A stretch of 64,000 nucleotides of DNA from Shinella fusca (lineage in GTDB: Bacteria; Pseudomonadota; Alphaproteobacteria; Rhizobiales; Rhizobiaceae): positions 1 through 64,000 of the forward strand of contig NZ_JACHIK010000007.1 of assembly GCF_014203155.1 (NCBI RefSeq), in the 5' to 3' direction. Position numbers and translations under genes: made by a program. Shown one piece after another: positions 1 through 64,000 of this stretch. The first letter of the stretch is position 1. Each line of letters opens with the position of its first letter. The notes under the pieces are model-generated. The model saw only the letters and a list, made by a program, of their open reading frames with translations. It was not told the origin of the DNA and did no database searches.

Positions 1-18
1 TCACAAAACCACCCATAA

Positions 19-95
<77 letters not shown>

Positions 96-105
96 AAATT
101 TACAG

Positions 106-137
106 CAAGCCCCGCAGCCAAACAGCCGCGGGGCTTG
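106..137 (+). terminator. Hairpin terminator after the tRNA
   Basis: CAAGCCCCGC (106-115) pairs perfectly with GCGGGGCTTG (128-137) around a 12-nt loop and is followed by a weak T-rich stretch. It sits 10 nt past the tRNA, where a transcript end is expected. The rest of the gap up to 339 shows no convincing gene. Confidence 0.7.
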
Positions 138-319
138 TTGCGTTTGGCCTCCGTGCCCAACGCGCCGCGCTTGATTGTTCGCCGCACAGAGGCGACGGCC
201 AATGTTCGCGACCAGGCCGCTTTCCACGTCTGTGCAGTCACTGAATGTCACTATCGACGTCCTTTGATAGCAGCGATAGGTGCTCCGCAGCCGAATGGCG
301 GCATAGCCGTTTGCATATA

Positions 320-335
320 TAAACCATTCAGTCTA
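320..335. promoter_or_regulatory. Probable TetR operator (copy 1, autoregulatory)
   Basis: TAAAC-CATTCA-GTCTA is an imperfect inverted repeat 4 nt before the start of the TetR gene at 340. Read on the other strand its core is ACTGAATGGTT, the same core found twice upstream of the SDR gene (1007-1022 and 1070-1085). This suggests that the regulator controls itself and the following gene. Confidence 0.6.
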
Positions 336-339
336 CATT

Positions 340-957
340 ATGGGCATGCAAAAGCCATCAAGCCCTTCTCCTACCATCGGCAGGCCCCGCGAATTCGATA
401 TCGGGGAGGTAACGCGAAAGGCGATGAACGTTTTTTGGGACCGGGGTTATCATGATGCTTCGCTGCCGGATCTGCTCGGCGGCATGGAGCTGTCGCGGGG
501 AAGTTTCTACAAGGCCTTTGGCGACAAGGAAGCCGTGTTTCTCCGTGCCCTGGATATCTATATCGAAGATGCCGTTCGAGACATGCGTGAGATCCTGAAA
601 GCCGACGTCTCGCCGGTGATCGCCATACGGAACGCCTTGCTGCGCTATGCGGATCTGTCGTCAGGCGATGAGGGACGGCGTGGGTGTTTCGCGGTGGGGA
701 CCGCAACGGAAATGCTGCCGGCCAATCCCGAGGCCGCCCGGCGCATCGCTTCCTTGTTTCGCCGGCTGCAGGACCTCTTCGCCGACGCGATCGTGCGGGG
801 CCAGAAGGCCGGCGAGTTCGACGAGCATCTGGACGCTCAGGCAATCGCGCATTTCATCGTCTCCCAGGCCAACGGGATGAGGGTGCTCGGCAAGGCGGGA
901 TCATCCCGCAAGCAGATGCGCGCGAATGTCGATCTCGTCATGAAACTGCTTTCCTGA
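340..957 (+). CDS. TetR/AcrR family transcriptional regulator
   Basis: A 205-aa protein with an N-terminal TetR helix-turn-helix at about residues 41-65 (SLPDLLGG, then LSRGSFYKAFGDKE) and a helical ligand-binding half. The family represses nearby enzymes or exporters and is released by a small ligand. ATGs at 340 and 346 are both possible and neither has a clear Shine-Dalgarno site, so the message may be nearly leaderless. It lies upstream of, and on the same strand as, two short-chain dehydrogenases. A shared operator core before 340 and before 1174 ties it to the first of them. The ligand cannot be told from sequence. Confidence 0.92.
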   Translation: MGMQKPSSPSPTIGRPREFDIGEVTRKAMNVFWDRGYHDASLPDLLGGMELSRGSFYKAFGDKEAVFLRALDIYIEDAVRDMREILKADVSPVIAIRNALLRYADLSSGDEGRRGCFAVGTATEMLPANPEAARRIASLFRRLQDLFADAIVRGQKAGEFDEHLDAQAIAHFIVSQANGMRVLGKAGSSRKQMRANVDLVMKLLS

Positions 958-1006
958 GATTCGCCGGGCTCCCCGTGAAGGGGATGGAAAGATTTTACTT
1001 GAAATG

Positions 1007-1022
1007 GGAACTGAATGGTTCC
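1007..1022. promoter_or_regulatory. Probable TetR operator (copy 2)
   Basis: A perfect inverted repeat, GGAAC-TGAATG-GTTCC, between the TetR gene and the SDR gene. It shares the ACTGAATGGTT core with the sites at 320 and 1070. Confidence 0.65.
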
Positions 1023-1069
1023 AAATAGGATGCGGATGGGGAGTGCGCGTTGCGTGCTCCGTCCGATTA

Positions 1070-1085
1070 GGTACTGAATGGTTCC
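1070..1085. promoter_or_regulatory. Probable TetR operator (copy 3)
   Basis: GGTAC-TGAATG-GTTCC, one mismatch from a perfect inverted repeat and identical in spacer to copy 2, 63 bp downstream of it (six helical turns). It lies about 90 nt before the SDR start codon at 1174. Confidence 0.65.
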
Positions 1086-1173
1086 GAAATGGCCGTCGTG
1101 GCCGAAGACTGATCATTGGCTTACGGCCGGTTCGGAAACGCGAATCCGCTCACCTCGAAAGGGATTAAAAATA

Positions 1174-1932
1174 GTGTCAAGGAAGTTCGAAAATCACGTA
1201 TCCGTGGTGACCGGAGGATCCACCGGCATCGGTTTCTCCATCGCCCGGGGGCTTATCGCCGAAGGGGCCAGGCGGGTCTACATCACCGGCCGGTCGGCCC
1301 ACACGCTGAACGAGGCCGCCGCTCTGCTCGGCGGCGCGGCCGTCCCGGTGGTGTCCGACGCTTCAAGCCTTTCCGACCTGGAAAAGCTGAAGGGCGAGAT
1401 CGAAGAACGCGGCGATATGCTGGATTCGGTCTTCGCGAATGCCGGAATCTGCGAGAAGAACGAATTCGGCAACACGGCCGAAGCGGATTTCGACAGGACG
1501 TTCGATATAAATGTCAAAGGCGTTTTCTTCACCGTCCAGACATTGGTTCCCCTCGTCAAGGACGGGGCTTCGCTTGTGCTGACGGCATCGATCTGCGCCA
1601 ACAACGGCATGGAGGGGCTGAGCCTCTATAATGCTTCGAAGTCCGCTGTCAGGTCGTTCGCGCGTACCTGGGCCAACGAACTTCGCGGCCGGAAAATCCG
1701 CGTCAACGCGCTGAGCCCGGGCTTCACGCTTACCCCCCTCATGAAGAACGGCCTCAATATGGGAGAGGCCGAGATCCAGGCCCTCAGAGACTTCACCGCT
1801 CGCGAGGTTCCGCTGGGCTACATGGCCGAGCCGGCCGAGATCGCCGCCGCCGGCCTTTTCCTCGCATCGCAGGACGCCAGCTATATCAACGGTATCGAAC
1901 TGACGGTCGATGGCGGACTGGAGCAGATCTGA
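1174..1932 (+). CDS. Short-chain dehydrogenase/reductase (SDR)
   Basis: A 252-aa classical SDR, an NAD(P)-dependent oxidoreductase in the cytosol. It has the cofactor motif TGGSTGIG (residues 13-20), the NAG motif, and the catalytic Ser plus YNASK. I chose the GTG start at 1174 because AAGGGA lies about 9 nt upstream and the protein then begins just before the first beta strand as in homologues; an in-frame ATG at 1078 would add 32 low-quality residues and overlap operator copy 3. Two TetR-type operators precede it, so it is probably induced by the ligand of the regulator at 340. Substrate unknown. Confidence 0.9.
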   Translation: MSRKFENHVSVVTGGSTGIGFSIARGLIAEGARRVYITGRSAHTLNEAAALLGGAAVPVVSDASSLSDLEKLKGEIEERGDMLDSVFANAGICEKNEFGNTAEADFDRTFDINVKGVFFTVQTLVPLVKDGASLVLTASICANNGMEGLSLYNASKSAVRSFARTWANELRGRKIRVNALSPGFTLTPLMKNGLNMGEAEIQALRDFTAREVPLGYMAEPAEIAAAGLFLASQDASYINGIELTVDGGLEQI

Positions 1933-1998
1933 AGCCTGGAGACCGGGCTCGTCCGTCACGGACGGCCCGGCACCTATCCCGAATATAGGAGATGTTTG

Positions 1999-2829
1999 AT
2001 GAAAGTCTGGCTGATTACAGGATGCTCCGGCGGCTTTGGAAAAATCCTGGCGCATCGTGCGCTTGCGCGCGGCGACCGTGTCGTCGTCACGGCGCGTAAC
2101 TTGGACTCGCTCGGCGAGTTCACCGCTCAATATCCGCAAACCGCAAGGGCTGTCGAACTGGACGTGACCCGTGCGGGAGATGCGCAAAGGGCCGTAAGCC
2201 TCGCGGAGAAAGAGTTCGGCCGTCTCGATGTGCTGGTAAACAATGCCGGCCACGGCATGATCGGCGCTATCGAGGAAGGCACGCCCGCCGAATATCGTCC
2301 GCTGTTTGAAACGAATGTCTTCGGGCTGATCGAGATGACGAGGGCGGCGCTTCCCCTGCTTCGCCGACAAAAAGGCGGCCGGATCGTCAACCTGTCGTCA
2401 GGCGCCGGCCTGAGGGGAACCGCCGGGCATGGATACTACAATGCGACGAAGTTCGCGGTGGAGGGACTTTCCGATGCTCTCTCCGCGGAACTCGCGCCCT
2501 TGGGCATCGCCGTCATCGTCGTGGAGCCTGGGCCGTTCCGGACGGAATTCCTGGGGCGCTCGATGACGGTCGCAAGGAATGTCATCGACGACTACACGGT
2601 TTCGGCCGGCGGCGCCCGGACCTACCGCGCGACGAACGATGGAAGGCAGCTCGGGGACCCTGAAAAAGGCGTTGCGCTGATGATGAAGGCGATCGATTCC
2701 GAAAACCCTCCGCTCCGCCTTCCCCTGAGCGCGCGCGTCATCGAGCTCGCCCATGCGAAGTTCGCCGCCTTTGGCGAGGCTGTTGCGATCTGGAAGGAAG
2801 ACATCGTGTCGACGGGCTTCCAGGACTAG
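1999..2829 (+). CDS. Short-chain dehydrogenase/reductase (SDR)
   Basis: A 276-aa SDR with TGCSGGFG near the N-terminus (residues 7-14), an NNAGHG motif and the catalytic YNATK. The length and the TGCSGGFG variant resemble the 'oxidoreductase/SDR with variable C-terminus' group. It follows the first SDR by 66 nt and probably shares its transcript. The ATG at 1999 is preferred over the overlapping TTG at 1996 because TAGGAGA is well placed upstream. Substrate unknown. Confidence 0.9.
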   Translation: MKVWLITGCSGGFGKILAHRALARGDRVVVTARNLDSLGEFTAQYPQTARAVELDVTRAGDAQRAVSLAEKEFGRLDVLVNNAGHGMIGAIEEGTPAEYRPLFETNVFGLIEMTRAALPLLRRQKGGRIVNLSSGAGLRGTAGHGYYNATKFAVEGLSDALSAELAPLGIAVIVVEPGPFRTEFLGRSMTVARNVIDDYTVSAGGARTYRATNDGRQLGDPEKGVALMMKAIDSENPPLRLPLSARVIELAHAKFAAFGEAVAIWKEDIVSTGFQD

Positions 2830-2915
2830 GATCAATCCCGGCGGCATGACGAATGCCGCTGTTTTCCCGCCTCTGCTTTCGCGCAGTCTCCACGCGGGTG
2901 TCGCACTTGACATGA

Positions 2916-2933
2916 CTACCTACTGGAAGGTAG
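2916..2933. promoter_or_regulatory. Probable operator of the second TetR regulator
   Basis: CTACC-TACTGGAA-GGTAG is an inverted repeat ending 9 nt before the TetR start at 2943. A related, longer-spaced version (CTATC...GGAAGATA, 3580-3600) precedes the next start codon at 3604. Both fit autoregulation plus control of a downstream gene. Confidence 0.6.
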
Positions 2934-2942
2934 ATTGGCCAC

Positions 2943-3533
2943 ATGAGCAACTTATCGACCACCTCCGACGTGATCCTTGCTTCCGCGCGCGCGCTGATCG
3001 TGAACGGCGGATACAATGGCTTCAGCTATGCCGACATTGCGGACGTCGTCGGCATACGCAAGGCAAGCATCCACCATCATTTCCCGACCAAGGCGGATCT
3101 TGTCCGGACACTGGTGCTGCGCTATCGGGAAGACGCCCAAAGCGGCGTCGCCGCCCTTGAGAATAGCGGCGGGCAACCCCTCGACATCCTCAGGACATAT
3201 GCGGACCACTGGGCGAAATGCATCGAGGATGCAAGCCGGCCGTTCTGCGTTTGCGCAATGCTGGCGAGCGAACTGCCTTCGCTGCCGCCGGAGGTCGCGA
3301 CGGAAGTGACCGCCTTCTTCCGCTTCCTCTCCAGATGGCTGACCGCCGTCATGGAGCGAGGCGCGGTAACGGGTTCCCTGACCCTGTCGAGCCCCCCTGA
3401 GGTCGAGGCGGAGACGTTCCTCGCCTGCGTTCACGGAGCGATGCTGTCGGCGCGCGCCTATGGGCGACCGGACATGTTTGCTGTGGTGCTCCATCCGGCC
3501 CTACAGCGCCTGTCCGCAACCGCTATCCAATAA
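2943..3533 (+). CDS. TetR/AcrR family transcriptional regulator
   Basis: A 196-aa TetR regulator. The DNA-binding helices occupy about residues 25-50 (FSYADIADVVGIRKASIHHH). The C-terminal half resembles the group that senses electrophiles or other xenobiotics (inference). An inverted repeat directly upstream is the likely operator. The gene it originally controlled may be the damaged stretch that starts at 3604; the next intact gene is a DUF308-like membrane protein at 4009. Confidence 0.9.
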   Translation: MSNLSTTSDVILASARALIVNGGYNGFSYADIADVVGIRKASIHHHFPTKADLVRTLVLRYREDAQSGVAALENSGGQPLDILRTYADHWAKCIEDASRPFCVCAMLASELPSLPPEVATEVTAFFRFLSRWLTAVMERGAVTGSLTLSSPPEVEAETFLACVHGAMLSARAYGRPDMFAVVLHPALQRLSATAIQ

Positions 3534-3603
3534 TCTCGCGGGCGAGCCGTCGCCCGTGGGCAAAATGCGTTCTCTTTGCCTATCAACTAGTAGGAAGATA
3601 AAT

Positions 3604-3690
3604 ATGATCAAGACACCGATCGCCGCCATGGCGCGCACTCGCGAATGTTCAAGCGAGGCCGGGAGGAGGCCGTTGTGTCGAGGCGACTAG
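3604..3690 (+). pseudogene. Possible 5' remnant of a lost TetR-controlled gene
   Basis: An ATG directly after the operator-like sequence at 3580-3600 opens a frame that reads MIKTPIAAMARTRECSS and stops after 28 codons. From 3534 to 4008 (475 nt) I find no intact gene. The stretch after 3690 stays open in another frame but has no recognisable domain. It looks like the start of a regulated gene followed by a deletion or frameshift, but I cannot identify the original gene. Confidence 0.3.
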
Positions 3691-3808
3691 CCGCGATCGA
3701 GCCGGTTTCGGCGACGGCGCCATCGAGCCCCGTTGATATCTGCCAGACGAATTCGATCCTGACGGATCCCGACGGGCGCTGGGTCGCCGCCCGGCAGTCG
3801 GCCATCAC

Positions 3809-3835
3809 GGCTGGCCTCGAGCGGCGAGGCCAGCC
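3809..3835. other. Strong 11-bp hairpin in a gene-free stretch
   Basis: GGCTGGCCTCG (3809-3819) and CGAGGCCAGCC (3825-3835) pair perfectly around AGCGG. No T-run follows on either strand, so it is not a standard intrinsic terminator. It lies inside the gene-free region 3691-4008. Confidence 0.5.
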
Positions 3836-4008
3836 GGCGGCGGATCTTCACCGCCGGGCGATCCCGGAAGCTCTCGGGAGAGAGCGTACGTATCGGAAAG
3901 CCGGCCTGGGACGAGACAACACCTCCCGGCGGCCGCGCCTTCTACATTTGAGCGTTTCACGGGCGAGGGGCGAACCGCAGCCATCAACCGAAAACAAGGA
4001 CGTATACA

Positions 4009-4584
4009 ATGACCAACCAGACACCCGGCACCTTCAACGACAACGAATACTGGCTGAAGCGCTATTATTTCGTGCGGGCGGCATTCTCCACTATGTGGGT
4101 CATCGCGGCGCTTGTCGCAGGAAGGCAGTCGTTTGCCGTTGCCGCCCTGCTGCTGGCCGTCTATCCCGCATGGGATGCCGCGGCGAACGTCATCGATGCC
4201 ACGCGAAACGGCGGACTGGCAAGGAACCGCAGTCAGGCGTTCAATTTCGCAATCAGTTCGCTCATGACCGTCATCGTCATCTTCGCCCTGAACGTGAGCA
4301 TGAACTGGGTGCTTGCCGTCTTTGGCATATGGGCGATCTTTTCCGGATTGCTGCAGCTAAGTGCCGCCGTCCGCCGCTGGAAGACGAACGGTGGTCAGTG
4401 GGTAATGATCCTCAGCGGGGGACAATCGGCAGTAGCGGGCGCCTTCTTCATCGCTCAGGCCGGCATGCCCGATGAGCCGTCGATCGCGAATGTCGCCGGA
4501 TATGCGGGTCTCGGCGCCTTTTACTTCCTGGTCTCCGCCATCTGGCTGACGGTCAGCCACATGAGGCGCGCAGCAGCGGCATGA
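4009..4584 (+). CDS. DUF308/HdeD-like integral membrane protein
   Basis: A 191-aa protein with about six hydrophobic helices in pairs (for example residues 24-60, 83-110 and 130-185) and short loops. The pattern matches the DUF308/HdeD group of small inner-membrane proteins linked in some bacteria to acid or envelope stress. CAAGGA sits 8 nt before the ATG. It is separated from the TetR gene by a damaged stretch but could still be read from the same promoter. Function unproven. Confidence 0.75.
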   Translation: MTNQTPGTFNDNEYWLKRYYFVRAAFSTMWVIAALVAGRQSFAVAALLLAVYPAWDAAANVIDATRNGGLARNRSQAFNFAISSLMTVIVIFALNVSMNWVLAVFGIWAIFSGLLQLSAAVRRWKTNGGQWVMILSGGQSAVAGAFFIAQAGMPDEPSIANVAGYAGLGAFYFLVSAIWLTVSHMRRAAAA

Positions 4585-4592
4585 AAACACGT

Positions 4593-4639
4593 CCAGCCTG
4601 ACCGGCTATCGCGACGACCGCGATTGCCGGTCAGGCTGG
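4593..4639. terminator. Hairpin, probable terminator of the DUF308-like gene
   Basis: CCAGCCTGACCGGC (4593-4606) and GCCGGTCAGGCTGG (4626-4639) form a perfect 14-bp stem 8 nt after the stop codon at 4584. No long T-run follows. Confidence 0.65.
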
Positions 4640-4784
4640 AGGGTTCTTCCGCGACCTGACGCCACGGTGAGCGGATACCGGCTGCTGTCTCCATGCGCCG
4701 CCAGGTGCACAACGGGGTGGACATGAATTGCGGGCGCGGTAGATAGACGTCCGGGCAACCAGTTCACCTGCGATGGAGAATGCC

Positions 4785-6251
4785 GTGGCGAAACCCAGCC
4801 GAACCCGCGATCTCACCTCCGGGCCGATTGCGCGCACCTTGCTCATCTTCGCGCTGCCCGTGCTCGGCGCGAACGTCCTGCAATCGCTGAACGGGTCGAT
4901 CAATGCGATCTGGGTGGGGCGGTTTCTCGGCGAGTCGGCGCTGACGGCCACGTCCAACGCCAATCTTGTCCTGTTTCTCATTCTCGGCACGGTCTTCGGC
5001 ATCGGCATGGCCGCGACGATCCTGGTGGCCCAGTCCGTCGGCGCGCACGACCTGCCCGAGGCGCGCCGTATCGTCGGCACCAGCGCCACGTTCTTCCTGG
5101 CCATCTCGGTGCTGTTCGCGGTTTGCGGCTGGATCTGGGTCGATGCGATCCTCACCCTGCTCGGAACGCCCGCCGATGCCCTTCCGCTGGCCCGATCCTA
5201 TCTGCGCATCATCTTCCTCGCGGTGCCGGTGATGAACCTGCTCGCCTTCGTCATGACCGTGTTGCGCGGCGCGGGCGATTCGCGCACGCCTTTCGTTTTC
5301 ATGGCGCTCGCCGTCTTCCTCGACGTCGTGCTGAACCCGTTGCTCATCGACGGGATCGGTCCGTTTCCGAAAATGGGCATCGCCGGGTCGGCCACCTCCA
5401 CGCTCATCGGGCAGACCGTCAGCGCCGTTTCGATCCTGGCCCTGCTCTATGCGCGCCGGCATCCGCTGCGGCTTGCCGGCGAAGACCTTGCGCTGCTGCG
5501 GCCCGACGCGACGCTCCTGCGCCTTGTCGTCGTCAAGGGGGTCCCCATGGGCCTGCAGATGATCGTGATCTCCGCGGCGGCGCTGACGGTGATGGGGCTC
5601 GTGAACACCTACGGCTCGCAGGTCGCGGCCGCCTACGGCATCGCCGCCCAGCTGTGGACCTATGTCCAGATGCCGGCCCTGGCGGTGGGGGCTGCGGTTT
5701 CTTCCATGGCCGCGCAGAATGTCGGCGCGGGCCGATGGGACCGGATCGGCCGGATCACCGCTGCCGGCGTCGGTTTCAATCTCGTGCTGACGGGCGTGCT
5801 GGTCGTGGCCCTGTACCTGTTCGACAGGGCGGTGCTCGGCCTTTTCCTGACAGGAGACAGCGCCGCCATCGATATCGCCATCCACATAAACAACGCCGCC
5901 TCCTGGTCCTTCATCCTGTTCGGCATCACCATCGTCCTCTTCGCCACGGTGCGGGCGACCGGCGCCGTCATGCCGCCGCTCATCATTCTGGTCATCTCCG
6001 TGCTGTTGGTGCGCACGACCTTCGCCTACGCATTGCGGAGCGTGCTCGGCCAGGACGCGCTGTGGTGGAGCTTCCCTGCCGGCTCGATCACCTCCCTGCT
6101 GCTGGCCGCAGCCTATTACCGCTTCGGCAACTGGCGGAACCTGCACATGATCGAGAGCCGGCCCGCCGCGGGCCTTGCCCCCGACACCGGCTTCGGCATG
6201 CCGCGCGAACGCGCGAACCTCGCGGGGGAAATGTCATCCGCCGAGCCGTGA
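4785..6251 (+). CDS. MATE family efflux transporter
   Basis: A 488-aa protein with twelve predicted membrane helices arranged as two MATE repeats (each with a P-x-x-G/N pattern in its first helix, for example FALPVLGANVLQSL near residue 20). MATE proteins export cationic drugs or metabolites using a Na+ or H+ gradient. I prefer the GTG at 4785, which has GGAG 6 nt upstream; the ATG at 4773 in the same frame is the alternative and adds four residues. The gene stands alone. Substrate unknown. Confidence 0.93.
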   Translation: MAKPSRTRDLTSGPIARTLLIFALPVLGANVLQSLNGSINAIWVGRFLGESALTATSNANLVLFLILGTVFGIGMAATILVAQSVGAHDLPEARRIVGTSATFFLAISVLFAVCGWIWVDAILTLLGTPADALPLARSYLRIIFLAVPVMNLLAFVMTVLRGAGDSRTPFVFMALAVFLDVVLNPLLIDGIGPFPKMGIAGSATSTLIGQTVSAVSILALLYARRHPLRLAGEDLALLRPDATLLRLVVVKGVPMGLQMIVISAAALTVMGLVNTYGSQVAAAYGIAAQLWTYVQMPALAVGAAVSSMAAQNVGAGRWDRIGRITAAGVGFNLVLTGVLVVALYLFDRAVLGLFLTGDSAAIDIAIHINNAASWSFILFGITIVLFATVRATGAVMPPLIILVISVLLVRTTFAYALRSVLGQDALWWSFPAGSITSLLLAAAYYRFGNWRNLHMIESRPAAGLAPDTGFGMPRERANLAGEMSSAEP

Positions 6252-6361
6252 TCAGCGGTTAGGGCGATGCGCGCGCTGTGAATTTCAAGTAGCTTCGGTT
6301 GTGAAAAGGATATACGGACTGCAACCAAATGCTGAGAATATCGCAAGGCGAAAACTAAAAG

Positions 6362-6390
6362 TTGACATCCCGATAGAGAAGACCTATATG
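6362..6390 (+). promoter_or_regulatory. Sigma-70 promoter of the cold-shock gene
   Basis: A consensus -35 TTGACA (6362-6367), a 17-nt spacer and a -10 TATATG (6385-6390). It predicts a start near 6397 and so a leader of roughly 140 nt before the cold-shock ATG at 6536. Confidence 0.75.
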
Positions 6391-6396
6391 TAGATT

Positions 6397-6535
6397 GTCG
6401 ATATTTGCTTGCTTAGCTTTGGTTATCGCGCGTCTGACACCGTGCCCTGAACGAACCTTTTCTTTCAAAAATCGCTATCACCGTCCGCAGCGCCGCGAGC
6501 GTTGTGGTCCTCTTATTGCTATGAAAGGGTTCATC
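6397..6535 (+). promoter_or_regulatory. Long 5' leader of the cold-shock mRNA
   Basis: The region between the predicted start site and the ATG is about 140 nt and holds no credible gene. Long structured leaders of this size are typical of csp mRNAs, where the RNA refolds with temperature. The exact fold was not computed. Upstream of the promoter (6252-6361) I see nothing else. Confidence 0.5.
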
Positions 6536-6745
6536 ATGACCACTGGCACAGTTAAATGGTTCAATTCCACCAAGGGCTTCGGCTTCATTCAGCCTGACAA
6601 TGGCGGCGCCGATGCGTTCGTTCACATCTCGGCCGTGGAGCGCGCCGGAATGCGCGAGCTCGTCGAAGGCCAGAAGATCGGTTACGAACTGGAGCGCGAC
6701 AACAAGTCGGGCAAGATGTCGGCCTGCAACCTTCAGGCCGCCTGA
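6536..6745 (+). CDS. cspA: Cold-shock protein (CspA family)
   Basis: A 69-aa single cold-shock domain with the RNA-binding motifs KGFGFI (RNP1) and DAFVHI (RNP2). It acts as an RNA chaperone that binds single-stranded RNA. The ATG at 6536 has AAAGGG 6-7 nt upstream; an in-frame ATG at 6521 would add only five residues. It has its own strong promoter, a long leader and an intrinsic terminator at 6813, so it is a monocistronic unit. Rhizobia carry several paralogues, so the number of this one cannot be assigned. Confidence 0.96.
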
Positions 6746-6812
6746 ATCATCCCGGTATCCGCTCTCCGTTGACCACGGATGTACTGGCACTGTTGAGAGC
6801 ATGATACCAGCA

Positions 6813-6840
6813 AGGTCAGGCGGATCGCCTGGCCTTTTTT
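6813..6840 (+). terminator. Intrinsic terminator of the cold-shock gene
   Basis: AAGGTCAGGC (6813-6822) pairs with GCCTGGCCTT (6828-6837) with one G-U pair, and runs straight into a T-tract to 6840. Confidence 0.85.
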
Positions 6841-6880
6841 GTTGCCGCGATATCCTGCGGCGCCCAATCCGGAAAAGACC

Positions 6881-7105
6881 ATGTCACAGACACACAGCAA
6901 ATCCCGCCAGCAGGCGGAGATTGCTTTCGCCAATGCCCAGTCGCAATTCTTCGCCCGTAACAGCGCTGTCGAGGAACTCGATTCGCTTACTCTGGCCCGC
7001 GAGGAAAAGACCCGGAGACTTCGCGAAGCCCGCCTTGCGAAGGAATTGAACGACCGCGAGGCGGCGACCGCCTCTCTCATCGCCAAACGGGCCAAGTCGA
7101 CCTGA
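6881..7105 (+). CDS. Small charged hypothetical protein
   Basis: A 74-aa, Ala/Arg/Glu-rich, probably fully helical protein (MSQTHSKSRQQAEIAFANA...). No cysteines and no membrane segment. GGAA precedes the ATG by about 8 nt. Codon use has strong G/C bias at third positions, which supports real coding. It resembles small rhizobial hypothetical proteins found near csp genes, but I cannot give a function. Confidence 0.65.
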   Translation: MSQTHSKSRQQAEIAFANAQSQFFARNSAVEELDSLTLAREEKTRRLREARLAKELNDREAATASLIAKRAKST

Positions 7106-7239
7106 TTTGCAGCAACGCGATCGGCGCTCCGCCAACCCAAGGCCATCGGGCTCTGGTGCCCGAGTTTCGGACATCCGGACGGACCGGAGTGGCTCTGCGG
7201 CTCGCTACCGAATAACTGTCATATCCCAGGGAGCCTCCC

Positions 7240-7515
7240 ATGCCCGAAATCTCTGGCGAACTCCAGGCAATCAACACGGCCTGGCAGATCGCAATCCAGG
7301 AAATCCTGCGGATGGTGATCCGCGACATGTATCATGCGGACGGAGAGGCGACCTTTCTGGCGAATATCAAGCGCATCGAAGCGGCTGCAGTCGACAGCAT
7401 TTATTCCGACCTGCGACTGCGCGGGACGAATGAATGGACGGAAGTGCTTGTCAAAGACAAGGCGAGCAACTTCGTCACGACGCTGCTGACATCGTTCACA
7501 TACGATCGCGCTTGA
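7240..7515 (+). CDS. Hypothetical protein, 91 aa
   Basis: A soluble acidic protein of 91 residues with an amphipathic helical N-terminal half (ISGELQAINTAWQIAIQEIL) and no signal peptide. GGGAG lies 8-9 nt before the ATG and codon bias matches real genes. I do not recognise the family. The following 7516-7739 holds only the leader of the AraC gene. Confidence 0.65.
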   Translation: MPEISGELQAINTAWQIAIQEILRMVIRDMYHADGEATFLANIKRIEAAAVDSIYSDLRLRGTNEWTEVLVKDKASNFVTTLLTSFTYDRA

Positions 7516-7739
7516 TGGGCGACAACTGCGGCGCATGCACGGCCCTCAACTGAGGAGGCAAGCCGTTCGATCCCCGCGCAGGTGAAAATGCCCCTAATGT
7601 CGCTTGAATCTGTCGAAGGCGGGCGCATACAGTAAACGCACGTTGGAGGGCGTGACGGCGAACATCAAGGCCCTGAGGGTAGCCCAGACAATGGCTTGAG
7701 ACGTGCTTTACCCGGCGTTTGACCTTGCAGGAGCAGAAC

Positions 7740-8717
7740 TTGACCACTCTCGCCAAAATGCGTGGACAAAAGGCCGGGGCGGAGCCGCGAGCAGGACCGT
7801 TCTCCTCAAGTCCACCGGCCTTCGAGCACATCATCACCGGCATCGACGAAAGTTTTCTCTGGCGCCTCGATGATTATCCGTGGGAGCGCAATGTCTGGAA
7901 CTTCCATCCCGAATTCGAAATTCACCTGATCCGCAAGGGGGCGGGCGTCGCCTTTGTCGGCGACTATATCGGCCCTTTTTCGGCGACCTATCTCACCGTG
8001 ATCGGTTCGGACCTGCCGCATGACTGGGTGACGATGATGCCGCCCGGCGAGGTCATCGAGGGGCGAGATCTCGTCGTGCAGTTCCACCCCGACCGCATCC
8101 GCGAGGCGACACGGCTTCTGCCGGAATTTGCGCAGCTCGGGGATTTCTTCGCCCGTGCCCAGCGGGGACTCGTCTTCAACGGCGAGACGTTGATAAAGGG
8201 CGCGGATATCATCGAGCGCATGGGAGCAAAAAAGGGTGTTGCGCGTCTGGCGCTTTTCCTGCAACTGCTCGATCTTCTGGCCAGCTCGGCGGAGTACGAG
8301 GTGCTGTCCTCGCCGGAATATTCACCGAAGCTCGATGCCGAAACGCTCGATGCGCTCCAGCGCGCGCTCGTCTTCATCTATCGTAATTTCGCGACCGATA
8401 TCCGCCTGTCAGATGTCGCCGACCTTGCCGGCATGAGCGAAAGCGCCTTTTCCCGCTTCTTCAAGAAGAACACCGGCAACACCTTTACCGACCATGTCAA
8501 CAAGCTGCGCATCTGGCAGGCTTGCAAGCTTCTGGCCGAAACCGACATGCCGATCACCGATATCTGCTTCGAGGTCGGCTACATGAACATATCCAACTTC
8601 AACCGGACATTCCTGCGCCAGCACCGCATGACGCCGTCCGCCTATCGACGGCTCACGCCGCAGCGCCGTGCGCAACGCGACGATCATCCTGCCATCGATG
8701 AAACCTTGCGCAGATAG
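7740..8717 (+). CDS. AraC family regulator of the carbohydrate ABC operon
   Basis: A 325-aa protein with an N-terminal cupin-like sensor half (HPEFEIHLIRKGAG) and a C-terminal AraC double HTH at about residues 215-310; helix two of the second HTH is in the GYMNISNFNRTF stretch. The TTG at 7740 is chosen because GGAG sits 6 nt upstream; an upstream in-frame TTG at 7719 lacks one. It lies just before, and on the same strand as, a sugar/polyol uptake operon and is probably its activator. Inverted repeats at 8802-8834 in the gap are candidate sites. Confidence 0.9.
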   Translation: MTTLAKMRGQKAGAEPRAGPFSSSPPAFEHIITGIDESFLWRLDDYPWERNVWNFHPEFEIHLIRKGAGVAFVGDYIGPFSATYLTVIGSDLPHDWVTMMPPGEVIEGRDLVVQFHPDRIREATRLLPEFAQLGDFFARAQRGLVFNGETLIKGADIIERMGAKKGVARLALFLQLLDLLASSAEYEVLSSPEYSPKLDAETLDALQRALVFIYRNFATDIRLSDVADLAGMSESAFSRFFKKNTGNTFTDHVNKLRIWQACKLLAETDMPITDICFEVGYMNISNFNRTFLRQHRMTPSAYRRLTPQRRAQRDDHPAIDETLRR

Positions 8718-8801
8718 TCCGTATTTTTTGCAATGCAACATAGTGGTTCGCATTAAAGTATAGATTGGCTGCAACAGACACGCTAGTTTCCACAACTCCC
8801 A

Positions 8802-8834
8802 CGCATAGTATGCGTTTTAGCGAAGATACTCGCT
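8802..8834. promoter_or_regulatory. Two inverted repeats before the ABC operon
   Basis: CGCATA-G-TATGCG (8802-8814) and AGCGA-AGATAC-TCGCT (8819-8834) lie back to back, 70-100 nt before the binding-protein start at 8904. They are candidate binding sites for a regulator of this operon. AraC proteins more often use direct repeats, so the link is only inferred. Confidence 0.4.
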
Positions 8835-8903
8835 GACAGATCGGTGCCGGCCACGAGGAGGTCGTGCCGCGCCGGCCAAAGATACCTTGAGGGAGGTTCA
8901 CCC

Positions 8904-10181
8904 ATGACATCCGTGAAGACGCTCGTTTCGAGCATCGCCTACGCATGCCTTCTTGCCAGTTCCGTCTCGTCCGTTGTGCTGGCCGCCGAGTGCTCCGGCA
9001 CGATCCGCGTGCTTGCCCAGCCGCGCGACGGCCTGACGCTCCTGGAAAACTACAAGGACGAGTTCGCCAAGCTCTCCGGCGGCGCATCCTTCGAAATCGA
9101 CTATCTCAACGAGAACGACCGCCGCGCGAAGACCAAGGCGGATGCCTCGACCATCGGTAAATACAACGTTTACTACATCGACGAGGCGAACGTCGCGCTC
9201 TTCGCATCGGCCGGCTGGATCGCGCCGCTGATGGATTACTACCCCGCCGAATACGACTATGCCGATTTCGATCCCGGTCGCCAGAAGGTCGCGACCTATG
9301 ACGGCAAGGCATGGTTCGCGCCGCTGACAGGCGGCGGCGACTTGCTCGTTTACCGGAAGGACCTGCTCGAGGCCGCAGGCATCAAGCCGCCGACGACGCT
9401 CGACGAGATGAAGGACGCCGTGAAGAAACTGCATCAGCCGGACAAGGGGATTTATGGCATTGCGCTGCGCGGCCAGCGTGGCTCGGGCGCCAATGTCTGG
9501 CGCTGGATGCCCTACTTCAAGGGATTTGGCGGCGAGTGGTTCGACGGCAACGAACCGAAATTCAACAGCGAGGCCGCCGTCAAGGCGACGGAAACCTACC
9601 TGGAGCTTTTCAAGTATTCCGCACCCGGCACGCAGACCGGCGGATGGGATGAATCGGTCGGCGCCTTCACCTCCGGTCAGGTCGCAATGCTGGTCGAATC
9701 CACACCGCTCGTTGGCATGGCGATCGATCCCAAATCCTCGCAGGTTGCCGGCAAGGTCGGCTATCTGCCGCCCCCGACGCCGCTTACCGGCGGCGGTTAC
9801 GGCCACGGTCTCGCCATCGGCACGAAGGCCAATGCGGATGAGGCATCGAAGGCCTGCGCCGGCCTGTTCATCGCTTGGGCGACGTCAAAGGAGAATGAGC
9901 AGCGACGCCTGGAGGCCAACCAATTCAGCGAGCTGAACCGCACCAGCATCATGACTAGTGAGACCTTCGCCAAGCTCTACGGCCCCGATCTCGGTCAGGC
10001 GCTGGCTGACACGGGCAAGGTCACGGCCGTCAACTTTTGGCAGAGCCCGCTCTGGCCCGATCTCGGCGACCGCTGGGGCATCATCTTGGAAGAGCTGATC
10101 GCCGGTTCTCGCACGGACATCAAGGATGGCCTTGCCGAACTCGAAGGCTTCGCCAAGGACCTCGTTGCCCGCAGCCAGTAG
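8904..10181 (+). CDS. ABC transporter sugar/polyol-binding protein
   Basis: A 425-aa extracellular solute-binding protein family 1 member. Residues 1-27 form a Sec signal peptide (hydrophobic core ending SSVVLA). Mid-protein features are typical of the family: ...LTGGGDLLVYRKDL and the GQVAMLVEST region. It works in the periplasm and delivers ligand to the permeases that follow. GGGAGG lies about 8 nt before the ATG at 8904. The dehydrogenase in the operon suggests a sugar alcohol as ligand, which is inference. Confidence 0.93.
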   Translation: MTSVKTLVSSIAYACLLASSVSSVVLAAECSGTIRVLAQPRDGLTLLENYKDEFAKLSGGASFEIDYLNENDRRAKTKADASTIGKYNVYYIDEANVALFASAGWIAPLMDYYPAEYDYADFDPGRQKVATYDGKAWFAPLTGGGDLLVYRKDLLEAAGIKPPTTLDEMKDAVKKLHQPDKGIYGIALRGQRGSGANVWRWMPYFKGFGGEWFDGNEPKFNSEAAVKATETYLELFKYSAPGTQTGGWDESVGAFTSGQVAMLVESTPLVGMAIDPKSSQVAGKVGYLPPPTPLTGGGYGHGLAIGTKANADEASKACAGLFIAWATSKENEQRRLEANQFSELNRTSIMTSETFAKLYGPDLGQALADTGKVTAVNFWQSPLWPDLGDRWGIILEELIAGSRTDIKDGLAELEGFAKDLVARSQ

Positions 10182-10190
10182 CCTTCGAAC

Positions 10191-10230
10191 CGCGCGGCCG
10201 CCATCGCACTCCCGAGGCGGCGGCCGCGCG
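10191..10230 (+). terminator. Intercistronic hairpin (expression tapering)
   Basis: CGCGCGGCCGCC (10191-10202) and GGCGGCCGCGCG (10219-10230) form a perfect 12-bp GC stem between the binding protein and the first permease. It has no T-run. Such hairpins often stabilise the binding-protein mRNA and lower read-through, giving more binding protein than permease. Confidence 0.55.
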
Positions 10231-10247
10231 CTCCCGAGGAAAGATCC

Positions 10248-11111
10248 ATGACATCAAGAACCCGTCTGCCCACCATCTTCCTGGCGCCGCCGCTGCTCAT
10301 CCTCGCGGCGCTCGCCTTCGTGCCGACAGCCTATGCCGTCTACATTTCCTTCCGCAACCGCGAGCTCAGCCGGCCCGACGGCAGCTTCGTCGGCCTTGCC
10401 AATTATATCGATCTCTTCTCGGACCGCCGCTTCGTCAACGCCGTAGGCGTGTCACTGACCTGGGAGCTTGTCACCGTCACGCTGACGCTTCTCGTCGCCG
10501 TCGCGCTCGGCATCCTGCTCTTCGAATTCGCCTCGGCGCGCCAGCGGGCGGTGCTGACGTTAGTCTTCCTTGTACCGGTCATTCTGCCGCGCGTATCGGC
10601 GGCCTTCGTCTGGAAGTTCGCCTTCCATCCGCTCTACGGCATCGTTACCTATCCCTACAAGGCGATCACCGGCCAGCCGCTCGACCTGCTTTCCAACCCC
10701 GCGACGGCACTGATGACCGTGGCGCTGGTAGACGTGTGGCAATGGGGCTTGTTCTTCGCCGTCATCGTGCTGAAGCTCCTGGAAACCCTGCCGCCACAAC
10801 CCTTCGAGGCCGCGCGCCTCGATCATGCGCGTCCTTGGGAGATCTATCTCTACGTCGCGCTTCCCATGCTGAAGGCGCCGCTCATCTCGCTCACCTTCAT
10901 CAAGATGATCGAGTCGCTGCGCGCCTTCGACCTCATCTACGTCATGACCCGCGGCGGCCCCGGCATCACGACGGAAACGCTCGACATGTACGCCTTCTCG
11001 CAGGGCTTCATTGAATCCGGCCGCATCTCCTACGCCTCCGGCATGGCGGTGCTGATGATGCTGGCGACGACCGTCATCTTCACGGTGATCTGGAAGAGGG
11101 TAAAGCCATGA
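10248..11111 (+). CDS. ABC transporter permease (MalF type)
   Basis: A 287-aa inner-membrane protein with six helices. The cytoplasmic EAA loop, which contacts the ATPase, reads [17 protein letters not shown]; the usually conserved Gly seven positions after EAA is not present in its normal place, a small oddity. It pairs with the next permease, with which it overlaps by 4 nt (ATGA). Confidence 0.93.
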
Positions 11112-11920
11112 CCGTCTCGCGTATCCTCGGCAAGACCGTGCTCTATCTCGCGGCCTTCTCCGCCGTCTTCCCCATGGTCTGGACGGCGATCAACGCCTTC
11201 AAGAACCGTGTGGATATCGTCACGCCGACGCCGCTCTTCATCTTTACGCCGACGCTCGACAATTTCGCCTATGTGCTCGGCCGGGAAAGCGTTGCCGCGG
11301 GCCTCGTCAATTCCCTGCTCGCCGCCGGCGGCTCGGTGCTGATCGGTGCGCTGCTCGGCCTGCCGGCCGCCTATGCGATCGCCCGCTATCCGAACCGCTG
11401 GTCGGCCGACATCCAGTTCTTCGTTCTGTCGCTGCGTTTCCTGCCGCCGGTGGCCGTAGCGATCCCGCTCATGGTGATCTGGCTCGATCTCGGCTTCTAC
11501 GACACCCTGACGGCGCTGATCGCCACCTATACTCTCCTGACGCTCGCGACCGTCATCTGGCTCGGCGTTCCCGCTTTCGCCCGCGTGCCGAAGGAGGTGG
11601 AGGAGGCCGCGCGCGTCGACGGCTACGGCCCTTATGCGGTGTTCTTGCTGATTGCGTTGCCGATTGCCATGCGCTCCCTCATCGGTGCCGTCGCCTTCGC
11701 CTTCGTGCTGGTCTGGAACGAATTCCTGATCGCACTGATGCTGACGACCTCGGATGCCAAGACGCTGCCGATCGTCGCCTCGGAACTCACCCAGCTCGGC
11801 CGCGACGTGCCTTGGGGCATCCTCAATGCCTCCGTCGTGCTGCTTTCCATCCCGCCGCTCCTGCTCATCGGTATCCTGAGCGGGCTCCTCAACAATGCGT
11901 TCAGGCGCAAGAGCAATTGA
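11108..11920 (+). CDS. ABC transporter permease (MalG type)
   Basis: A 270-aa partner permease with six membrane helices and a canonical EAA loop ([18 protein letters not shown]). It overlaps the first permease by 4 nt, and its stop codon touches the start region of the dehydrogenase, so the set is translationally coupled. Confidence 0.93.
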
Positions 11921-11937
11921 TGACAGGACATATCTCC

Positions 11938-12981
11938 ATGCAGGCCTTGGTTCTCGAAGAGAAGGGCGTGCTTGCCCTTCGCGATATCGATCTCCCACTG
12001 GCCGTCGGTCCCGACGATGTGAAGATCGCGATACATACGGTCGGCATCTGCGGCAGCGACGTGCACTATTATACCCATGGCGCCATCGGCCCCTATGTGC
12101 TGCACGCACCCATGGTGCTCGGCCACGAAGCGGCCGGCACCGTCGTCGAGATCGGCGAGAATGTCCGCTCGCTTTCGGTCGGCGACCGCGTCTGCATGGA
12201 GCCGGGCATCCCCGATCTCGCCTCGCGTGCCTCCAAGCTCGGCCTCTACAATGTTGACCCGGCGGTCCGCTTCTGGGCGACCCCGCCCGTGCACGGTATT
12301 CTGGCCCCTCATGCCGTGCATCCCGCCGCCTTCACCTACCGCCTGCCGGATAGTGTGTCCTTCGCAGAAGGCGCGATGGTCGAGCCCTTCGCCATCGGCA
12401 TGCAGGCTGCCACCCGTGCCCGCATCGTGCCGGGCGATGTCGCGGCCGTCATCGGCGCGGGGCCGATCGGCATCATGGTGTCGTTGGCGGCCCTTGCCGG
12501 CGGCTGCAGCCGGGTGCTGCTCTCGGATTTTTCCACGGAGAAGCTGGCGATCGCCGCCGCCTATCCCGGCATTGAGGCGGTCAACCTGAACGAGACCGCG
12601 TTTTCCGCCGCTGTCGCGGCGGCGACAGCGGGCTGGGGCGCTGACGTGGTGTTCGAAGCCAGCGGTAGCGCAAAGGCCTTTGACGGGCTTTTCGACCTCG
12701 TGAGGCCGGGCGGCGCGGTCGTTCTGGTCGGCCTGCCGGTGGATGCCGTGCGCTTCGACGTGCCCGGGGCCATCTCCAGGGAAGTGCGCATTGAGACCGT
12801 GTTCCGCTATGCCAACGTCTTCCACCGGGCGCTCGAACTCATCGCCTCCGGCAAGGTCGACCTGAAGCCGCTGATCACGGGCACCTATTCCTTCGAGAAC
12901 AGTATCGCAGCCTTCGAGCGGGCGGTCGAGGCGCGACCGACTGACGTGAAACTGCAAATCCGCGTGCAGGAGGAGAACTGA
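11938..12981 (+). CDS. Zn-dependent polyol (xylitol/sorbitol-type) dehydrogenase
   Basis: A 347-aa medium-chain dehydrogenase. Catalytic zinc ligands are C38 (GICGSD), H63 and E64 (GHEAAG); the NAD-binding motif is GAGPIG. The structural-zinc cysteines of many alcohol dehydrogenases are absent: the segment after EPGIPD reads [15 protein letters not shown], as in bacterial xylitol dehydrogenases. It would oxidise the imported polyol to a ketose. The ATG at 11938 has AGGA about 9 nt upstream; the ATG at 11920 adds six residues. No kinase for the ketose is encoded in the operon. Confidence 0.88.
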
Positions 12982-12983
12982 GC

Positions 12984-14081
<1,098 letters not shown>

Positions 14082-14092
14082 TTGGACAGCAG

Positions 14093-14506
14093 TCAACTCT
14101 CGTTGCGCGCCGGGAAGTGTTCGACATGAATCTCCGCGGTGCGGCCGAAATAGACCACGCGGCGGCCCGTAAAGGAGACCATGTAACCCGCGCAGCCGGT
14201 CGCCTTGACCTTCTCGCAGAAGGCGGCATAGCCGTAGTCGGCGGGGTTTGCCTGGGCCCACCGTATGAGGACTTCGACCTTGTTGGCATCGAACGCAGGG
14301 GCGACCCTCCCGGATGAAGGAGGCATGTCCAGGACGATGCTGTCACCATCCGGCAGATAGCAAGTCCGGCTATTGCGACGGAAGTCGACGGCGTAGCCCT
14401 CGAAGCCGGCAGCGATTAGTTTTTCGACCGTCTCCGGAAAGCTCAGTCTTCCGTCGTAGGCAGCATCCAGACAGATTTTGGCAATGGAAATCCGTTCCGC
14501 GTCCAT
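14093..14506 (-). CDS. DUF1398 family protein
   Basis: A 137-aa cytosolic protein similar in layout to the YbcV/DUF1398 group (early EKLIAAGFEGYAVDF, late YMVSFTGRRVVYFGRTAEIHVEHF). The inner ATG at 14506 has AAGGA 7 nt upstream and is preferred to the one at 14521. It is downstream of, and 39 nt from, a MarR gene and is probably its target. Molecular function is unknown for the family. Confidence 0.8.
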   Translation of the reverse strand: MDAERISIAKICLDAAYDGRLSFPETVEKLIAAGFEGYAVDFRRNSRTCYLPDGDSIVLDMPPSSGRVAPAFDANKVEVLIRWAQANPADYGYAAFCEKVKATGCAGYMVSFTGRRVVYFGRTAEIHVEHFPARNES

Positions 14507-14545
14507 GGCGGTTCCTTTCATGTCAAGGTTGAAATAGGGCGGTTC

Positions 14546-14995
14546 TCAGTCCACCGGCGTTGCGTCAAGCCCGCGCCGCTCGGCGAGTATCTTCAGAATT
14601 CGGTTGAGGGTTTCGTGTTCTTCCCTCGTCAGGGTATCAAAGAACTCCGCATCGTTCTCATCGGCAAGCGCTGCAAGGACCGGGATTTTGTCCCGGCCCT
14701 CGTTCGTCAGGGACAGGCTGTGGGCGCGCTTGTCATCCTTGTTTTCCGTCCGCACGACCAATCCCTTCGCCAGCAATCGCTCCGCAAGTTTGCTGATCGC
14801 ACCTTTGGTCATACCCATCTTCTCGGCGAGGACCGACGGGGGCACTGGCTCTAAATCGTAGAGTGCCCGCATGAACGACCACTCGGCGACCGTAACATCC
14901 TGGCCAGCCACCTTCCGCGCAAACTCCTGCGACACTGCGTTCGATACCATCCGCATCCAGTACCCGGTGTGATCGGTCAGTCGTGAGGCATTCAA
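14546..14995 (-). CDS. MarR family transcriptional regulator
   Basis: A 149-aa winged-helix MarR protein: the recognition helix is in the AEKMGMTKGAISKLAERLL stretch (about residues 58-76), and the wing contains ENKDDKRAHSL. A 40-nt near-perfect palindrome at 15012-15051 in its promoter is a likely autoregulatory site. It forms a two-gene operon with the DUF1398 gene. Confidence 0.92.
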   Translation of the reverse strand: MNASRLTDHTGYWMRMVSNAVSQEFARKVAGQDVTVAEWSFMRALYDLEPVPPSVLAEKMGMTKGAISKLAERLLAKGLVVRTENKDDKRAHSLSLTNEGRDKIPVLAALADENDAEFFDTLTREEHETLNRILKILAERRGLDATPVD

Positions 14996-15011
14996 GGCGG
15001 TTCTCCATATA

Positions 15012-15051
15012 ATTGACTGGGAAACTACTTATAATAAGTTTCCTAGTCAAT
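15012..15051. promoter_or_regulatory. Long palindrome, probable MarR operator
   Basis: ATTGACT, GGAAACT, then AGTTTCC and AGTCAAT mirror each other over 40 nt around an AT-rich centre, 17 nt before the MarR start codon. MarR dimers bind such sites; two dimers could fit here. Confidence 0.7.
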
Positions 15052-15212
15052 GATATTCTTCGCAGTTCATGGCCGCCGTAAATCCCGTGTCGACAGCGGA
15101 TATGGCGGATCGCTTCGGAAGAGGTTTGGGAAAATCGATCGACGAGCGAGGGAACTTATCGTCGCGATCGTGGTTTTCCGCCGAGCCACCCGGCTTGAAC
15201 GAGGATAACATC

Positions 15213-15530
15213 ATGAAAAAACTTCTGTTTGCCGCCGCGCTCGTCGGCGCATCGACCCTTGGCGCCTATGCTCAGACCGCCACCGCGCCCGCCACCGACG
15301 GCGACACGCCGGCTGTCGCCACTCCGGACAGCAAGAACGCAACGGCCCCCGTCGAGGGCGCCAACAGCTTCACCGAGGATCAGGCCCGCGAGCGGATCGT
15401 CGAGGCCGGCTACGCCGACGTCGCCGGCTTGAAGCTCGACGACAAGGGCGTCTGGCGCGGCACCGCGATGAAGGACGGCAAGACCGTCAATGTCGCGCTC
15501 GACTACCAGGGCAACATCGTCGCCAACTGA
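15213..15530 (+). CDS. Secreted PepSY-like protein
   Basis: A 105-aa protein with a Sec signal peptide (MKKLLFAAALVGASTLGAYA, cut after residue 20), a Thr/Ala/Pro-rich linker and a C-terminal PepSY-like module (EDQARERIVEAGY ... YQGNIVAN). It is expected in the periplasm. Start ATG at 15213 follows GAGGA. It is 19 nt upstream of a stress-protein gene and likely co-transcribed. Function unknown. Confidence 0.8.
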   Translation: MKKLLFAAALVGASTLGAYAQTATAPATDGDTPAVATPDSKNATAPVEGANSFTEDQARERIVEAGYADVAGLKLDDKGVWRGTAMKDGKTVNVALDYQGNIVAN

Positions 15531-15549
15531 TACAATCGGAGGAACTTCC

Positions 15550-16143
15550 ATGAAAACCGTAACCGGCCTTTTTGACGATTACTCGGACGCACGTTCGGCA
15601 GTCAGCGCGCTCGAGGCGCGCGGTGTGCCGTCGAGCGAGATCAGCATCGTGTCGAACAATGCAGACGACCGCTACACCAGGGACACCAATGCCGCCGAAG
15701 GGGCGGGCACGGGTGCCGGCATCGGTGCAGCCGTCGGCGGTGTCGGCGGCCTCCTTACAGGCCTCGGCATCATGGCGATCCCGGGCGTCGGCCCGGTTGT
15801 GGCGGCGGGCTGGCTGGCGGCCACCGCGGCAGGCGCCGCAGCCGGCGCTGTCGCCGGCGGCGCGGCGGGCGGCCTGATCGGGGCGATGACGGAATCCGGC
15901 GTCCCCGAAGAGCATGCCCATGTCTATGCCGAGGGGGTTCGCCGCGGCGGCACGCTCGTCACGGCGCGCGTCGATGACGGCCTTTATGCCGAAGCCGAGG
16001 CGATCCTGCGCCAGTCGAGCTGGGTCGATCCGGACGCTCGCCGTGCAGTCTATGCCGAAGAGGGATGGACCCGCTTCGACGACACGCTCGATCCCTACGG
16101 CCCGGCCGAGATCGAGAAGGAGCGCCTTCGCTACAGACGGTAA
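15550..16143 (+). CDS. General stress protein (GSP17M/YflT-like domain, glycine-zipper)
   Basis: A 197-aa protein. Residues 1-40 match the YflT/GSP17M-like fold (TVTGLFDDYSDARSAVSALE). The centre (about residues 57-120) is a Gly/Ala-rich hydrophobic glycine-zipper, so it may associate with membranes. The tail is acidic and ends ...AEIEKERLRYRR. Start ATG at 15550 has GGAGGAA upstream. Usually induced by stress in related bacteria (family knowledge). Confidence 0.82.
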   Translation: MKTVTGLFDDYSDARSAVSALEARGVPSSEISIVSNNADDRYTRDTNAAEGAGTGAGIGAAVGGVGGLLTGLGIMAIPGVGPVVAAGWLAATAAGAAAGAVAGGAAGGLIGAMTESGVPEEHAHVYAEGVRRGGTLVTARVDDGLYAEAEAILRQSSWVDPDARRAVYAEEGWTRFDDTLDPYGPAEIEKERLRYRR

Positions 16144-16887
16144 GGCCTTCTGGGGGCCGGCGGCAAGGGACAACACCGTCCGACAGCCGCCGGCTCCTTG
16201 CCCCAAAGCGTGGGCGGATGGGCCGACGTTCGACCATACCCGCCGCTGATATTCGTTCCCTCCTGAAAAGGTGTTGTGCGCTTTGCGAGAAAATCTCGGA
16301 TGCGACAGGCCGCGATGAAGTGCCGGAAAGCCTGTTTTGCCTGCATTTTCTTGAACGCCGGGCTTTTGCGGATCGAGGATGCGAATGCCGAGGCAAGCGC
16401 CAGAAGCCAATGCAGCGCTCGCGCCCGCTTGACAGATTTCCCGAACTGAATGCAGTTTGATCATAACGTAGGTGCCAACCTGACGAGAATGCCCCGTTCA
16501 ACGCATGTTGATGACGATCCGGAGTTCGCAACTCCTGGAACAGGGTCCTGGCGAAACTGACGGAAATGTCGGTTCAACTATGGAGCTGGTGGGGTATGAG
16601 GGAAAATATTCTCCTTCCTGAACAATTTTGCGTCGAGTACGCCCGGAATATTCGTTCCGTGCGGCTTCGGCTCTTCCGTTGCTGTCGCGTTGGCTGCGGC
16701 CAAGTCGCCATTGCGATGGGGCAGCCGGTCTCCCGCACGCCCGCTGCCGGGCGCATCCGGCCACGTTATCCGTTCCAGGCATGAGCTCGGCTCCGGCATG
16801 GGCATATGCCCCGATGGCCATGCCGCACGCCTGATGGAGAGGGGCGCAATCCAAGCGAAACGCTTGCAAGGTAGGGAGGAGTTTACC
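16144..16887. other. 744-nt gene-free gap before the purine permease
   Basis: No intact coding region is convincing here. It contains a 9-bp terminator-like stem, GCCGGCGGC (16156-16164) with GCCGCCGGC (16186-16194), after the stress gene. Nearer the permease there is a stem CGGCATGG (16794-16801) with CCATGCCG (16818-16825) enclosing the palindrome GCATATGC. The latter lies in what should be the permease leader and could be regulatory. No known purine riboswitch core was recognised by eye. Confidence 0.5.
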
Positions 16888-18360
16888 TTGGCACATGCAG
16901 ACGAGGAAATTGCAGCCAACGCATGCCCGGAGGACGAAAAGCTCGGCATAGGCGCCAACCTGGCCTATGGGCTGCAGCATGTCCTGACGATGTATGGAGG
17001 CATCGTCGCCGTTCCGCTCATTCTCGGGCAGGCGGCCGGGCTGGACACCGGCGGGATCGGTCTCCTGGTCACGGCCTCGCTCTTCGCGGGGGGCCTTGCC
17101 ACCATCCTGCAGACGATCGGCGTGCCGTTCTTCGGCAGCCGCCTGCCGTTGGTGCAGGGCGTCTCGTTCTCCGGCGTCGCGACGATGATCGCGATCTCGG
17201 GCAATGGCGGCATTCCGGCCATCCTCGGGGCGGTCATCGCCGCCTCGGTGATCGGCCTCCTGATCACGCCGGTCTTCTCGAAGATCACCCGCTTCTTCCC
17301 CCCGCTCGTCACCGGCATCGTCATCACCACCATCGGCCTGACATTGATGCCGGTCGCGGCATTCTGGGCGATGGGCGGCAACAGCAGCGCGCCCGATTTC
17401 GGCAGTACAGCCAATATCCAGCTTGCGGCGGTGACGCTCACCATCGTGCTGCTGCTCAGCAAGCTCGGCAGCGCCTCGATCTCGCGGTTGTCCATCCTGC
17501 TTGCGCTCATCATCGGCACGGGCATCGCCTACGTGCTCGGCATGACCGACTTCTCGCAGGTTGCGAACGGCCCGTTCTTCGCCGCGCCCGCGCTCTTCCA
17601 CTTCGGCTACCCCACCTTCGAGATCGCCGCCATCATCTCCATGTTCATCGTGATCATGGTGACACTGGTCGAGACCTCGGCGGATATCCTCGCCGTCGGC
17701 GAGATCGTCGGGACGAAAGTCGACGCCCGGCGGCTCGGGGACGGTCTGCGCGCCGACATGCTCTCCAGCATCGTCGCTCCCTTCTTCGGCTCCTTCACCC
17801 AGAGCGCCTTTGCCCAGAATGTCGGCCTGGTCGCCGTGACGGGAGTGAAGAGCCGCTATGTCGTGGCGACCGGCGGTCTCTTCCTGGTCGCTCTCGGCCT
17901 GCTGCCGGTGATGGGCCGCGTGGTCGCGGCGGTGCCGAGCGCCGTCCTGGGCGGGGCCGGGATCGTGCTTTTCGGCACGGTGGCGGCCAGCGGCATCCGC
18001 ACGCTGTCCAAGGTCGATTACAACAACAACATGAACCTGGTGATCGTCGCGACCTCGATCGGCTTCGGCATGATCCCGATCGCCTCGCCGGGCTTCTACG
18101 AGCAATTCCCGGCCTGGGTCGCGACGATCTTCCATTCCGGCATCAGCTCCGCGGCGCTGATGGCGATCGCTCTCAACCTCCTGTTCAATCATCTGAGGGC
18201 CGGCAATTCCGATCAGCCGTCCGTGTTCGCCGCGGCGGCCGAACGGACGATCCGCTACCAGGACATCGCGCGTCTGCACGACGGCGACTATTTCCTGAAC
18301 GGCAAGCTCTACGACGCGAAGGGCCTTGAGATCCCGATGATCCCGGAAGCCGCCCACTGA
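16888..18360 (+). CDS. NCS2 family purine permease (xanthine/urate type)
   Basis: A 490-aa inner-membrane protein with about 14 helices of the nucleobase-ascorbate/UraA fold (PF00860). The region VTLVETSADILAVGEIVG carries the conserved Glu of helix 8. The TTG at 16888 is the start because AGGGAGGAG lies 6 nt upstream; the upstream extension is unlike any permease. Similarity is to xanthine/uric acid permeases rather than the AzgA type. A CDA-fold deaminase gene follows, and a purine-degradation cluster lies 10 kb away. Confidence 0.9.
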   Translation: MAHADEEIAANACPEDEKLGIGANLAYGLQHVLTMYGGIVAVPLILGQAAGLDTGGIGLLVTASLFAGGLATILQTIGVPFFGSRLPLVQGVSFSGVATMIAISGNGGIPAILGAVIAASVIGLLITPVFSKITRFFPPLVTGIVITTIGLTLMPVAAFWAMGGNSSAPDFGSTANIQLAAVTLTIVLLLSKLGSASISRLSILLALIIGTGIAYVLGMTDFSQVANGPFFAAPALFHFGYPTFEIAAIISMFIVIMVTLVETSADILAVGEIVGTKVDARRLGDGLRADMLSSIVAPFFGSFTQSAFAQNVGLVAVTGVKSRYVVATGGLFLVALGLLPVMGRVVAAVPSAVLGGAGIVLFGTVAASGIRTLSKVDYNNNMNLVIVATSIGFGMIPIASPGFYEQFPAWVATIFHSGISSAALMAIALNLLFNHLRAGNSDQPSVFAAAAERTIRYQDIARLHDGDYFLNGKLYDAKGLEIPMIPEAAH

Positions 18361-18441
18361 GGCTTTCATCTTAACCACACGGCCCGGGTCGAGCTGGCTC
18401 TCGATCCGGCCATCCTTTCCCGCGACGTCCAAGGAGACAAA

Positions 18442-19044
18442 ATGTCGGAAGAAACCGAAACCAAACGCCTGCTCGATGCCCTGTTCGATGCGATGGAGAA
18501 TATCATTCCCGTGACCGAGGCCGGCGTTGCCGCGGGCAACAAGGTCTTCGGCGCGGCGCTGCTGCGCAAGTCCGATCTCTCGCTCGTCCTCGCCGAGACG
18601 AACAACGAGACGGAGAACCCGCTTTGGCACGGGGAGGTTCACACCCTGAAGCGGTTCTACGAGATCCCGCAATGCGACCGGCCGGATACGAAGGACCTCA
18701 TCTTTCTGTCGACCCATGAACCCTGCTCGATGTGCCTGTCGGCCATCACCTGGGCAGGTTTCGACAATTTCTTCTATTTCTTCAGCCATGAGGATTCCCG
18801 CGACGCCTTCGCCATCCCGCACGACCTGAAGATCCTGAAGGAGGTCTTCACGCTGGAGCCCGGCGGCTACAACCGCACGAATGCCTTCTGGAAGGGCCGC
18901 TCGATGAAAGCTCTGGTCGACGGCCTTCCCGAGCCGCGGCGCGAGCAGTTCAAGGATCGCGCCGAGGCGATCCGGTTGAAGTACGAAGACCTCTCTGTCG
19001 TCTACCAGGCGAGCAAGGACGGAAACGCGATCCCGCTCAACTGA
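18442..19044 (+). CDS. CDA-fold nucleoside/nucleobase deaminase
   Basis: A 200-aa zinc hydrolase of the cytidine-deaminase superfamily. The zinc and catalytic motif is HGE (in LWHGEVHTL) with PCSMC (HEPCSMCLSAITWAGF). The HGE in place of the usual H-A/C-E is mildly unusual. It is longer than TadA or guanine deaminase GuaD of this fold. Its place behind a purine permease suggests a nucleobase substrate, but which one is unknown. Confidence 0.85.
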   Translation: MSEETETKRLLDALFDAMENIIPVTEAGVAAGNKVFGAALLRKSDLSLVLAETNNETENPLWHGEVHTLKRFYEIPQCDRPDTKDLIFLSTHEPCSMCLSAITWAGFDNFFYFFSHEDSRDAFAIPHDLKILKEVFTLEPGGYNRTNAFWKGRSMKALVDGLPEPRREQFKDRAEAIRLKYEDLSVVYQASKDGNAIPLN

Positions 19045-19073
19045 TCGGACGCGCCCCGCCGTCTCACCCTGAA

Positions 19074-19108
19074 CGCGCCGCCGGCGGCTTCGCCCCGGCG
19101 GCGCGTTT
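19074..19108 (+). terminator. Terminator after the deaminase
   Basis: CGCGCCGCCGG (19074-19084) and CCGGCGGCGCG (19095-19105) form a perfect 11-bp stem with an inner GGCTTCGCC loop, followed by TTT. Confidence 0.75.
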
Positions 19109-19339
19109 GCTGTAACCAAAGCCTCCCTTCGGGTAAAGGCCATGACCTCCTGTACGCTGGAAACCAGGGCTCGACCCTTCATTGTATGACAATCACCTCC
19201 GCCCGTTTCGGCTCTCCAAAGCGCCGGGGCGCTGCATGCGAATTGTCGAAAGTCAAGTTACGGTCGCTAAATTAGGGTTTAGCGTTAACTGTTCCTAAAG
19301 TGTTCGGCCTGCACTTAGTCATACTATAAGGAGATCATC

Positions 19340-19951
19340 ATGCTGCTTGGCCGACTGCTTCTCACCGCCGCCAGTGCTCTTGCGCTCTCGGGCGCCGTTG
19401 CTGCGGCCGAACCTGCGAAACCCGATATCCTAAAGCTCGTCACGCCCGAGGTCATCAAGCAGATGCGGACGTGGATCGAGAGCGACATCGTCCGCATCTC
19501 GATCGCCACCCAGAACAAGCGGCTGTCGAAGCTCGACCAGGCGACGATCGACACGCTCGACAAGCAATGGGTCAAGGAGCGCGAGAGCGAGGACAAGCCG
19601 CTGATCGCGGCAACGCTCTCCAATCCGCTCTCCATCTATCTTTCGCGCATGCAGGGACGCTCGCTCGGCCTTTATGCCGAGATCTTCATCATGGACCAGA
19701 ACGGCCTCAATGTCGGGCAGAGCTCGATCACCAGCGACTTCTGGCAGGGCGACGAAGCCAAGTTCCAGAAGACCTATGACGTCGCCCCCGACGCCGTCTT
19801 CATCGACGAGCCGGAATTCGACGACGAGATGAAGGTCTGGCGCGGGCAGGTGAACTTCACCGTGACCGACACGGACGGCAAGTCCATCGGCGCGGCGACG
19901 GTCGAACTCAACCTGACGGAACTCGCCCGGCGCGCCGAAACCGGCGCGTGA
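19340..19951 (+). CDS. Free-standing periplasmic cache/PDC-like sensor protein
   Basis: A 203-aa protein with a signal peptide (about residues 1-22, [10 protein letters not shown]) and no other membrane segment. The segment [21 protein letters not shown], followed later by [13 protein letters not shown], is the beta-sheet pattern of PDC/Cache ligand-binding domains normally built into receptors. Here it is separate. The next gene (start 20029) is a chemoreceptor in the same operon; the short gap suggests joint expression. It may be a soluble ligand-binding partner of that receptor (inference). Confidence 0.75.
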
Positions 19952-20028
19952 GCGCCCGCCCGGGCCTGGAACAACCGAATCCCTCGCAAGGCCGCGGTAT
20001 GGCGCAGAGGGTGTCGAGGAGCATAGAC

Positions 20029-21945
20029 ATGTCCCTGTTGAACAATATCTCCGTCAGCCTGAAGGGCTTTGCCGCCTTCGCGACGCTCACGATCATCGCG
20101 ACCGCCGCCTGCGGCCTGATCTACATGCGCTCGACGACGGCCACGCATCTGGTCGAGGCCAATCTCGCCATCGGCGCCCTGATCGACGATACGGGCCATC
20201 TGTCGGATGCCGTCTCGGAAGCCGATCTCGCCTACAAGAACTTCCTCCTGACCGGCAACCGCGACTTCGTCTCGCTCTACGAAAGCGAAAGCGCCAAGAT
20301 CGACACCAAGGCGAGCGAGCTTACGGCGGAATTCGCCAAGACGGCGCCGGACCAGGTAGCCGCGCTCAAGGAGACGGCGGCCATCGCCGCGGCCTGGCGC
20401 GACGAGTTCGTCAACCGCCAGATCGTCCTGATGCGCGACCCGATGACGGTCGAGCTTGCCCGCGCCATCGAAGCGACCGGCGAGGGCACCACCCGCGTCG
20501 GCGAATTCAACGGCAAGCTGGCGGCATTGATCGGCAGCCTGCAGAAGCGGGCCGACGTTGCCTCGGCCGACCAGCAGGCTGCGCTCTCCTCGGTCGAGAC
20601 GATCAGCCTGATCGTGCCCATCCTCGTTGCGGTCGTCGCGGTCGTGCTCGGCATCCTCAACCATCTTTATGCCGCCCGCCCGCTGATGCTGCTCGCCGGC
20701 ACGATGCAGCGCCTTGCGGAAGGCGATCTCGACGTGCCGACCGTCTATGTCGGCACCGACGAGATCGGCCGCATCGCCGCGACGACGGAGGTCTTCAAGG
20801 AATCGGCGCTCGCCAACCGCCGCCTCGAGGCCGAGGCCGACGAGAACCGCCGCCGCGCCGAGGCCGACCGCCTCGCCGCCCAGGACCGCGCCGAGACGGA
20901 AGCCGCCGAGCGGCTGCGGATCGCGACGTCGGGCCTTGCGGACGGCCTGCAGCGGCTCGCCTCCGGCGACCTCTCCTTCCAGCTCGACGAGGCTTTCGCA
21001 GCGGATTTCGAGACGCTGCGCCACGACTTCAACCGCTCGGTCGCCCAGCTCGGCTCGACGCTCTCGGCCATCGCCGGCAGCATCTCCGCCATGGAATCGG
21101 GCACCCGGGAGATCGCGGCCGGCGCCGACGACCTGTCGCGCCGCACCGAACAGCAGGCCGCCTCGCTCGAGGAGACCGCGGCCGCCGTCGAGGAGATCAC
21201 GTCCAACGTGGTCAATTCCACCAGGCGGACGGAAGAGGCCCGCGAGGTCGCAAGCCGCGCCAACGTATCGGCAACGGAATCCTCCGAGGTCGTCTCCAGG
21301 GCCGAGGACGCGATGCGCAAGATCGAGGAGAGCGCGCAGCAGATCTCCAACATCATCGGCGTGATCGACGAGATCGCCTTCCAGACGAACCTTCTGGCGC
21401 TGAATGCCGGCGTGGAAGCGGCACGTGCCGGGGAAGCCGGCAAGGGCTTTGCCGTCGTCGCGCAGGAAGTGCGCGAGCTTGCCCAGCGCTCGGCGAACGC
21501 CGCCAAGGAGATCAAGCAGCTCATCCAGAATTCGACGAACCAGGTCTCCGGCGGCGTCGAGCTCGTGCGGCAGGCCGGCGGCGCGCTGCGGACGATCGGC
21601 GGCTTCATCGCCGAGATGAACACGCACATGGATGCGATCGTCATCTCGGCGAAGGAACAGTCGACGGGCCTTTCCGAAGTCAACCAAGCGGTCAACGCCA
21701 TGGACCAGACGACGCAGCAGAATGCGGCGATGGTCGAGGAATCCAACGCGGCCTCCGCGACCCTCGCCAACGAGGCGGCAAAGCTCCGCGAGCTCGTCGC
21801 CCAGTTCCGCCTCGGCAACGAAACAGCCCCGGCCGCGGCGCTCCGCCAGGTGGCGCGCAGCATGGCCCAGCCCACGCGCCAGACGGCCGTCCGCATGGCG
21901 TCGGCGGGCAATGCCGCGGTCGCGCAGGAATGGACCGAGTTCTGA
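20029..21945 (+). CDS. Methyl-accepting chemotaxis protein
   Basis: A 638-aa chemoreceptor. TM1 spans about residues 12-33, a helical-bundle (4HB/CHASE3-like) periplasmic part follows, and TM2 is at about 193-212. Then come a HAMP domain, a second HAMP-like stretch ([11 protein letters not shown]) and the signalling hairpin whose tip contains [20 protein letters not shown]. The last residues, EWTEF, resemble the CheR-tethering pentapeptide. ATG 20029 has GAGGAG 7 nt upstream; a GTG at 19948 overlapping the previous stop is less likely. Confidence 0.94.
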
Positions 21946-21952
21946 GAGAACG

Positions 21953-21981
21953 AAGCCCGGCGGAACGGCCGGGCTTCTTTT
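21953..21981 (+). terminator. Terminator of the chemoreceptor operon
   Basis: AAGCCCGGC (21953-21961) and GCCGGGCTT (21968-21976) form a perfect 9-bp stem, followed by CTTTT. Confidence 0.85.
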
Positions 21982-22006
21982 CATTCTTTTCGGCTCTCCG
22001 CGGGGA

Positions 22007-23068
22007 TCACGCCGCGTTGAGCTTCTTCTCGCAGCGCAGCAGCATGCCGTAGAGGTCGCGCGGCTCGTCGGGGTCGGCGAGAAGGTCGAGCTCGGTGAAC
22101 ATGCCGTGCTCGGCAATCTTCTCCCGCACATAGCGGAGCGCGGAGAAATCCTCGATGGCGAAGCCCACGCTGTCGAAGAGCGTGATCTGGTCCGCGCTCC
22201 TGCGGCCCTCGGCCTCGCCGGTCATGACCTGCCAGAGTTCGATGACGGGATGCTCGGCCGGCAGTTGCTGGATCTCGCCCTCGATGCGCGTCTGCGGCGG
22301 ATATTCGACGAAGATGTCCGAGCGCAGCAGGATGTCCTTGCTGAGTTCGGTCTTGCCGGGGCAGTCGCCGCCGACCGCGTTGATGTGGACGCCGGGACCG
22401 ACATGGTTGTCCGAGAGGATCGTCGCATACTGCTTGTCGGCCGTGACCGTGGTGATGATATCGGCGCCCTCGACGGCCTCTTCCACAGAAGCGCATTCCG
22501 CGATGGTGAAGCCGAGGCCGGCAAGGTTGCGGGCGCATTTCCCGGTGGCCGATGCGTCGATGTCGTAGAGGCGGAGCCTGTCGATCCCGAGCAGCGAGCG
22601 GAAGGCACGGGCCTGGAATTCGCTCTGCGCGCCGTTGCCGATGATGGCCATGGTGCGGGCATTCGGCCGCGCCAGGAATTTCGCCGCGACGGCGGAGGTC
22701 GCCGCGGTGCGCAGCGCCGTCAGGATCGTCATCTCGGTGAGCAGCATCGGATAGCCGTTGCCGACATCTGACAGGACACCGAAGGCCGTCACGGTCTGGC
22801 GGCCGTCGCGCGTGTTCTTCGGGTGGCCGTTCACATATTTGAAGCCGTAGAGCGTCCCGTCGCTGGTCGGCATCAGCTCGATGACGCCTTCCTTGGAGTG
22901 GGAGGCGACGCGCGGGGTCTTGTCGAAGACCGGCCAGCGGCGGAAGTCCTCCTCGATGGTCGCCGCCAGTTCCGTCAGGAACCGGTCGATGCCGACCTTG
23001 AGGACCAGCTTCATCATATGGTCCACGCTGACGAAGGGAACCACGTTCAGTTTCGCATCAGTGTTCAT
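22007..23068 (-). CDS. ocd: Ornithine cyclodeaminase
   Basis: A 353-aa enzyme of the OCD/mu-crystallin family (EC 4.3.1.12) converting ornithine to proline and ammonia using bound NAD+. Visible features are the Rossmann motif IGNGAQSEFQARAF and the substrate region LTALRTAATSAVAAKFL, with the family's Asp in VGGDCPGKTEL. GGAGG precedes the ATG. It lies 28 nt downstream of arginase, so the pair turns arginine into proline plus urea and ammonia. Confidence 0.94.
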   Translation of the reverse strand: MNTDAKLNVVPFVSVDHMMKLVLKVGIDRFLTELAATIEEDFRRWPVFDKTPRVASHSKEGVIELMPTSDGTLYGFKYVNGHPKNTRDGRQTVTAFGVLSDVGNGYPMLLTEMTILTALRTAATSAVAAKFLARPNARTMAIIGNGAQSEFQARAFRSLLGIDRLRLYDIDASATGKCARNLAGLGFTIAECASVEEAVEGADIITTVTADKQYATILSDNHVGPGVHINAVGGDCPGKTELSKDILLRSDIFVEYPPQTRIEGEIQQLPAEHPVIELWQVMTGEAEGRRSADQITLFDSVGFAIEDFSALRYVREKIAEHGMFTELDLLADPDEPRDLYGMLLRCEKKLNAA

Positions 23069-23096
23069 TTTGCCTCCAACAAGAGAACAGCCGCAT

Positions 23097-24017
23097 TCAG
23101 CCGGCGAGCGTCGGGCGATCCATCACCCGCTTGCCCATCAGGCTGGAAACGAGATCGACGAGGAGCTTGGCGGTCTTGCCGCGCTCGTCGAGGAACGGGT
23201 TCAGCTCGACGATGTCGAGGCTCGTCACGAGACCGCTGTCATGCAGCATTTCCATGATCAGGTGCGCCTCGCGGAAGGTCGCGCCCCCCGGCACCGTCGT
23301 GCCGACGGCCGGCGCGATGTCCGGTTCAAGGAAGTCGACGTCGAAGCTCACATGCAGGAGGCCGCCGGCGGCCCGGACCCGCTCGATGAAATTGCGGACG
23401 AGGACGCCGACGCCGTGCTCGTCGATGACGCGCATGTCGTGCACCGTGATGCCGGTCCTGCCGATCGCGGCCCGCTCGGCGGGATCGACGCTGCGGATGC
23501 CGATCATGCAGACATTCTCCGCCGGAACGGGATTGGCGAGCGGCGGGAAATAGCCGTCGAAGCCGGGCTGGCCGGTATAATAGGCGACCGGCGTGCCGTG
23601 CAGGTTGCCGCTGACCGTCGTTTCCAGGCTGTGGAAGTCGGTATGGGCATCCAGCCAGAGCACGAAGAGCGGCCGGCCGCGCTCGGCGGCCCGGCGGGCA
23701 AGGCCCGGCACGGTGCCAGCGGAGATCGCATGGTCGCCGCCGAGGAAGATCGGCATGCCGGCTTTGCTGTGCTCGTAGGCGGCGGCCGAAAGGGCCTCGA
23801 TCCAGGCGACCGTCTCGCCGAGATGGTGCACCGCCGCATTCGGATGGGCCATTTCATCGAAGGCGCGGGGGCTGATATTGCCCGTGTCCTTCACCTCATG
23901 CCCGAGTTCCTCCAGCGCCGTGCGAAGGCCGGCGATGCGAAGGGCGCTCGGACCCATCTCGCAGCCGAGCTGTCCCGCACCGATTTGCAAGGGGGCGCCG
24001 ATCAGCGTGCATTCCAT
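23097..24017 (-). CDS. rocF: Arginase
   Basis: A 306-aa ureohydrolase (EC 3.5.3.1) that splits arginine into ornithine and urea. Mn2+ ligands are visible in GGDHAISAG, DAHTDFHS and SFDVDFLEPD, and the substrate Glu is in DIVELNPFLD. GGGAG precedes the start. It is first of two genes read away from an Lrp-type regulator and is probably induced by arginine or ornithine through it. Confidence 0.95.
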   Translation of the reverse strand: MECTLIGAPLQIGAGQLGCEMGPSALRIAGLRTALEELGHEVKDTGNISPRAFDEMAHPNAAVHHLGETVAWIEALSAAAYEHSKAGMPIFLGGDHAISAGTVPGLARRAAERGRPLFVLWLDAHTDFHSLETTVSGNLHGTPVAYYTGQPGFDGYFPPLANPVPAENVCMIGIRSVDPAERAAIGRTGITVHDMRVIDEHGVGVLVRNFIERVRAAGGLLHVSFDVDFLEPDIAPAVGTTVPGGATFREAHLIMEMLHDSGLVTSLDIVELNPFLDERGKTAKLLVDLVSSLMGKRVMDRPTLAG

Positions 24018-24078
24018 GGTTCACTCCCATCCGGTTTTCCCAAGCGTAGAAGCGCGGAGTGGCAGATTGAATATTGAA

Positions 24079-24138
24079 TTTTGGCATCCCGGAATGGCAT
24101 ATTGACCATAATGGAAAGTCAGGGAGCCATTTTGGCAT
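24079..24138. promoter_or_regulatory. Repeated motif between arginase and Lrp genes
   Basis: TTTTGGCAT occurs at 24079-24087 and again at 24130-24138, and GAATGGCATATT plus ATAATGG lie between. The divergent promoter is therefore built of TGGCAT/ATGG-like half sites, as expected for an Lrp/AsnC octamer binding several sites. Confidence 0.45.
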
Positions 24139-24574
24139 GGACGAGCTCGACCGGAAGATCGTCACCCTCCTGCGCGGCAACGGTCGCAGGAGCGTTTCGG
24201 ACCTTGCGCTGGAAACCGGCGCCTCGCGTGCCACCGTCAGGGCGCGCATCGAGCGGATGGAGCAGGACGGCACCATCGTCGGCTATACGGTGATGCTGCG
24301 CGCCGATGCGCTCGAGGATGTCGTGCGCGGCGTGATGACGATCGAGATCGAGGGCCACGTCACCGACCGCGTCATCCGCACGCTCGGCGGATTCCCGGAG
24401 ATCTCGCAGATCCACACGACGAATGGCCGCTGGGAGCTTTTGGTGGAGCTCAGCGCCGCGAGCCTTGCCGAATTCGACGCGGTCCTGCGCAAGATCCGCC
24501 TCGTGCCCGGCATCACCGGCAGCGAGACCAGCATCCTCCTGTCGACGCCGCGCTCGACGAAGGCCAAGCTCTAG
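24137..24574 (+). CDS. Lrp/AsnC family regulator
   Basis: A 145-aa protein with an N-terminal HTH (MDELDRKIVTLLRGNGRRSV..., recognition helix ETGASRATVRARIERM) and a C-terminal RAM effector-binding domain. It is divergent from the arginase/ornithine cyclodeaminase genes and probably activates them when arginine or ornithine is present. ATG 24137 is chosen because homologues start at MDELD. Confidence 0.92.
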   Translation: MDELDRKIVTLLRGNGRRSVSDLALETGASRATVRARIERMEQDGTIVGYTVMLRADALEDVVRGVMTIEIEGHVTDRVIRTLGGFPEISQIHTTNGRWELLVELSAASLAEFDAVLRKIRLVPGITGSETSILLSTPRSTKAKL

Positions 24575-24593
24575 GGTCCGCCGCCGGTGCTTT

Positions 24594-25487
24594 TCAGCGG
24601 ATGAAGATCAGCGCCATGCCGACGATGACGAGGGCGGCGCCGGCCCAGGCGCCGCCGGCGGGCCGCTCGCCGGTCTTCAGCCACAGCATCGGCAGGATCA
24701 TGGCCGGCGAGGTGGCCGAAAGGGTCGAGACGATGCCGACCTTTCCGCCGGAAAGCGCAAAGAGCAGCAGCGTCATGCCGATGGCAAGGGCGAGGACGCC
24801 GGTGAGCGCGGTCACCGCCGCGACCTTGAGCGTCAGCGGGCCCTTCGGCTTCACGGACGGGATCGGCAACTGGATGAGGATGCTGAGGCAACCGGCGGCG
24901 ATGCCGACGCGCAGCATCGAGGCGAGGAAGGGATCGATGCCGCCGGCCATGACCGGGCGGGCGACGATGGAGCCGACGGCCTGGCTGGTCGCCGCGCCGA
25001 TGCCGAAGAGAACGCCGACCCAGAGCGGCCCCTTGATCGCTTCCCATTGATGCATCTGCGCGCGGCGCTTGCCGAACACGATGGCGAGGAACACGCCGAC
25101 GGCGGTGAGCGCAATCCCCGCCACCGCGATGGCCGACAGGGTTTCGCCAAGCGCCACCCAGCCGAGCACGGCGGCAATCGGCGCGTTGAGGGCGAAGAGG
25201 ATGCCGGAGCGGCGCGGGCCGAGCCGGTTGAGGCACGCGAAGAGCAGCGTATCGCCGATGAAGATGCCGATGAGGCCGGAGAGCAGCAGCGGGCCGGCGC
25301 TCGCCATGTCGAGATCGCGCCATGCGCCGGTGAAGAGCACGTAGAGCGCCAGAAGGCCCGTGACGAAGACCTGGCGCGTCCGGCTGAAGGCAAGCGCGCC
25401 GAGATGGCCCGCCGGGCCTGCCGAGATCAGCCCCGTCATGGCCCAGCAGGTCGCGGCGCCCAGCGCGGCAAGTTCGTGGATTGGCAT
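24594..25487 (-). CDS. EamA/DMT family transporter
   Basis: A 297-aa membrane protein with ten helices in two EamA repeats (for example LGETLSAIAVAGIALTAVGV at the end of repeat 1 and LKTGERPAGGAWAGAALVIV at the end of repeat 2). Family members export amino acids or other metabolites. It converges on the Lrp gene with 19 nt between stops. Substrate unknown. Confidence 0.88.
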   Translation of the reverse strand: MPIHELAALGAATCWAMTGLISAGPAGHLGALAFSRTRQVFVTGLLALYVLFTGAWRDLDMASAGPLLLSGLIGIFIGDTLLFACLNRLGPRRSGILFALNAPIAAVLGWVALGETLSAIAVAGIALTAVGVFLAIVFGKRRAQMHQWEAIKGPLWVGVLFGIGAATSQAVGSIVARPVMAGGIDPFLASMLRVGIAAGCLSILIQLPIPSVKPKGPLTLKVAAVTALTGVLALAIGMTLLLFALSGGKVGIVSTLSATSPAMILPMLWLKTGERPAGGAWAGAALVIVGMALIFIR

Positions 25488-25682
25488 CGGTTTCCGATCG
25501 GCAACGAGGTTCTGCAGGCATGCTGCGGTGGCACGTTAAAGCGCGTCCGGGCCGCTTTCGTCCAGCCTTCTTTCCGCCCGTCAACGATGGGCGCTGTCAT
25601 CCGGCTTCAAAAAAGATCGGATAGACGACCCTGGACGAAGGGGAACGCCAACCGCTCCCGGCAAGCTTGAAGGGCATCGTCC

Positions 25683-26852
25683 ATGGTGAATGTCACGATC
25701 GCCGGCATCGGCTATGTCGGTCTCTCCAACGCGGTCCTGCTCGCCCAGCACAACGACGTCGTCGCCTACGACATCACGCAGCAGAGGGTGGACGACCTCA
25801 ACAACCGGATTTCTCCCGTCATCGACGCGGATATCGAGGACTATCTCGCGACGAAGCCGCTGCGCTTGAGAGCCACGGCGGACAGCACGGAAGCCTTTTC
25901 CAACGCCGACTTCGTTGTCGTCGCGACCCCCACCAATTACGACGCCGTAACCAACTCCTTCGACACGAGCAGCGTGGAGACGGTCGTCGACGATGTCCGC
26001 AGGGTCAATATGCGGGCGACCATCGTGATAAAATCGACGATCCCCGTCGGCTATGCGCAGGCGCTGCGTGAGGCGCGCGGCGACGAGCGCATCATCTTCT
26101 CGCCGGAGTTCCTGCGCGAAGGCAAGGCGCTTCACGACAACCTCTACCCGTCGCGCATCATCGTCGGTGCGGACAGTCCCGAAGCGCGCCAGTTCGCCGC
26201 CCTCCTCCGGCAGGGCGCCGTCAGGGCGGATATCCCGGTGCTCTTCACCGGCTCCGGCGAGGCGGAGGCCGTCAAGCTCTTCGCCAATACCTACCTTGCC
26301 ATGCGCGTCGCCTATTTCAACGAGCTCGATTCCTATGCGATGGCGCATGGTCTCGATACGCGGCAGGTGATTGAGGGCGTCGGGCTCGATCCGCGCATCG
26401 GCAAGCACTACAACAATCCCTCCTTCGGCTATGGCGGCTATTGCCTGCCGAAGGACACGCGGCAGCTCCTCGCCAATTTCAGCACGGTGCCGCAGAACCT
26501 CATCCGTGCCATCGTCGACGCCAACACGACGCGCAAGGACTTCCTTGCAGCAGATGTCCTCGCGCGCAGCCCGGATGTGGTCGGCGTCTATCGCCTTGCC
26601 ATGAAGAAGGGTTCAGACAATTTCCGCGCCTCCTCGATCCAGGGCATCATGAAGCGCATCAAGGCGAAGGGCATTCCGGTCATCATCTACGAGCCGGATT
26701 ATGCAGGGGACGAGTTCTTCCGCTCGGAAGTCGTGCGCGATCTTTCCGCCTTCAAGCGGCGCGCCGATATCATCCTTACCAACCGCGCGGCGCCGGAGCT
26801 GGGGGACGTCCGGGAGAAGGTCTATACGCGCGACGTCTTCGGGACGGATTGA
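25683..26852 (+). CDS. ugd: UDP-glucose 6-dehydrogenase
   Basis: A 389-aa enzyme that oxidises UDP-glucose to UDP-glucuronate in two steps. The NAD motif is [12 protein letters not shown] near residue 5. The catalytic Cys is in [11 protein letters not shown], and the sugar-binding segment is [17 protein letters not shown]. The length is that of the short bacterial/GDP-mannose-type dehydrogenases (Vibrio/Klebsiella-like Ugd). AAGGG precedes the ATG. It stands alone, without glycosyltransferases nearby, so its role in polysaccharide or lipid modification is open. Confidence 0.92.
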
Positions 26853-26882
26853 GTCCCGGTCCCCGATTGGCTATGAAACGGC

Positions 26883-27341
26883 ATGTCTCTTCAATCCGTC
26901 CGCACCTTCTTCACCGAAAACGCTCCCGATATCGCCGTCCTCGTCACCGAGCAGAGCTCGGCGACCGTGGCGCTTGCGGCGGAGGCGCACGGGGTGGCGC
27001 CGGAGCAGATCGCCAAGACGATCTGCCTGCGCATCGGCGAGGAGATCGTGCTGCTGGTCGCGGCCGGTACGGCACGGCTCAGCAACCGGAAATTCAAGGG
27101 TCGCTTCGCCGCAAAGCCGCGCATGCTCGATGCCGAGCAGGTGCTGGCCGTGACGTCCCATCCGGTCGGCGGGGTCTGCCCCTTCGGCCTGCCGTCGCCG
27201 CTGCCGGTCTATTGCGACGCCTCGCTTCAGGCGTTCGAGGAGGTCGTGCCCGCGGCCGGGGCGACGAACGCGGCGGTCCGGCTTTCCCCGCAGCGCCTTG
27301 CCGCGCTCGTCACCGGCGAATGGGTCGACGTCTGCGAATAG
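26883..27341 (+). CDS. YbaK/EbsC family aminoacyl-tRNA deacylase
   Basis: A 152-aa YbaK-like editing domain that hydrolyses mischarged aminoacyl-tRNA in trans. The conserved Lys/His surface is visible as AKTICLR and the GGVCPFGL loop. It starts 30 nt after ugd. The substrate pair (Cys- or Ala-tRNA-Pro, or another) cannot be decided from the sequence. Confidence 0.9.
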   Translation: MSLQSVRTFFTENAPDIAVLVTEQSSATVALAAEAHGVAPEQIAKTICLRIGEEIVLLVAAGTARLSNRKFKGRFAAKPRMLDAEQVLAVTSHPVGGVCPFGLPSPLPVYCDASLQAFEEVVPAAGATNAAVRLSPQRLAALVTGEWVDVCE

Positions 27342-27436
27342 GCCTGCGCTCGCCCGGTCCGCCATGAAAGAGTTTCGCGAAAATTCGGGGAAATCGCCGG
27401 CTGGCGCGTGCGCGGCGGAAAAAGCAATATGACGGA

Positions 27437-27450
27437 ACTGTGATCACAGT
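27437..27450. promoter_or_regulatory. 14-bp perfect palindrome before the purine permease
   Basis: ACTGTGATCACAGT is a perfect palindrome 122 nt before the permease start at 27572. It resembles GntR- or LacI-type operators. CRP sites have a 6-nt spacer that is missing here. Confidence 0.45.
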
Positions 27451-27571
27451 GGCCCGCTTGTGTGGACCGCTGTGCACGGGCGCGGAAGATCCGCGAACGG
27501 GCTGCTGGAGGAGCACAAGCCCGGAACTGTCGCACGGCGGCGCCGGACGGCGTCCGCCAGGGGGAGAAAAC

Positions 27572-28864
27572 ATGTTTGAACGGCTTTTCAAGCTGAGTGA
27601 GCACGGCACGTCGGTACGCACCGAGGTGATCGCGGGTCTGACGACCTTCCTCACGATGTCCTATATCATCTTCGTCAACCCGGACATCCTGTCGACGACG
27701 GGCATGGACCGGGACGCCGTCTTCGTCGCGACCTGTCTTGCCGCGGCGCTCGGTTCCCTGGTCATGGGTCTGGTGGCCAACTGGCCGATCGGCATGGCGC
27801 CGGGCATGGGCCTCAACGCCTTCTTCGCCTTCACGGTGGTCGCCGCTCTCGGCTTCACCTGGCAGCAGGCGCTCGGCGCGGTCTTCATCTCCGGCACCAT
27901 CTTCGTCATCCTGACGGTGACGGGCGTGCGCTCCTGGCTGATCGCGGGCATCCCGCATTCGCTGCGCAGCGCCATCGCCGCCGGTATCGGCCTCTTCCTC
28001 GGCATCATCGCCCTGAAGAGCTCCGGCATCGTCGTCGACAATCCGGCAACGCTCGTCGGCCTCGGCGATCTCAAGCAGACCGGCCCGCTGCTGGCGATCC
28101 TCGGCTTCTTCATCATCGCCGTGCTCGACGCCATGCGCGTCAAGGGCTCGATCCTCATCGGCATCCTCGTCGTCACGGTTCTTTCCTGGGTGCTCGGCGT
28201 CAGCGAGTTCCGCGGCATCGTCTCGGCCCCGCCGTCGATCCTGCCGACCTTCCTGCAGCTCGACCTCGTCGGCGCCCTGCACGGCGGCCTGCTGCACGTC
28301 ATCCTCGTCTTCGTGCTCGTCGAAGTCTTCGACGCCACGGGCACGCTGATCGGCGTCGCCAAGCGCGCCGGCCTCATCCAGGAAGGCAAGCAGAGCCGCC
28401 TCGGCCGCGCGCTTCTCGCCGACAGCGCGGCAATCGTCGCCGGCTCGCTGATGGGCACCAGCAGCACCACGGCCTATGTCGAAAGCGCCTCTGGCGTCCA
28501 GGCGGGCGGCCGCACGGGCCTCACGGCCTTCACCGTCGCCGTCCTGTTCCTCGCCGCGCTCTTCATCTCGCCGCTCGCCGCCTCGGTGCCGAGCTACGCG
28601 ACGGCGCCGGCCCTGCTCTATGTCGCAGGCCTGATGATGCGCGAACTGACGGAAGTCGAGTGGGAAGACCTGACGGAAGCGGCACCCGCCGCGCTCACCG
28701 CGCTCGCCATGCCCTTCACCTACTCCATCGCCAACGGCCTTGCCTTCGGCTTCATCACCTATGTCGTCATGAAGCTCTTCACCGGCAAGTGGAAGGACAT
28801 CCACCCGGCAACGGCGCTGGTGGCAGCCCTCTTCGTCATCCGCTTCGCCTTCTTCGCGGAATAG
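27572..28864 (+). CDS. NCS2 family purine permease (AzgA/adenine-guanine-hypoxanthine type)
   Basis: A 430-aa inner-membrane protein of the AzgA-like branch (early motif EVIAGLTTFLTMSYIIFVNP, then PIGMAPGMGLNAFF; helix 8 region LVEVFDATGTLIGVAK; helix 10 GTSSTTAYVESASG). It takes up adenine, guanine or hypoxanthine by proton symport. GGGGAG lies before ATG 27572. It opens the purine-degradation block and would feed guanine deaminase and xanthine dehydrogenase. Confidence 0.93.
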   Translation: MFERLFKLSEHGTSVRTEVIAGLTTFLTMSYIIFVNPDILSTTGMDRDAVFVATCLAAALGSLVMGLVANWPIGMAPGMGLNAFFAFTVVAALGFTWQQALGAVFISGTIFVILTVTGVRSWLIAGIPHSLRSAIAAGIGLFLGIIALKSSGIVVDNPATLVGLGDLKQTGPLLAILGFFIIAVLDAMRVKGSILIGILVVTVLSWVLGVSEFRGIVSAPPSILPTFLQLDLVGALHGGLLHVILVFVLVEVFDATGTLIGVAKRAGLIQEGKQSRLGRALLADSAAIVAGSLMGTSSTTAYVESASGVQAGGRTGLTAFTVAVLFLAALFISPLAASVPSYATAPALLYVAGLMMRELTEVEWEDLTEAAPAALTALAMPFTYSIANGLAFGFITYVVMKLFTGKWKDIHPATALVAALFVIRFAFFAE

Positions 28865-28879
28865 GAAGACAACCAGCCG

Positions 28880-28920
28880 ACAAGGAAAGGGCCGCGCCTC
28901 AGGCGCGGCCCTTTCCTTGT
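28880..28920. terminator. Bidirectional terminator between convergent genes
   Basis: A perfect 19-bp stem (28880-28898 with 28902-28920) with a 3-nt loop. The CCTTTCCTTGT and, on the other strand, equivalent ends give weak T-runs. It ends the permease transcript. Confidence 0.85.
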
Positions 28921-28933
28921 CGGGTAACAAAAA

Positions 28934-28957
28934 GCCGGCCCGTGGAGGCGGGCCGGC
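28934..28957 (-). terminator. Terminator of the ureide operon
   Basis: GCCGGCCCG and CGGGCCGGC form a 9-bp stem with a TGGAGG loop. On the minus strand it is followed by TTTTT, 25 nt past the ureidoglycolate lyase stop. Confidence 0.85.
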
Positions 28958-28981
28958 AAAATCCGCTGTCCCGGTGGCGGA

Positions 28982-29467
28982 TCAGCGGATCAGGAAGCTT
29001 TCCGGGTAGAAGTGCTCTTCCAGGTTCACGCCCTCGCCGCCGCGGTCGACCACGGCGAAATCCGACACCGCGTCGAGCGGCGTCAGGATGCCGTGCCAGA
29101 CGTTGCGGGCGATATTGACGCCCTGGCCGGGCGCGGTGCGGAAGGCGATCGGCTCGGAAGGACCGCTCTCCGTCTCCTCGGCGACGACGACGAGGAACGT
29201 GCTGTCGCCGAGCGGAATGAAGGCCTGGCTGCCGAGCGGATGGCGTTCCACCATGTTCAGCTCCAGCGGCAGCGGATAGGGTTCGCCGCGCAGGAGGCTG
29301 ATCATCGGCCGGGCCTTCTCGCCGGTCGTCTCGATATAGGCAAGGTCGTGGTAGCGCGTGCATTTTCCCGCATTGATCGGGAAATTCACCGCGCCCTCCT
29401 GCTCGATGACCTGGCCGAAGGGCGCGAAGGCCTCCCGGGTCAGGGGCTTGATCTCGATTGTCTTCAT
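28982..29467 (-). CDS. allA: Ureidoglycolate lyase
   Basis: A 161-aa cupin-fold enzyme (EC 4.3.2.3) that cleaves ureidoglycolate to glyoxylate and urea. Features are the FGQVIEQEGA start, the central RGEPYPLPLELNMVERHPLG with the substrate residues, and the C-terminal NVWHGILTPLD. It overlaps the allantoicase stop by 4 nt (ATGA) and has GGAGG upstream. Its glyoxylate product is the substrate of Gcl encoded at 41994. Confidence 0.95.
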   Translation of the reverse strand: MKTIEIKPLTREAFAPFGQVIEQEGAVNFPINAGKCTRYHDLAYIETTGEKARPMISLLRGEPYPLPLELNMVERHPLGSQAFIPLGDSTFLVVVAEETESGPSEPIAFRTAPGQGVNIARNVWHGILTPLDAVSDFAVVDRGGEGVNLEEHFYPESFLIR

Positions 29468-30480
29468 GTCTTTCCTCCCTCGGCCAGCCGGCCAAAAACA
29501 CGCAGACGGCTGATGCCGCCGTCCGGATGGATGTTCAGGCGGACATGCGTCACCGCATCCGCCCTTTTCACGAGATGGCCGTCGAACGTGTGGATACGGT
29601 CGGCGGCCAGTTTCTGCTCGGGCAGGATCTCCTGCCAGAACATCGACGCGGCGGTGACAAGGGTGGGGAGGTCCCCTGTCGTGCCCGTCAGGTCGGCGGC
29701 CTGCACGGAGCAGGCATCCGGGTAGTTGCCCTTGAAATGGGCGGTATCGACGACGATGCTCTCCACCGTCGCCCGTGCGGCAAGCCTCACCACGATCCAT
29801 TCGTGGCCCGGCTCGCGGCGGCGGCTGGTCTCCCAGCCGTCGCCCATATTGATGCCGCGGCCGGGGGCGAGCAAGCGCTGGTGGCCGTAATGTCCGTTCG
29901 AAAGCGCGATCACCTGCCCGCCGCTGAGCGCCGAGGCAAGGTCGAAGGCCTCGTTCTCGCGGCCCTTCCGGTCGAGTGCGGGCACGCCGTAGACGCGCAG
30001 CCGCGCCACCCCGCCATCGGGAAAGATCCGCAGCCGCACATGGCTGTAGAGCCCGTCCGCGGCGCAGTCGAAGAAATGCTGGGCGCTCGGGCCGAGCGGG
30101 CTCGGCGACAGCAGCTCCGTCCAGACGGTCGCATCGTCCGGCCCGTCCGGTGCATGGCAGCCCTCGATGGCGCAGGCCGTCGGGTAATTGCCGGTGAAGA
30201 AGGCCGTGTCCACGTCGAAGCCGCGGATATGGCCGATTGTCGCCAGCGCGACGACCGCGTGGTCGTGGCCGGGGCCGCGCCGCCGGCGCGTCTCCCAGCC
30301 GTCCATCCATTTGCCGTGCTCGTCGTAGCGTCCGGGATGGAAGACGGCGGGTTCGTCCGCCAGCATGCGCGACAGCGGCCCGAAGAACTCGTCCGTCGCA
30401 AAAAGGCCCCTTGCCCCGAGGCTCGCCGCGGCAAGGTTGATCGTTCCGCGCGCGAAGGCGGGCAGCGCTCCGGCCGACAT
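29464..30480 (-). CDS. alc: Allantoicase
   Basis: A 338-aa enzyme (EC 3.5.3.4) that hydrolyses allantoate to ureidoglycolate and urea. It is a tandem repeat of two jelly-roll domains: the matching segments are DGWETRRRRGPGHD (first half) and DGWETSRRREPGHEW (second half), each followed by VDTA.F.GNYP. The start at 30480 is preceded by GAGGA. It is translated right after the PuuE-UraD fusion (10 nt). Confidence 0.95.
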   Translation of the reverse strand: MSAGALPAFARGTINLAAASLGARGLFATDEFFGPLSRMLADEPAVFHPGRYDEHGKWMDGWETRRRRGPGHDHAVVALATIGHIRGFDVDTAFFTGNYPTACAIEGCHAPDGPDDATVWTELLSPSPLGPSAQHFFDCAADGLYSHVRLRIFPDGGVARLRVYGVPALDRKGRENEAFDLASALSGGQVIALSNGHYGHQRLLAPGRGINMGDGWETSRRREPGHEWIVVRLAARATVESIVVDTAHFKGNYPDACSVQAADLTGTTGDLPTLVTAASMFWQEILPEQKLAADRIHTFDGHLVKRADAVTHVRLNIHPDGGISRLRVFGRLAEGGKT

Positions 30481-30490
30481 GGCGCCGTCC

Positions 30491-31909
30491 TCAGTCCGGC
30501 AGGATGGCCTTGAGCCGGAGAAGCGCGATGCGCTCCACCTGCCGGCAGGCGGTTGCAAGCTCGGTTTCCCGGTCGTTGCCGATACGCGTCTCGAAGGCGG
30601 CAAGGATGCTCGCCTTTGTGTTGTCCCGCACGGCGATGATGAAGGGGAAGCCGAATTTCTCCACGTAGCGGCCGTTGAGGTCGGTGAAGTGCGTGCGCTC
30701 CTCGTCCGTCAGCGCGTCGAGCCCGGCGGAGGCCTGCTCTTCCGTCGAGCTTGCCGTCAGGCGCTTGGCCGCGGCGAGCTTTCCGGCAAGGTCCGGGTGG
30801 GCGACGAGCACGCCGAGGCGCTCCTCGTCGCTCGCCGCGCGGAACTGGAAGGTGAGCGCGGCGGCAAGGCCGGTCGCCGTGTCGTTGGCCGGCGAAAGCT
30901 CGTCGGCGAAGGCGCGGCGCGCGATCCAGTCGGAATGCTCGAAGATGCCGCCGAAACGCTCCACGAAGGCGTCTTCCGGCATCTGCGAGGGCCGCTCGGC
31001 GGCGGGCTGCGGCGGATGCGTCTTCGCCCAGTGCTCGGCGATGTCGACGCGGCGCGCGATCCAGACCTTCTCGTGGCTCTTGACGTAGTCGATGAAGCGG
31101 GCGAGCGCCATGACGCGGCCCGGCCGGCCGATCAGGCGGCAATGCAGGCCGATGCTCATCATCTTCGGGCTGCCCTTGGCGCCCTCCGCATAGAGCGCAT
31201 CGAACGAGTCCTTCAGGTAGCTGAAGAACTGGTCGCCGCTGTTGAAGCCCTGGGGCGTGGCAAAACGCATGTCGTTGGCGTCGAGCGTATAGGGGATGAT
31301 GAGCTGCTGCCTGCCGGCGTGCTCGTACCAGTAGGGCAGGTCGTCGGAATAGGTGTCGGAGATGTAGTCGAAGCCGCCCGCCTCCGTCACGAGATCGACG
31401 GTGTTGACGGAACAGCGGCCCGTATACCAGCCGCGCGGCCGCTCGCCGGTGACGAGCGTGTGCAGGCGGATCGCCTCGGCGATGGCTGCGCGCTCCTCTT
31501 CCGGCGGCATGTCCTTGTGCTCGACCCATTTGAGGCCGTGCGAGGCGATCTCCCAGCCGGCGGCCTGCATGGCGGCGACCTGCGCCGGCGAGCGCCTGAG
31601 CGCGGTCGCAACGCCGTAGACCGTGACCGGCACGGCCTTTTCCGTCAGCAGCCGGTGGAGGCGCCAGAAGCCGGCGCGTGCGCCGTATTCGTAGATCGAT
31701 TCCATGTTCCAGTGGCGCTGGCCCGGCCATTGGGCGGCGCCGACGATCTCGGACAGGAAGGCCTCGGATGCCGCGTCGCCATGCAGCACGCAGTTCTCCC
31801 CGCCCTCCTCGTAGTTCAGCACGAACTGCACGGCGATGCGCGCATCGCCCGGCCACTTCGCTGCGGGCGGCGTCTGACCGTATCCGTACATGTCGCGGCA
31901 ATATCGCAT
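30491..31909 (-). CDS. puuE: Bifunctional allantoinase (PuuE) - OHCU decarboxylase (UraD)
   Basis: A 472-aa fusion. Residues 1 to about 305 are a PuuE-type polysaccharide-deacetylase-fold allantoinase, metal-independent and unrelated to the AllB family (segments FVLNYEEGGE, ASHGLKWVEH, SDTYSDDLPYW). Residues from about 312 are UraD, 2-oxo-4-hydroxy-4-carboxy-5-ureidoimidazoline decarboxylase (FVERFGGIFEHSDWIA..., YVEKFGFPFIIAVRD). It thus catalyses two consecutive steps, OHCU to allantoin to allantoate. The start at 31909 has AGGAG 7 nt upstream. It is divergent from uraH. Confidence 0.94.
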   Translation of the reverse strand: MRYCRDMYGYGQTPPAAKWPGDARIAVQFVLNYEEGGENCVLHGDAASEAFLSEIVGAAQWPGQRHWNMESIYEYGARAGFWRLHRLLTEKAVPVTVYGVATALRRSPAQVAAMQAAGWEIASHGLKWVEHKDMPPEEERAAIAEAIRLHTLVTGERPRGWYTGRCSVNTVDLVTEAGGFDYISDTYSDDLPYWYEHAGRQQLIIPYTLDANDMRFATPQGFNSGDQFFSYLKDSFDALYAEGAKGSPKMMSIGLHCRLIGRPGRVMALARFIDYVKSHEKVWIARRVDIAEHWAKTHPPQPAAERPSQMPEDAFVERFGGIFEHSDWIARRAFADELSPANDTATGLAAALTFQFRAASDEERLGVLVAHPDLAGKLAAAKRLTASSTEEQASAGLDALTDEERTHFTDLNGRYVEKFGFPFIIAVRDNTKASILAAFETRIGNDRETELATACRQVERIALLRLKAILPD

Positions 31910-32070
31910 GGAACGCTCCTCCAAACGTTTTTCGGCAGCAATGTCTAACCCGAAAACGGTGCGTTCCATTCCCTACGGAAATTTTGAAAGTCTCGAACGA
32001 TCATGCCGCTTTTCAGGGGAAAGGGCCTGATGGATAGTGGAGTGAGGAGCGCTATGCTCGGGAGGAAAAC

Positions 32071-32436
32071 ATGCAGTCTCATTCGCAAGGAGCCGGCCGG
32101 CTCACGACCCATGTGCTGGACACCGCGCGCGGCAAGCCCGCCGAGGGCCTGCGCATCGACCTTTACCGCGTCGAGGGCGACACGTTCCACCACATCAAGA
32201 CCACGCAGACGAACGACGACGGGCGCTGCGATGCCCCGTTGCTCTCGGGCGAGACGATGAAGGCCGGGAACTACGAACTGCGCTTCCATGCCGGCGACTA
32301 TCTCGGCAGGACGGGCGACGGCCCGATGTTCCTCGACATCATCCCGATCCGCTTCGGCCTTGCCGACGAGGGCGCGCATTACCATGTTCCCTTGCTGGTA
32401 TCGCCCTTCAGCTATTCCACCTACCGCGGGAGTTAA
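32071..32436 (+). CDS. uraH: 5-hydroxyisourate hydrolase
   Basis: A 121-aa transthyretin-like enzyme (EC 3.5.2.17) acting just before UraD. It has the family's signature residues: His in [14 protein letters not shown], Arg in RIDLYRV, and the C-terminal tetrapeptide YRGS that lines the active site. GGGAGG precedes the ATG. It is the first gene of uraH-xdhABC. Confidence 0.96.
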
Positions 32437-32439
32437 GCC

Positions 32440-33924
32440 ATGGCGGCCGTCTCGATCCGCTCGCAATTGCGTTTCATCCTCAATGGCCGCGACGTCGCGC
32501 TGAGCGACGTTGCGCCCGACCAGACGCTGCTCGACTGGCTGCGCCTTTCCCGCTCGCTCAAGGGCACCAAGGAAGGCTGCGCGGAAGGCGACTGCGGCGC
32601 CTGCACGGTGCTGGTCGGCCGGCTGACGCCCTCGGGCGGCCTCGTCTATGAGGGCGTCAACGCCTGCATCCGCTTCCTCGGCTCGCTCGACGGCTGTCAT
32701 GTGGTGACGGTCGAGCATCTGGCCGGCAGCGAGGAGAAGCTCCATCCCGTCCAGCAGGCCCTGGTGGACTATCACGGCTCGCAATGCGGTTTCTGCACGC
32801 CGGGCTTCGTCATGTCGCTCTATGCGCTGTGGATGGAGAACCCGACGCCGAGCGACCAGGACATCGAGACCGCGCTGCAGGGCAATCTCTGTCGCTGCAC
32901 CGGCTACGAGCCGATCCTGCGCGCCGCCCGCGCCATCTCCGGCTATGCCGGCACGGACAAGGATCCGCTCATCGCCGAGCGCGCGGACATGATCGCCCGC
33001 CTTGCGGCGCTGCGCGACGGCGCCCGCGTCGAGATCGGCGAGGGGAAGAACCGCTTCGTCGTGCCGGCGAGCCTCGACGATTTCGCCGCCGTGCTGGAGG
33101 CAAGCCCGACGGCCACGGTCGTCGCCGGCTCCACCGACGTCGGCCTCTGGGTGACGAAGCAGATGCGCGACATCTCCCCGGTGGTCTTCATCGCCGGGCT
33201 CGACGAGCTGAAAACCCTTGCGGTGAAGGACGGCATGATCACCATCGGCGCCGGCGTCACCTATACAGAGGCGCTCGAGACCCTTTCGCAGCATATCCCG
33301 GCGCTCGGCCCGCTGATCACCCGCATCGGCGGCCAGCAGGTGCGCAACATGGGCACGATCGGCGGCAATATCGCCAACGGCTCGCCCATCGGCGATACGC
33401 CCCCGGCGCTGATTGCGCTGGGCTCGACGCTCACCTTGCGCAAGGGGGCCGAAAGGCGCACCATTTCGCTTGAGGATTTCTTCATCGCCTACGGCAAGCA
33501 GGACCGCCAGCCCGGCGAATTCGTCGAGGCCGTGCATGTGCCGGTGCCGGCGGCCTCGGAAAAGTTCGCCGTCTACAAGGTGACCAAGCGGCGTGACGAG
33601 GACATCACGGCAACGCTCGGCGCCTTCCGCCTGTCGCTTGCCGCCGACGGCACGGTCGCCGCGATCACGATCGCCTATGGCGGCATGGCGGCGACGCCCA
33701 AGCGCGCCTCCGCCGTCGAGAAGGCGCTCATCGGCCAGCCCTGGAACGAGGCGACGGTGGAAGCGGCCATGGAGAAATACGCCGAGGACTATGCGCCGCT
33801 CACCGACATGCGCGCGACGGCCGAATACCGGGCGCTGGTGGCGCGGAACCTTCTCCTCAGGTTCTATATGGAAACGACATCCGGCGGTGCGCCCGTGCAG
33901 GTGTCCAGATACGAGGCTGCGTAA
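32440..33924 (+). CDS. xdhA: Xanthine dehydrogenase small subunit (2x[2Fe-2S], FAD)
   Basis: A 494-aa subunit. The N-terminal ferredoxin-like cluster is bound in CAEGDCGAC, the second cluster in CGFCTPGF and CRCTGYEPI. The FAD domain (about residues 195-490) has VVAGSTDVGLWVTK and the NMGTIGGNIANGSPIGD motif. It passes electrons from the molybdenum site to NAD+. It starts 3 nt after uraH. Confidence 0.96.
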   Translation: MAAVSIRSQLRFILNGRDVALSDVAPDQTLLDWLRLSRSLKGTKEGCAEGDCGACTVLVGRLTPSGGLVYEGVNACIRFLGSLDGCHVVTVEHLAGSEEKLHPVQQALVDYHGSQCGFCTPGFVMSLYALWMENPTPSDQDIETALQGNLCRCTGYEPILRAARAISGYAGTDKDPLIAERADMIARLAALRDGARVEIGEGKNRFVVPASLDDFAAVLEASPTATVVAGSTDVGLWVTKQMRDISPVVFIAGLDELKTLAVKDGMITIGAGVTYTEALETLSQHIPALGPLITRIGGQQVRNMGTIGGNIANGSPIGDTPPALIALGSTLTLRKGAERRTISLEDFFIAYGKQDRQPGEFVEAVHVPVPAASEKFAVYKVTKRRDEDITATLGAFRLSLAADGTVAAITIAYGGMAATPKRASAVEKALIGQPWNEATVEAAMEKYAEDYAPLTDMRATAEYRALVARNLLLRFYMETTSGGAPVQVSRYEAA

Positions 33925-33927
33925 GCC

Positions 33928-36282
33928 ATGAACAAGCACACACCCGACCTCAAGGCCGAAAAGATCGCCGGCGGCGTCCATTCCAGCGCACGCCATGACT
34001 CCGCCCACAAGCATGTCGCCGGAACGGCCGTCTATATCGACGACATCACCGAGCCGGCGGGCACGCTGCATGCGGGCCTCGGCCTCTCCACCGTCGCCCA
34101 CGGCATCCTGAAATCCGTCGATCTTTCGGCGGTGCGCGCCGCCCCCGGCGTCGTCGCCGTGCTGACGCACGAGGACGTGCCGGGCGTCAACGACATCTCG
34201 CCCTCCGGCATGGACGACGATCCGGTGCTTGCCGACGGCAAGGTCGAGTTCCACGGCCAGCCGATCTTCTGCGTCATCGCCGAGACCCGCGAGGAGGCCC
34301 GCCGGGCCGCGCGGCTCGCGAAGATCGAATACGAGGAGCTGCCGGCCGAGATCGACATCTGGGACCTCGACGTCGAGACCCATCGCCAGGTGGTGACCCC
34401 ACTGACGCTGAAGCGCGGCGATGCGGCCTCCGCCCTTGCAAGTGCCCCGCGGCGCGTGAAGGGCCGCATGCGGCTCGGCGGGCAGGACCATTTCTATCTC
34501 GAAGGGCAGATCTCGCTTGCCGTTCCCGGCGAGGACGACGACGTGATCGTCTATTGCTCGACCCAGGGGCCGAGCGAGACGCAGCACATGATCGCCCATG
34601 CGCTCGGCGTGGCGAGCCATTCCGTCACCGTGGAAGTGCGCCGCATGGGCGGCGGCTTCGGCGGCAAGGAGACCCAGGCCAACCAGTGCGCCGCCATCGC
34701 GGCCATCGCCGCCCGCAAGCTGAAGCGTGCCGTCAAGATCCGGCTCGACCGCGACGAGGACATGGTCGCGACCGGCAAGCGGCACGATTTCGCCATCGAC
34801 TACGAAGTCGGCTTCGACGACGAGGGCCATATCCTCGCGGTCGACTATACCTTCGCGCTGCGCGCCGGCTTTTCGGCGGACCTCTCCGGCCCGGTCGGCG
34901 ACCGCGCGCTGTTTCACTGCGACAACGCCTATTTCTACCCGCATGTGCATGCGAAATCCGCGCCGCTCTACACCAACACGGTGTCGAACACGGCCTTCCG
35001 CGGCTTCGGCGGCCCGCAGGGCATGGTCGGCGCCGAGCGCGTCATCGACGAGGTGGCCTTCGCCGTCGGCAAGGACCCGCTCGAGATCCGCAAGCTGAAC
35101 TTCTACGATCCGATGGGTGTCGAGGGCGGCCGCAACCTCACCCCCTACCATCAGAAGGTCGAGGATTGCATCATCCAGCGCATCGTCGCCGAGCTGGAAG
35201 AAAGCGCGGACTATGCCGGCCGCCGCAAGGCGATCGCCGAGTTCAACGCGAAGAGCCGCTTCGTCAAGCACGGCATCGCGCTGACGCCGGTGAAATTCGG
35301 CATTTCCTTCACCAAGACGGAATCCAACCAGGCCGGCGCGCTGGTGCATGTCTACACGGACGGCTCCGTCCACATGAACCACGGCGGCACGGAAATGGGC
35401 CAGGGCCTGCACCTCAAGGTGGCGCAGGTCGTGGCGGAGGAATTCCAGATCGACCTCGACCGGGTGAAGATCACCGCGACGACGACGAGCAAGGTGCCGA
35501 ACACCTCGCCGACGGCGGCCTCCTCCGGCGCCGACCTCAACGGCATGGCCGCGCAGAACGCCGCGCGCCAGATCAAGGACCGGCTGATCGATTTCGCCGC
35601 CGAAAGCCATCAGGTGCCGCGCGACCAGGTGGTCTTCCTGCCGAACCGGGTGCGCATCGGCAATGCCGAGATTTCCTTCAACGAACTGGTCAAGCAGGCC
35701 TATATGGCGCGCGTCCAGCTCTCGGCGGCCGGCTTCTACAAGACGCCGAAGATCCATTGGGACCGCTCGAAGGGCCGCGGCCACGCCTTCTACTACTATG
35801 CCTACGGCGCAGCCTGCTCGGAGGTCTCCGTCGACACCCTGACCGGCGAATATGTCGTCGAGCGCACCGATATCCTGCACGATACCGGCCGCTCGCTGAA
35901 CAAGATCATCGATATCGGCCAGATCGAGGGCGGCTTCATCCAGGGCATGGGCTGGCTGACGACGGAGGAGCTGTGGTGGGACGGCAAGGGGCGGCTTCGC
36001 ACCCATGCGCCCTCCACCTACAAGATCCCGCTCGCCTCGGACCGGCCGAAGGTCTTCAACGTGGCGCTCACCGACTGGTCGGAAGCCTACGAGCCGACGG
36101 TCCACCGCTCCAAGGCGGTCGGCGAGCCGCCGCTGCCGCTCGGCCTTGCCGTGCTGCACGCCCTTTCGGATGCGGTGGCGAGCGTCGCGGACCACACGGT
36201 CTGCCCGCGCCTCGATGCCCCCGCCACGCCCGAGTGCGTGCTGATGGCCATCGAACGCCTCAAGGCGGCGAAAAAGGGGTGA
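33928..36282 (+). CDS. xdhB: Xanthine dehydrogenase molybdopterin subunit
   Basis: A 784-aa catalytic subunit (EC 1.17.1.4) oxidising hypoxanthine and xanthine to urate. Moco-binding loops GGGFGGKETQ, FRGFGGPQGM and GGTEMGQGLHLK are intact, and the catalytic Glu lies in VGEPPLPLGL near the C-terminus. Start ATG follows the xdhA stop by 3 nt. Confidence 0.96.
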   Translation: MNKHTPDLKAEKIAGGVHSSARHDSAHKHVAGTAVYIDDITEPAGTLHAGLGLSTVAHGILKSVDLSAVRAAPGVVAVLTHEDVPGVNDISPSGMDDDPVLADGKVEFHGQPIFCVIAETREEARRAARLAKIEYEELPAEIDIWDLDVETHRQVVTPLTLKRGDAASALASAPRRVKGRMRLGGQDHFYLEGQISLAVPGEDDDVIVYCSTQGPSETQHMIAHALGVASHSVTVEVRRMGGGFGGKETQANQCAAIAAIAARKLKRAVKIRLDRDEDMVATGKRHDFAIDYEVGFDDEGHILAVDYTFALRAGFSADLSGPVGDRALFHCDNAYFYPHVHAKSAPLYTNTVSNTAFRGFGGPQGMVGAERVIDEVAFAVGKDPLEIRKLNFYDPMGVEGGRNLTPYHQKVEDCIIQRIVAELEESADYAGRRKAIAEFNAKSRFVKHGIALTPVKFGISFTKTESNQAGALVHVYTDGSVHMNHGGTEMGQGLHLKVAQVVAEEFQIDLDRVKITATTTSKVPNTSPTAASSGADLNGMAAQNAARQIKDRLIDFAAESHQVPRDQVVFLPNRVRIGNAEISFNELVKQAYMARVQLSAAGFYKTPKIHWDRSKGRGHAFYYYAYGAACSEVSVDTLTGEYVVERTDILHDTGRSLNKIIDIGQIEGGFIQGMGWLTTEELWWDGKGRLRTHAPSTYKIPLASDRPKVFNVALTDWSEAYEPTVHRSKAVGEPPLPLGLAVLHALSDAVASVADHTVCPRLDAPATPECVLMAIERLKAAKKG

Positions 36283-36286
36283 GGAA

Positions 36287-37135
36287 ATGCCTGCCGCGCG
36301 CGAAGACATCCGGGATTTCCTGCGCCGCGAGCCGGCGGCGATCCTGGTCGAAGTAACGGGCGCGGCGGGCTCCACGCCGCGCGACACGGATGCCTGGATG
36401 CTGGTCTCGCAGCGGGCGATCTTCGCGACGATCGGCGGCGGGCAACTGGAATACATGGCGATCGACCACGCCCGGCGCGCGCTGCGCTCGGGCCTCGACG
36501 CCGCGCCGATGGACGTGCCGCTCGGCCCGGAAATCGGCCAGTGCTGCGGCGGGCGTGTCGGCCTTTCCTTCACGCCGCTCAATCCGGAGCTTGCGGGCGA
36601 CCTCATCGCCCGCAGCGACAGGGAAATGGCCGCGCGCCCGCATGTCTACGTCTTCGGGGCCGGCCATGTCGGCGATGCGCTCGCCATGGCGCTCTCGCTC
36701 GCGCCGCTGCGCGTCGTGCTGGTGGATACCCGTGAGGACGAATTGATGGCCTCCACCGTGCCGCGCGTCGAGACCTGCCTGACGGCGATGCCGGAGGCGG
36801 TGGTGCGCGATGCCCCGCCCGGCAGCAGCTTCGTCGTCCTCACCCACGACCACGCGCTCGATTTCCTGATCGCCGCCGAGGCGCTGCGGCGCACGGATGC
36901 CGCCTATGTCGGCATGATCGGCTCGAAGACGAAGCGCGCCACCTTCCGCAACTGGCTGACGCGCGAGATCGGCCGGCCGGAGCTTTTCGACAGCCTCGTC
37001 TGCCCCATCGGCGGCACGGCGGTGAAGGACAAGCGCCCTGCGGTCATCGCGGCGCTGGCCGCGGCCGAGATCACGACCGCCGCGCTCCTGTGGGCCGGCG
37101 CGAAGGCCGGCGCCGCCCCGGCGGTCAGCCGCTGA
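36287..37135 (+). CDS. xdhC: Xanthine dehydrogenase maturation factor XdhC
   Basis: A 282-aa chaperone that inserts sulfurated molybdenum cofactor into XdhB. The GQCCGG motif (residues about 84-89) and the C-terminal Rossmann-like domain (YVFGAGHVGDALA) are both present. It starts 4 nt after xdhB. Its 3' end overlaps the convergent LysR gene by 11 nt. Confidence 0.95.
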   Translation: MPAAREDIRDFLRREPAAILVEVTGAAGSTPRDTDAWMLVSQRAIFATIGGGQLEYMAIDHARRALRSGLDAAPMDVPLGPEIGQCCGGRVGLSFTPLNPELAGDLIARSDREMAARPHVYVFGAGHVGDALAMALSLAPLRVVLVDTREDELMASTVPRVETCLTAMPEAVVRDAPPGSSFVVLTHDHALDFLIAAEALRRTDAAYVGMIGSKTKRATFRNWLTREIGRPELFDSLVCPIGGTAVKDKRPAVIAALAAAEITTAALLWAGAKAGAAPAVSR

Positions 37136-38087
37136 CGGCTTCCGCTTCGGCTTCGGCCTCACCCTCGGGCTCTTCCCCGAGAAGGCGGCCGATCAGCCGC
37201 TGACATCGCTCCGCCATGAACTCGATCATCAGGCGCACCTTCGGGTCCTGGAAGCGCTTGTGCGGATAGATCGCGGCGAGCTGCACGGAAGCGGGCGGGC
37301 AATCCTTCAAGATCTCCACGAGCCGGCCTTCGGAAAGGTGCGACTTCACCTCGAAGAGCGGCTTGTTGATGATGCCGCGGCCTTCGAGCGCCCATTGGGT
37401 GAGGACGTCCCCGTCGTCGCTGTCATAGGGGCCGGCGACCTCGAACTTGCGCGCGCCTTCCGGCGTCACCAGCGTCCAGAAATATTCCTTCGAGCCCGGA
37501 TAGCGCAGCAGCAGGCAATCGTGCTTGTCGGCGATCAGCGCGTCGGCATTAACGGGCGTGCCGCGCCGGGCGAGGTATTCGGGCGAGGCGCAGAGCACGC
37601 GCTCGCAATTGAGGATGCCGCGCATGCGAAGGTTCGAATCCTCCAGGACGCCAAGCTTGAAGGCGACGTCGACGCCTTCGGCGAGGATATCGACATTGTG
37701 GTCCGACAGGCGCACGCGCACCTCGATATCGGGATACTTGTCGTGGAACTCGGGAATGCCCGAGGCGATGAGGCGCCGGCCGATGCCGAGCGGCGCGGTG
37801 ATCCTCAGCGACCCCTTCGGATTGCGCGAGAGGTCGGCGATGGCGGCCTCGGCCTCGTTCACCGCCTCGATGATCTTCACCGCGCCCTCGTAGAAGACAC
37901 GGCCGTGCTCGGTGGGCGAGAGCTTGCGCGTCGTGCGGTTGAAGAGACGTACGCCGAGATGGCGTTCCAGTTCCTTGATGCGATTGCTGGCGACCGCCGG
38001 GGTCACGCGCTGGTCGCGCCCCGCCGCCGAAAGAGTACCGAGTTCGACCACGCGAACGAAGACGCGTACATTATCGAGATAGGACAT
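37125..38087 (-). CDS. LysR family regulator
   Basis: A 320-aa LysR protein: N-terminal HTH with SAAGRDQRVTPAVASNRIK as recognition region, then a periplasmic-binding-like effector domain, and an acidic/Ala-rich tail (EGEAEAEAEA). It reads away from puuD, so it is a candidate regulator of the puuD-guaD operon. The promoter region (38088-38230) contains CATATTGGCAGAATG at 38101-38115, a rough inverted repeat. Confidence 0.92.
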   Translation of the reverse strand: MSYLDNVRVFVRVVELGTLSAAGRDQRVTPAVASNRIKELERHLGVRLFNRTTRKLSPTEHGRVFYEGAVKIIEAVNEAEAAIADLSRNPKGSLRITAPLGIGRRLIASGIPEFHDKYPDIEVRVRLSDHNVDILAEGVDVAFKLGVLEDSNLRMRGILNCERVLCASPEYLARRGTPVNADALIADKHDCLLLRYPGSKEYFWTLVTPEGARKFEVAGPYDSDDGDVLTQWALEGRGIINKPLFEVKSHLSEGRLVEILKDCPPASVQLAAIYPHKRFQDPKVRLMIEFMAERCQRLIGRLLGEEPEGEAEAEAEAVSG

Positions 38088-38230
38088 GCGCTCTTTCTAG
38101 CATATTGGCAGAATGAGCAAAGTAGGCGGCCATCTTTTAGTTTTTTTTGAAAGTGTTGGGGATTCGCCGGGATTTCCGGGAAAATCAGTTGATGGCAAAC
38201 AAATAGACGAAAATCGGGAGGAGGTCCCCC

Positions 38231-39469
38231 ATGTATGAATACGCCATTGCCTGGGATTGGGTAATGTTCGCCGTCCGCTGGCTGCACGTCATCACAGCCA
38301 TCGCCTGGATCGGCTCGTCCTTTTACTTCGTCGCCCTCGACCTGGGCCTGAAGAAGCATCCCGACCTGCCGCCGGGCGCATATGGCGAGGAATGGCAGGT
38401 CCACGGCGGCGGCTTCTACCACATCCAGAAATACCTGGTGGCGCCGGCCCACATGCCCGAGCACCTCGTCTGGTTCAAATGGGAGAGCTACGCCACCTGG
38501 CTTTCGGGCTTCGGCATGCTCTGTCTCGTCTATTACGCGGGCGCCGACCTCTTCCTGATCGATCCGAACGTCCTCGACGTCTCCAAGCCGGTGGCCATCG
38601 CCATCTCGCTGGCCTCGCTCGGCTTCGGCTGGATCATGTACGACCTCATCTGCAAGTCGCCCTTCGGCAACGACAACACGCGGCTGATGGTGGCGCTCTA
38701 CTTCATCCTGGTCGTCGTCGCCTGGGGCTATACGCAGGTCTTCACCGGCCGCGCAGCCTTCCTGCATCTCGGCGCCTTCACCGCGACGATCATGTCGGCC
38801 AACGTGTTCTTCATCATCATGCCGAACCAGCGCGTGGTCGTCGCCGACCTCATCGCCGGCCGCAAGCCCGATCCGAAGTACGGCCGCATCGCCAAGCAGC
38901 GTTCCACGCACAACAACTACCTGACGCTGCCCGTCCTGTTCCTGATGCTGTCGAACCACTATCCGCTGGCCTTCGGCACCCAGTACAACTGGATCATCGC
39001 CTCGCTGGTCTTCCTGATGGGCGTGACGATCCGCCACTACTTCAACACCCGCCACGCCAATACGGGCAATCCGACCTGGACCTGGCTTGCGACCGCGCTG
39101 CTCTTCGTCGCCATCATGTGGCTCTCCACGGTGCCGAAGGTGCTGTCGGGCGAGCCCTCCGACAAGGTCTCGGCCGTCGCCCAGCCCTTCGTCACGGCGG
39201 AAGCCTTCCCGCAGGTGCGCGACACCATCCTCGGCCGCTGCTCCATGTGCCATGCCAAGGAGCCCGGCTGGGAAGGCATCATCTCGCCGCCCAAGGGCGT
39301 GATGCTGGAAACGGACGGCGAGATCGCCGCCCATGCCCGCGAGATCTACCTGCAGGCCGGCCGCTCGCACGCCATGCCGCCCGCCAACGTCACGGCGATC
39401 TCCGACGAGGAGCGCCGCCTGATCGTCGCCTGGTACGAAAGCGCGGTGAACGGAGAGAAGACGCAATGA
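38231..39469 (+). CDS. puuD: Urate hydroxylase PuuD (membrane, cytochrome c domain)
   Basis: A 412-aa membrane protein with about eight helices, then a C-terminal cytochrome c domain with heme motif CSMCH (near residue 338). It oxidises urate to 5-hydroxyisourate and passes electrons to the respiratory chain, in place of soluble uricase. GGGAGGAGG precedes the ATG. It overlaps guanine deaminase by 4 nt. The product goes to UraH. Confidence 0.95.
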   Translation: MYEYAIAWDWVMFAVRWLHVITAIAWIGSSFYFVALDLGLKKHPDLPPGAYGEEWQVHGGGFYHIQKYLVAPAHMPEHLVWFKWESYATWLSGFGMLCLVYYAGADLFLIDPNVLDVSKPVAIAISLASLGFGWIMYDLICKSPFGNDNTRLMVALYFILVVVAWGYTQVFTGRAAFLHLGAFTATIMSANVFFIIMPNQRVVVADLIAGRKPDPKYGRIAKQRSTHNNYLTLPVLFLMLSNHYPLAFGTQYNWIIASLVFLMGVTIRHYFNTRHANTGNPTWTWLATALLFVAIMWLSTVPKVLSGEPSDKVSAVAQPFVTAEAFPQVRDTILGRCSMCHAKEPGWEGIISPPKGVMLETDGEIAAHAREIYLQAGRSHAMPPANVTAISDEERRLIVAWYESAVNGEKTQ

Positions 39470-40797
39470 GCGAGCTTCTGATCCGCGGGCGGGTGCTGAC
39501 CTTCGTCGCCGAGCCGCAGGGCATCGACGACACGGCCGCCTGGCGCTACTTCGAGGACGGCGCCGTCTTCGTGCGCGGCGGCAAGGTCGTCGCCACGGGC
39601 GATTATGCTGAGGTTCGCGGGCGCGCCGGCGCGGATGTCGCGGTCGCCGACCACAGGCCGAACCTCGTCCTGCCGGGCCTCATCGACACGCACCTGCACT
39701 TCCCGCAGACCCAGGCCATCGCCTCCTACGGCGCACAGCTTCTCGAATGGCTGAACACCTATATCTTCGTCGAGGAGCAGAAGTTCTGCGACACCGGCCA
39801 TGCCGCCGCCGTCGCCGACCGCTTCATGGACGAGCTCATCTCGAACGGCACGACCACCGCCGTCGCCTATTGCTCGGTGCATCCCGAAAGCGTGGACGCC
39901 TATTTCACCGCGGCCGAAGCCCGCGGCATGGGCATGATCGGCGGCAAGGTCATGATGGACCGCAATGCGCCGGACGCGCTGCGCGACACGCCGCAACAGG
40001 GCTATGATGAGACGAAGGCGCTGATCGCCAAGTGGCACGGCCGCGGCCGAGCGCGCTACGCCATCAGCCCGCGCTTCGCCATCACCTCGACGCCGGAGCA
40101 GCTGGAGATGAGCCAGGCGCTCGTCGCCGAGAATCCCACCTGTTACGTCCAGACCCATCTTTCGGAGAACAAGGACGAGATCGCCTTTGCGACCTCGCTC
40201 TATCCGGAGGCGAAGGACTATACCGACATCTACGCCCGCTACGGGCTCCTGAACGAGCGCATGCTGCTCGGCCACTGCATCCATCTCAGCGACCGGGAAA
40301 TCGCGGTGCTCGCCGAGACGCGCAGCGTCGGCGTCTTCTGCCCGACCTCCAACCTCTTCCTCGGCTCGGGCCTCTTCGACCGCGACCGCTTCGACAAGGC
40401 CGGCGCCCGCTGGTCGGTCGCCACCGATGTCGGCGCCGGCACCAGCTTCTCCATGCTGGAGACGATGGACGAGGCCTACAAGGTGCTGCACCTTCGCGGC
40501 CAGAAGCTGACGCCCTTCAACTCCTTCTACCGCATGACGCTGGGCAATGCCCGCGCGCTCGGCCTGGAAGACCAGATCGGCTCGCTCCATGCCGGGGCGA
40601 ACGCGGACATCGTCGTACTCGATTCCTCCGCCAAGCCGGCGATGGAATACCGCATGCGCACGGCGACCTCGCTGGCCCAGGAACTGTTCATCCTGCAGAC
40701 CATGGGCGACGACCGCTGCGTGGCCGAGGTCTATGTCGCCGGCAAGGCGATGAAGGCGAAGGCGAGCGCAAAGGCGCGCGTGCCGGAAACGGCTTGA
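39466..40797 (+). CDS. guaD: Guanine deaminase (amidohydrolase type)
   Basis: A 443-aa zinc amidohydrolase (EC 3.5.4.3) turning guanine into xanthine. Metal and substrate motifs: LIDTHLHFPQ, CSVHPES, THLSEN, GHCIHLS and ATDVGAGTSFS. It is translationally coupled to puuD (ATGA overlap). It brings guanine into the pathway at xanthine dehydrogenase. Confidence 0.95.
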   Translation: MSELLIRGRVLTFVAEPQGIDDTAAWRYFEDGAVFVRGGKVVATGDYAEVRGRAGADVAVADHRPNLVLPGLIDTHLHFPQTQAIASYGAQLLEWLNTYIFVEEQKFCDTGHAAAVADRFMDELISNGTTTAVAYCSVHPESVDAYFTAAEARGMGMIGGKVMMDRNAPDALRDTPQQGYDETKALIAKWHGRGRARYAISPRFAITSTPEQLEMSQALVAENPTCYVQTHLSENKDEIAFATSLYPEAKDYTDIYARYGLLNERMLLGHCIHLSDREIAVLAETRSVGVFCPTSNLFLGSGLFDRDRFDKAGARWSVATDVGAGTSFSMLETMDEAYKVLHLRGQKLTPFNSFYRMTLGNARALGLEDQIGSLHAGANADIVVLDSSAKPAMEYRMRTATSLAQELFILQTMGDDRCVAEVYVAGKAMKAKASAKARVPETA

Positions 40798-40879
40798 GGA
40801 ATTCGGCGCGGCGGGCGCATATTTGCCCGCCGGTGCGCCATTCCTATTACCCCCTCCGTTTTTTTCTCATCTTCTCCGT

Positions 40880-40968
40880 CGTCGTCCTCGGGCTTGACCC
40901 GAGGATCCACTCCACACGCTGAGGGCGTGCCAAATGGATGGATCCTCGGGTCAAGCCCGAGGATGACG
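40880..40968. repeat. Nested palindromic intergenic repeat, copy 1
   Basis: Two 30-nt arms (40880-40909 and 40939-40968) are inverted copies of each other with one mismatch, separated by 29 nt. Each arm is itself palindromic (ATCCTCGGG..CCCGAGGAT type core). The same element occurs at 47002-47082. Similar CCTCGGGCTTGACCCGAGG repeats are widespread between genes of Rhizobiales (recall). Confidence 0.85.
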
Positions 40969-41001
40969 GAAGAGAGGAGGGGGGTCTTGACCGGCTGCGC
41001 C

Positions 41002-41829
41002 TTACGCTTGCCGCACCCGCCCGCCCATCGCCTTCGTCACGCCTTCCGCCGCCGCCCGTATCACCGGGCCGAAGGCCTCGACCTTCTCGTCGGGCAGGCG
41101 CACGGCCGGGCCGGAGACCGAGATTCCTGCGACCGCTTCCCCGTATTCGTCGAAGATCGGCGCTGCGACGCAGCGCATGCCGAGCGTGTGCTCCTCGTCG
41201 TCGATGGACCAGCCGCGCGTGCGGATCCTCGCGATATCCTCCAGCAGCGTCGGCACCGTGTCGCGCGTCTTGTCGGTGAAGTGCTGCAGCGTGCGGCCGG
41301 CAAGCAGCGCCTCGATGCGGCTGTCCTGCCAGGTCGAGAGGATCGCCTTGCCGATGCCCGAGGCATGGATCGGCCCGCGCCGGCCGGGGCGGAAGAAGGC
41401 GCGCATCGGCGCATGGCTCTCCACCTGCGAGATGAACACCACGTCGCCGCTGTCCTCGATGGCGATATTGGCGGTCTCGCCGCAACCCTCCATCAACTGT
41501 TTCAGGAAGGGCCGGCTGATCGTGCCGAGCTTGCGGAAGCGAAGGTAGGCGGTGCCGATCTCGAAGGCCTTCACGCCGATGATCCAGGCGCCGGTCTCCC
41601 CGTCGTGGCTCACCATGCCGTGCTGGGAAAGCGAGGTCAGCAGGCGGTGCACGGTGGAGGGCGCCATGCCGGACTGGTCGGCAAGATCGGTCAGCGCCGC
41701 CCCGTCCGCCTGCGCCACCAGCTCGAGGAGCTTCAGGCTGCGGTCCAGCACCTGCACGGAGGAGGGCGCGGCGTTTTCCGCCGGCTTGCGGCCGGGCCGT
41801 CCCCGCGTCTTTTCCTGATGCTCCGCCAT
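41002..41829 (-). CDS. IclR family regulator of the glyoxylate block
   Basis: A 275-aa IclR protein with an N-terminal HTH (LTDLADQSGMAPSTVHRLL, about residues 46-64) and a C-terminal GAF-like effector domain (GMRCVAAPIFDEYGEAVAGISVSGP). It is divergent from gcl and so is the likely repressor, in the manner of AllR, which senses glyoxylate or allantoin derivatives. The effector here is inferred. Confidence 0.92.
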   Translation of the reverse strand: MAEHQEKTRGRPGRKPAENAAPSSVQVLDRSLKLLELVAQADGAALTDLADQSGMAPSTVHRLLTSLSQHGMVSHDGETGAWIIGVKAFEIGTAYLRFRKLGTISRPFLKQLMEGCGETANIAIEDSGDVVFISQVESHAPMRAFFRPGRRGPIHASGIGKAILSTWQDSRIEALLAGRTLQHFTDKTRDTVPTLLEDIARIRTRGWSIDDEEHTLGMRCVAAPIFDEYGEAVAGISVSGPAVRLPDEKVEAFGPVIRAAAEGVTKAMGGRVRQA

Positions 41830-41906
41830 GATGCTTCCTCCCTCGTCGCCGCATCATCCCATAGCCCGCCTCGGCGGATTGTTCCAGATTCGTTGAAAAT
41901 GTTTAT

Positions 41907-41934
41907 TTCCATATGGTGGGATTGATTTCCATTT
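41907..41934. promoter_or_regulatory. Repeated ATTTCCAT boxes before gcl
   Basis: ATTTCCAT occurs at 41907-41914 and 41927-41934, 20 bp apart (two helical turns), with CCATATGG inside. The boxes lie between the divergent IclR and gcl genes and are likely operator half sites. Confidence 0.5.
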
Positions 41935-41993
41935 TATGATTGCGCGGAAAGAGGAATGCGTTACCTTCCGTATCGAGAGACGGAGGATACCCC

Positions 41994-43781
41994 ATGGCTA
42001 AAATGCGTGCTGTCGATGCAGCGGTCCTGGTTCTGGAGAAGGAAGGCATCGATTGTGCCTTCGGCGTACCGGGCGCTGCGATCAACCCCCTTTATTCGGC
42101 GCTGAAGGCGCGCGGCTCGGTCCGCCACATCCTTGCCCGCCACGTCGAGGGCGCAAGCCACATGGCGGAAGGCTATACCCGTGCCCGCGCCGGCAATATC
42201 GGCGTGTGCATCGGCACCTCCGGCCCGGCCGGCACCGACATGATCACCGGCCTTTATTCGGCCTCCGCCGATTCGATCCCGATCCTCTGCATCACCGGCC
42301 AGGCGCCCCGCGCCCGCCTCGACAAGGAGGATTTCCAGGCGGTCGACATCGCCAAGATCGCCGCGCCCGTCACCAAATGGGCCGTCACGGTCATGGAACC
42401 GGCGCTTGTCCCTTACGTCTTCCAGAAGGCGTTCCATGTCATGCGCTCCGGCCGTCCCGGCCCGGTCCTCATCGACCTGCCGATCGACGTCCAGCTCGCC
42501 GAGATCGAGTTCGACATCGACACCTATGCCTCGCTCGGCGTCTACAAGCCAGCCGCCACGCGTGCCCAGGCCGAGAAGGCGCTGGCCATGCTGAATGAGG
42601 CCGAGCGCCCGCTGATCGTCGCCGGCGGCGGCATCATCAATGCGGACGCCTCCGACCTCCTCGTCGAATTCGCCGAGATCGTCGGCGTTCCGGTCATCCC
42701 GACGCTGATGGGCTGGGGCACGATCCCGGACGACCATCCGCTGATGGCCGGCATGTGCGGCCTGCAGACCTCGCACCGCTACGGCAACGCGACGCTGCTC
42801 GCCTCCGACTTCGTCTTCGGCATCGGCAACCGCTGGGCCAACCGCCACACCGGCAACGTCCCGACTTATACGGAAGGCCGCAAGTTCATCCATGTCGACA
42901 TCGAGCCGACCCAGATCGGCCGCGTCTTCGCCCCCGATTTCGGCATCGTTTCGGATGCCGGCGCCGCGCTGAAGCTCTTCCTCGACGTCGCGACGGAATG
43001 GAAGACCGCCGGCAAGCTGCGCGACTGGTCGGCCTGGGCCGAGGAATGCCGCGAACGCAAGCGCACCATGCTGCGCAAGACCCATTTCGACCAGACGCCG
43101 CTGAAGCCCCAGCGCGTCTACGAGGAGATGAACAAGGCCTTCGACCGCGACACCTGCTACGTCTCGACCATCGGCCTCAGCCAGATCGCCGGCGCGCAGT
43201 TCCTGCACGTCTACAAGCCGCGCAACTGGATCAACTGCGGCCAGGCGGGCCCGCTCGGCTGGACGCTGCCGGCAGCGCTCGGCGTGCGCGCCGCCGATCC
43301 GGACCGTCCGATCGTCGCCCTTTCCGGCGACTACGACTTCCAGTTCCTCATCGAGGAGCTTGCGGTCGGCGCCCAGCACAAGCTGCCCTACCTGCATGTC
43401 GTCGTGAACAATTCCTATCTCGGCCTCATCCGCCAGTCGCAGCGCGGCTTCAACATGGACTTCGAAGTCTCGCTCGCCTTCGACAACATCAACGCGGATG
43501 GCGATGCGGAAGCCGGCTACGGGGTCGACCATGTCGCGGTCGCCGAGGGCCTCGGCTGCAAGGCGCTGCGGGTGCGCAGCCCGAACGAGTTCCAGGAAGC
43601 CTTCAACACGGCGCAGGACCTCATGAAGGAGCATCAGGTTCCGGTCGTCATCGAGTTCATCCTCGAGCGCGTCACCAACATCGCCATGGGTGCCGACATC
43701 AATGCCGTCGTCGAATTCGAGGACCTCGCCGAGCGCGGCGAAGATGCCCCGACCGCAACGCTGGCTGCGCTGCTCGACTGA
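41994..43781 (+). CDS. gcl: Glyoxylate carboligase (tartronate-semialdehyde synthase)
   Basis: A 595-aa ThDP enzyme (EC 4.1.1.47) joining two glyoxylates to tartronate semialdehyde and CO2. Residue V51 (in ARHVEGASH) replaces the activating Glu of other ThDP enzymes, the known Gcl signature. The ThDP motif GDYDF ... [10 protein letters not shown] is complete. GGAGG lies 7 nt before the ATG. First of the gcl-hyi-glxR-ttuD series. Confidence 0.97.
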
Positions 43782-43796
43782 TCTAGGGAGACGAAA

Positions 43797-44576
43797 ATGC
43801 CGAAATTCGCGGCCAACCTGACCATGCTCTTCAACGAGGCGCCCTTCATGGAGCGCTTCGCGCTGGCCGCCAAGGCCGGCTTCGAAGGGGTCGAATATCT
43901 CTTCCCCTACGATTTCGACAAGGATGCGATCCGCGCCGAACTCGACAGGCACGGCCTGACGCAGGTCCTGCACAACCTGCCGGCCGGCAACTGGGCCGGC
44001 GGCGAGCGCGGCATCGCGGTCCTACCCGACCGCGTCGACGAGTTCCGCCGCGGCGTGGCCTCGGCCATCGACTATGCGACGACGCTCGGCTGCAGGCAGA
44101 TCAACTGCCTGTCGGGCATCGCGCCGGCCGGCGTGCCGGACGAGGTGCTGCGCACCACCTTCGTCGCCAACCTCAAGCTGGCAGCGGCGGAGCTCGGCAA
44201 GCACGGCATCAAGCTGCTGATCGAGCCGATCAACCATTTCGACATTCCGGGCTTCTACCTCAACACCCCGGACCAGGCGGCCTCGATCATCGCGGAAGTC
44301 GGTTCCGACAACCTCTTCATCCAGTACGACCTCTACCACCAGCAGCGCACGGAAGGCGAACTGATCGGCACCTTCAAGAAGCACCAGGCGAAGATCCCCC
44401 ACGTGCAGCTTGCCGACAATCCGGGCCGCAACGAGCCGGGCACCGGCGAGATCGCCTACGGCTTCGTGTTCAAGACGCTCGACGCACTCGGCTACGACGG
44501 CTGGATCGGCTGCGAATACAAGCCGCGCACGACCACCGAGGAAGGCCTCGGCTGGCTGGCCGAAGTCGGCCGCTGA
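43797..44576 (+). CDS. hyi: Hydroxypyruvate isomerase
   Basis: A 259-aa TIM-barrel isomerase (EC 5.3.1.22) interconverting tartronate semialdehyde and hydroxypyruvate. Conserved metal/catalytic pieces are IEPIN (first Glu), QYDLYHQQ, HVQLADNPGRNEPGTGE and IGCEYKP (second Glu). It lies 15 nt after gcl. Confidence 0.95.
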   Translation: MPKFAANLTMLFNEAPFMERFALAAKAGFEGVEYLFPYDFDKDAIRAELDRHGLTQVLHNLPAGNWAGGERGIAVLPDRVDEFRRGVASAIDYATTLGCRQINCLSGIAPAGVPDEVLRTTFVANLKLAAAELGKHGIKLLIEPINHFDIPGFYLNTPDQAASIIAEVGSDNLFIQYDLYHQQRTEGELIGTFKKHQAKIPHVQLADNPGRNEPGTGEIAYGFVFKTLDALGYDGWIGCEYKPRTTTEEGLGWLAEVGR

Positions 44577-44608
44577 GCATCACAAATTTCAGGACTGGGA
44601 GTTTAATC

Positions 44609-45493
44609 ATGGCAAATATCGGTTTCATTGGCCTCGGCATCATGGGCACCCCCATGGCGCGCCACCTGCAGGACGCCGGCCACACGGTCATCACCTCGAA
44701 GTTCCACATCCCGCCGCACAAGGATCTGGTCGATAACGGCCTCAAGATCGTCGAAAGCCCGAAGGCGCTCGCCGAGACGGTCGACACGATCATCCTCATG
44801 CTGCCCGATACCCCGGAAGTCGAAGACGTGCTCTTCGGCGAGAACGGCGTCTCCTACGGTCTTTCGGCCGGCAAGCTCGTCATCGACATGAGCTCGATCT
44901 CGCCGATCGCCACCAAGGAATTCGCCAGGAAGATCCGCGCCACCGGTGCGGAATATGTCGACGGCCCGGTCTCGGGCGGCGAGGTCGGCGCCAAGAACGC
45001 CTCGCTCTCCATCATGGCCGGCGGCTCGCAGGAAAGCTTCGACCGGGCGCTTCCGCTCTTCCAGCTCATGGGCAAGAACATCACGCTCGTCGGCGATTGC
45101 GGCGACGGCCAGGTGACGAAGGTCGCCAACCAGATCATCGTGGCGTTGACCATCGAGGCCGTTGCCGAAGCGCTCGTCTTCGCGTCGAAGGCCGGTGCCG
45201 ATCCGGCCCGCGTGCGTTCGGCGCTGATGGGCGGCTTTGCCTCCTCGCGCATCCTCGAAGTGCATGGCGAGCGCATGGTCAAGCGCACCTTCGATCCGGG
45301 CTTCCGCATCTCGCTGCACCAGAAGGACCTCAACCTCGCGCTCCAGGGCGCCAAGGCGATCGGCGTCTCGCTGCCCAACACGGCGCTGACGCAGGAGCTC
45401 TTCAATCAGTGCGCGGCCCACGGCGACGCGGGCCTCGACCACTCCGGTCTCGTCACGGCGCTGGAGCGCATGGCGAACCACGCCGTCGCATGA
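44609..45493 (+). CDS. glxR: 2-hydroxy-3-oxopropionate (tartronate semialdehyde) reductase
   Basis: A 294-aa beta-hydroxyacid dehydrogenase (EC 1.1.1.60). The NAD motif is GFIGLGIMGTPMARHL, the substrate motif DGPVSGGEVGAKN and the catalytic Lys is missing no neighbour in the GQVTKVANQ stretch. It makes D-glycerate. It lies 32 nt after hyi. Confidence 0.95.
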   Translation: MANIGFIGLGIMGTPMARHLQDAGHTVITSKFHIPPHKDLVDNGLKIVESPKALAETVDTIILMLPDTPEVEDVLFGENGVSYGLSAGKLVIDMSSISPIATKEFARKIRATGAEYVDGPVSGGEVGAKNASLSIMAGGSQESFDRALPLFQLMGKNITLVGDCGDGQVTKVANQIIVALTIEAVAEALVFASKAGADPARVRSALMGGFASSRILEVHGERMVKRTFDPGFRISLHQKDLNLALQGAKAIGVSLPNTALTQELFNQCAAHGDAGLDHSGLVTALERMANHAVA

Positions 45494-45498
45494 CGGCC

Positions 45499-45531
45499 TG
45501 ACCGGGCGGGGAGGGGAGCCCCGCCCGGTCA
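45499..45531 (+). terminator. Hairpin after glxR
   Basis: A 13-bp GC stem (45499-45511 with 45519-45531) directly after the glxR stop, without a T-run. It may end or attenuate the transcript before the glycerate kinase gene. Confidence 0.6.
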
Positions 45532-45653
45532 CCCCTTCTGGAGGAGGAGACACAGCCCCTCGCCCCGCTGCGCCGTTTCCGACTGGAGGCGGTTCTGGCG
45601 CGCGGGTGGGGGGCTGTGTTTATATGAGCCATTCGCAGACCTGGAGGAACCGC

Positions 45654-46922
45654 ATGCCGCCCATCGCCGATCCGCGCGCCTTTCTCGAAACGCTCTTTTC
45701 CGCCGCGGTTTCCGCCGCCGATCCGGACAAGGTGCTGGCCGCCAACCTGCCGGAAAAGCCGAAGGGCCGCACGGTGGTGATCGGCGCCGGCAAGGGCGCC
45801 GCGCAGATGGCCCGCGCCTTCGAGCGCCTGTGGGACGCGCCGCTTTCCGGCGTGGTCGTCACGCGCTACGGCTATGCCGTGCCCTGCGAGCGCATCGAGA
45901 TCCTCGAAGCCGCCCATCCCGTGCCGGACGACAGCGGGCTCCTTGCTTCCGGCCGGCTGATGGCCGCGGTCCGGGGCCTGACGGAAGACGACCTCGTCGT
46001 CGCCCTCGTCTGCGGCGGCGGCTCGGCCCTTCTGCCCGCGCCCGCCGGCCACCTGACGCTCGCCGACGAGATCGCCGTCAACAAGGCGCTGCTTGCCTCC
46101 GGCGCACCGATCAGCGCCATGAACGCCGTGCGCAAGCAGGTCTCGCGCATCAAGGGCGGTCGGCTTGCCGCGCTCGCCTATCCCGCCCGCGTCGTCTCGC
46201 TCGTCGTTTCCGATATTCCGGGCGACAACCCCGCCCTCGTCGCCTCCGGCCCGACCATCGCCGACGAAACCACCAGAGCCGACGCGCTGCGCCTCATCGA
46301 GCGCTACCGCCTCGACCTGCCCGAGGCGGTGATGCGGCATATCCGGGACGGCAAGGACGAACCGCCGCTACCGTCCGACGCGGCCTTCGCCCGCAACGAG
46401 GTGAAGCTGGTCGCCTCCGCCGCCGTTTCGCTGGAAGCCGCCGCCGCCGCCGCCAAGGAGGCCGGCATCGAGGCCGTCATCCTGTCGGATGCCATCGAGG
46501 GTGAGGCCTCGGAAGTCGGCCGCGTCCACGCCGCCATCGCGGCGGAGGTCGTGCGCCGCGACCGGCCGTTCCAAAAGCCCATCGTCATCCTCTCCGGGGG
46601 CGAGACGACGGTGACGATCAAAGGCAAGGGCAAAGGCGGGCGCAACGGCGAGTTCCTGCTGTCCTTCGCCTGCGCCACCGACGGGCTCGACGGCCTTCAC
46701 TCGCTCGCCGCCGATACGGACGGCATCGACGGCTCGGAGGACAACGCCGGCGCCTTCGCCGACGGCACCACCGTCGCCCGCCTTGCCGACAAGGGCAAGG
46801 ACGCTGCCGAATACCTCGCCCGCAACGATAGCTGGACCGCCTTCGACGCGCTCGGCGACCTCTTCGTGCCGGGCCCGACCGGCACCAACGTCAACGATTT
46901 CCGGGCGATCCTCATCCAGTAG
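45654..46922 (+). CDS. ttuD: Glycerate kinase type 2 (MOFRL family)
   Basis: A 422-aa kinase that phosphorylates D-glycerate, probably to 2-phosphoglycerate. It contains the N-terminal GAGKGAAQMARA region, CGGGSALLPAP, and the C-terminal MOFRL motifs ILSGGETTVTIKGKGKGGRN and TDGIDGSEDNAGA. ATG 45654 has GGAGG 6 nt upstream, better than the upstream in-frame starts at 45606-45624. It completes the glyoxylate-to-glycolysis route. Confidence 0.93.
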   Translation: MPPIADPRAFLETLFSAAVSAADPDKVLAANLPEKPKGRTVVIGAGKGAAQMARAFERLWDAPLSGVVVTRYGYAVPCERIEILEAAHPVPDDSGLLASGRLMAAVRGLTEDDLVVALVCGGGSALLPAPAGHLTLADEIAVNKALLASGAPISAMNAVRKQVSRIKGGRLAALAYPARVVSLVVSDIPGDNPALVASGPTIADETTRADALRLIERYRLDLPEAVMRHIRDGKDEPPLPSDAAFARNEVKLVASAAVSLEAAAAAAKEAGIEAVILSDAIEGEASEVGRVHAAIAAEVVRRDRPFQKPIVILSGGETTVTIKGKGKGGRNGEFLLSFACATDGLDGLHSLAADTDGIDGSEDNAGAFADGTTVARLADKGKDAAEYLARNDSWTAFDALGDLFVPGPTGTNVNDFRAILIQ

Positions 46923-46924
46923 CC

Positions 46925-46966
46925 CGAAACAAGACAGCCCCGGCTTGCCGGGGCTGTCTTGTTTCG
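46925..46966. terminator. Strong terminator after ttuD
   Basis: A 20-bp perfect inverted repeat (46925-46944 with 46947-46966), three nt after the stop codon, with TTGTTTC in the 3' arm. Confidence 0.85.
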
Positions 46967-47001
46967 TCCGCTCGCTTTTTTCCTTCCGCCCACCTCTCCG
47001 T

Positions 47002-47082
47002 CGTCATCCTCGGGCTTGACCCGAGGATCCAGGCGACACCCACGGACGCGGATGGATGCTCGGGTCAAGCCCGAGCATGACG
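47002..47082. repeat. Nested palindromic intergenic repeat, copy 2
   Basis: Arms 47002-47031 and 47053-47082 match copy 1 at 40880. In the right arm both strands of its inner hairpin changed together (ATGCTCGGG with CCCGAGCAT instead of ATCCTCGGG/CCCGAGGAT), so base pairing inside the arm is preserved. Confidence 0.85.
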
Positions 47083-47141
47083 GAAGAGAGGGCAGCGCTC
47101 CGGCCACTCTCGCCGGCGCCGCCGGCGCGGATACCGGCCGT

Positions 47142-47801
47142 TCAGGCCGCCGGCTGCTTCGTCTTGCGCAGGTACGGCAGCACCGTGTCGAAGGAGCCGA
47201 AGCGGGCGATGGCGTCCTCGTTGGAGATGCCGCCGCCGATGATCACGTCGTCGCCCTGCTGCCAGTTGGCGGGCGTGGAGACCTGGTGCTTGCTGGTGAG
47301 CTGGATGGAATCGATAGCGCGCAGGATTTCCGCGAAGTTGCGGCCGGTGGACATCGGATAGGTGAGGATCAGCTTGATCTTCTTGTCCGGGCCGATGACG
47401 AAGACGGAGCGCACCGTGGCGTTGTCGGCGGGCGTGCGGCCTTCCGAGGTATCGCCGGCGCCGGCCGGCAGCATGTCGTAGAGCTTTGCGACCTTGAGGT
47501 CCTTGTCGCCGATCAGCGGATATTCGACGTCGAAGCCCGTGGCGGTGCGGATGTCGGCCTTCCACTTGACATGGCTTTCGACCGGATCGACGGAAATGCC
47601 GATGATCTTGACGCCGCGCTTGCGGAACTCGCCGTCGAGGCCGGCCATGGCGCCGAGCTCGGTGGTGCAGACGGGGGTGAAGTTCTTCGGGTGCGAGAAG
47701 AGCACGGCCCAGCCGTCGCCGATCCAGTCGTGGAAGCTGATCGGGCCGGCGGTGGTTTCGGCGGTGAAGTCCGGAGCGGTGTCGTTGATGCGAAGGCTCA
47801 T
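47142..47801 (-). CDS. 1-Cys peroxiredoxin (Prx6 type)
   Basis: A 219-aa thioredoxin-fold peroxidase. The peroxidatic Cys is C45 in FTPVCTTELG, and it is the only cysteine in the protein, which defines the 1-Cys class. The Prx6-type C-terminal extension (TPANWQQGDDVIIGGGISNE) is present. It removes H2O2 and alkyl peroxides in the cytosol. The gap 47802-48049 upstream contains no gene. Confidence 0.95.
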   Translation of the reverse strand: MSLRINDTAPDFTAETTAGPISFHDWIGDGWAVLFSHPKNFTPVCTTELGAMAGLDGEFRKRGVKIIGISVDPVESHVKWKADIRTATGFDVEYPLIGDKDLKVAKLYDMLPAGAGDTSEGRTPADNATVRSVFVIGPDKKIKLILTYPMSTGRNFAEILRAIDSIQLTSKHQVSTPANWQQGDDVIIGGGISNEDAIARFGSFDTVLPYLRKTKQPAA

Positions 47802-48049
47802 GGGATCGTCCTCTCTGTCGTGCGGGTCGCGAGCCGTAAGGCCCGCGAAAATGGGTCCGCAGGGTAGATAGAACGAAAAACCGGGCTTGCCTATAGCGGC
47901 GGGCGGCGGGGGCAAGGGGCGGCAAGAGCGCATCTTTGCGCCGTTTTCCCTTGTGGCAAGATGCCGTTCGGCAAGTGCCGGCCACCGCGCCAAACCGTTC
48001 TCCCCGGGCGGCGCGGCGTGGAAAGGCGATTTTATTTCGATTGCAGCCT

Positions 48050-48631
48050 TCAATTGCCGATTTCGGCCCGTCCGCTGGTCAGATCCACGATCAGACGGCC
48101 GATTTCCTCCGCCTTTTCCGCCGGCACGCGGAAGGAAAGCCGCGCGCCGCTCTCGTGAAAGGCCTCGTCGTCCATCACCAGCCCGGCAAAGGCGGAAAGC
48201 CGCGCCTTGACCAGCGCGAGGTCCGAAAAGCCGAGCGAGACGGAAAGCGCGGCCCGCTCCACATATTCCGTCCTGGCCGCCGCGCGAAGGCACGCCGCCG
48301 CCGTGCCGCCATAGGCGCGCATCAGGCCGCCGCTGCCGAGCAGGATGCCGCCGAACCAGCGCGTGACGACGACCAGCGTGCGGTCGAGGTCCTGCCCGTC
48401 GATGGCCTGGAGGATGGGTTTGCCGGCCGTGCCGCTCGGCTCGCCGTCGTCACTGAAGCGATAGGCCTGCCCGATGCGCCAGGCCCAGCAATTGTGGCTT
48501 GCCGAGGCATCCGAGATTTCCGCCAGCCGCGCCTTCGCCTCCGCCTCGCTCTCGACGGGGCAGGCAATGGCGAGGAACCGGCTCTTGCGGATGTCCTGCT
48601 CGAAGATTTCGGTGCGGTCCAGCGTGTACAC
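48050..48631 (-). CDS. yigZ: YigZ/IMPACT family protein
   Basis: A 193-aa protein of the UPF0029/Impact family: N-terminal KSRFLAIACPVESEAEA, then NCWAWRIG, FSDDGEPSGTAGKPIL and VVTRWFGGILLGSGGLMRAYG. It starts with GTG at 48631. Linked in other organisms to translation or RNA control but poorly understood in bacteria. Confidence 0.93.
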   Translation of the reverse strand: MYTLDRTEIFEQDIRKSRFLAIACPVESEAEAKARLAEISDASASHNCWAWRIGQAYRFSDDGEPSGTAGKPILQAIDGQDLDRTLVVVTRWFGGILLGSGGLMRAYGGTAAACLRAAARTEYVERAALSVSLGFSDLALVKARLSAFAGLVMDDEAFHESGARLSFRVPAEKAEEIGRLIVDLTSGRAEIGN

Positions 48632-48763
48632 GGGGGTCTTCGTAGCCCTTCCGCACCGGCCCTATCAAGGGCGTAATAGCGCACCAATTTTATGGACTAT
48701 TGACTGCTGCCACGATTTCGCCATGATGATGACCGGACCCTTAACCAGCACGGAAGCGATGGC

Positions 48764-48958
48764 ATGATGTATCTCGGTGGCGTGACGCTCGGCTACTTCA
48801 ACCTCTACCCGCCCGGCTTCCAGCCGAAGACCGAAGGCGCGCGCCGCGAGACGGAGACGGCGCCGGGCACGGCGACCGAAGGCAGGCTCCCGCTCGAAGG
48901 CAGCCGCCTTTCCGCCTCCCGCCGGCCCATCCAGTGGCCGCTCTACCTTTTCTTCTAA
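48764..48958 (+). CDS. Small hypothetical protein, 64 aa
   Basis: A short ORF whose codon use is strongly typical of this genome (third positions almost all G or C, TAC TTC AAC CTC TAC in a row), with GGAAG about 7 nt before the ATG and a terminator hairpin 9 nt after the stop. The protein starts MMYLGGVTLGYFNLYPPGFQ and ends hydrophobic and aromatic (WPLYLFF). No family is recognised. Confidence 0.6.
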   Translation: MMYLGGVTLGYFNLYPPGFQPKTEGARRETETAPGTATEGRLPLEGSRLSASRRPIQWPLYLFF

Positions 48959-48966
48959 ATCCTTCG

Positions 48967-48998
48967 ACCACAGGAAATCATCGGTGATTTCCTGTGGT
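48967..48998. terminator. Bidirectional hairpin terminator
   Basis: ACCACAGGAAATCA and TGATTTCCTGTGGT form a perfect 14-bp stem with a TCGG loop, between the small ORF and the convergent GH2 operon. Confidence 0.75.
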
Positions 48999-49002
48999 TC
49001 CG

Positions 49003-51450
49003 TCAGAACGAGACGATGGCCTCGATGCTAGGCCCGCGGATTTCTCCCGTGGGCTTTGCGGCCGGATCGGTGCCGGCGCGCGAGGCAAGGCGGATCGTCT
49101 TCACGCCGCCGGGCGCGAGATGGAACCAACTGTCCGATGGCAGGAAGCCCTCGGCCTCGATGGCGATGGACTGGGTGAAACGATCCGCCGAAAGGTCGAG
49201 CACCCAGCCTGCCGCATCCTGCCGAAGCGTCGCCGACAAGCTGGCGGGCGTCATCGCCGCCGTGCGGCCGCGCGGGAAATGGAAGGCTTCCGCAATCACC
49301 GCTCCCTCTTCGTCGAGAAGCCGGCCGACGGTCACGCCATGGGACGGCGGGCCGAAGCGGAAGGCATAGGTCGTGTCGAAGAAGGCGCCGAAAAGGCTCG
49401 TTGCCGGCAGCGTCTCGGCGGAGTGCGGCGCAAGCGCCATCTCCCGGCGGCCGGAAACGACCGGCTGGCGGCCGTGGCGCAGGCAGGAGAGTTCCAGCGT
49501 CAGGCGCCGCTCCTCCGCGCTGTCGTTGATCGCGTGGACGTCGAGGCCGTTGGTGCCCTCGTCGGAAAGCGCAAGCTGCACCGGGCGGAAGGCGCGGCGC
49601 AGCGCGTGCCAGGCGGATTTCGGCAGGCCCGTCGCATCGACCACGCCCCAGCCCGCGCCGGGCAGAAGGTCCTGGAAGGTCCAGACGAGGGCGCCGTTGC
49701 AGGTCGATTGCGCCCGGCGCCATTCGGCGAAGGTCGCCTCCATCACCTCGGCGACGGCGGCGCGGGAAAGGTCGAGATAACGCGCGGGGTCCTCGCGGCG
49801 AAGACGCGCCGGATCGATTTCATAGAGAAGGCCGAGATAGTGGTCGCGCACGTCCTCGAAATCCCAGGACGCGCCACGATCTCTTGGGACACGGGCCTTC
49901 CAGCGCGGATCGTGAACGGCCGGCACCGGCAGGTGCGCATCGAGCGTCGCCTGCTCCGGCACGTTGGCGAAGGCGAGGCTTTCGGCGGCAAAGCGCACCT
50001 CGGCGCGGCGCGCGTCATCCAGCGGCCGGCAATAGGCGCCGACGCCGTAATAATGCGTGACGCCGGCATTCGGCGAAAATGGCATGGCCCCGCCGCTCGG
50101 CGAATTTTCCACGTAAGGCACGTCCGGCCGGTGCGCGGCGCAAAGCATAGGCAGGATATCGCGTGTCAAAGGCCCGGCCCATGCCGTCTCCGGCAGGCCG
50201 AGCATTGCCGCCTGCTGGTCGATCTCGCTGCCGCCGCAGAGCACGGCGAGCGATGGCGAGGCGGCAACGGCGTCGAGGAACTGCGCGACTTCGGTGCGCA
50301 CGTTCTCGATGAAGGCGGGATCGTTCGCCGGATAATCGAAATTGGCGAACTGGAAATCCTGCCAGACGAGGATGCCGAGCTCGTCGCAGAGCGCGAAGAA
50401 GTCCGGCGTCTCGTAAGCCATCGTGCCGCCGATGCGCAGCATGTTCATGCCTGCATCCGCCGCGAGCTTCAGCGGCGGTTCGTAGCGCTCCCGCGTGCCG
50501 GGCAGATCGACGATATCGGCAGTGGTCCAGACGGCGCCGCGGCAGAAGATTTTCCGGCCGTTGACGATGAGCGCGAAATCCCGGCCGTCCGCGCCGCGGT
50601 CGATCTCGATGCGGCGAAAGCCGGTGCGGCCGAGGGAATGGCGCACTCCATCCACCGTCAGGGTAATGTCGTGCAGGACCGGCGTGCCGTGCGTGCGCGG
50701 CCACCAGGCTTCGACATCGGGGATCACGAGGCTGGCGCTGAAGCTGCGCTCTCCATTCGGGATCGCCTCGACGGCGACGCCCGCGCATTCCACGGTCGGC
50801 GTTGCCGCGCCGTCGAGCGAAAAGCCGATCTCCAGCCGGCCCTTGCCGTCCTCGTGAAGCCGTGCGGAGAGGCGGATATCCGTTGGAACGGCGGGCGCCG
50901 GCCGGGCGAGGCGCACCGGCCGCCACGGGCCGACGGCATGAACCTCCGGGCACCAGCCGGGCATGCGGCCGAGGAGGGTGGTGCGCACGAGCCGAAGCCC
51001 CTGCGGCGTGATCATCTGCGGGCGCCAGCGGGCGCGGGGCCCGCGCTTTTCGAGGTGCGGCTTCAGCGCGCGGAAACAGAGGGCGAGGCGGTCCCCGCCG
51101 GTCAGCGTGACCGGCAGGGTGTGGCGCACGAACATGCTGTCCGAGGAAAGCGCGAGCGCGCCGTTCCACCAGATCTCGGTGATCGTCGCGAGGCCGTCGA
51201 AATGCAGCATGGCCTCGCCGGGCGCCTCGCCGGCAAGGTCGAGCACGTACCAGGCGTCGAGATGGTCGAGCGGTTCGGGCGCGGCGCGGTCGAAGCGGCT
51301 GGCGCGTTCGAGGGCGCCGGCGACGGTGCCGGGCACGGGGGCGTCGATGAAACCGGAAAGGCCATTCAGCGCCGACGGGTCGGCCGCGCTGCCGGCAGGC
51401 AGCAGGGCCATGCGCCAGCCGGTGGAAAGCGCTTTTCCGGTATCGGGCAT
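49003..51450 (-). CDS. Glycoside hydrolase family 2 protein (beta-mannosidase-like)
   Basis: An 815-aa GH2 protein without signal peptide: N-terminal jelly-roll (about 1-180), an Ig-like domain, a TIM barrel (about 300-560) and C-terminal beta domains. Overall it is closest to beta-mannosidases. The catalytic positions are altered in context: the acid/base Glu is E409 in LCGGSEIDQQ (family norm GN-N-E) and the nucleophile candidate is E490 in AESLAFANVPEQ (norm SEFG). AAGGAGAGGG precedes ATG 51450. It is the last gene of the carrier-protein operon, 10 nt after DUF1839, so it may act on a glycosylated or glycan-linked product of it. Confidence 0.88.
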   Translation of the reverse strand: MPDTGKALSTGWRMALLPAGSAADPSALNGLSGFIDAPVPGTVAGALERASRFDRAAPEPLDHLDAWYVLDLAGEAPGEAMLHFDGLATITEIWWNGALALSSDSMFVRHTLPVTLTGGDRLALCFRALKPHLEKRGPRARWRPQMITPQGLRLVRTTLLGRMPGWCPEVHAVGPWRPVRLARPAPAVPTDIRLSARLHEDGKGRLEIGFSLDGAATPTVECAGVAVEAIPNGERSFSASLVIPDVEAWWPRTHGTPVLHDITLTVDGVRHSLGRTGFRRIEIDRGADGRDFALIVNGRKIFCRGAVWTTADIVDLPGTRERYEPPLKLAADAGMNMLRIGGTMAYETPDFFALCDELGILVWQDFQFANFDYPANDPAFIENVRTEVAQFLDAVAASPSLAVLCGGSEIDQQAAMLGLPETAWAGPLTRDILPMLCAAHRPDVPYVENSPSGGAMPFSPNAGVTHYYGVGAYCRPLDDARRAEVRFAAESLAFANVPEQATLDAHLPVPAVHDPRWKARVPRDRGASWDFEDVRDHYLGLLYEIDPARLRREDPARYLDLSRAAVAEVMEATFAEWRRAQSTCNGALVWTFQDLLPGAGWGVVDATGLPKSAWHALRRAFRPVQLALSDEGTNGLDVHAINDSAEERRLTLELSCLRHGRQPVVSGRREMALAPHSAETLPATSLFGAFFDTTYAFRFGPPSHGVTVGRLLDEEGAVIAEAFHFPRGRTAAMTPASLSATLRQDAAGWVLDLSADRFTQSIAIEAEGFLPSDSWFHLAPGGVKTIRLASRAGTDPAAKPTGEIRGPSIEAIVSF

Positions 51451-51460
51451 TCCCTCTCCT

Positions 51461-52414
51461 TCAGTCGATGCGGGCGGCAAGGCTCGACATCAGAGTATCC
51501 CACGCCTCGATGGCCGGGTCGAGCGCCGTTGCCAGCGGGTCGAACCTGCGGCGGGTCACGGCGCGGGCAAGCTGGAACTGCACGGACTTTGCCGTCTCCG
51601 AGATTTTGCGCGCGGCATCGCCATTGTCGAGGCCGAGCCAGTCGAGATGGCTTGCGGCCAGCTCGAAATTGGCACCGAGCTGGCGCAGCGTGTTGAAGGC
51701 GTATTTGTGGAAGAAGCCGAACGGCCGGTCCGCCACGGCCTCCACCTGCTGCGGAAAGACCTTTGCGAAGGCTGCGACGGGATTTTCCGCCGGGCGCCGG
51801 GCGAAATGGAAGGCGAGGAGGCGTCCCGCCTCGCGGCGCAGGTGAGCGTCGTCGGGGCGCTTTTCCGGGAACTTCGCAAATTCCGTATAGGGCAGGAAGG
51901 GCAGGTCCTCCGGGCCGTCGTTCAGGTGGAACAGGCCGTCGAAATCCTCGCCCTCCAGCCGGAAGAAGCCGGCATTGTGGAAATAGTCGAGCCGCTTGGC
52001 CTGAAGGTCCAGCCGGTTGATCGCCACCGTCGTCTTGCCGTGCTCCTGGCGGTAGGCGACGCCGCGGGTGTCCGGCATGTAGAAGCTGTCCATCTCGACG
52101 AGGCAGAGGCGCCCGCGCGCGATCTGCGTTTCGACATGGCCCTCCACCCGGTCGAAGATGGCAAGCTCGGTCGAGCGGATGCCGTAGAGCGCTTCGAGGT
52201 CTTCCAGCGGCACCTTGAAGAAGGTGAACTGGTCGCCCTCGAAATCCTGCGTCAAGGAGAAGCCCAGCATCGCCTCGGGCCGGGTGCCGAAAGCGTTCAG
52301 CACCTCGATCCAGAGGTCGACATAGCAGTTGGTCTCCGGCCACGCGCGCTCGGCGTCGTGCAGCGCGTGCGGCCGGTAGGTCGCGGGGTCGAGCCCGGGA
52401 AAGACGGCAGCCAT
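51461..52414 (-). CDS. DUF1839 family protein (proposed cysteine acyltransferase)
   Basis: A 317-aa cytosolic protein. It has C30 in ETNCYVDLWIEVL, then GDQFTFFKVP, D109 in VEMDSFYMPDT and H125 in YRQEHGKTTVA. This order (Cys, then D-x-x-x-x-P, then H in a Y-x-x-E-H motif) resembles the BtrH N-terminal family, which transfers an aminoacyl group from a carrier protein to an aminoglycoside. That link is my inference from pattern; the family has no known function. The ligase stop and this start are separated by 1 nt, so the two are coupled. Confidence 0.88.
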   Translation of the reverse strand: MAAVFPGLDPATYRPHALHDAERAWPETNCYVDLWIEVLNAFGTRPEAMLGFSLTQDFEGDQFTFFKVPLEDLEALYGIRSTELAIFDRVEGHVETQIARGRLCLVEMDSFYMPDTRGVAYRQEHGKTTVAINRLDLQAKRLDYFHNAGFFRLEGEDFDGLFHLNDGPEDLPFLPYTEFAKFPEKRPDDAHLRREAGRLLAFHFARRPAENPVAAFAKVFPQQVEAVADRPFGFFHKYAFNTLRQLGANFELAASHLDWLGLDNGDAARKISETAKSVQFQLARAVTRRRFDPLATALDPAIEAWDTLMSSLAARID

Positions 52415-52415
52415 G

Positions 52416-53330
52416 TCAGTCCTGGTATCCCAGCACGTTGCGCACGTCCGTCGGCCAGGCGGCGATGTCGAGGCCGTGGCGGGCGAAGAGCGCGAGCGCG
52501 ATCCGCTCCAGGCCGAAGCCGACGCAGGCGGTATGCGCGACGTCGCCGTTTTCCAGGTTGAGGCCCCATTTCGCGCCGAAGGCGTCCTGATGGTAGTTGA
52601 AGCTCATGCAGGCCGTCGGCTTGGCGGTGGACGTCACCGGGATCAGCAGCTCGAACTTCAGGTTCTGGTCGCGCTGGTTGTTGGCGAGCATGCGCCCGGC
52701 GCGGCCGAAGAACGGGTCATTGGCCACATCGATCGTCACGTCGAGGCCGACCTTGGCCATCATTTCGAGGCCCCGGTCCATCCAGGTCTGGCGGAAGGTC
52801 GTCACATGCTCCTGCGTGCCCATGCAGACATATTCGCGCATGCGGAAGAGCTGCTGGCGGGCCGGGTCGTTGGAGGGCTCGTGGCGGAAGCAGTAGGACT
52901 GCAGGTCGTAGAGCCCGCCGCCTGCCGGCAGGCGGCCGCGTTTGGCGATCGTCGGATAGAGCGGATAGCAGGCCGCCGGCGTCAGCACGATGTCGGTCGC
53001 CTTCTGGTCCTTCGTCCAGTCGCCCTCGACCTCCATGCATTGCAGGAGGCTCATGTGGTCGAGCTCGCCGCCGCAGAAGCTGTGCACGGTGCCGGCAAGC
53101 TGCGGGAAGCTCTTCATGTAGCCGGAGGTCTCGAAATGCGCGCGGTTCATGCCCGGCGGAAAGCGCATCGCCTCCGCGCCGTCGGCCCCGCCATAAGTGT
53201 CGACCAGCCGCTCGAAGCGGGCGATGACGTCCTCGAAGGCGCCCGAGCGGCCGTAAAGGCCCTCGACGCCGGTGTCGATGAGAAGGCCGGAATCGAAGAG
53301 CCGGTCGAGAAGGGAAGTCTGCATGTCCAT
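52416..53330 (-). CDS. Amino acid:[carrier protein] ligase
   Basis: A 304-aa class II aminoacyl-tRNA synthetase homologue of the atypical seryl type, lacking a tRNA-binding domain. Motif 2 is CFRHEPS...LFRMREY and motif 3 is [12 protein letters not shown]. Zinc ligands fall at C121, E166 and C269; their spacing (45 and 103) equals that of the characterised Bradyrhizobium enzyme (C131, E176, C279, from memory). Such enzymes activate glycine or alanine with ATP and load it onto the phosphopantetheine of a dedicated small carrier protein instead of tRNA. The carrier gene lies in the same operon at 54504. Confidence 0.93.
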
Positions 53331-53334
53331 GGTG

Positions 53335-54507
53335 TCACCCGATCAGGCTGGTGTCCTGCTTGTGGACAAGCAGGAGGTTCGACGTGTTGCCGAGGATGCG
53401 GTCGTTGGAGATCATCAGCTGGGCGGAATGCGCGTCGCGCAGGTGCCGGCCGAGGCTGAAGGGCGTGCCGTTCTTGTAGCCCATGATGCCGCAGATCAGC
53501 ATCGCCTGGTTGATGATGGCAAGGATCGTTTCGGAGGACGCGATCTTCACGTTGTTCATCGCCACGGCAAAGCCCATGGAGGAAAGCCGGTCGGGATCCG
53601 CCTTGGCTGCCTCGTATTCCTTGAGGCCGGCAATGGTGTTGGATTTGACGAGCTGGAGGAGGTTTACGGCTTCCGCAAGGCGCAGCGCGCCGGGCGGCGT
53701 CACGCCGGGGCTCTTGCGGGCGGCGGCGCGCACGAAGGCCTGCGCGCGGGAAACGGCGTTGACGGCGATGCCGTACCAGACGGCGCTCCACAAGAGATGC
53801 GAGGTGGCGAGCATCGACTGCGCCGCGATCTCGGCGAAGGGCTTGGGAAGGATCTGCTCCTTCGGCGCCTCTCCCTTGAAGAGCCAGCCGTCCGAGCAGG
53901 TGCCGCGCATGCCGAGCGTATCCCAGACATGGGTCTGCTCCAGCGTGTACTGGTCTTTGGTGAAGACGGTCATGACCTGGTCGGTCGAGGCGGCGTCCGC
54001 ATGGGCGCGCGAGGTGATGAGGATCGCGTCGGCATGGGCGCCGTAGGAGATGACGGTCGCATCCTTCGTCAGGCGGCAGGTGTCGCCGGTAATCTCGATG
54101 GCACAGATGCTGTTGCGGAGATTCCCGCCGATGCCGCCCTCGGTCGTCGCCGAGGCGAGAAGCAACTGTTCGCCGGCGACGCGGCGCATGAAGGCGGAAT
54201 GCCAGGCGTCGCCCGCGCCGTGCGAGACGAGGCTCGACAGCTTGATATGGTGCATGGCGAAGACCATGGCCGCCGCCGAGCAGGACTGGCCGATCAGCGA
54301 GCAGACTTCCGCGATCTCGGAAAGGGAGGCATCCTCGCCGCCGAGGGCTGCGGGGATCTGGATGGAGAGCAGCCGTTCGGCGATCATCGCGTCGACGGCT
54401 TCGCGCGGGAAGCGGGCCCTGGCGTCCACGTCGTCGGCATGCGCTGCGGCCACGGCGGAAACGCGCTCGGCGCGCTCGGCAAGGCCCTTTCCGACGGTGA
54501 CGGTCAT
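53335..54507 (-). CDS. Acyl-CoA dehydrogenase-like flavoprotein
   Basis: A 390-aa protein with the three-domain acyl-CoA dehydrogenase fold: helical N-terminus, beta domain ([11 protein letters not shown]...), and a C-terminal helical bundle. The canonical catalytic Glu of the YEGT motif is absent; that stretch reads [14 protein letters not shown] after RHLRDAHSA. It may therefore be a monooxygenase or a carrier-bound aminoacyl oxidase rather than a fatty-acid enzyme. It overlaps the carrier-protein gene by 4 nt, and the ligase starts 4 nt after its stop. Confidence 0.88.
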
Positions 54508-54758
54508 TCGGCGGCCTCCGCGCTGCCGACAAGGCCGGAGACCGCCCGCGTGATCGCATCGATGCTCTGGAAGGACTTGCGGTTGAGGAGGTTGTCGGGG
54601 AACTCGACGTCGAAGGCGTCCTCGATGCCGAGCATCACCTGCACGGAGGCGAAGGAGGAAAGACCCGCCGCATAGAGATCGGCATCGTCCGCGAGCGTAT
54701 CGACCGGAACCGGAAGACCGCCGTGCTTGCCGAGGATTTCACGAATCGTCTGCTTCAT
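54504..54758 (-). CDS. Stand-alone acyl/aminoacyl carrier protein
   Basis: An 84-aa four-helix carrier. The phosphopantetheine site is in DLYAAGLSSFASVQVM, with S35 (x-S-F) the likely attachment Ser, so it departs from the DSL of fatty-acid ACPs. It is acidic (DAFDVEFPDNLL). ATG 54758 has GGAGAAG 4-6 nt upstream; an ATG at 54770 adds four residues. It is first in the operon and the expected partner of the amino acid:[carrier protein] ligase. Confidence 0.9.
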   Translation of the reverse strand: MKQTIREILGKHGGLPVPVDTLADDADLYAAGLSSFASVQVMLGIEDAFDVEFPDNLLNRKSFQSIDAITRAVSGLVGSAEAAE

Positions 54759-54833
54759 CTTCTTCTCCATCGCTTTCTTTGCCGGCCGGGGAGGCCATCG
54801 GCTTATCGTTCCGCACATCCATAACCGGCGGTT

Positions 54834-54865
54834 GATAAGATCGGTTGAAAGGACATGGATAAGAT
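54834..54865. promoter_or_regulatory. Direct repeat in the carrier-operon promoter region
   Basis: GATAAGAT occurs at 54834-54841 and 54858-54865 (24 bp apart), 75-105 nt before the carrier-protein start on the minus strand. The rest of the 312-nt gap 54759-55070 holds the polA 3' side and no gene. Confidence 0.45.
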
Positions 54866-55070
54866 TTCGTGAAGCGCCTCCGCAGGCTGGATCGGGATGG
54901 AACGATCCGTTTCGGAACATCATGAAGAAAGGGCGAAGAATGCCGGTTTTCGAGGACATCGGGCGAGGAGGCGCCTGTGCCCCGACGAGACGGTTCCGTC
55001 CCGTTGAGGCCTCGTTAGCCATAAACGCAGAACGTGCCGCCGGGCGGCGCCCATCGCGGATTTCCGGCCG

Positions 55071-58058
55071 TCAGTGCGCCTCGTCCCAGTTGGTGGCGGC
55101 CCGCGCGTCCACCTTCAGCGGCACCTTCATCGACAGCGCCGGCATGGAGGCGTTCTCCATGACGTCGACGATGACGGGGATGGCCTTCTCGACCTCGCCG
55201 TCCTCCACTTCGAAGATCAGTTCGTCGTGCACCTGCAGCAGCATGCGGGCGGAAAGGCCGGCCGCGGCAAGCGCCGGCTCCATCTTGATCATGGCGCGGC
55301 GGATGATGTCGGCCGCCGATCCCTGGATCGGCGCGTTGATCGAGGCACGCTCGTTGAAGGCGCGCACCGAGGGGTTGGACGACTTGATCTCCGGGTAATG
55401 CGCGCGGCGGCCGAAGATGGTCTCCACATAGCCGTTCTCGCGGGCGAAGGCCTTCGTCGTGTCCATGTAGTCCTTGATGCCCGGGAAGCGCTCGAAATAC
55501 TTCTTGATGTATTCGCCGGCTTCCGAGCGCTCGATGGAGAGCTGGTTGGCAAGGCCGAAGGCGGAGATGCCGTAGATGATGCCGAAATTGATCGCCTTGG
55601 CCCGGCGGCGGATTTCCGAAGGCATGCCCTCGACCGGCACGCCGAACATCTCGGAGGCCGTCATGGCATGGATGTCGATGCCGTCGGCGAAGGCCTGCTT
55701 CAGTTGCGGGATGTCTGCGACATGGGCGAGCACGCGCAGCTCGATCTGGCTGTAGTCGGCCGAGACCAGCTTGTGGCCGGGCGTCGAGATGAAGGCCGTG
55801 CGGATCTTGCGCCCTTCTGCCGTGCGCACCGGAATGTTCTGGAGGTTCGGATCGGAGGAGGAAAGGCGGCCGGTCGTCGTCGCGGCGAGCGCGTAGGACG
55901 TGTGCACGCGCTTCGTGTCGGGATGCACGAAGCCGGGCAGCGCGTCGGTATAGGTGGATTTCAGCTTGGTGAGCTGGCGCCAGTCGACGATCTTGCGCGG
56001 CAGGGGAAGGCCCTGCGCGGCAAGGTCCTCCAGCACCTGCGCGGAGGTCGACCATTGGCCGGTCTTCGTCTTGGAGGCGCCGGGAAGGCCCATCTTGCCG
56101 AAGAGGATGTCGCCGAGCTGCTTGGGCGAGCCGATGTTGAAGCGCTCGCCGGCAAGCTCGTAGATTTCCTCCTCGAAGCCTGCCGCGCCCTGCGCGAGCT
56201 CGCCGGAAAGGCGCGAGAGCACCTGCCGGTCGATGGTGATGCCGCGTTCCTCCATGCGGGCGAGCACGGGCACCAGAGGGCGTTCCAGCCGCTCGTAGAC
56301 GGCCGTCATGCGCTCGGCCGCAAGGCGCGGCTTCAGCACATGCCAGAGGCGAAGCGTCACGTCGGCGTCTTCCGCCGCATAGGCGGTGGCGCGGGAGATG
56401 TCGACCATGTCGAAGGTCTGCGCGCCCTTCCCGGAGCCGGCCACCTCCTTGTAGGAAATCGGCTTGTGGCCGAGCCAGCGTTCGGAGAGCGTGTCCATGC
56501 CGTGCGTGCCCGCGCCCGCATCCAGCGCATAGGACATCAGCATCGTGTCGTCGAAGCCCTGAACGGTGATGCCGTGCCGGCGCATGACGAGGTAGTCGTA
56601 TTTGAGGTTCTGCGCGACCTTGAGGACCGACGGGTCCTCCAGCAGGCCCTTCAGCCGCTCCAGCGCCGCGCGGATGGGGATCTGCCCATCGGCCATGCCG
56701 CCGCCGAGGAGGTCGCCGACGCCCGTCTTGTGGTTGAGCGGCACGTAGCAGGCGCGGATCACGGTGCCGGAAGGGTCCTTCGCATTGTCGGCGATGGCGA
56801 GCGAGAAGCCGCACAGTTCCGCCTGCATGGCGTCGAGCGAGGTCGTCTCCGTGTCGAAGCCGACGAGGCCGGCCTCGCGCGCGGCGGCGATCCAGCGGTC
56901 GAGCGCTTCGAGGTCGCGCACCGTCTCGTAGGTGGAATGGTCGATCGGCGCCGCCGAAAAACGCTCCGCGCGGCTCCTTGCCAGCGCTGTGGGCGAAAGG
57001 TCGCCGGCAACGGCGGCCGGCAGCAGCGTCGCGGCGGCTTCCGCCGCCGTCTCCGTGCCGTCGAGGGCGGAAGGCCGGCCGGCGGCCTCGCCCTTGTCGA
57101 GGTCCGGGCCGTGCGCCGCAGCGCCCCATTCCACCGGCACGCTCGCCGCCTCGATGGCGCCGGCGTCGCAGTCGCACGCTTCGGCCACGCGCCGCGTCAG
57201 CGTGGTGAACTCCATGGCTTTCAGGAAGGCGATGAGCTTCGGGCCGTCCTGCGGATGCAGGATCAGCTCGTCCAGCGGCGTGTCGAGGGGCGTGTCCGTC
57301 TTCAGCGTGACGAGCTGGCGCGAGAGCCGCACGAGCTCGCGGCTGGCGATGATGTTCTCGCGGCGCTTGACCTGCTTGATCTCCTCAGCGCGCGCGAGCA
57401 GCGTGTCGAGATCGCCGTATTCTTCGAGAAGCTGGGCGGCGGTCTTCGGGCCGATGCCGGGGACGCCCGGCACGTTGTCGGTCGAATCGCCGGTCAGCGA
57501 CTGGAGGTCGATCATCTTCTCCGGCGGCACGCCCCATTTCTCGATCACCTCGGGAATGGAGATCTGCTTGTCCTTCATGCCGTCATACATCGAGACGTTC
57601 TCGGTCACGAGCTGCATGAGGTCCTTGTCGGAGGAGACGATGGTGACGTCCGCGCCGTCCTGCTCGGCAAGGCGGGCATAGGTGGCGATCAGGTCGTCGG
57701 CCTCGAAGCCTTCCTTTTCGATGCAGGGCAGGTTGAAGGCGCGGGTCGCGTGGCGGATGAGGCCGAACTGCGGAATCAGGTCTTCCGGCGGCGCGGTGCG
57801 GTTCGCCTTGTACTGGTCATAGAGATCGTTGCGGAAGGTTTTTGAGGAATAGTCGAAGATGACCGCGAAATGGGTCGGCGTCACGCCCACGTCGGTGTTG
57901 CGCGCATCCTTCAGGAGCTTCCACAGCATGTTGCAGAAGCCCGAGACGGCATTGACCGGCAAACCGTCCGACTTTCGGTTGAGCGGCGGGATGGCGTGGA
58001 AGGCGCGGAAGATGAAGCCGGAGCCGTCGACGAGGAAGAGATGATCACCTTTTTTCAT
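55071..58058 (-). CDS. polA: DNA polymerase I
   Basis: A 995-aa replication/repair polymerase. The 5' nuclease domain spans about 1-290 (FEADDLIATYA, SSDKDLMQL). The 3'-5' exonuclease domain is about 375-570 with an intact D-x-E motif (GFDTETTSLD). The polymerase domain is about 600-995 with motif A SADYSQIELRVLAH, motif B RRRAKAINFGIIYG and motif C QVHDELIFE. An Ala-rich insert near residues 300-375 makes it longer than enteric PolA. Start at MKKGDHLFLVDGSG; the downstream gap carries no clear terminator. Confidence 0.97.
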   Translation of the reverse strand: MKKGDHLFLVDGSGFIFRAFHAIPPLNRKSDGLPVNAVSGFCNMLWKLLKDARNTDVGVTPTHFAVIFDYSSKTFRNDLYDQYKANRTAPPEDLIPQFGLIRHATRAFNLPCIEKEGFEADDLIATYARLAEQDGADVTIVSSDKDLMQLVTENVSMYDGMKDKQISIPEVIEKWGVPPEKMIDLQSLTGDSTDNVPGVPGIGPKTAAQLLEEYGDLDTLLARAEEIKQVKRRENIIASRELVRLSRQLVTLKTDTPLDTPLDELILHPQDGPKLIAFLKAMEFTTLTRRVAEACDCDAGAIEAASVPVEWGAAAHGPDLDKGEAAGRPSALDGTETAAEAAATLLPAAVAGDLSPTALARSRAERFSAAPIDHSTYETVRDLEALDRWIAAAREAGLVGFDTETTSLDAMQAELCGFSLAIADNAKDPSGTVIRACYVPLNHKTGVGDLLGGGMADGQIPIRAALERLKGLLEDPSVLKVAQNLKYDYLVMRRHGITVQGFDDTMLMSYALDAGAGTHGMDTLSERWLGHKPISYKEVAGSGKGAQTFDMVDISRATAYAAEDADVTLRLWHVLKPRLAAERMTAVYERLERPLVPVLARMEERGITIDRQVLSRLSGELAQGAAGFEEEIYELAGERFNIGSPKQLGDILFGKMGLPGASKTKTGQWSTSAQVLEDLAAQGLPLPRKIVDWRQLTKLKSTYTDALPGFVHPDTKRVHTSYALAATTTGRLSSSDPNLQNIPVRTAEGRKIRTAFISTPGHKLVSADYSQIELRVLAHVADIPQLKQAFADGIDIHAMTASEMFGVPVEGMPSEIRRRAKAINFGIIYGISAFGLANQLSIERSEAGEYIKKYFERFPGIKDYMDTTKAFARENGYVETIFGRRAHYPEIKSSNPSVRAFNERASINAPIQGSAADIIRRAMIKMEPALAAAGLSARMLLQVHDELIFEVEDGEVEKAIPVIVDVMENASMPALSMKVPLKVDARAATNWDEAH

Positions 58059-58175
58059 GGGGTGAATGGATAGCGCGGGCGGCCTGTCGCGTCCATCTTT
58101 CATTGCGGGCGAAGGGTGCCCGGAAGCCTCACGCGAACGTTACCGATTTGTAATTTTCGCGGGCCTTCGAATCCC

Positions 58176-58205
58176 TTGAAAAGCCACATTCGGACCCACA
58201 GATAT
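58176..58205 (+). promoter_or_regulatory. Promoter of the polA-marR intergenic sRNA
   Basis: TTGAAA (58176-58181), 18-nt spacer, AGATAT (58200-58205). It predicts a transcript start near 58212, toward two strong hairpins. Confidence 0.55.
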
Positions 58206-58211
58206 TCCTCA

Positions 58212-58358
58212 TCGGCACCTGATCAAGCCGTGTCTGGCATAACGGCCTGTCCCCCGCCGCGCCAGACAAGGACAAAGGCCTTATCCCCCTCTCCGGGCCT
58301 TTGTCCAACATTTGCGAAGAAGCCGCCGCGACAAGCCTCCTGTCGTCGGCGGCTTCCC
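58212..58358 (+). ncRNA. Probable alpha-r7-type trans-acting sRNA
   Basis: About 147 nt between polA and a MarR gene. It holds an 11-bp stem (58270-58280 with 58296-58306, GGACAAAGGCC/GGCCTTTGTCC) and a terminal hairpin (58321-58333 with 58341-58354, one bulge) ending GGCGGCTTCCC. A promoter lies just upstream. As I recall, the rhizobial sRNA Smr7C/alpha-r7 is about 150 nt and lies next to polA and a marR gene. The family call is from synteny and size, not an alignment. Confidence 0.6.
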
Positions 58359-58427
58359 GCGTTTGAGGGGTTGCATCGCCTGCGATCCATCGTTGTCATC
58401 GTCTGAAAACCGGCATAGCTTCTTGCC

Positions 58428-58868
58428 ATGGAGTTTGACCGGAAGGATTCGGCAGCCTACCTCGCCAATCTCCTGGCGAAGGGGGCCTCCCGCGCGCTGC
58501 AGGCGCGGGCGGACGGGGCCGGCTTTGCGCCCGGCCAGTTCCCGGTTCTGCTGGAACTATGGGGCGGCGACGGCCTCACCCAGCGCGAACTCCTCGACAG
58601 GCTCGACATCGAACAGGCGACCATGGCCAACACGCTTGCGCGCATGGAGCGCGACGGGCTTATCTCGCGCCGCCGCCACCCCCGGGACAGGCGTGCGCAG
58701 CTGGTTTTCCTGACGGCGCGCGGCAAGGCGCTGCGCGAGAGCGCGATGGCCGCGGCGAGCGCCACGGAGGACGCGCTTTTCCAGGGCTTCCGCCGCTTCG
58801 AGCGGGAACTCCTGCTCGAATACATGCGCATGGTGCTGGCCAATCTCGGACGCGACGTTCGCCCCTGA
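58428..58868 (+). CDS. MarR family transcriptional regulator
   Basis: A 146-aa winged-helix protein: recognition region LLDRLDIEQATMANTLARM, wing RRRHPRDRRAQLVFLT. It stands alone after the sRNA locus; the M20 peptidase that follows has its own ribosome site 134 nt later. Target unknown. Confidence 0.92.
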   Translation: MEFDRKDSAAYLANLLAKGASRALQARADGAGFAPGQFPVLLELWGGDGLTQRELLDRLDIEQATMANTLARMERDGLISRRRHPRDRRAQLVFLTARGKALRESAMAAASATEDALFQGFRRFERELLLEYMRMVLANLGRDVRP

Positions 58869-59001
58869 CCGTCGCAGGGCCGTCATACGATTTGCCCTTG
58901 CCGACGGGATCGGTCTAATGTCGCCGCGAAAATCATTCTGATTTGCCGCATGCCGCCGCCGCGGGGCCGCCTTCGCGCAGCATGCATTGAAGGATACCGA
59001 C

Positions 59002-60393
59002 ATGACCAACATTCTGCCCGTCCTCGATCGCGCCAGCGCCGATATCCCGGCCAGCCTCGAACGCCTGTTCGAGCTGGTGCGCATCAAATCCATCTCCACC
59101 GATCCGGCCTTCAAGGCGGATTGCCGCCGGGCGGCCGAATGGCTGGTCAAGGAGCTGCGCTCGCTGGGCTTCGACGCGACGGTGCGCGATACCCCCGGCC
59201 ATCCCATGGTCGTCGCCCACCACGAGGGTGCCAAGGCCGATGCGCCGCATGTCCTCTTCTACGGCCATTACGACGTGCAGCCGGTCGATCCGCTGAACCT
59301 GTGGGACCACGATCCCTTCGATCCGGCGGTGCGCGAGGTCGAGGGCGGCCGGCGCATCATCACCGGCCGCGGCACCTCCGACGACAAGGGCCAGCTCCTC
59401 ACCTTCGTGGAAGCCTGCCGCGCCTACAAGGAAACCGTCGGCGCGCTGCCCTGCCGCGTCACCATCCTCTTCGAGGGCGAGGAGGAGTCCGGCTCTCCCT
59501 CGCTGAAGCCCTTCCTCGAAGCCAATGCCGCCGAGCTGACGGCCGATTTCGCCCTCGTCTGCGACACCAGCATGTGGGACGCCGATACGCCGGCGATCTC
59601 GGCGGGCCTGCGCGGCCTCGTCGGCGAGGAGATCGTCGTCAAGGCGGCCGACCGGGACCTGCATTCCGGCTATTTCGGCGGCGCGGCGGCCAACCCGATC
59701 CACATCCTCGCCGACGTGCTTGCGGGCCTCCACGACGAGACCGGCCGCGTGACGCTTCCCGGCTTCTACGACGGCGTCGAGGAAACGCCGACGCAGATCA
59801 AGGCCGCCTGGGAAAAGCTCGGCAGCTCGGCCGAAAGCTTCCTCGGCGAGATCGGCCTGTCGATCCCTTCGGGCGAGAAGGGCCGGTCCGTGCTGGAGCT
59901 CACCTGGGCGCGCCCGACCGCCGAGGTCAACGGCATCACCGGCGGCTATACCGGCGAAGGCTTCAAGACGGTGATCGCGGCGGAAGCCTCGGCCAAGGTC
60001 TCCTTCCGCCTCGTCGGCAAGCAGGATCCGGCGAAGATCCGCGACGCCTTCCGCGCCTATGTGCGTGCGAAGATCCCGGCCGACTGCTCGGTCTCCTTCC
60101 ACGCCCATGGCGGCTCGCCGGCCATCCAGCTTCCCTACGATTCGGCTCTGCTCGGCAAGGCGAAGGACGCGCTCTCCGACGAATGGCCGAAGCCCGCCGT
60201 CGTCATCGGCATGGGCGGCTCGATCCCGATCGTCGGCGACTTCCAGAAGATGCTCGGCATGGAATCCCTGCTCGTCGGCTTCGCGCTGTCGGACGACCGC
60301 ATCCATTCGCCGAACGAGAAATACGATCTCCGGTCCTTCGAGAAGGGCATCCGCTCCTGGGTGCGCATCCTTGCGGCGCTTGCCGCCCGTTGA
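59002..60393 (+). CDS. M20 family dipeptidase
   Basis: A 463-aa di-zinc peptidase. Metal/catalytic motifs are YGHYDVQP, GRGTSDDKGQ (bridging Asp), FEGEEESGS (catalytic Glu pair) and a late FALSDDRIHSPNE. The lid domain with DLHSGYFGGAAANP is intact. ATG 59002 has AAGGA 7 nt upstream. It hydrolyses dipeptides in the cytosol. Confidence 0.94.
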   Translation: MTNILPVLDRASADIPASLERLFELVRIKSISTDPAFKADCRRAAEWLVKELRSLGFDATVRDTPGHPMVVAHHEGAKADAPHVLFYGHYDVQPVDPLNLWDHDPFDPAVREVEGGRRIITGRGTSDDKGQLLTFVEACRAYKETVGALPCRVTILFEGEEESGSPSLKPFLEANAAELTADFALVCDTSMWDADTPAISAGLRGLVGEEIVVKAADRDLHSGYFGGAAANPIHILADVLAGLHDETGRVTLPGFYDGVEETPTQIKAAWEKLGSSAESFLGEIGLSIPSGEKGRSVLELTWARPTAEVNGITGGYTGEGFKTVIAAEASAKVSFRLVGKQDPAKIRDAFRAYVRAKIPADCSVSFHAHGGSPAIQLPYDSALLGKAKDALSDEWPKPAVVIGMGGSIPIVGDFQKMLGMESLLVGFALSDDRIHSPNEKYDLRSFEKGIRSWVRILAALAAR

Positions 60394-60486
60394 GGGCGGA
60401 CAGACGGGCCGGGCCGGCTTCGACCGGCCCGAAGCCCGCGGATGGGAACGGTACGCGATGGCATTGAAGACCGGGGGCAGGATGGA

Positions 60487-61434
60487 ATGAAGCGGCTGGG
60501 GAAACTCTTCTGGCCGCTTGTCAGCACTGCGGCGATCGTCCTTTCCGTCTATATCCTCTACCGGGACCTGAGGGGTCTTTCGCTCGACGCGTTCATGGCG
60601 AGCCTCCAGGCGATCCCGCTGTCGGGCTGGCTGCTTTCCTGCCTCGCCACGCTCGTCGCTTACGCGGCGCTTGCCGCCTACGACCACCTGGCGCTGGAAC
60701 ATCTCGGCCACCGCATCTCGCTGTGGTTCATCACGGTCACCTCCTTCACCACCTATGCGCTGTCGCACAATATCGGCGCCTCGGTCTTCTCCGGCGCGCT
60801 GGTGCGCTACCGCGCCTATACGTCGAAGGGGCTTGCCGGCTCGGAGGTCGGCCTGCTCGTCGCCTTCTGTTCCTTCACCTTCGTCCTCGGCACCTTGATG
60901 CTGTTCGGCCTCGTCCTCGTCTTCGAGCCGCAGATCGTCGAGCGCTTCGCCGATTTCCTGCCCATCGAGGCGGCCTTCTCGACGGGGCTCTTCATCCTCG
61001 CGCTCGTCGCGCTCTATGTCGTCGGCAGCCTCGTCGGCTTCCGGCCGATCAACACGCGCTGGCTCAAGCTCGAATATCCGAAGCCCTCGCTCGCCTTCCG
61101 CCAGCTCGTCATCGCGCCCATCGAGCTCATCGGCGCGGCGGCGATCATCTATTTCGTGCTGCCGGCGGCGGGCAATCCGGGCTATTTCGTCGTGCTCGGC
61201 ATCTTCCTCGCCTCCTTTTCCGTCGCCCTGCTCTCGCATGCGCCGGGCGGCATCGGCGTCCTGGAGCTCGTCTTCATCGCCGGCCTGCCGGACATGGACC
61301 CGGCGGCGGTGCTGGCTGCGCTCGCCGTCTTCCGCCTCTTCTACCTCATCATTCCCTTCGTCATGGCGCTGGTGGTCATCCTCGTCTTCGAGCGGCAGCG
61401 CTATCTCGCCCGGGCGCGTGAAACCGAAGATTGA
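60487..61434 (+). CDS. UPF0104/AglD-like membrane protein
   Basis: A 315-aa protein with about eight membrane helices of the lysylphosphatidylglycerol-synthase transmembrane (flippase) family, without an aminoacyl-transfer domain. The motif YALSHNIGASVFSGALVRYR near residue 95 and APGGIGVLELVF near 255 are typical. ATG 60487 is preferred over an upstream ATG at 60442. Likely flips or binds a lipid; substrate unknown. Confidence 0.88.
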   Translation: MKRLGKLFWPLVSTAAIVLSVYILYRDLRGLSLDAFMASLQAIPLSGWLLSCLATLVAYAALAAYDHLALEHLGHRISLWFITVTSFTTYALSHNIGASVFSGALVRYRAYTSKGLAGSEVGLLVAFCSFTFVLGTLMLFGLVLVFEPQIVERFADFLPIEAAFSTGLFILALVALYVVGSLVGFRPINTRWLKLEYPKPSLAFRQLVIAPIELIGAAAIIYFVLPAAGNPGYFVVLGIFLASFSVALLSHAPGGIGVLELVFIAGLPDMDPAAVLAALAVFRLFYLIIPFVMALVVILVFERQRYLARARETED

Positions 61435-61534
61435 AACGGGTGGATCCTTCCCGGTTCATTCCGCGTTCAGGCGAATGGTTTCATGCTATGAACCGTCTGA
61501 ACAAGTGTGAGACGACAACCCAAGGGAGACCGAC

Positions 61535-61963
61535 ATGAAGATATCGATCAAGACGGGCCTTTCCACCGCGGTGGCGGTTGCCATGTTCGCCACGTCCTTC
61601 GTATCCGCACCGGCCTTCGCCATGCCGATGGCAAAGGTCGACGCGTCGCGCGCGTCCGACGTCGTGGACGTGCAGTATCGCCATCGCGGCGGCTGGTATC
61701 ACGGCCATCGCGGCTACCGGCATTCTCGCCACGGCTACCGGCGCCATTCGGACGGCTGGTGGTATCCGCTGGCCGCCTTCGGCGCGGGCGCGATCATCGG
61801 CGGGGCAATCGCCAACGACGGCTATTCCCGTCCGCGCGAAGCCGGCATCAACCCGCGCCATACCGAATGGTGCTATGCGCGCTATCGCTCGTACCGGGCC
61901 TACGACAACACGTTCCAGCCCAATTACGGCCCGCGCAAGCAGTGCTATTCGCCCTACTTCTGA
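61535..61963 (+). CDS. BA14K family lectin-like envelope protein
   Basis: A 142-aa secreted protein: signal peptide (about residues 1-29, ending APAFA), a His/Tyr/Arg/Gly-rich repeat region ([18 protein letters not shown]), a glycine-rich hydrophobic stretch ([12 protein letters not shown]) and a C-terminal BA14K domain with [15 protein letters not shown]. This family is common in Brucella and rhizobia, where the Brucella homologue has immunoglobulin-binding/lectin properties. Confidence 0.92.
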
Positions 61964-62106
61964 GGCGAGGATACGGGCGGCCTTCGGGCCGCCCGGTTCC
62001 GTTAAAATCGCCCGGAGCGCGTTCACCGCTTCTTAACGACCCCTTAAATCGCCGCATTTAAGGTCCACCGGACGGGCATATTCCCAGAGGGCTCATCCGA
62101 CCGCTT

Positions 62107-64000
62107 ATGGCAGGCAACCGAAAATCCCAGCGCATCGAACCGTCCTTCCACGAAAGCGAAGGGCGCGAGGACGACGATTTCCACGTCGGCGCCGACGATC
62201 GCGTGACCGGCGGCGGCGGGCGCAAGGGGCGGGGCAAGCCGGCGAAGGCCTCCCGCGGAAGGCGCGGCGCCGGCCGTCGGCGAGAACCCTCCCTTGGCTT
62301 CTTCGGCCTCGTGCGCAGGCTCTTCTACTGGTGCATCGTGCTGGGCATCTGGGGCGCCATCGGCGTCGGCGGGCTCGTGCTCTACTACGGCGCACGCATG
62401 CCGAGCGCCACGAGCTGGGCCATTCCCGCCCGTCCGCCGAACGTCAAGATCCTCGCGGTCGACGGCGCCATCATCGCCAACCGGGGCCTTACCGGCGGCG
62501 AGGCGCTCTCGCTGGAGGACATGTCGCCCTATATCCCGCAGGCCGTCATCGCCATCGAGGACCGGCGCTTCTATTCCCATTTCGGCATCGATCCGCTCGG
62601 CCTTGCCCGCGCGGTGATCACCAACATCGCCTCGGGCCGCACGGTGCAGGGCGGCTCCACGCTGACGCAGCAGCTCGCCAAGAACATGTTCCTCTCGCCC
62701 GAGCGCACGCTGGAGCGCAAGGTGCAGGAGGTGCTGCTTTCCCTCTGGCTGGAGCACAAGTACACCAAGGACCAGATCCTTGCGATGTATCTCAACCGCG
62801 TCTTCTTCGGCTCCAATTCCTATGGCGTGGAGGCGGCCTCGCGGCGCTATTTCAACAAGTCGGCGCGCGACGTGAACCTCGGCGAGGCGGCGGTTCTCGC
62901 CGGTCTCCTCAAGGCGCCGTCGCGCCTTTCGCCCGCCCGCGACCCGGAGGCGGCGGAAGCGCGCGCGCAGGTCGTCCTCGGCGCGATGCGCGAGGAGGGC
63001 TACGTTACCGACGCCGAGATCAAGACCGCCATGTCGCAGACGCCGGCGCGCGCCAAGCGCTACTGGTCCGGCGCCGAGCACTATGCCGCCGACATGGTCA
63101 TGTCGCAGCTTCCCGGCATGATCGGCGACGTCACCGAGGACCTCGTCATCGACACGACGATCGACCTCGACCTCGAGAAGAAGGCCGACGAGGCCATCAA
63201 GGCGACGCTCGACAAGGACGGCGCCAAGCTCAACGCCTCGCAGGCCGCGCTCGTCTCCATCGACGGCACGGGCGCGATCCGGGCGCTGGTCGGCGGGCGC
63301 GACTATGCCGACAGCCAGTTCGACCGCGCCTCGAAGGCCAAGCGCCAGCCGGGCTCGGCGTTCAAGCCCTTCGTCTATGCGACGGCGCTCGAACAGGGCC
63401 GCTCGCCGCTCTCCGTGCGCAACGACGCGCCTGTGAAGATCGGCAAGTGGACGCCGGAGAACTACGACCAGAAATACCGCGGCGAGGTGACGCTCGCCAA
63501 CGCGCTCGCCCATTCGCTGAACACCATCGCCGCCCAGCTCGTCATGGAGGTGGGGCCGTCGGAGGTGGTCAAGCTTGCCAAGCGGCTCGGCATCGAATCG
63601 GAGCTGCAGGCGAACGCCTCCATCGCGCTCGGCACCTCGGAGGTGACGCTGGTGGAGCTGACCTCCGCCTACGCCCCCTTCATGAACGGCGGCTACAAGG
63701 CGACGCCCCACATCATCCGCCGCATCTCGACCGCCGACGGCAAGGTGCTCTACGAGAACACCTACGACAACCCGCCGCGCGTGCTTTCACCGGAGATCGT
63801 CTCCATGATGAACGGCATGATGGAGCGCGTCATCACCGAGGGCACCGGCAAGAACGCCCGCATCCCCGGCTGGCAGGCCGCCGGCAAGACCGGCACGACC
63901 CAGTCCTTCCGCGACGCGCTCTTCGTCGGCTACACGTCCAACCTGACGACGGGCGTGTGGTTCGGCAACGACGACGGCAAGTCGATGCGGCAGGTGACGG
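62107..64000 (+). CDS. Class A penicillin-binding protein (5' part, cut by window end)
   Basis: At least 631 residues, still open at the window edge. A basic Gly/Arg-rich cytoplasmic tail (about 1-70) is followed by one TM helix, then a GT51 glycosyltransferase domain (EDRRFYSHFGID, QGGSTLTQQLAKN) and a transpeptidase domain with SAFK (catalytic Ser), SLN and KTGTTQS. It builds and cross-links peptidoglycan in the periplasm. The layout is that of the rhizobial PBP1a-like/MtgA-containing class; the exact paralogue is not assigned. Confidence 0.93.
   Translation, partial: MAGNRKSQRIEPSFHESEGREDDDFHVGADDRVTGGGGRKGRGKPAKASRGRRGAGRRREPSLGFFGLVRRLFYWCIVLGIWGAIGVGGLVLYYGARMPSATSWAIPARPPNVKILAVDGAIIANRGLTGGEALSLEDMSPYIPQAVIAIEDRRFYSHFGIDPLGLARAVITNIASGRTVQGGSTLTQQLAKNMFLSPERTLERKVQEVLLSLWLEHKYTKDQILAMYLNRVFFGSNSYGVEAASRRYFNKSARDVNLGEAAVLAGLLKAPSRLSPARDPEAAEARAQVVLGAMREEGYVTDAEIKTAMSQTPARAKRYWSGAEHYAADMVMSQLPGMIGDVTEDLVIDTTIDLDLEKKADEAIKATLDKDGAKLNASQAALVSIDGTGAIRALVGGRDYADSQFDRASKAKRQPGSAFKPFVYATALEQGRSPLSVRNDAPVKIGKWTPENYDQKYRGEVTLANALAHSLNTIAAQLVMEVGPSEVVKLAKRLGIESELQANASIALGTSEVTLVELTSAYAPFMNGGYKATPHIIRRISTADGKVLYENTYDNPPRVLSPEIVSMMNGMMERVITEGTGKNARIPGWQAAGKTGTTQSFRDALFVGYTSNLTTGVWFGNDDGKSMRQVT

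Follow-up and report, generated by a model that had tools for sequence, protein, structure and literature searches.

Gene content and organization

The window analysed here is a 64,000-nucleotide stretch of DNA from the soil bacterium Shinella fusca (contig NZ_JACHIK010000007.1, positions 1 to 64,000). Five genes with intact reading frames lie on its minus strand at 49003..54758 and are confirmed as an operon encoding a carrier protein (CP), an acyl-CoA dehydrogenase-like (ACAD-like) flavoprotein, a ligase, a DUF1839 protein and a GH2 glycosidase:

54504..54758, minus strand: CP, 84 aa (NF005480, 121 bits against a cut-off of 72, and PF00550)
53335..54507, minus strand: ACAD-like flavoprotein (PF02771 and PF00441 above cut-off, PF02770 below cut-off)
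52416..53330, minus strand: amino acid:[carrier protein] ligase, a SerRS-core homologue (NF005479, 508 bits against a cut-off of 357)
51461..52414, minus strand: DUF1839 protein, a predicted carrier-dependent amide synthase with a papain-like fold (PF08893, 442 bits)
49003..51450, minus strand: GH2 glycosidase of the beta-mannosidase type (PF22666 above cut-off; stop at 49003)

From the coordinates, the CP and ACAD-like genes overlap by 4 nt, and gaps of 4 nt and 1 nt separate the ACAD-like gene from the ligase and the ligase from DUF1839. The GH2 start is taken as the ATG at 51450, preceded by AAGGAGAGG, which leaves a gap of 10 nt from DUF1839. With this start the coordinates bear out the packing given in the initial annotation, with overlaps or gaps of 1-10 nt. 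An alternative, longer GH2 start is the TTG at 51480, which would give a 20 nt overlap with DUF1839. An in-frame ATG at 54770 would lengthen the CP by 4 aa.

Conservation of the operon and a sixth partner

The gene grouping is conserved beyond chance. In a sample of the order (199 genomes, 100 genera), DUF1839 adjoins the ligase in 26/26 cases. Detailed reading of 26 loci found CP, ACAD-like, ligase and DUF1839 genes in 26/26 and GH2 in 25/26; the 20 kb locus reading excluded G458 and G469. The order ACAD-like, ligase, DUF1839, GH2 is kept in 79/80 named loci. A pattern scan gave at least 570 matches, of which the best 80 were retained. The DUF1839 set consisted of 61 non-redundant proteins of 80, reduced to 53 plus the window copy. 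The genes stay together in other genomes and do not show the separation that the initial annotation had named as contrary to its reading. Mirror-tree correlations of 0.66-0.91 carry little weight, as shared phylogeny is uncontrolled in them.

The ligase is conserved within the five-gene unit as annotated, but it is not confined to it; at other loci, the ligase and flavoprotein also exist without DUF1839 and GH2, in a different gene setting. Second DUF1839 copies in one family (f247) sit away from the ligase. Beyond six families, gene clusters reach at most 8/41 loci; therefore, an export or resistance gene is not a fixed partner. An enzyme that would form the sugar amine was not seen among the fixed partners.

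The five genes of the initial annotation are real, but the set is incomplete. A tandem alpha/beta-hydrolase (HYD), encoded outside the window in the Shinella fusca genome, is a sixth partner. DUF1839, this GH2 subfamily and HYD have an identical distribution over 26/199 order genomes and 14/100 genera, with the absence of HYD and GH2 judged from the best 6 and 4 candidates per genome, respectively. HYD is found in 38/38 DUF1839 genomes (26 from the order sample and 12/12 further). It was not found in 173/173 DUF1839-negative order genomes, 10 of which have the ligase above cut-off; therefore, HYD seems to depend on the DUF1839 system.

Carrier protein and ligase

Judged by sequence, the ligase belongs to the amino acid:[carrier protein] ligase family, its profile score lying above the curated cut-off. 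Enzymes of this family use ATP to activate a small amino acid, glycine or alanine, which they load on the phosphopantetheine of a dedicated carrier; Bll0957 and similar ligases were reportedly the subject of work by Mocibob in 2010. Against the PDB, the ligase scores 335 bits to 4h2w and 320 bits to Bll0957 (3mey). The 304 aa that align with 4h2w residues 40-333 correspond to the SerRS catalytic core without the tRNA-binding domain. Residues C121, E166 and C269, which we take to be a Cys-Glu-Cys set of zinc ligands, are kept in 41/41. The presumed phosphopantetheine site of the CP is Ser35 in the motif GLSS, and both S35 and E46 are conserved in at least 33/34 carriers. Ligases such as Bll0957 have been described (PMC9437257, PMC2922099), and the biological role of their carrier loading is called unknown in a passage of PMC9437257. 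Both the ligase and the CP studied here are members of the same families (NF005479, NF005480).

The flavoprotein

The flavoprotein has the acyl-CoA dehydrogenase fold and family domains, as annotated, but the label of dehydrogenase is doubtful because the catalytic base of these enzymes is missing. The Glu is absent at both the SCAD and the isovaleryl-CoA positions in 37/37 proteins, as mapped by pairwise alignments and by eye from the residues which we take to be the catalytic Glu of the reference dehydrogenases. Position 366 is Ile or Val and position 236 is Ser, Ala or Cys in 37/37, and His237 is invariant. A canonical acyl-CoA dehydrogenase was therefore dropped as the default assignment. 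Dehydrogenases and oxygenases are mixed, and not separated, in the top 50 fold matches from Foldseek. Among sequence matches, dehydrogenases rank first to third, and DnmZ, like KijD3 a nitrososynthase of the flavin N-oxygenase kind, ranks 4th.

DUF1839 as a candidate amide synthase

The AF2 model of DUF1839 has a pLDDT of 89.5 and a pTM of 0.89. All 18 PDB chains matched at E<=0.001 are AziU3/U2, CtaG or CcbD, and the first match beyond this threshold is phytochelatin synthase at 0.056. The fold match is moderate (query TM 0.51-0.62, rmsd 5.2-7.3). A profile of 21 DUF1839 proteins searched against the PDB up to E=10 returned chance matches only and no CcbD or CtaG chain. With no detectable sequence homology, DUF1839 is therefore described as working like these enzymes and not as a member of their families. 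It is a predicted CcbD/CtaG-like carrier-dependent amide synthase, with the fold taken from the model and the reaction suggested by analogy.

Residues C30, H146, K276, Q279, R284 and R288 are invariant in 26/26. C30 and H146 are 116 residues apart, compared with 117 for C11/H128 of CtaG (from PDB titles) and 112 for C19/H131 of CcbD. The spacing of K276-Q279-R284 (3, 5) equals that of R316-Q319-R324 in CcbD, a match that covers three of the five residues listed for carrier binding in CcbD and was chosen post hoc; R288 is without a listed carrier-binding counterpart in CcbD. In the model and alignment, the invariant basic residues are located on the C-terminal helix. A signal peptide was not seen by eye at the N terminus. 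CcbD couples CP-bound proline to the amine of a thiooctose through a Cys-His-Glu ping-pong mechanism (PMC12945683).

The Cys-His-acid triad of CcbD and CtaG was compared with DUF1839 by residue spacing, which covers the Cys and the His. A 2023 survey of papain-like enzymes describes a C(T/S)H site in DUF1839, whose His is swapped relative to the normal arrangement (PMC10318531); as worded there, this site does not map simply onto the Cys-His-Glu of CcbD. At ligase loci that lack DUF1839, a GNAT-like protein (c7) was considered as its substitute from a resemblance by eye and was not adopted; one member had no Pfam match and an 8-protein profile had no PDB match.

GH2 and HYD

GH2 matches the beta-mannosidase 2vjx (1.7e-44). 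Residues E419 and E500, presumably the catalytic pair of the beta-mannosidase type, align to 2vjx and are kept in 25/25. The beta-mannosidase criterion is an Asn before the acid/base Glu, as in 2vjx; this place is held by Ser in 25/25 of the operon proteins. A hydrophobic signal stretch was not seen by eye in GH2.

The second domain of HYD has a G-x-Cys-x-G elbow with Cys in 55/55 aligned proteins (55 of 87 matches, retained by length), whereas the elbow of the first domain carries Gly or Arg where the nucleophile would be. Esterases and hydrolases make up most of the solved relatives, and the majority were matched via the first domain. One representative HYD resembles the exosortase A-associated hydrolases 1/2 in matching TIGR03100 and TIGR03101 in a single chain, but it scores below both cut-offs (114 vs 168 bits and 57 vs 203 bits, respectively). 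In genome G131, HYD occurs with the ligase and carrier without DUF1839 or the flavoprotein. In G186, GH2 and HYD are together, apart from the ligase.

Polysaccharide neighbourhood

HYD of Shinella fusca sits in a polysaccharide cluster that contains glycosyltransferases, a GNVR chain-length-type protein, Wzy_C, MurJ and a polysaccharide deacetylase. The window operon of the same genome has no adjoining polysaccharide gene. The flanks of 19 operon loci (138 proteins) contain 12 PF13692 glycosyltransferases, 5 Polysacc_synt proteins and 3 each of Bac_transf, MannoseP_isomer, Wzy_C and GH5. Of 15 retrieved ligase loci that lack DUF1839, 7 were counted (79 proteins); around these, glycosyltransferases are outside the 25 commonest families, the lowest of which shown has 2 members. 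Flippase-type Polysacc_synt is equally frequent at the two kinds of loci (3/79, plus 2 Wzz, vs 5/138). Genes of <90 or >1100 aa were removed before totals of 140 and 90 proteins were reached; the polA-like gene of the window and L051:14385-17420 were then subtracted from the former, and 11 proteins of L054 from the latter. The neighbouring GH5 is not supported as a fixed partner, as the GH5 of a sister Shinella is unmatched in the Shinella fusca genome in a search that had no positive control.

Proposed pathway

The system is probably an aminoacyl-transfer pathway based on a carrier protein, and the amino sugar that it decorates would belong to a surface (exo)polysaccharide; its predicted steps are loading, oxidation and transfer. 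This reading is favoured because the operon is conserved and DUF1839, GH2 and HYD co-occur, because just three systems, all carrier-dependent, account for the DUF1839 fold matches at E<=0.001, and because glycosyltransferase-type genes flank operon loci and HYD lies in a polysaccharide cluster. The ligase, with ATP, would put a small amino acid on the CP phosphopantetheine, as expected from its family. The flavoprotein may then act on the CP-bound aminoacyl group; since the Glu base is missing, it would more likely oxygenate or oxidise the amine or alpha carbon than form an alpha,beta double bond. Cys30 of DUF1839 would accept the aminoacyl group and hand it over in the cytoplasm to a sugar amine, which could belong to a nucleotide sugar or a lipid-linked repeat, with CcbD in celesticetin synthesis as the model. 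GH2 and HYD, the latter with its invariant elbow Cys, might perhaps trim, edit or re-transfer the glycan or aminoacyl product. The neighbourhood suggests that the product would join a Wzx/Wzy-type exopolysaccharide.

The initial annotation is partly supported overall. The order that it suggested, from loading through oxidation or modification and transfer to action on a sugar-bearing acceptor, agrees with the DUF1839 fold and the polysaccharide genes near HYD and many copies of the operon. A more specific version is offered tentatively and with low confidence: aaRS-like activation, on-carrier oxidation by an oxygenase of acyl-CoA dehydrogenase fold (e.g. to an N-hydroxy, oxime or imino group) and coupling to an exopolysaccharide amino sugar by an antibiotic-type amide synthase would give an oxidised aminoacyl polymer that rhizobia share with one or more families from outside their class. 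To our knowledge, surface polymers bearing this kind of oxidised aminoacyl group are not known. If the main pathway reading is right, antibiotic-type amide synthases would be linked to surface polysaccharide chemistry in plant-associated bacteria. The purpose of the thioester becomes testable, as to sugar, amino acid and oxidation, now that there is a candidate transferase with a structural precedent, a hydrolase and a glycosidase as fixed partners and a polysaccharide setting.

It is rather unlikely that the product is a small diffusible aminoacyl-sugar, lincosamide-like or for signalling, and that the polysaccharide genes are merely nearby. The DUF1839 fold relatives at E<=0.001 serve small-molecule biosynthesis, including AziU3, which we take to work on azinomycin, and the window operon is not next to polysaccharide genes. 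However, the surroundings of the operon repeatedly contain HYD, glycosyltransferases, Wzy and WcaJ-type genes, and neither export nor resistance genes are among the fixed partners.

Two other readings are each improbable. DUF1839 could process glycans of the cell wall as a hydrolase or amidase, in line with its papain-like C(T/S)H site and a guess from gene context, in a passage of PMC10318531, of acyl-CoA-dependent wall glycan processing. However, its model is closer to carrier-dependent enzymes than to proteases or phytochelatin synthase, and the invariant basic helix residues and the N terminus without a visible signal peptide also argue against this role. Alternatively, HYD could form the bond while DUF1839 just loads or positions the aminoacyl group. 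The invariant second-domain Cys and the gene arrangements in G131 and G186 are consistent with such a role for HYD; its absence from the 173 DUF1839-negative order genomes and the esterase and hydrolase character of its solved relatives argue against it. Aminoacylated lipids are common, but a lipid or protein amino group as the acceptor in place of a sugar is very improbable, as the GH2 subfamily is tightly linked and glycosyltransferases top the list of flanking families.

Relation to known systems

The amino-sugar decoration reading is close to one already in print, so the pathway is not new as the initial annotation had proposed. In a note added in proof, Iyer et al. (2010) reported the same kind of gene set, a SerRS-paralogue neighbourhood with Atu2574, and proposed that its uncharacterised protein couples the amino acid with an amino sugar of the cell surface (PMC2922099). 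The ACP, redox enzyme, uncharacterised ORF, glycosidase and liposaccharide genes of that neighbourhood agree with the operon, as does the general proposal, and the system is therefore not undescribed. Atu2574 is probably DUF1839, judging from the Agrobacterium loci. A link to the unipolar polysaccharide of Agrobacterium was considered and is not claimed. The passage in PMC2922099 differs in that it neither assigns the transferase to a structural class nor mentions HYD or a co-occurrence count. The present analysis adds the co-occurrence of DUF1839, GH2 and HYD, the polysaccharide setting of HYD, the DUF1839 fold match and the missing flavoprotein Glu. A literature search on amino acid groups of rhizobial exopolysaccharide, which included parts of PMC12419801, showed nothing on the present system among the papers listed and is not proof of absence.

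Lincosamide synthetase (CcbD/LmbD, CcbC/LmbC) likewise has a free-standing activation enzyme, a small carrier and a papain-fold condensing enzyme, and its acceptor is an amino sugar, according to passages of PMC12945683 and PMC4351081. It differs in that an A domain activates there and an aaRS-like ligase here; the present operon adds the flavoprotein, GH2, HYD and the polysaccharide setting, and sequence similarity is undetectable. CtaG of closthioamide synthesis, proposed to move an acyl group between carriers (PMC6772006), and AziU3/U2 of azinomycin synthesis share the fold match to DUF1839. The acceptor of CtaG is a carrier-bound peptide and not a sugar. The Dlt system of teichoic acid D-alanylation also brings carrier-borne alanine to a surface polymer, but differs in that esters are formed outside the membrane by DltB/DltD.

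Composition and conservation of the operon

The five genes that the initial annotation placed in this region are all present and intact on the minus strand:

54758-54504, minus strand: carrier protein, intact
54507-53335, minus strand: acyl-CoA-dehydrogenase-like (ACAD) flavoprotein, intact
53330-52416, minus strand: amino acid:carrier protein ligase, intact
52414-51461, minus strand: DUF1839 protein, intact
51450-49003, minus strand: GH2 glycosidase, intact, preferred start the ATG at 51450

The GH2 start lies 10 nt past DUF1839 and is preceded by AAGGAGAGG. The window opens contig 7 of a 4.85 Mb genome, and its operon copy is flanked by a polA-like gene and a UPF0029 gene. A 900-aa open frame antisense to GH2 (48994-51696, plus strand) looks like the shadow frame of a G+C-rich gene and not a gene.

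The genes keep company in other genomes as well. DUF1839 was found in 4 of 289 genomes of the class sample, 26 of 199 of the order sample and 16 of 398 of the phylum sample (four of these in f247, a family outside the class). The ligase exceeded the cut-off in 7/289 class genomes, which include all 4 with DUF1839, there adjoining the ligase, and in 36/199 order genomes; DUF1839 is next to the ligase in 26/26 of the order. Two of the four f247 genomes have an extra DUF1839 copy apart from the ligase. A scan with one genome per species gave at least 570 stretches encoding DUF1839, of which the best 80 (72-92% identity to the query) were retained. The order ACAD, ligase, DUF1839, GH2 occurs in 79 of these best 80, and the carrier was called in 73. 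The closest named DUF1839 genes among the matches listed are seven from Shinella (80-92% identity). The carrier, ACAD, ligase and DUF1839 were each present in all 26 loci examined in detail, and GH2 in 25. Fifteen ligase loci without DUF1839 were fetched; ACAD is present in 11 and GH2 in none.

A sixth partner

Clustering of the operon neighbours revealed HYD, a protein of about 580 aa with two fused alpha/beta-hydrolase domains. In 17 of the 26 loci examined in detail the 20-kb stretch contains it, adjoining the operon or a few genes off, and the fetched stretch contains it in 24 of the best 80; apart from HYD, no neighbour cluster occurs in more than 8 of 41 loci. One representative matches both exosortase-A-associated hydrolase 1 and hydrolase 2 along a single chain, under both cut-offs, and the HYD profile matches solved alpha/beta-hydrolases, chiefly via the first domain.

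At E <= 1e-20, with the best 6 candidates per genome scored, HYD was found in 26 of 199 order genomes, exactly the DUF1839-positive set, and not in the 173 DUF1839-negative genomes, ten of which have a ligase over the cut-off. The GH2 subfamily (E <= 1e-100, best 4 candidates) occurs in the same 26; since only these best candidates were scored, neither absence is absolute. These genomes represent 14 of 100 genera, and, on the assumption of independent genera, which holds only in part, an identical genus set would arise in about 1 in 4e16 draws. Twelve more DUF1839 genomes all have HYD, giving 38/38. Among individual genomes, G131 departs from the pattern in the opposite sense, having the carrier, ligase and HYD, with ACAD, DUF1839 and GH2 not found; G140 has the ligase without DUF1839 or HYD; and in G186 GH2 is away from the ligase, with about 35 nt between its match and the HYD match. 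The six-partner system is real and conserved.

The second-domain elbow of HYD reads G-x-Cys-x-G, with Cys in 55/55 aligned proteins, while the nucleophile place of the first-domain elbow holds Gly in 40 and Arg in 15. A Cys acting as nucleophile would be in keeping with acyl transfer. HYD of the window's genome is on contig 2 (336243-337916) and has only 37% identity to that of the sister Shinella; therefore, judged by sequence, it may be of another lineage.

DUF1839 and its predicted role

A sequence search of DUF1839 against the PDB found no match. Its AF2 model (mean pLDDT 89.5, pTM 0.89) matched 18 PDB chains at E <= 0.001, all of them AziU3/U2 (azinomycin), CtaG (closthioamide) or CcbD (celesticetin), with query TM 0.51-0.62; the next match is phytochelatin synthase (0.056). 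Residues C30, H146, K276, Q279, R284 and R288 are invariant (26/26). The C30-H146 spacing is 116 residues, compared with 117 for CtaG C11/H128 and 112 for CcbD C19/H131. K276-Q279-R284 has the spacing of CcbD R316-Q319-R324, a match chosen post hoc. CcbD is described as transferring carrier-bound proline to a thiooctose amine by a Cys-His-Glu ping-pong mechanism, with R312, R316, Q319, R323 and R324 binding the carrier (PMC12945683). The proposed role of CtaG is hydroxybenzoyl transfer between carriers (PMC6772006).

A 2023 survey assigns DUF1839 a papain-like fold and a C(T/S)H site with His and Thr/Ser swapped, and conjectures that it processes glycans at the wall in an acyl-CoA-dependent way; neither CcbD nor AziU3 appears in its main text (PMC10318531). 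The swapped order has no simple fit to the CcbD triad.

The initial annotation suggested that this would be a new pathway; the system had been described before. A note in proof in Iyer et al. 2010 describes this gene neighbourhood, predicts that proteins of the type of Atu2574 (an Agrobacterium ORF) form an amide between an amino acid and an amino sugar of the surface, and suggests that the redox enzyme performs monooxygenation (PMC2922099). Our results support that proposal and supply a structural class, the additional partner HYD and occurrence counts. With moderate confidence, the system is predicted to aminoacylate an exopolysaccharide amino sugar by a CcbD-like mechanism.

Ligase, flavoprotein and GH2

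The ligase is, by its sequence, a clear member of the amino acid:carrier protein ligase family; C121, E166 and C269 are present in 41/41. The flavoprotein has the ACAD fold, with Ile/Val at the Glu place of SCAD and Ser/Ala/Cys at that of isovaleryl-CoA dehydrogenase (both 37/37, mapped by eye). His237 is invariant (37/37). Since glycyl groups lack a beta carbon, desaturation would be impossible for glycine. The ACAD fold search returned dehydrogenases, sulfur oxygenases and nitrososynthases intermixed. GH2 retains both Glu in 25/25, and Ser replaces the Asn preceding the acid/base, a change similar to that in GH2 exo-glucosaminidases.

Polysaccharide setting

Three glycosyltransferases and a further cut-off glycosyltransferase-like frame surround HYD in the window's genome, together with a polysaccharide deacetylase, a GNVR chain-length-type protein, a MurJ-type flippase and a Wzy_C protein. 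In Shinella sp. CPCC 101442 the row polA (named by eye), GT4, GH5 leads up to the five genes, and HYD, a Polysacc_synt_3 protein and GT2 come after them; the GH5 of the sister Shinella gave no match in the window's genome. Other operon loci are flanked by WcaJ-type initiating transferase, ManC-type and Wzy-type genes. The 138 proteins flanking 19 operon loci include PF13692 glycosyltransferases (12), Polysacc_synt (5), Bac_transf, MannoseP_isomer, Wzy_C and cellulase (3 each). Around seven ligase loci that lack DUF1839, the 79 flanking proteins are led by AMP-binding and SDR proteins (6 each), and glycosyltransferases are not among the 25 families shown. Polysacc_synt (3) and Wzz (2) do occur there, so flippase-type genes fail to separate the two settings.

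Ligase and DUF1839 in other settings

At loci L055-L064 and L067 the ligase and ACAD recur without DUF1839 or GH2, and the carrier is usually encoded on the other strand. Often present too are an AMP-binding enzyme, a second carrier, an SDR and a conserved 285-aa protein (cluster c7). These loci are predicted to encode a second pathway sharing the ligase/ACAD loading and oxidation unit. Members of clusters c21 and c22 lie near four of them (L055, L056, L063 and L064). The flanks of the DUF1839-less ligase loci hold three Cys/Met-metabolism PLP enzymes and three homoserine O-succinyltransferases, which is probably what c21 and c22 are.

L065, L066 and L068 carry distant homologues of the ligase, about 400 aa long and with 28-32% identity, that adjoin a conserved 503-506-aa protein, and two of these loci have a 75-85-aa neighbour; the window's carrier and ACAD have no match there. 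At L157 and L166, both of f247, a second DUF1839 paralogue lies apart from the five-gene operon and adjoins a ManC-type gene, a protein of about 770 aa and HYD. This paralogue could have its own acceptor.
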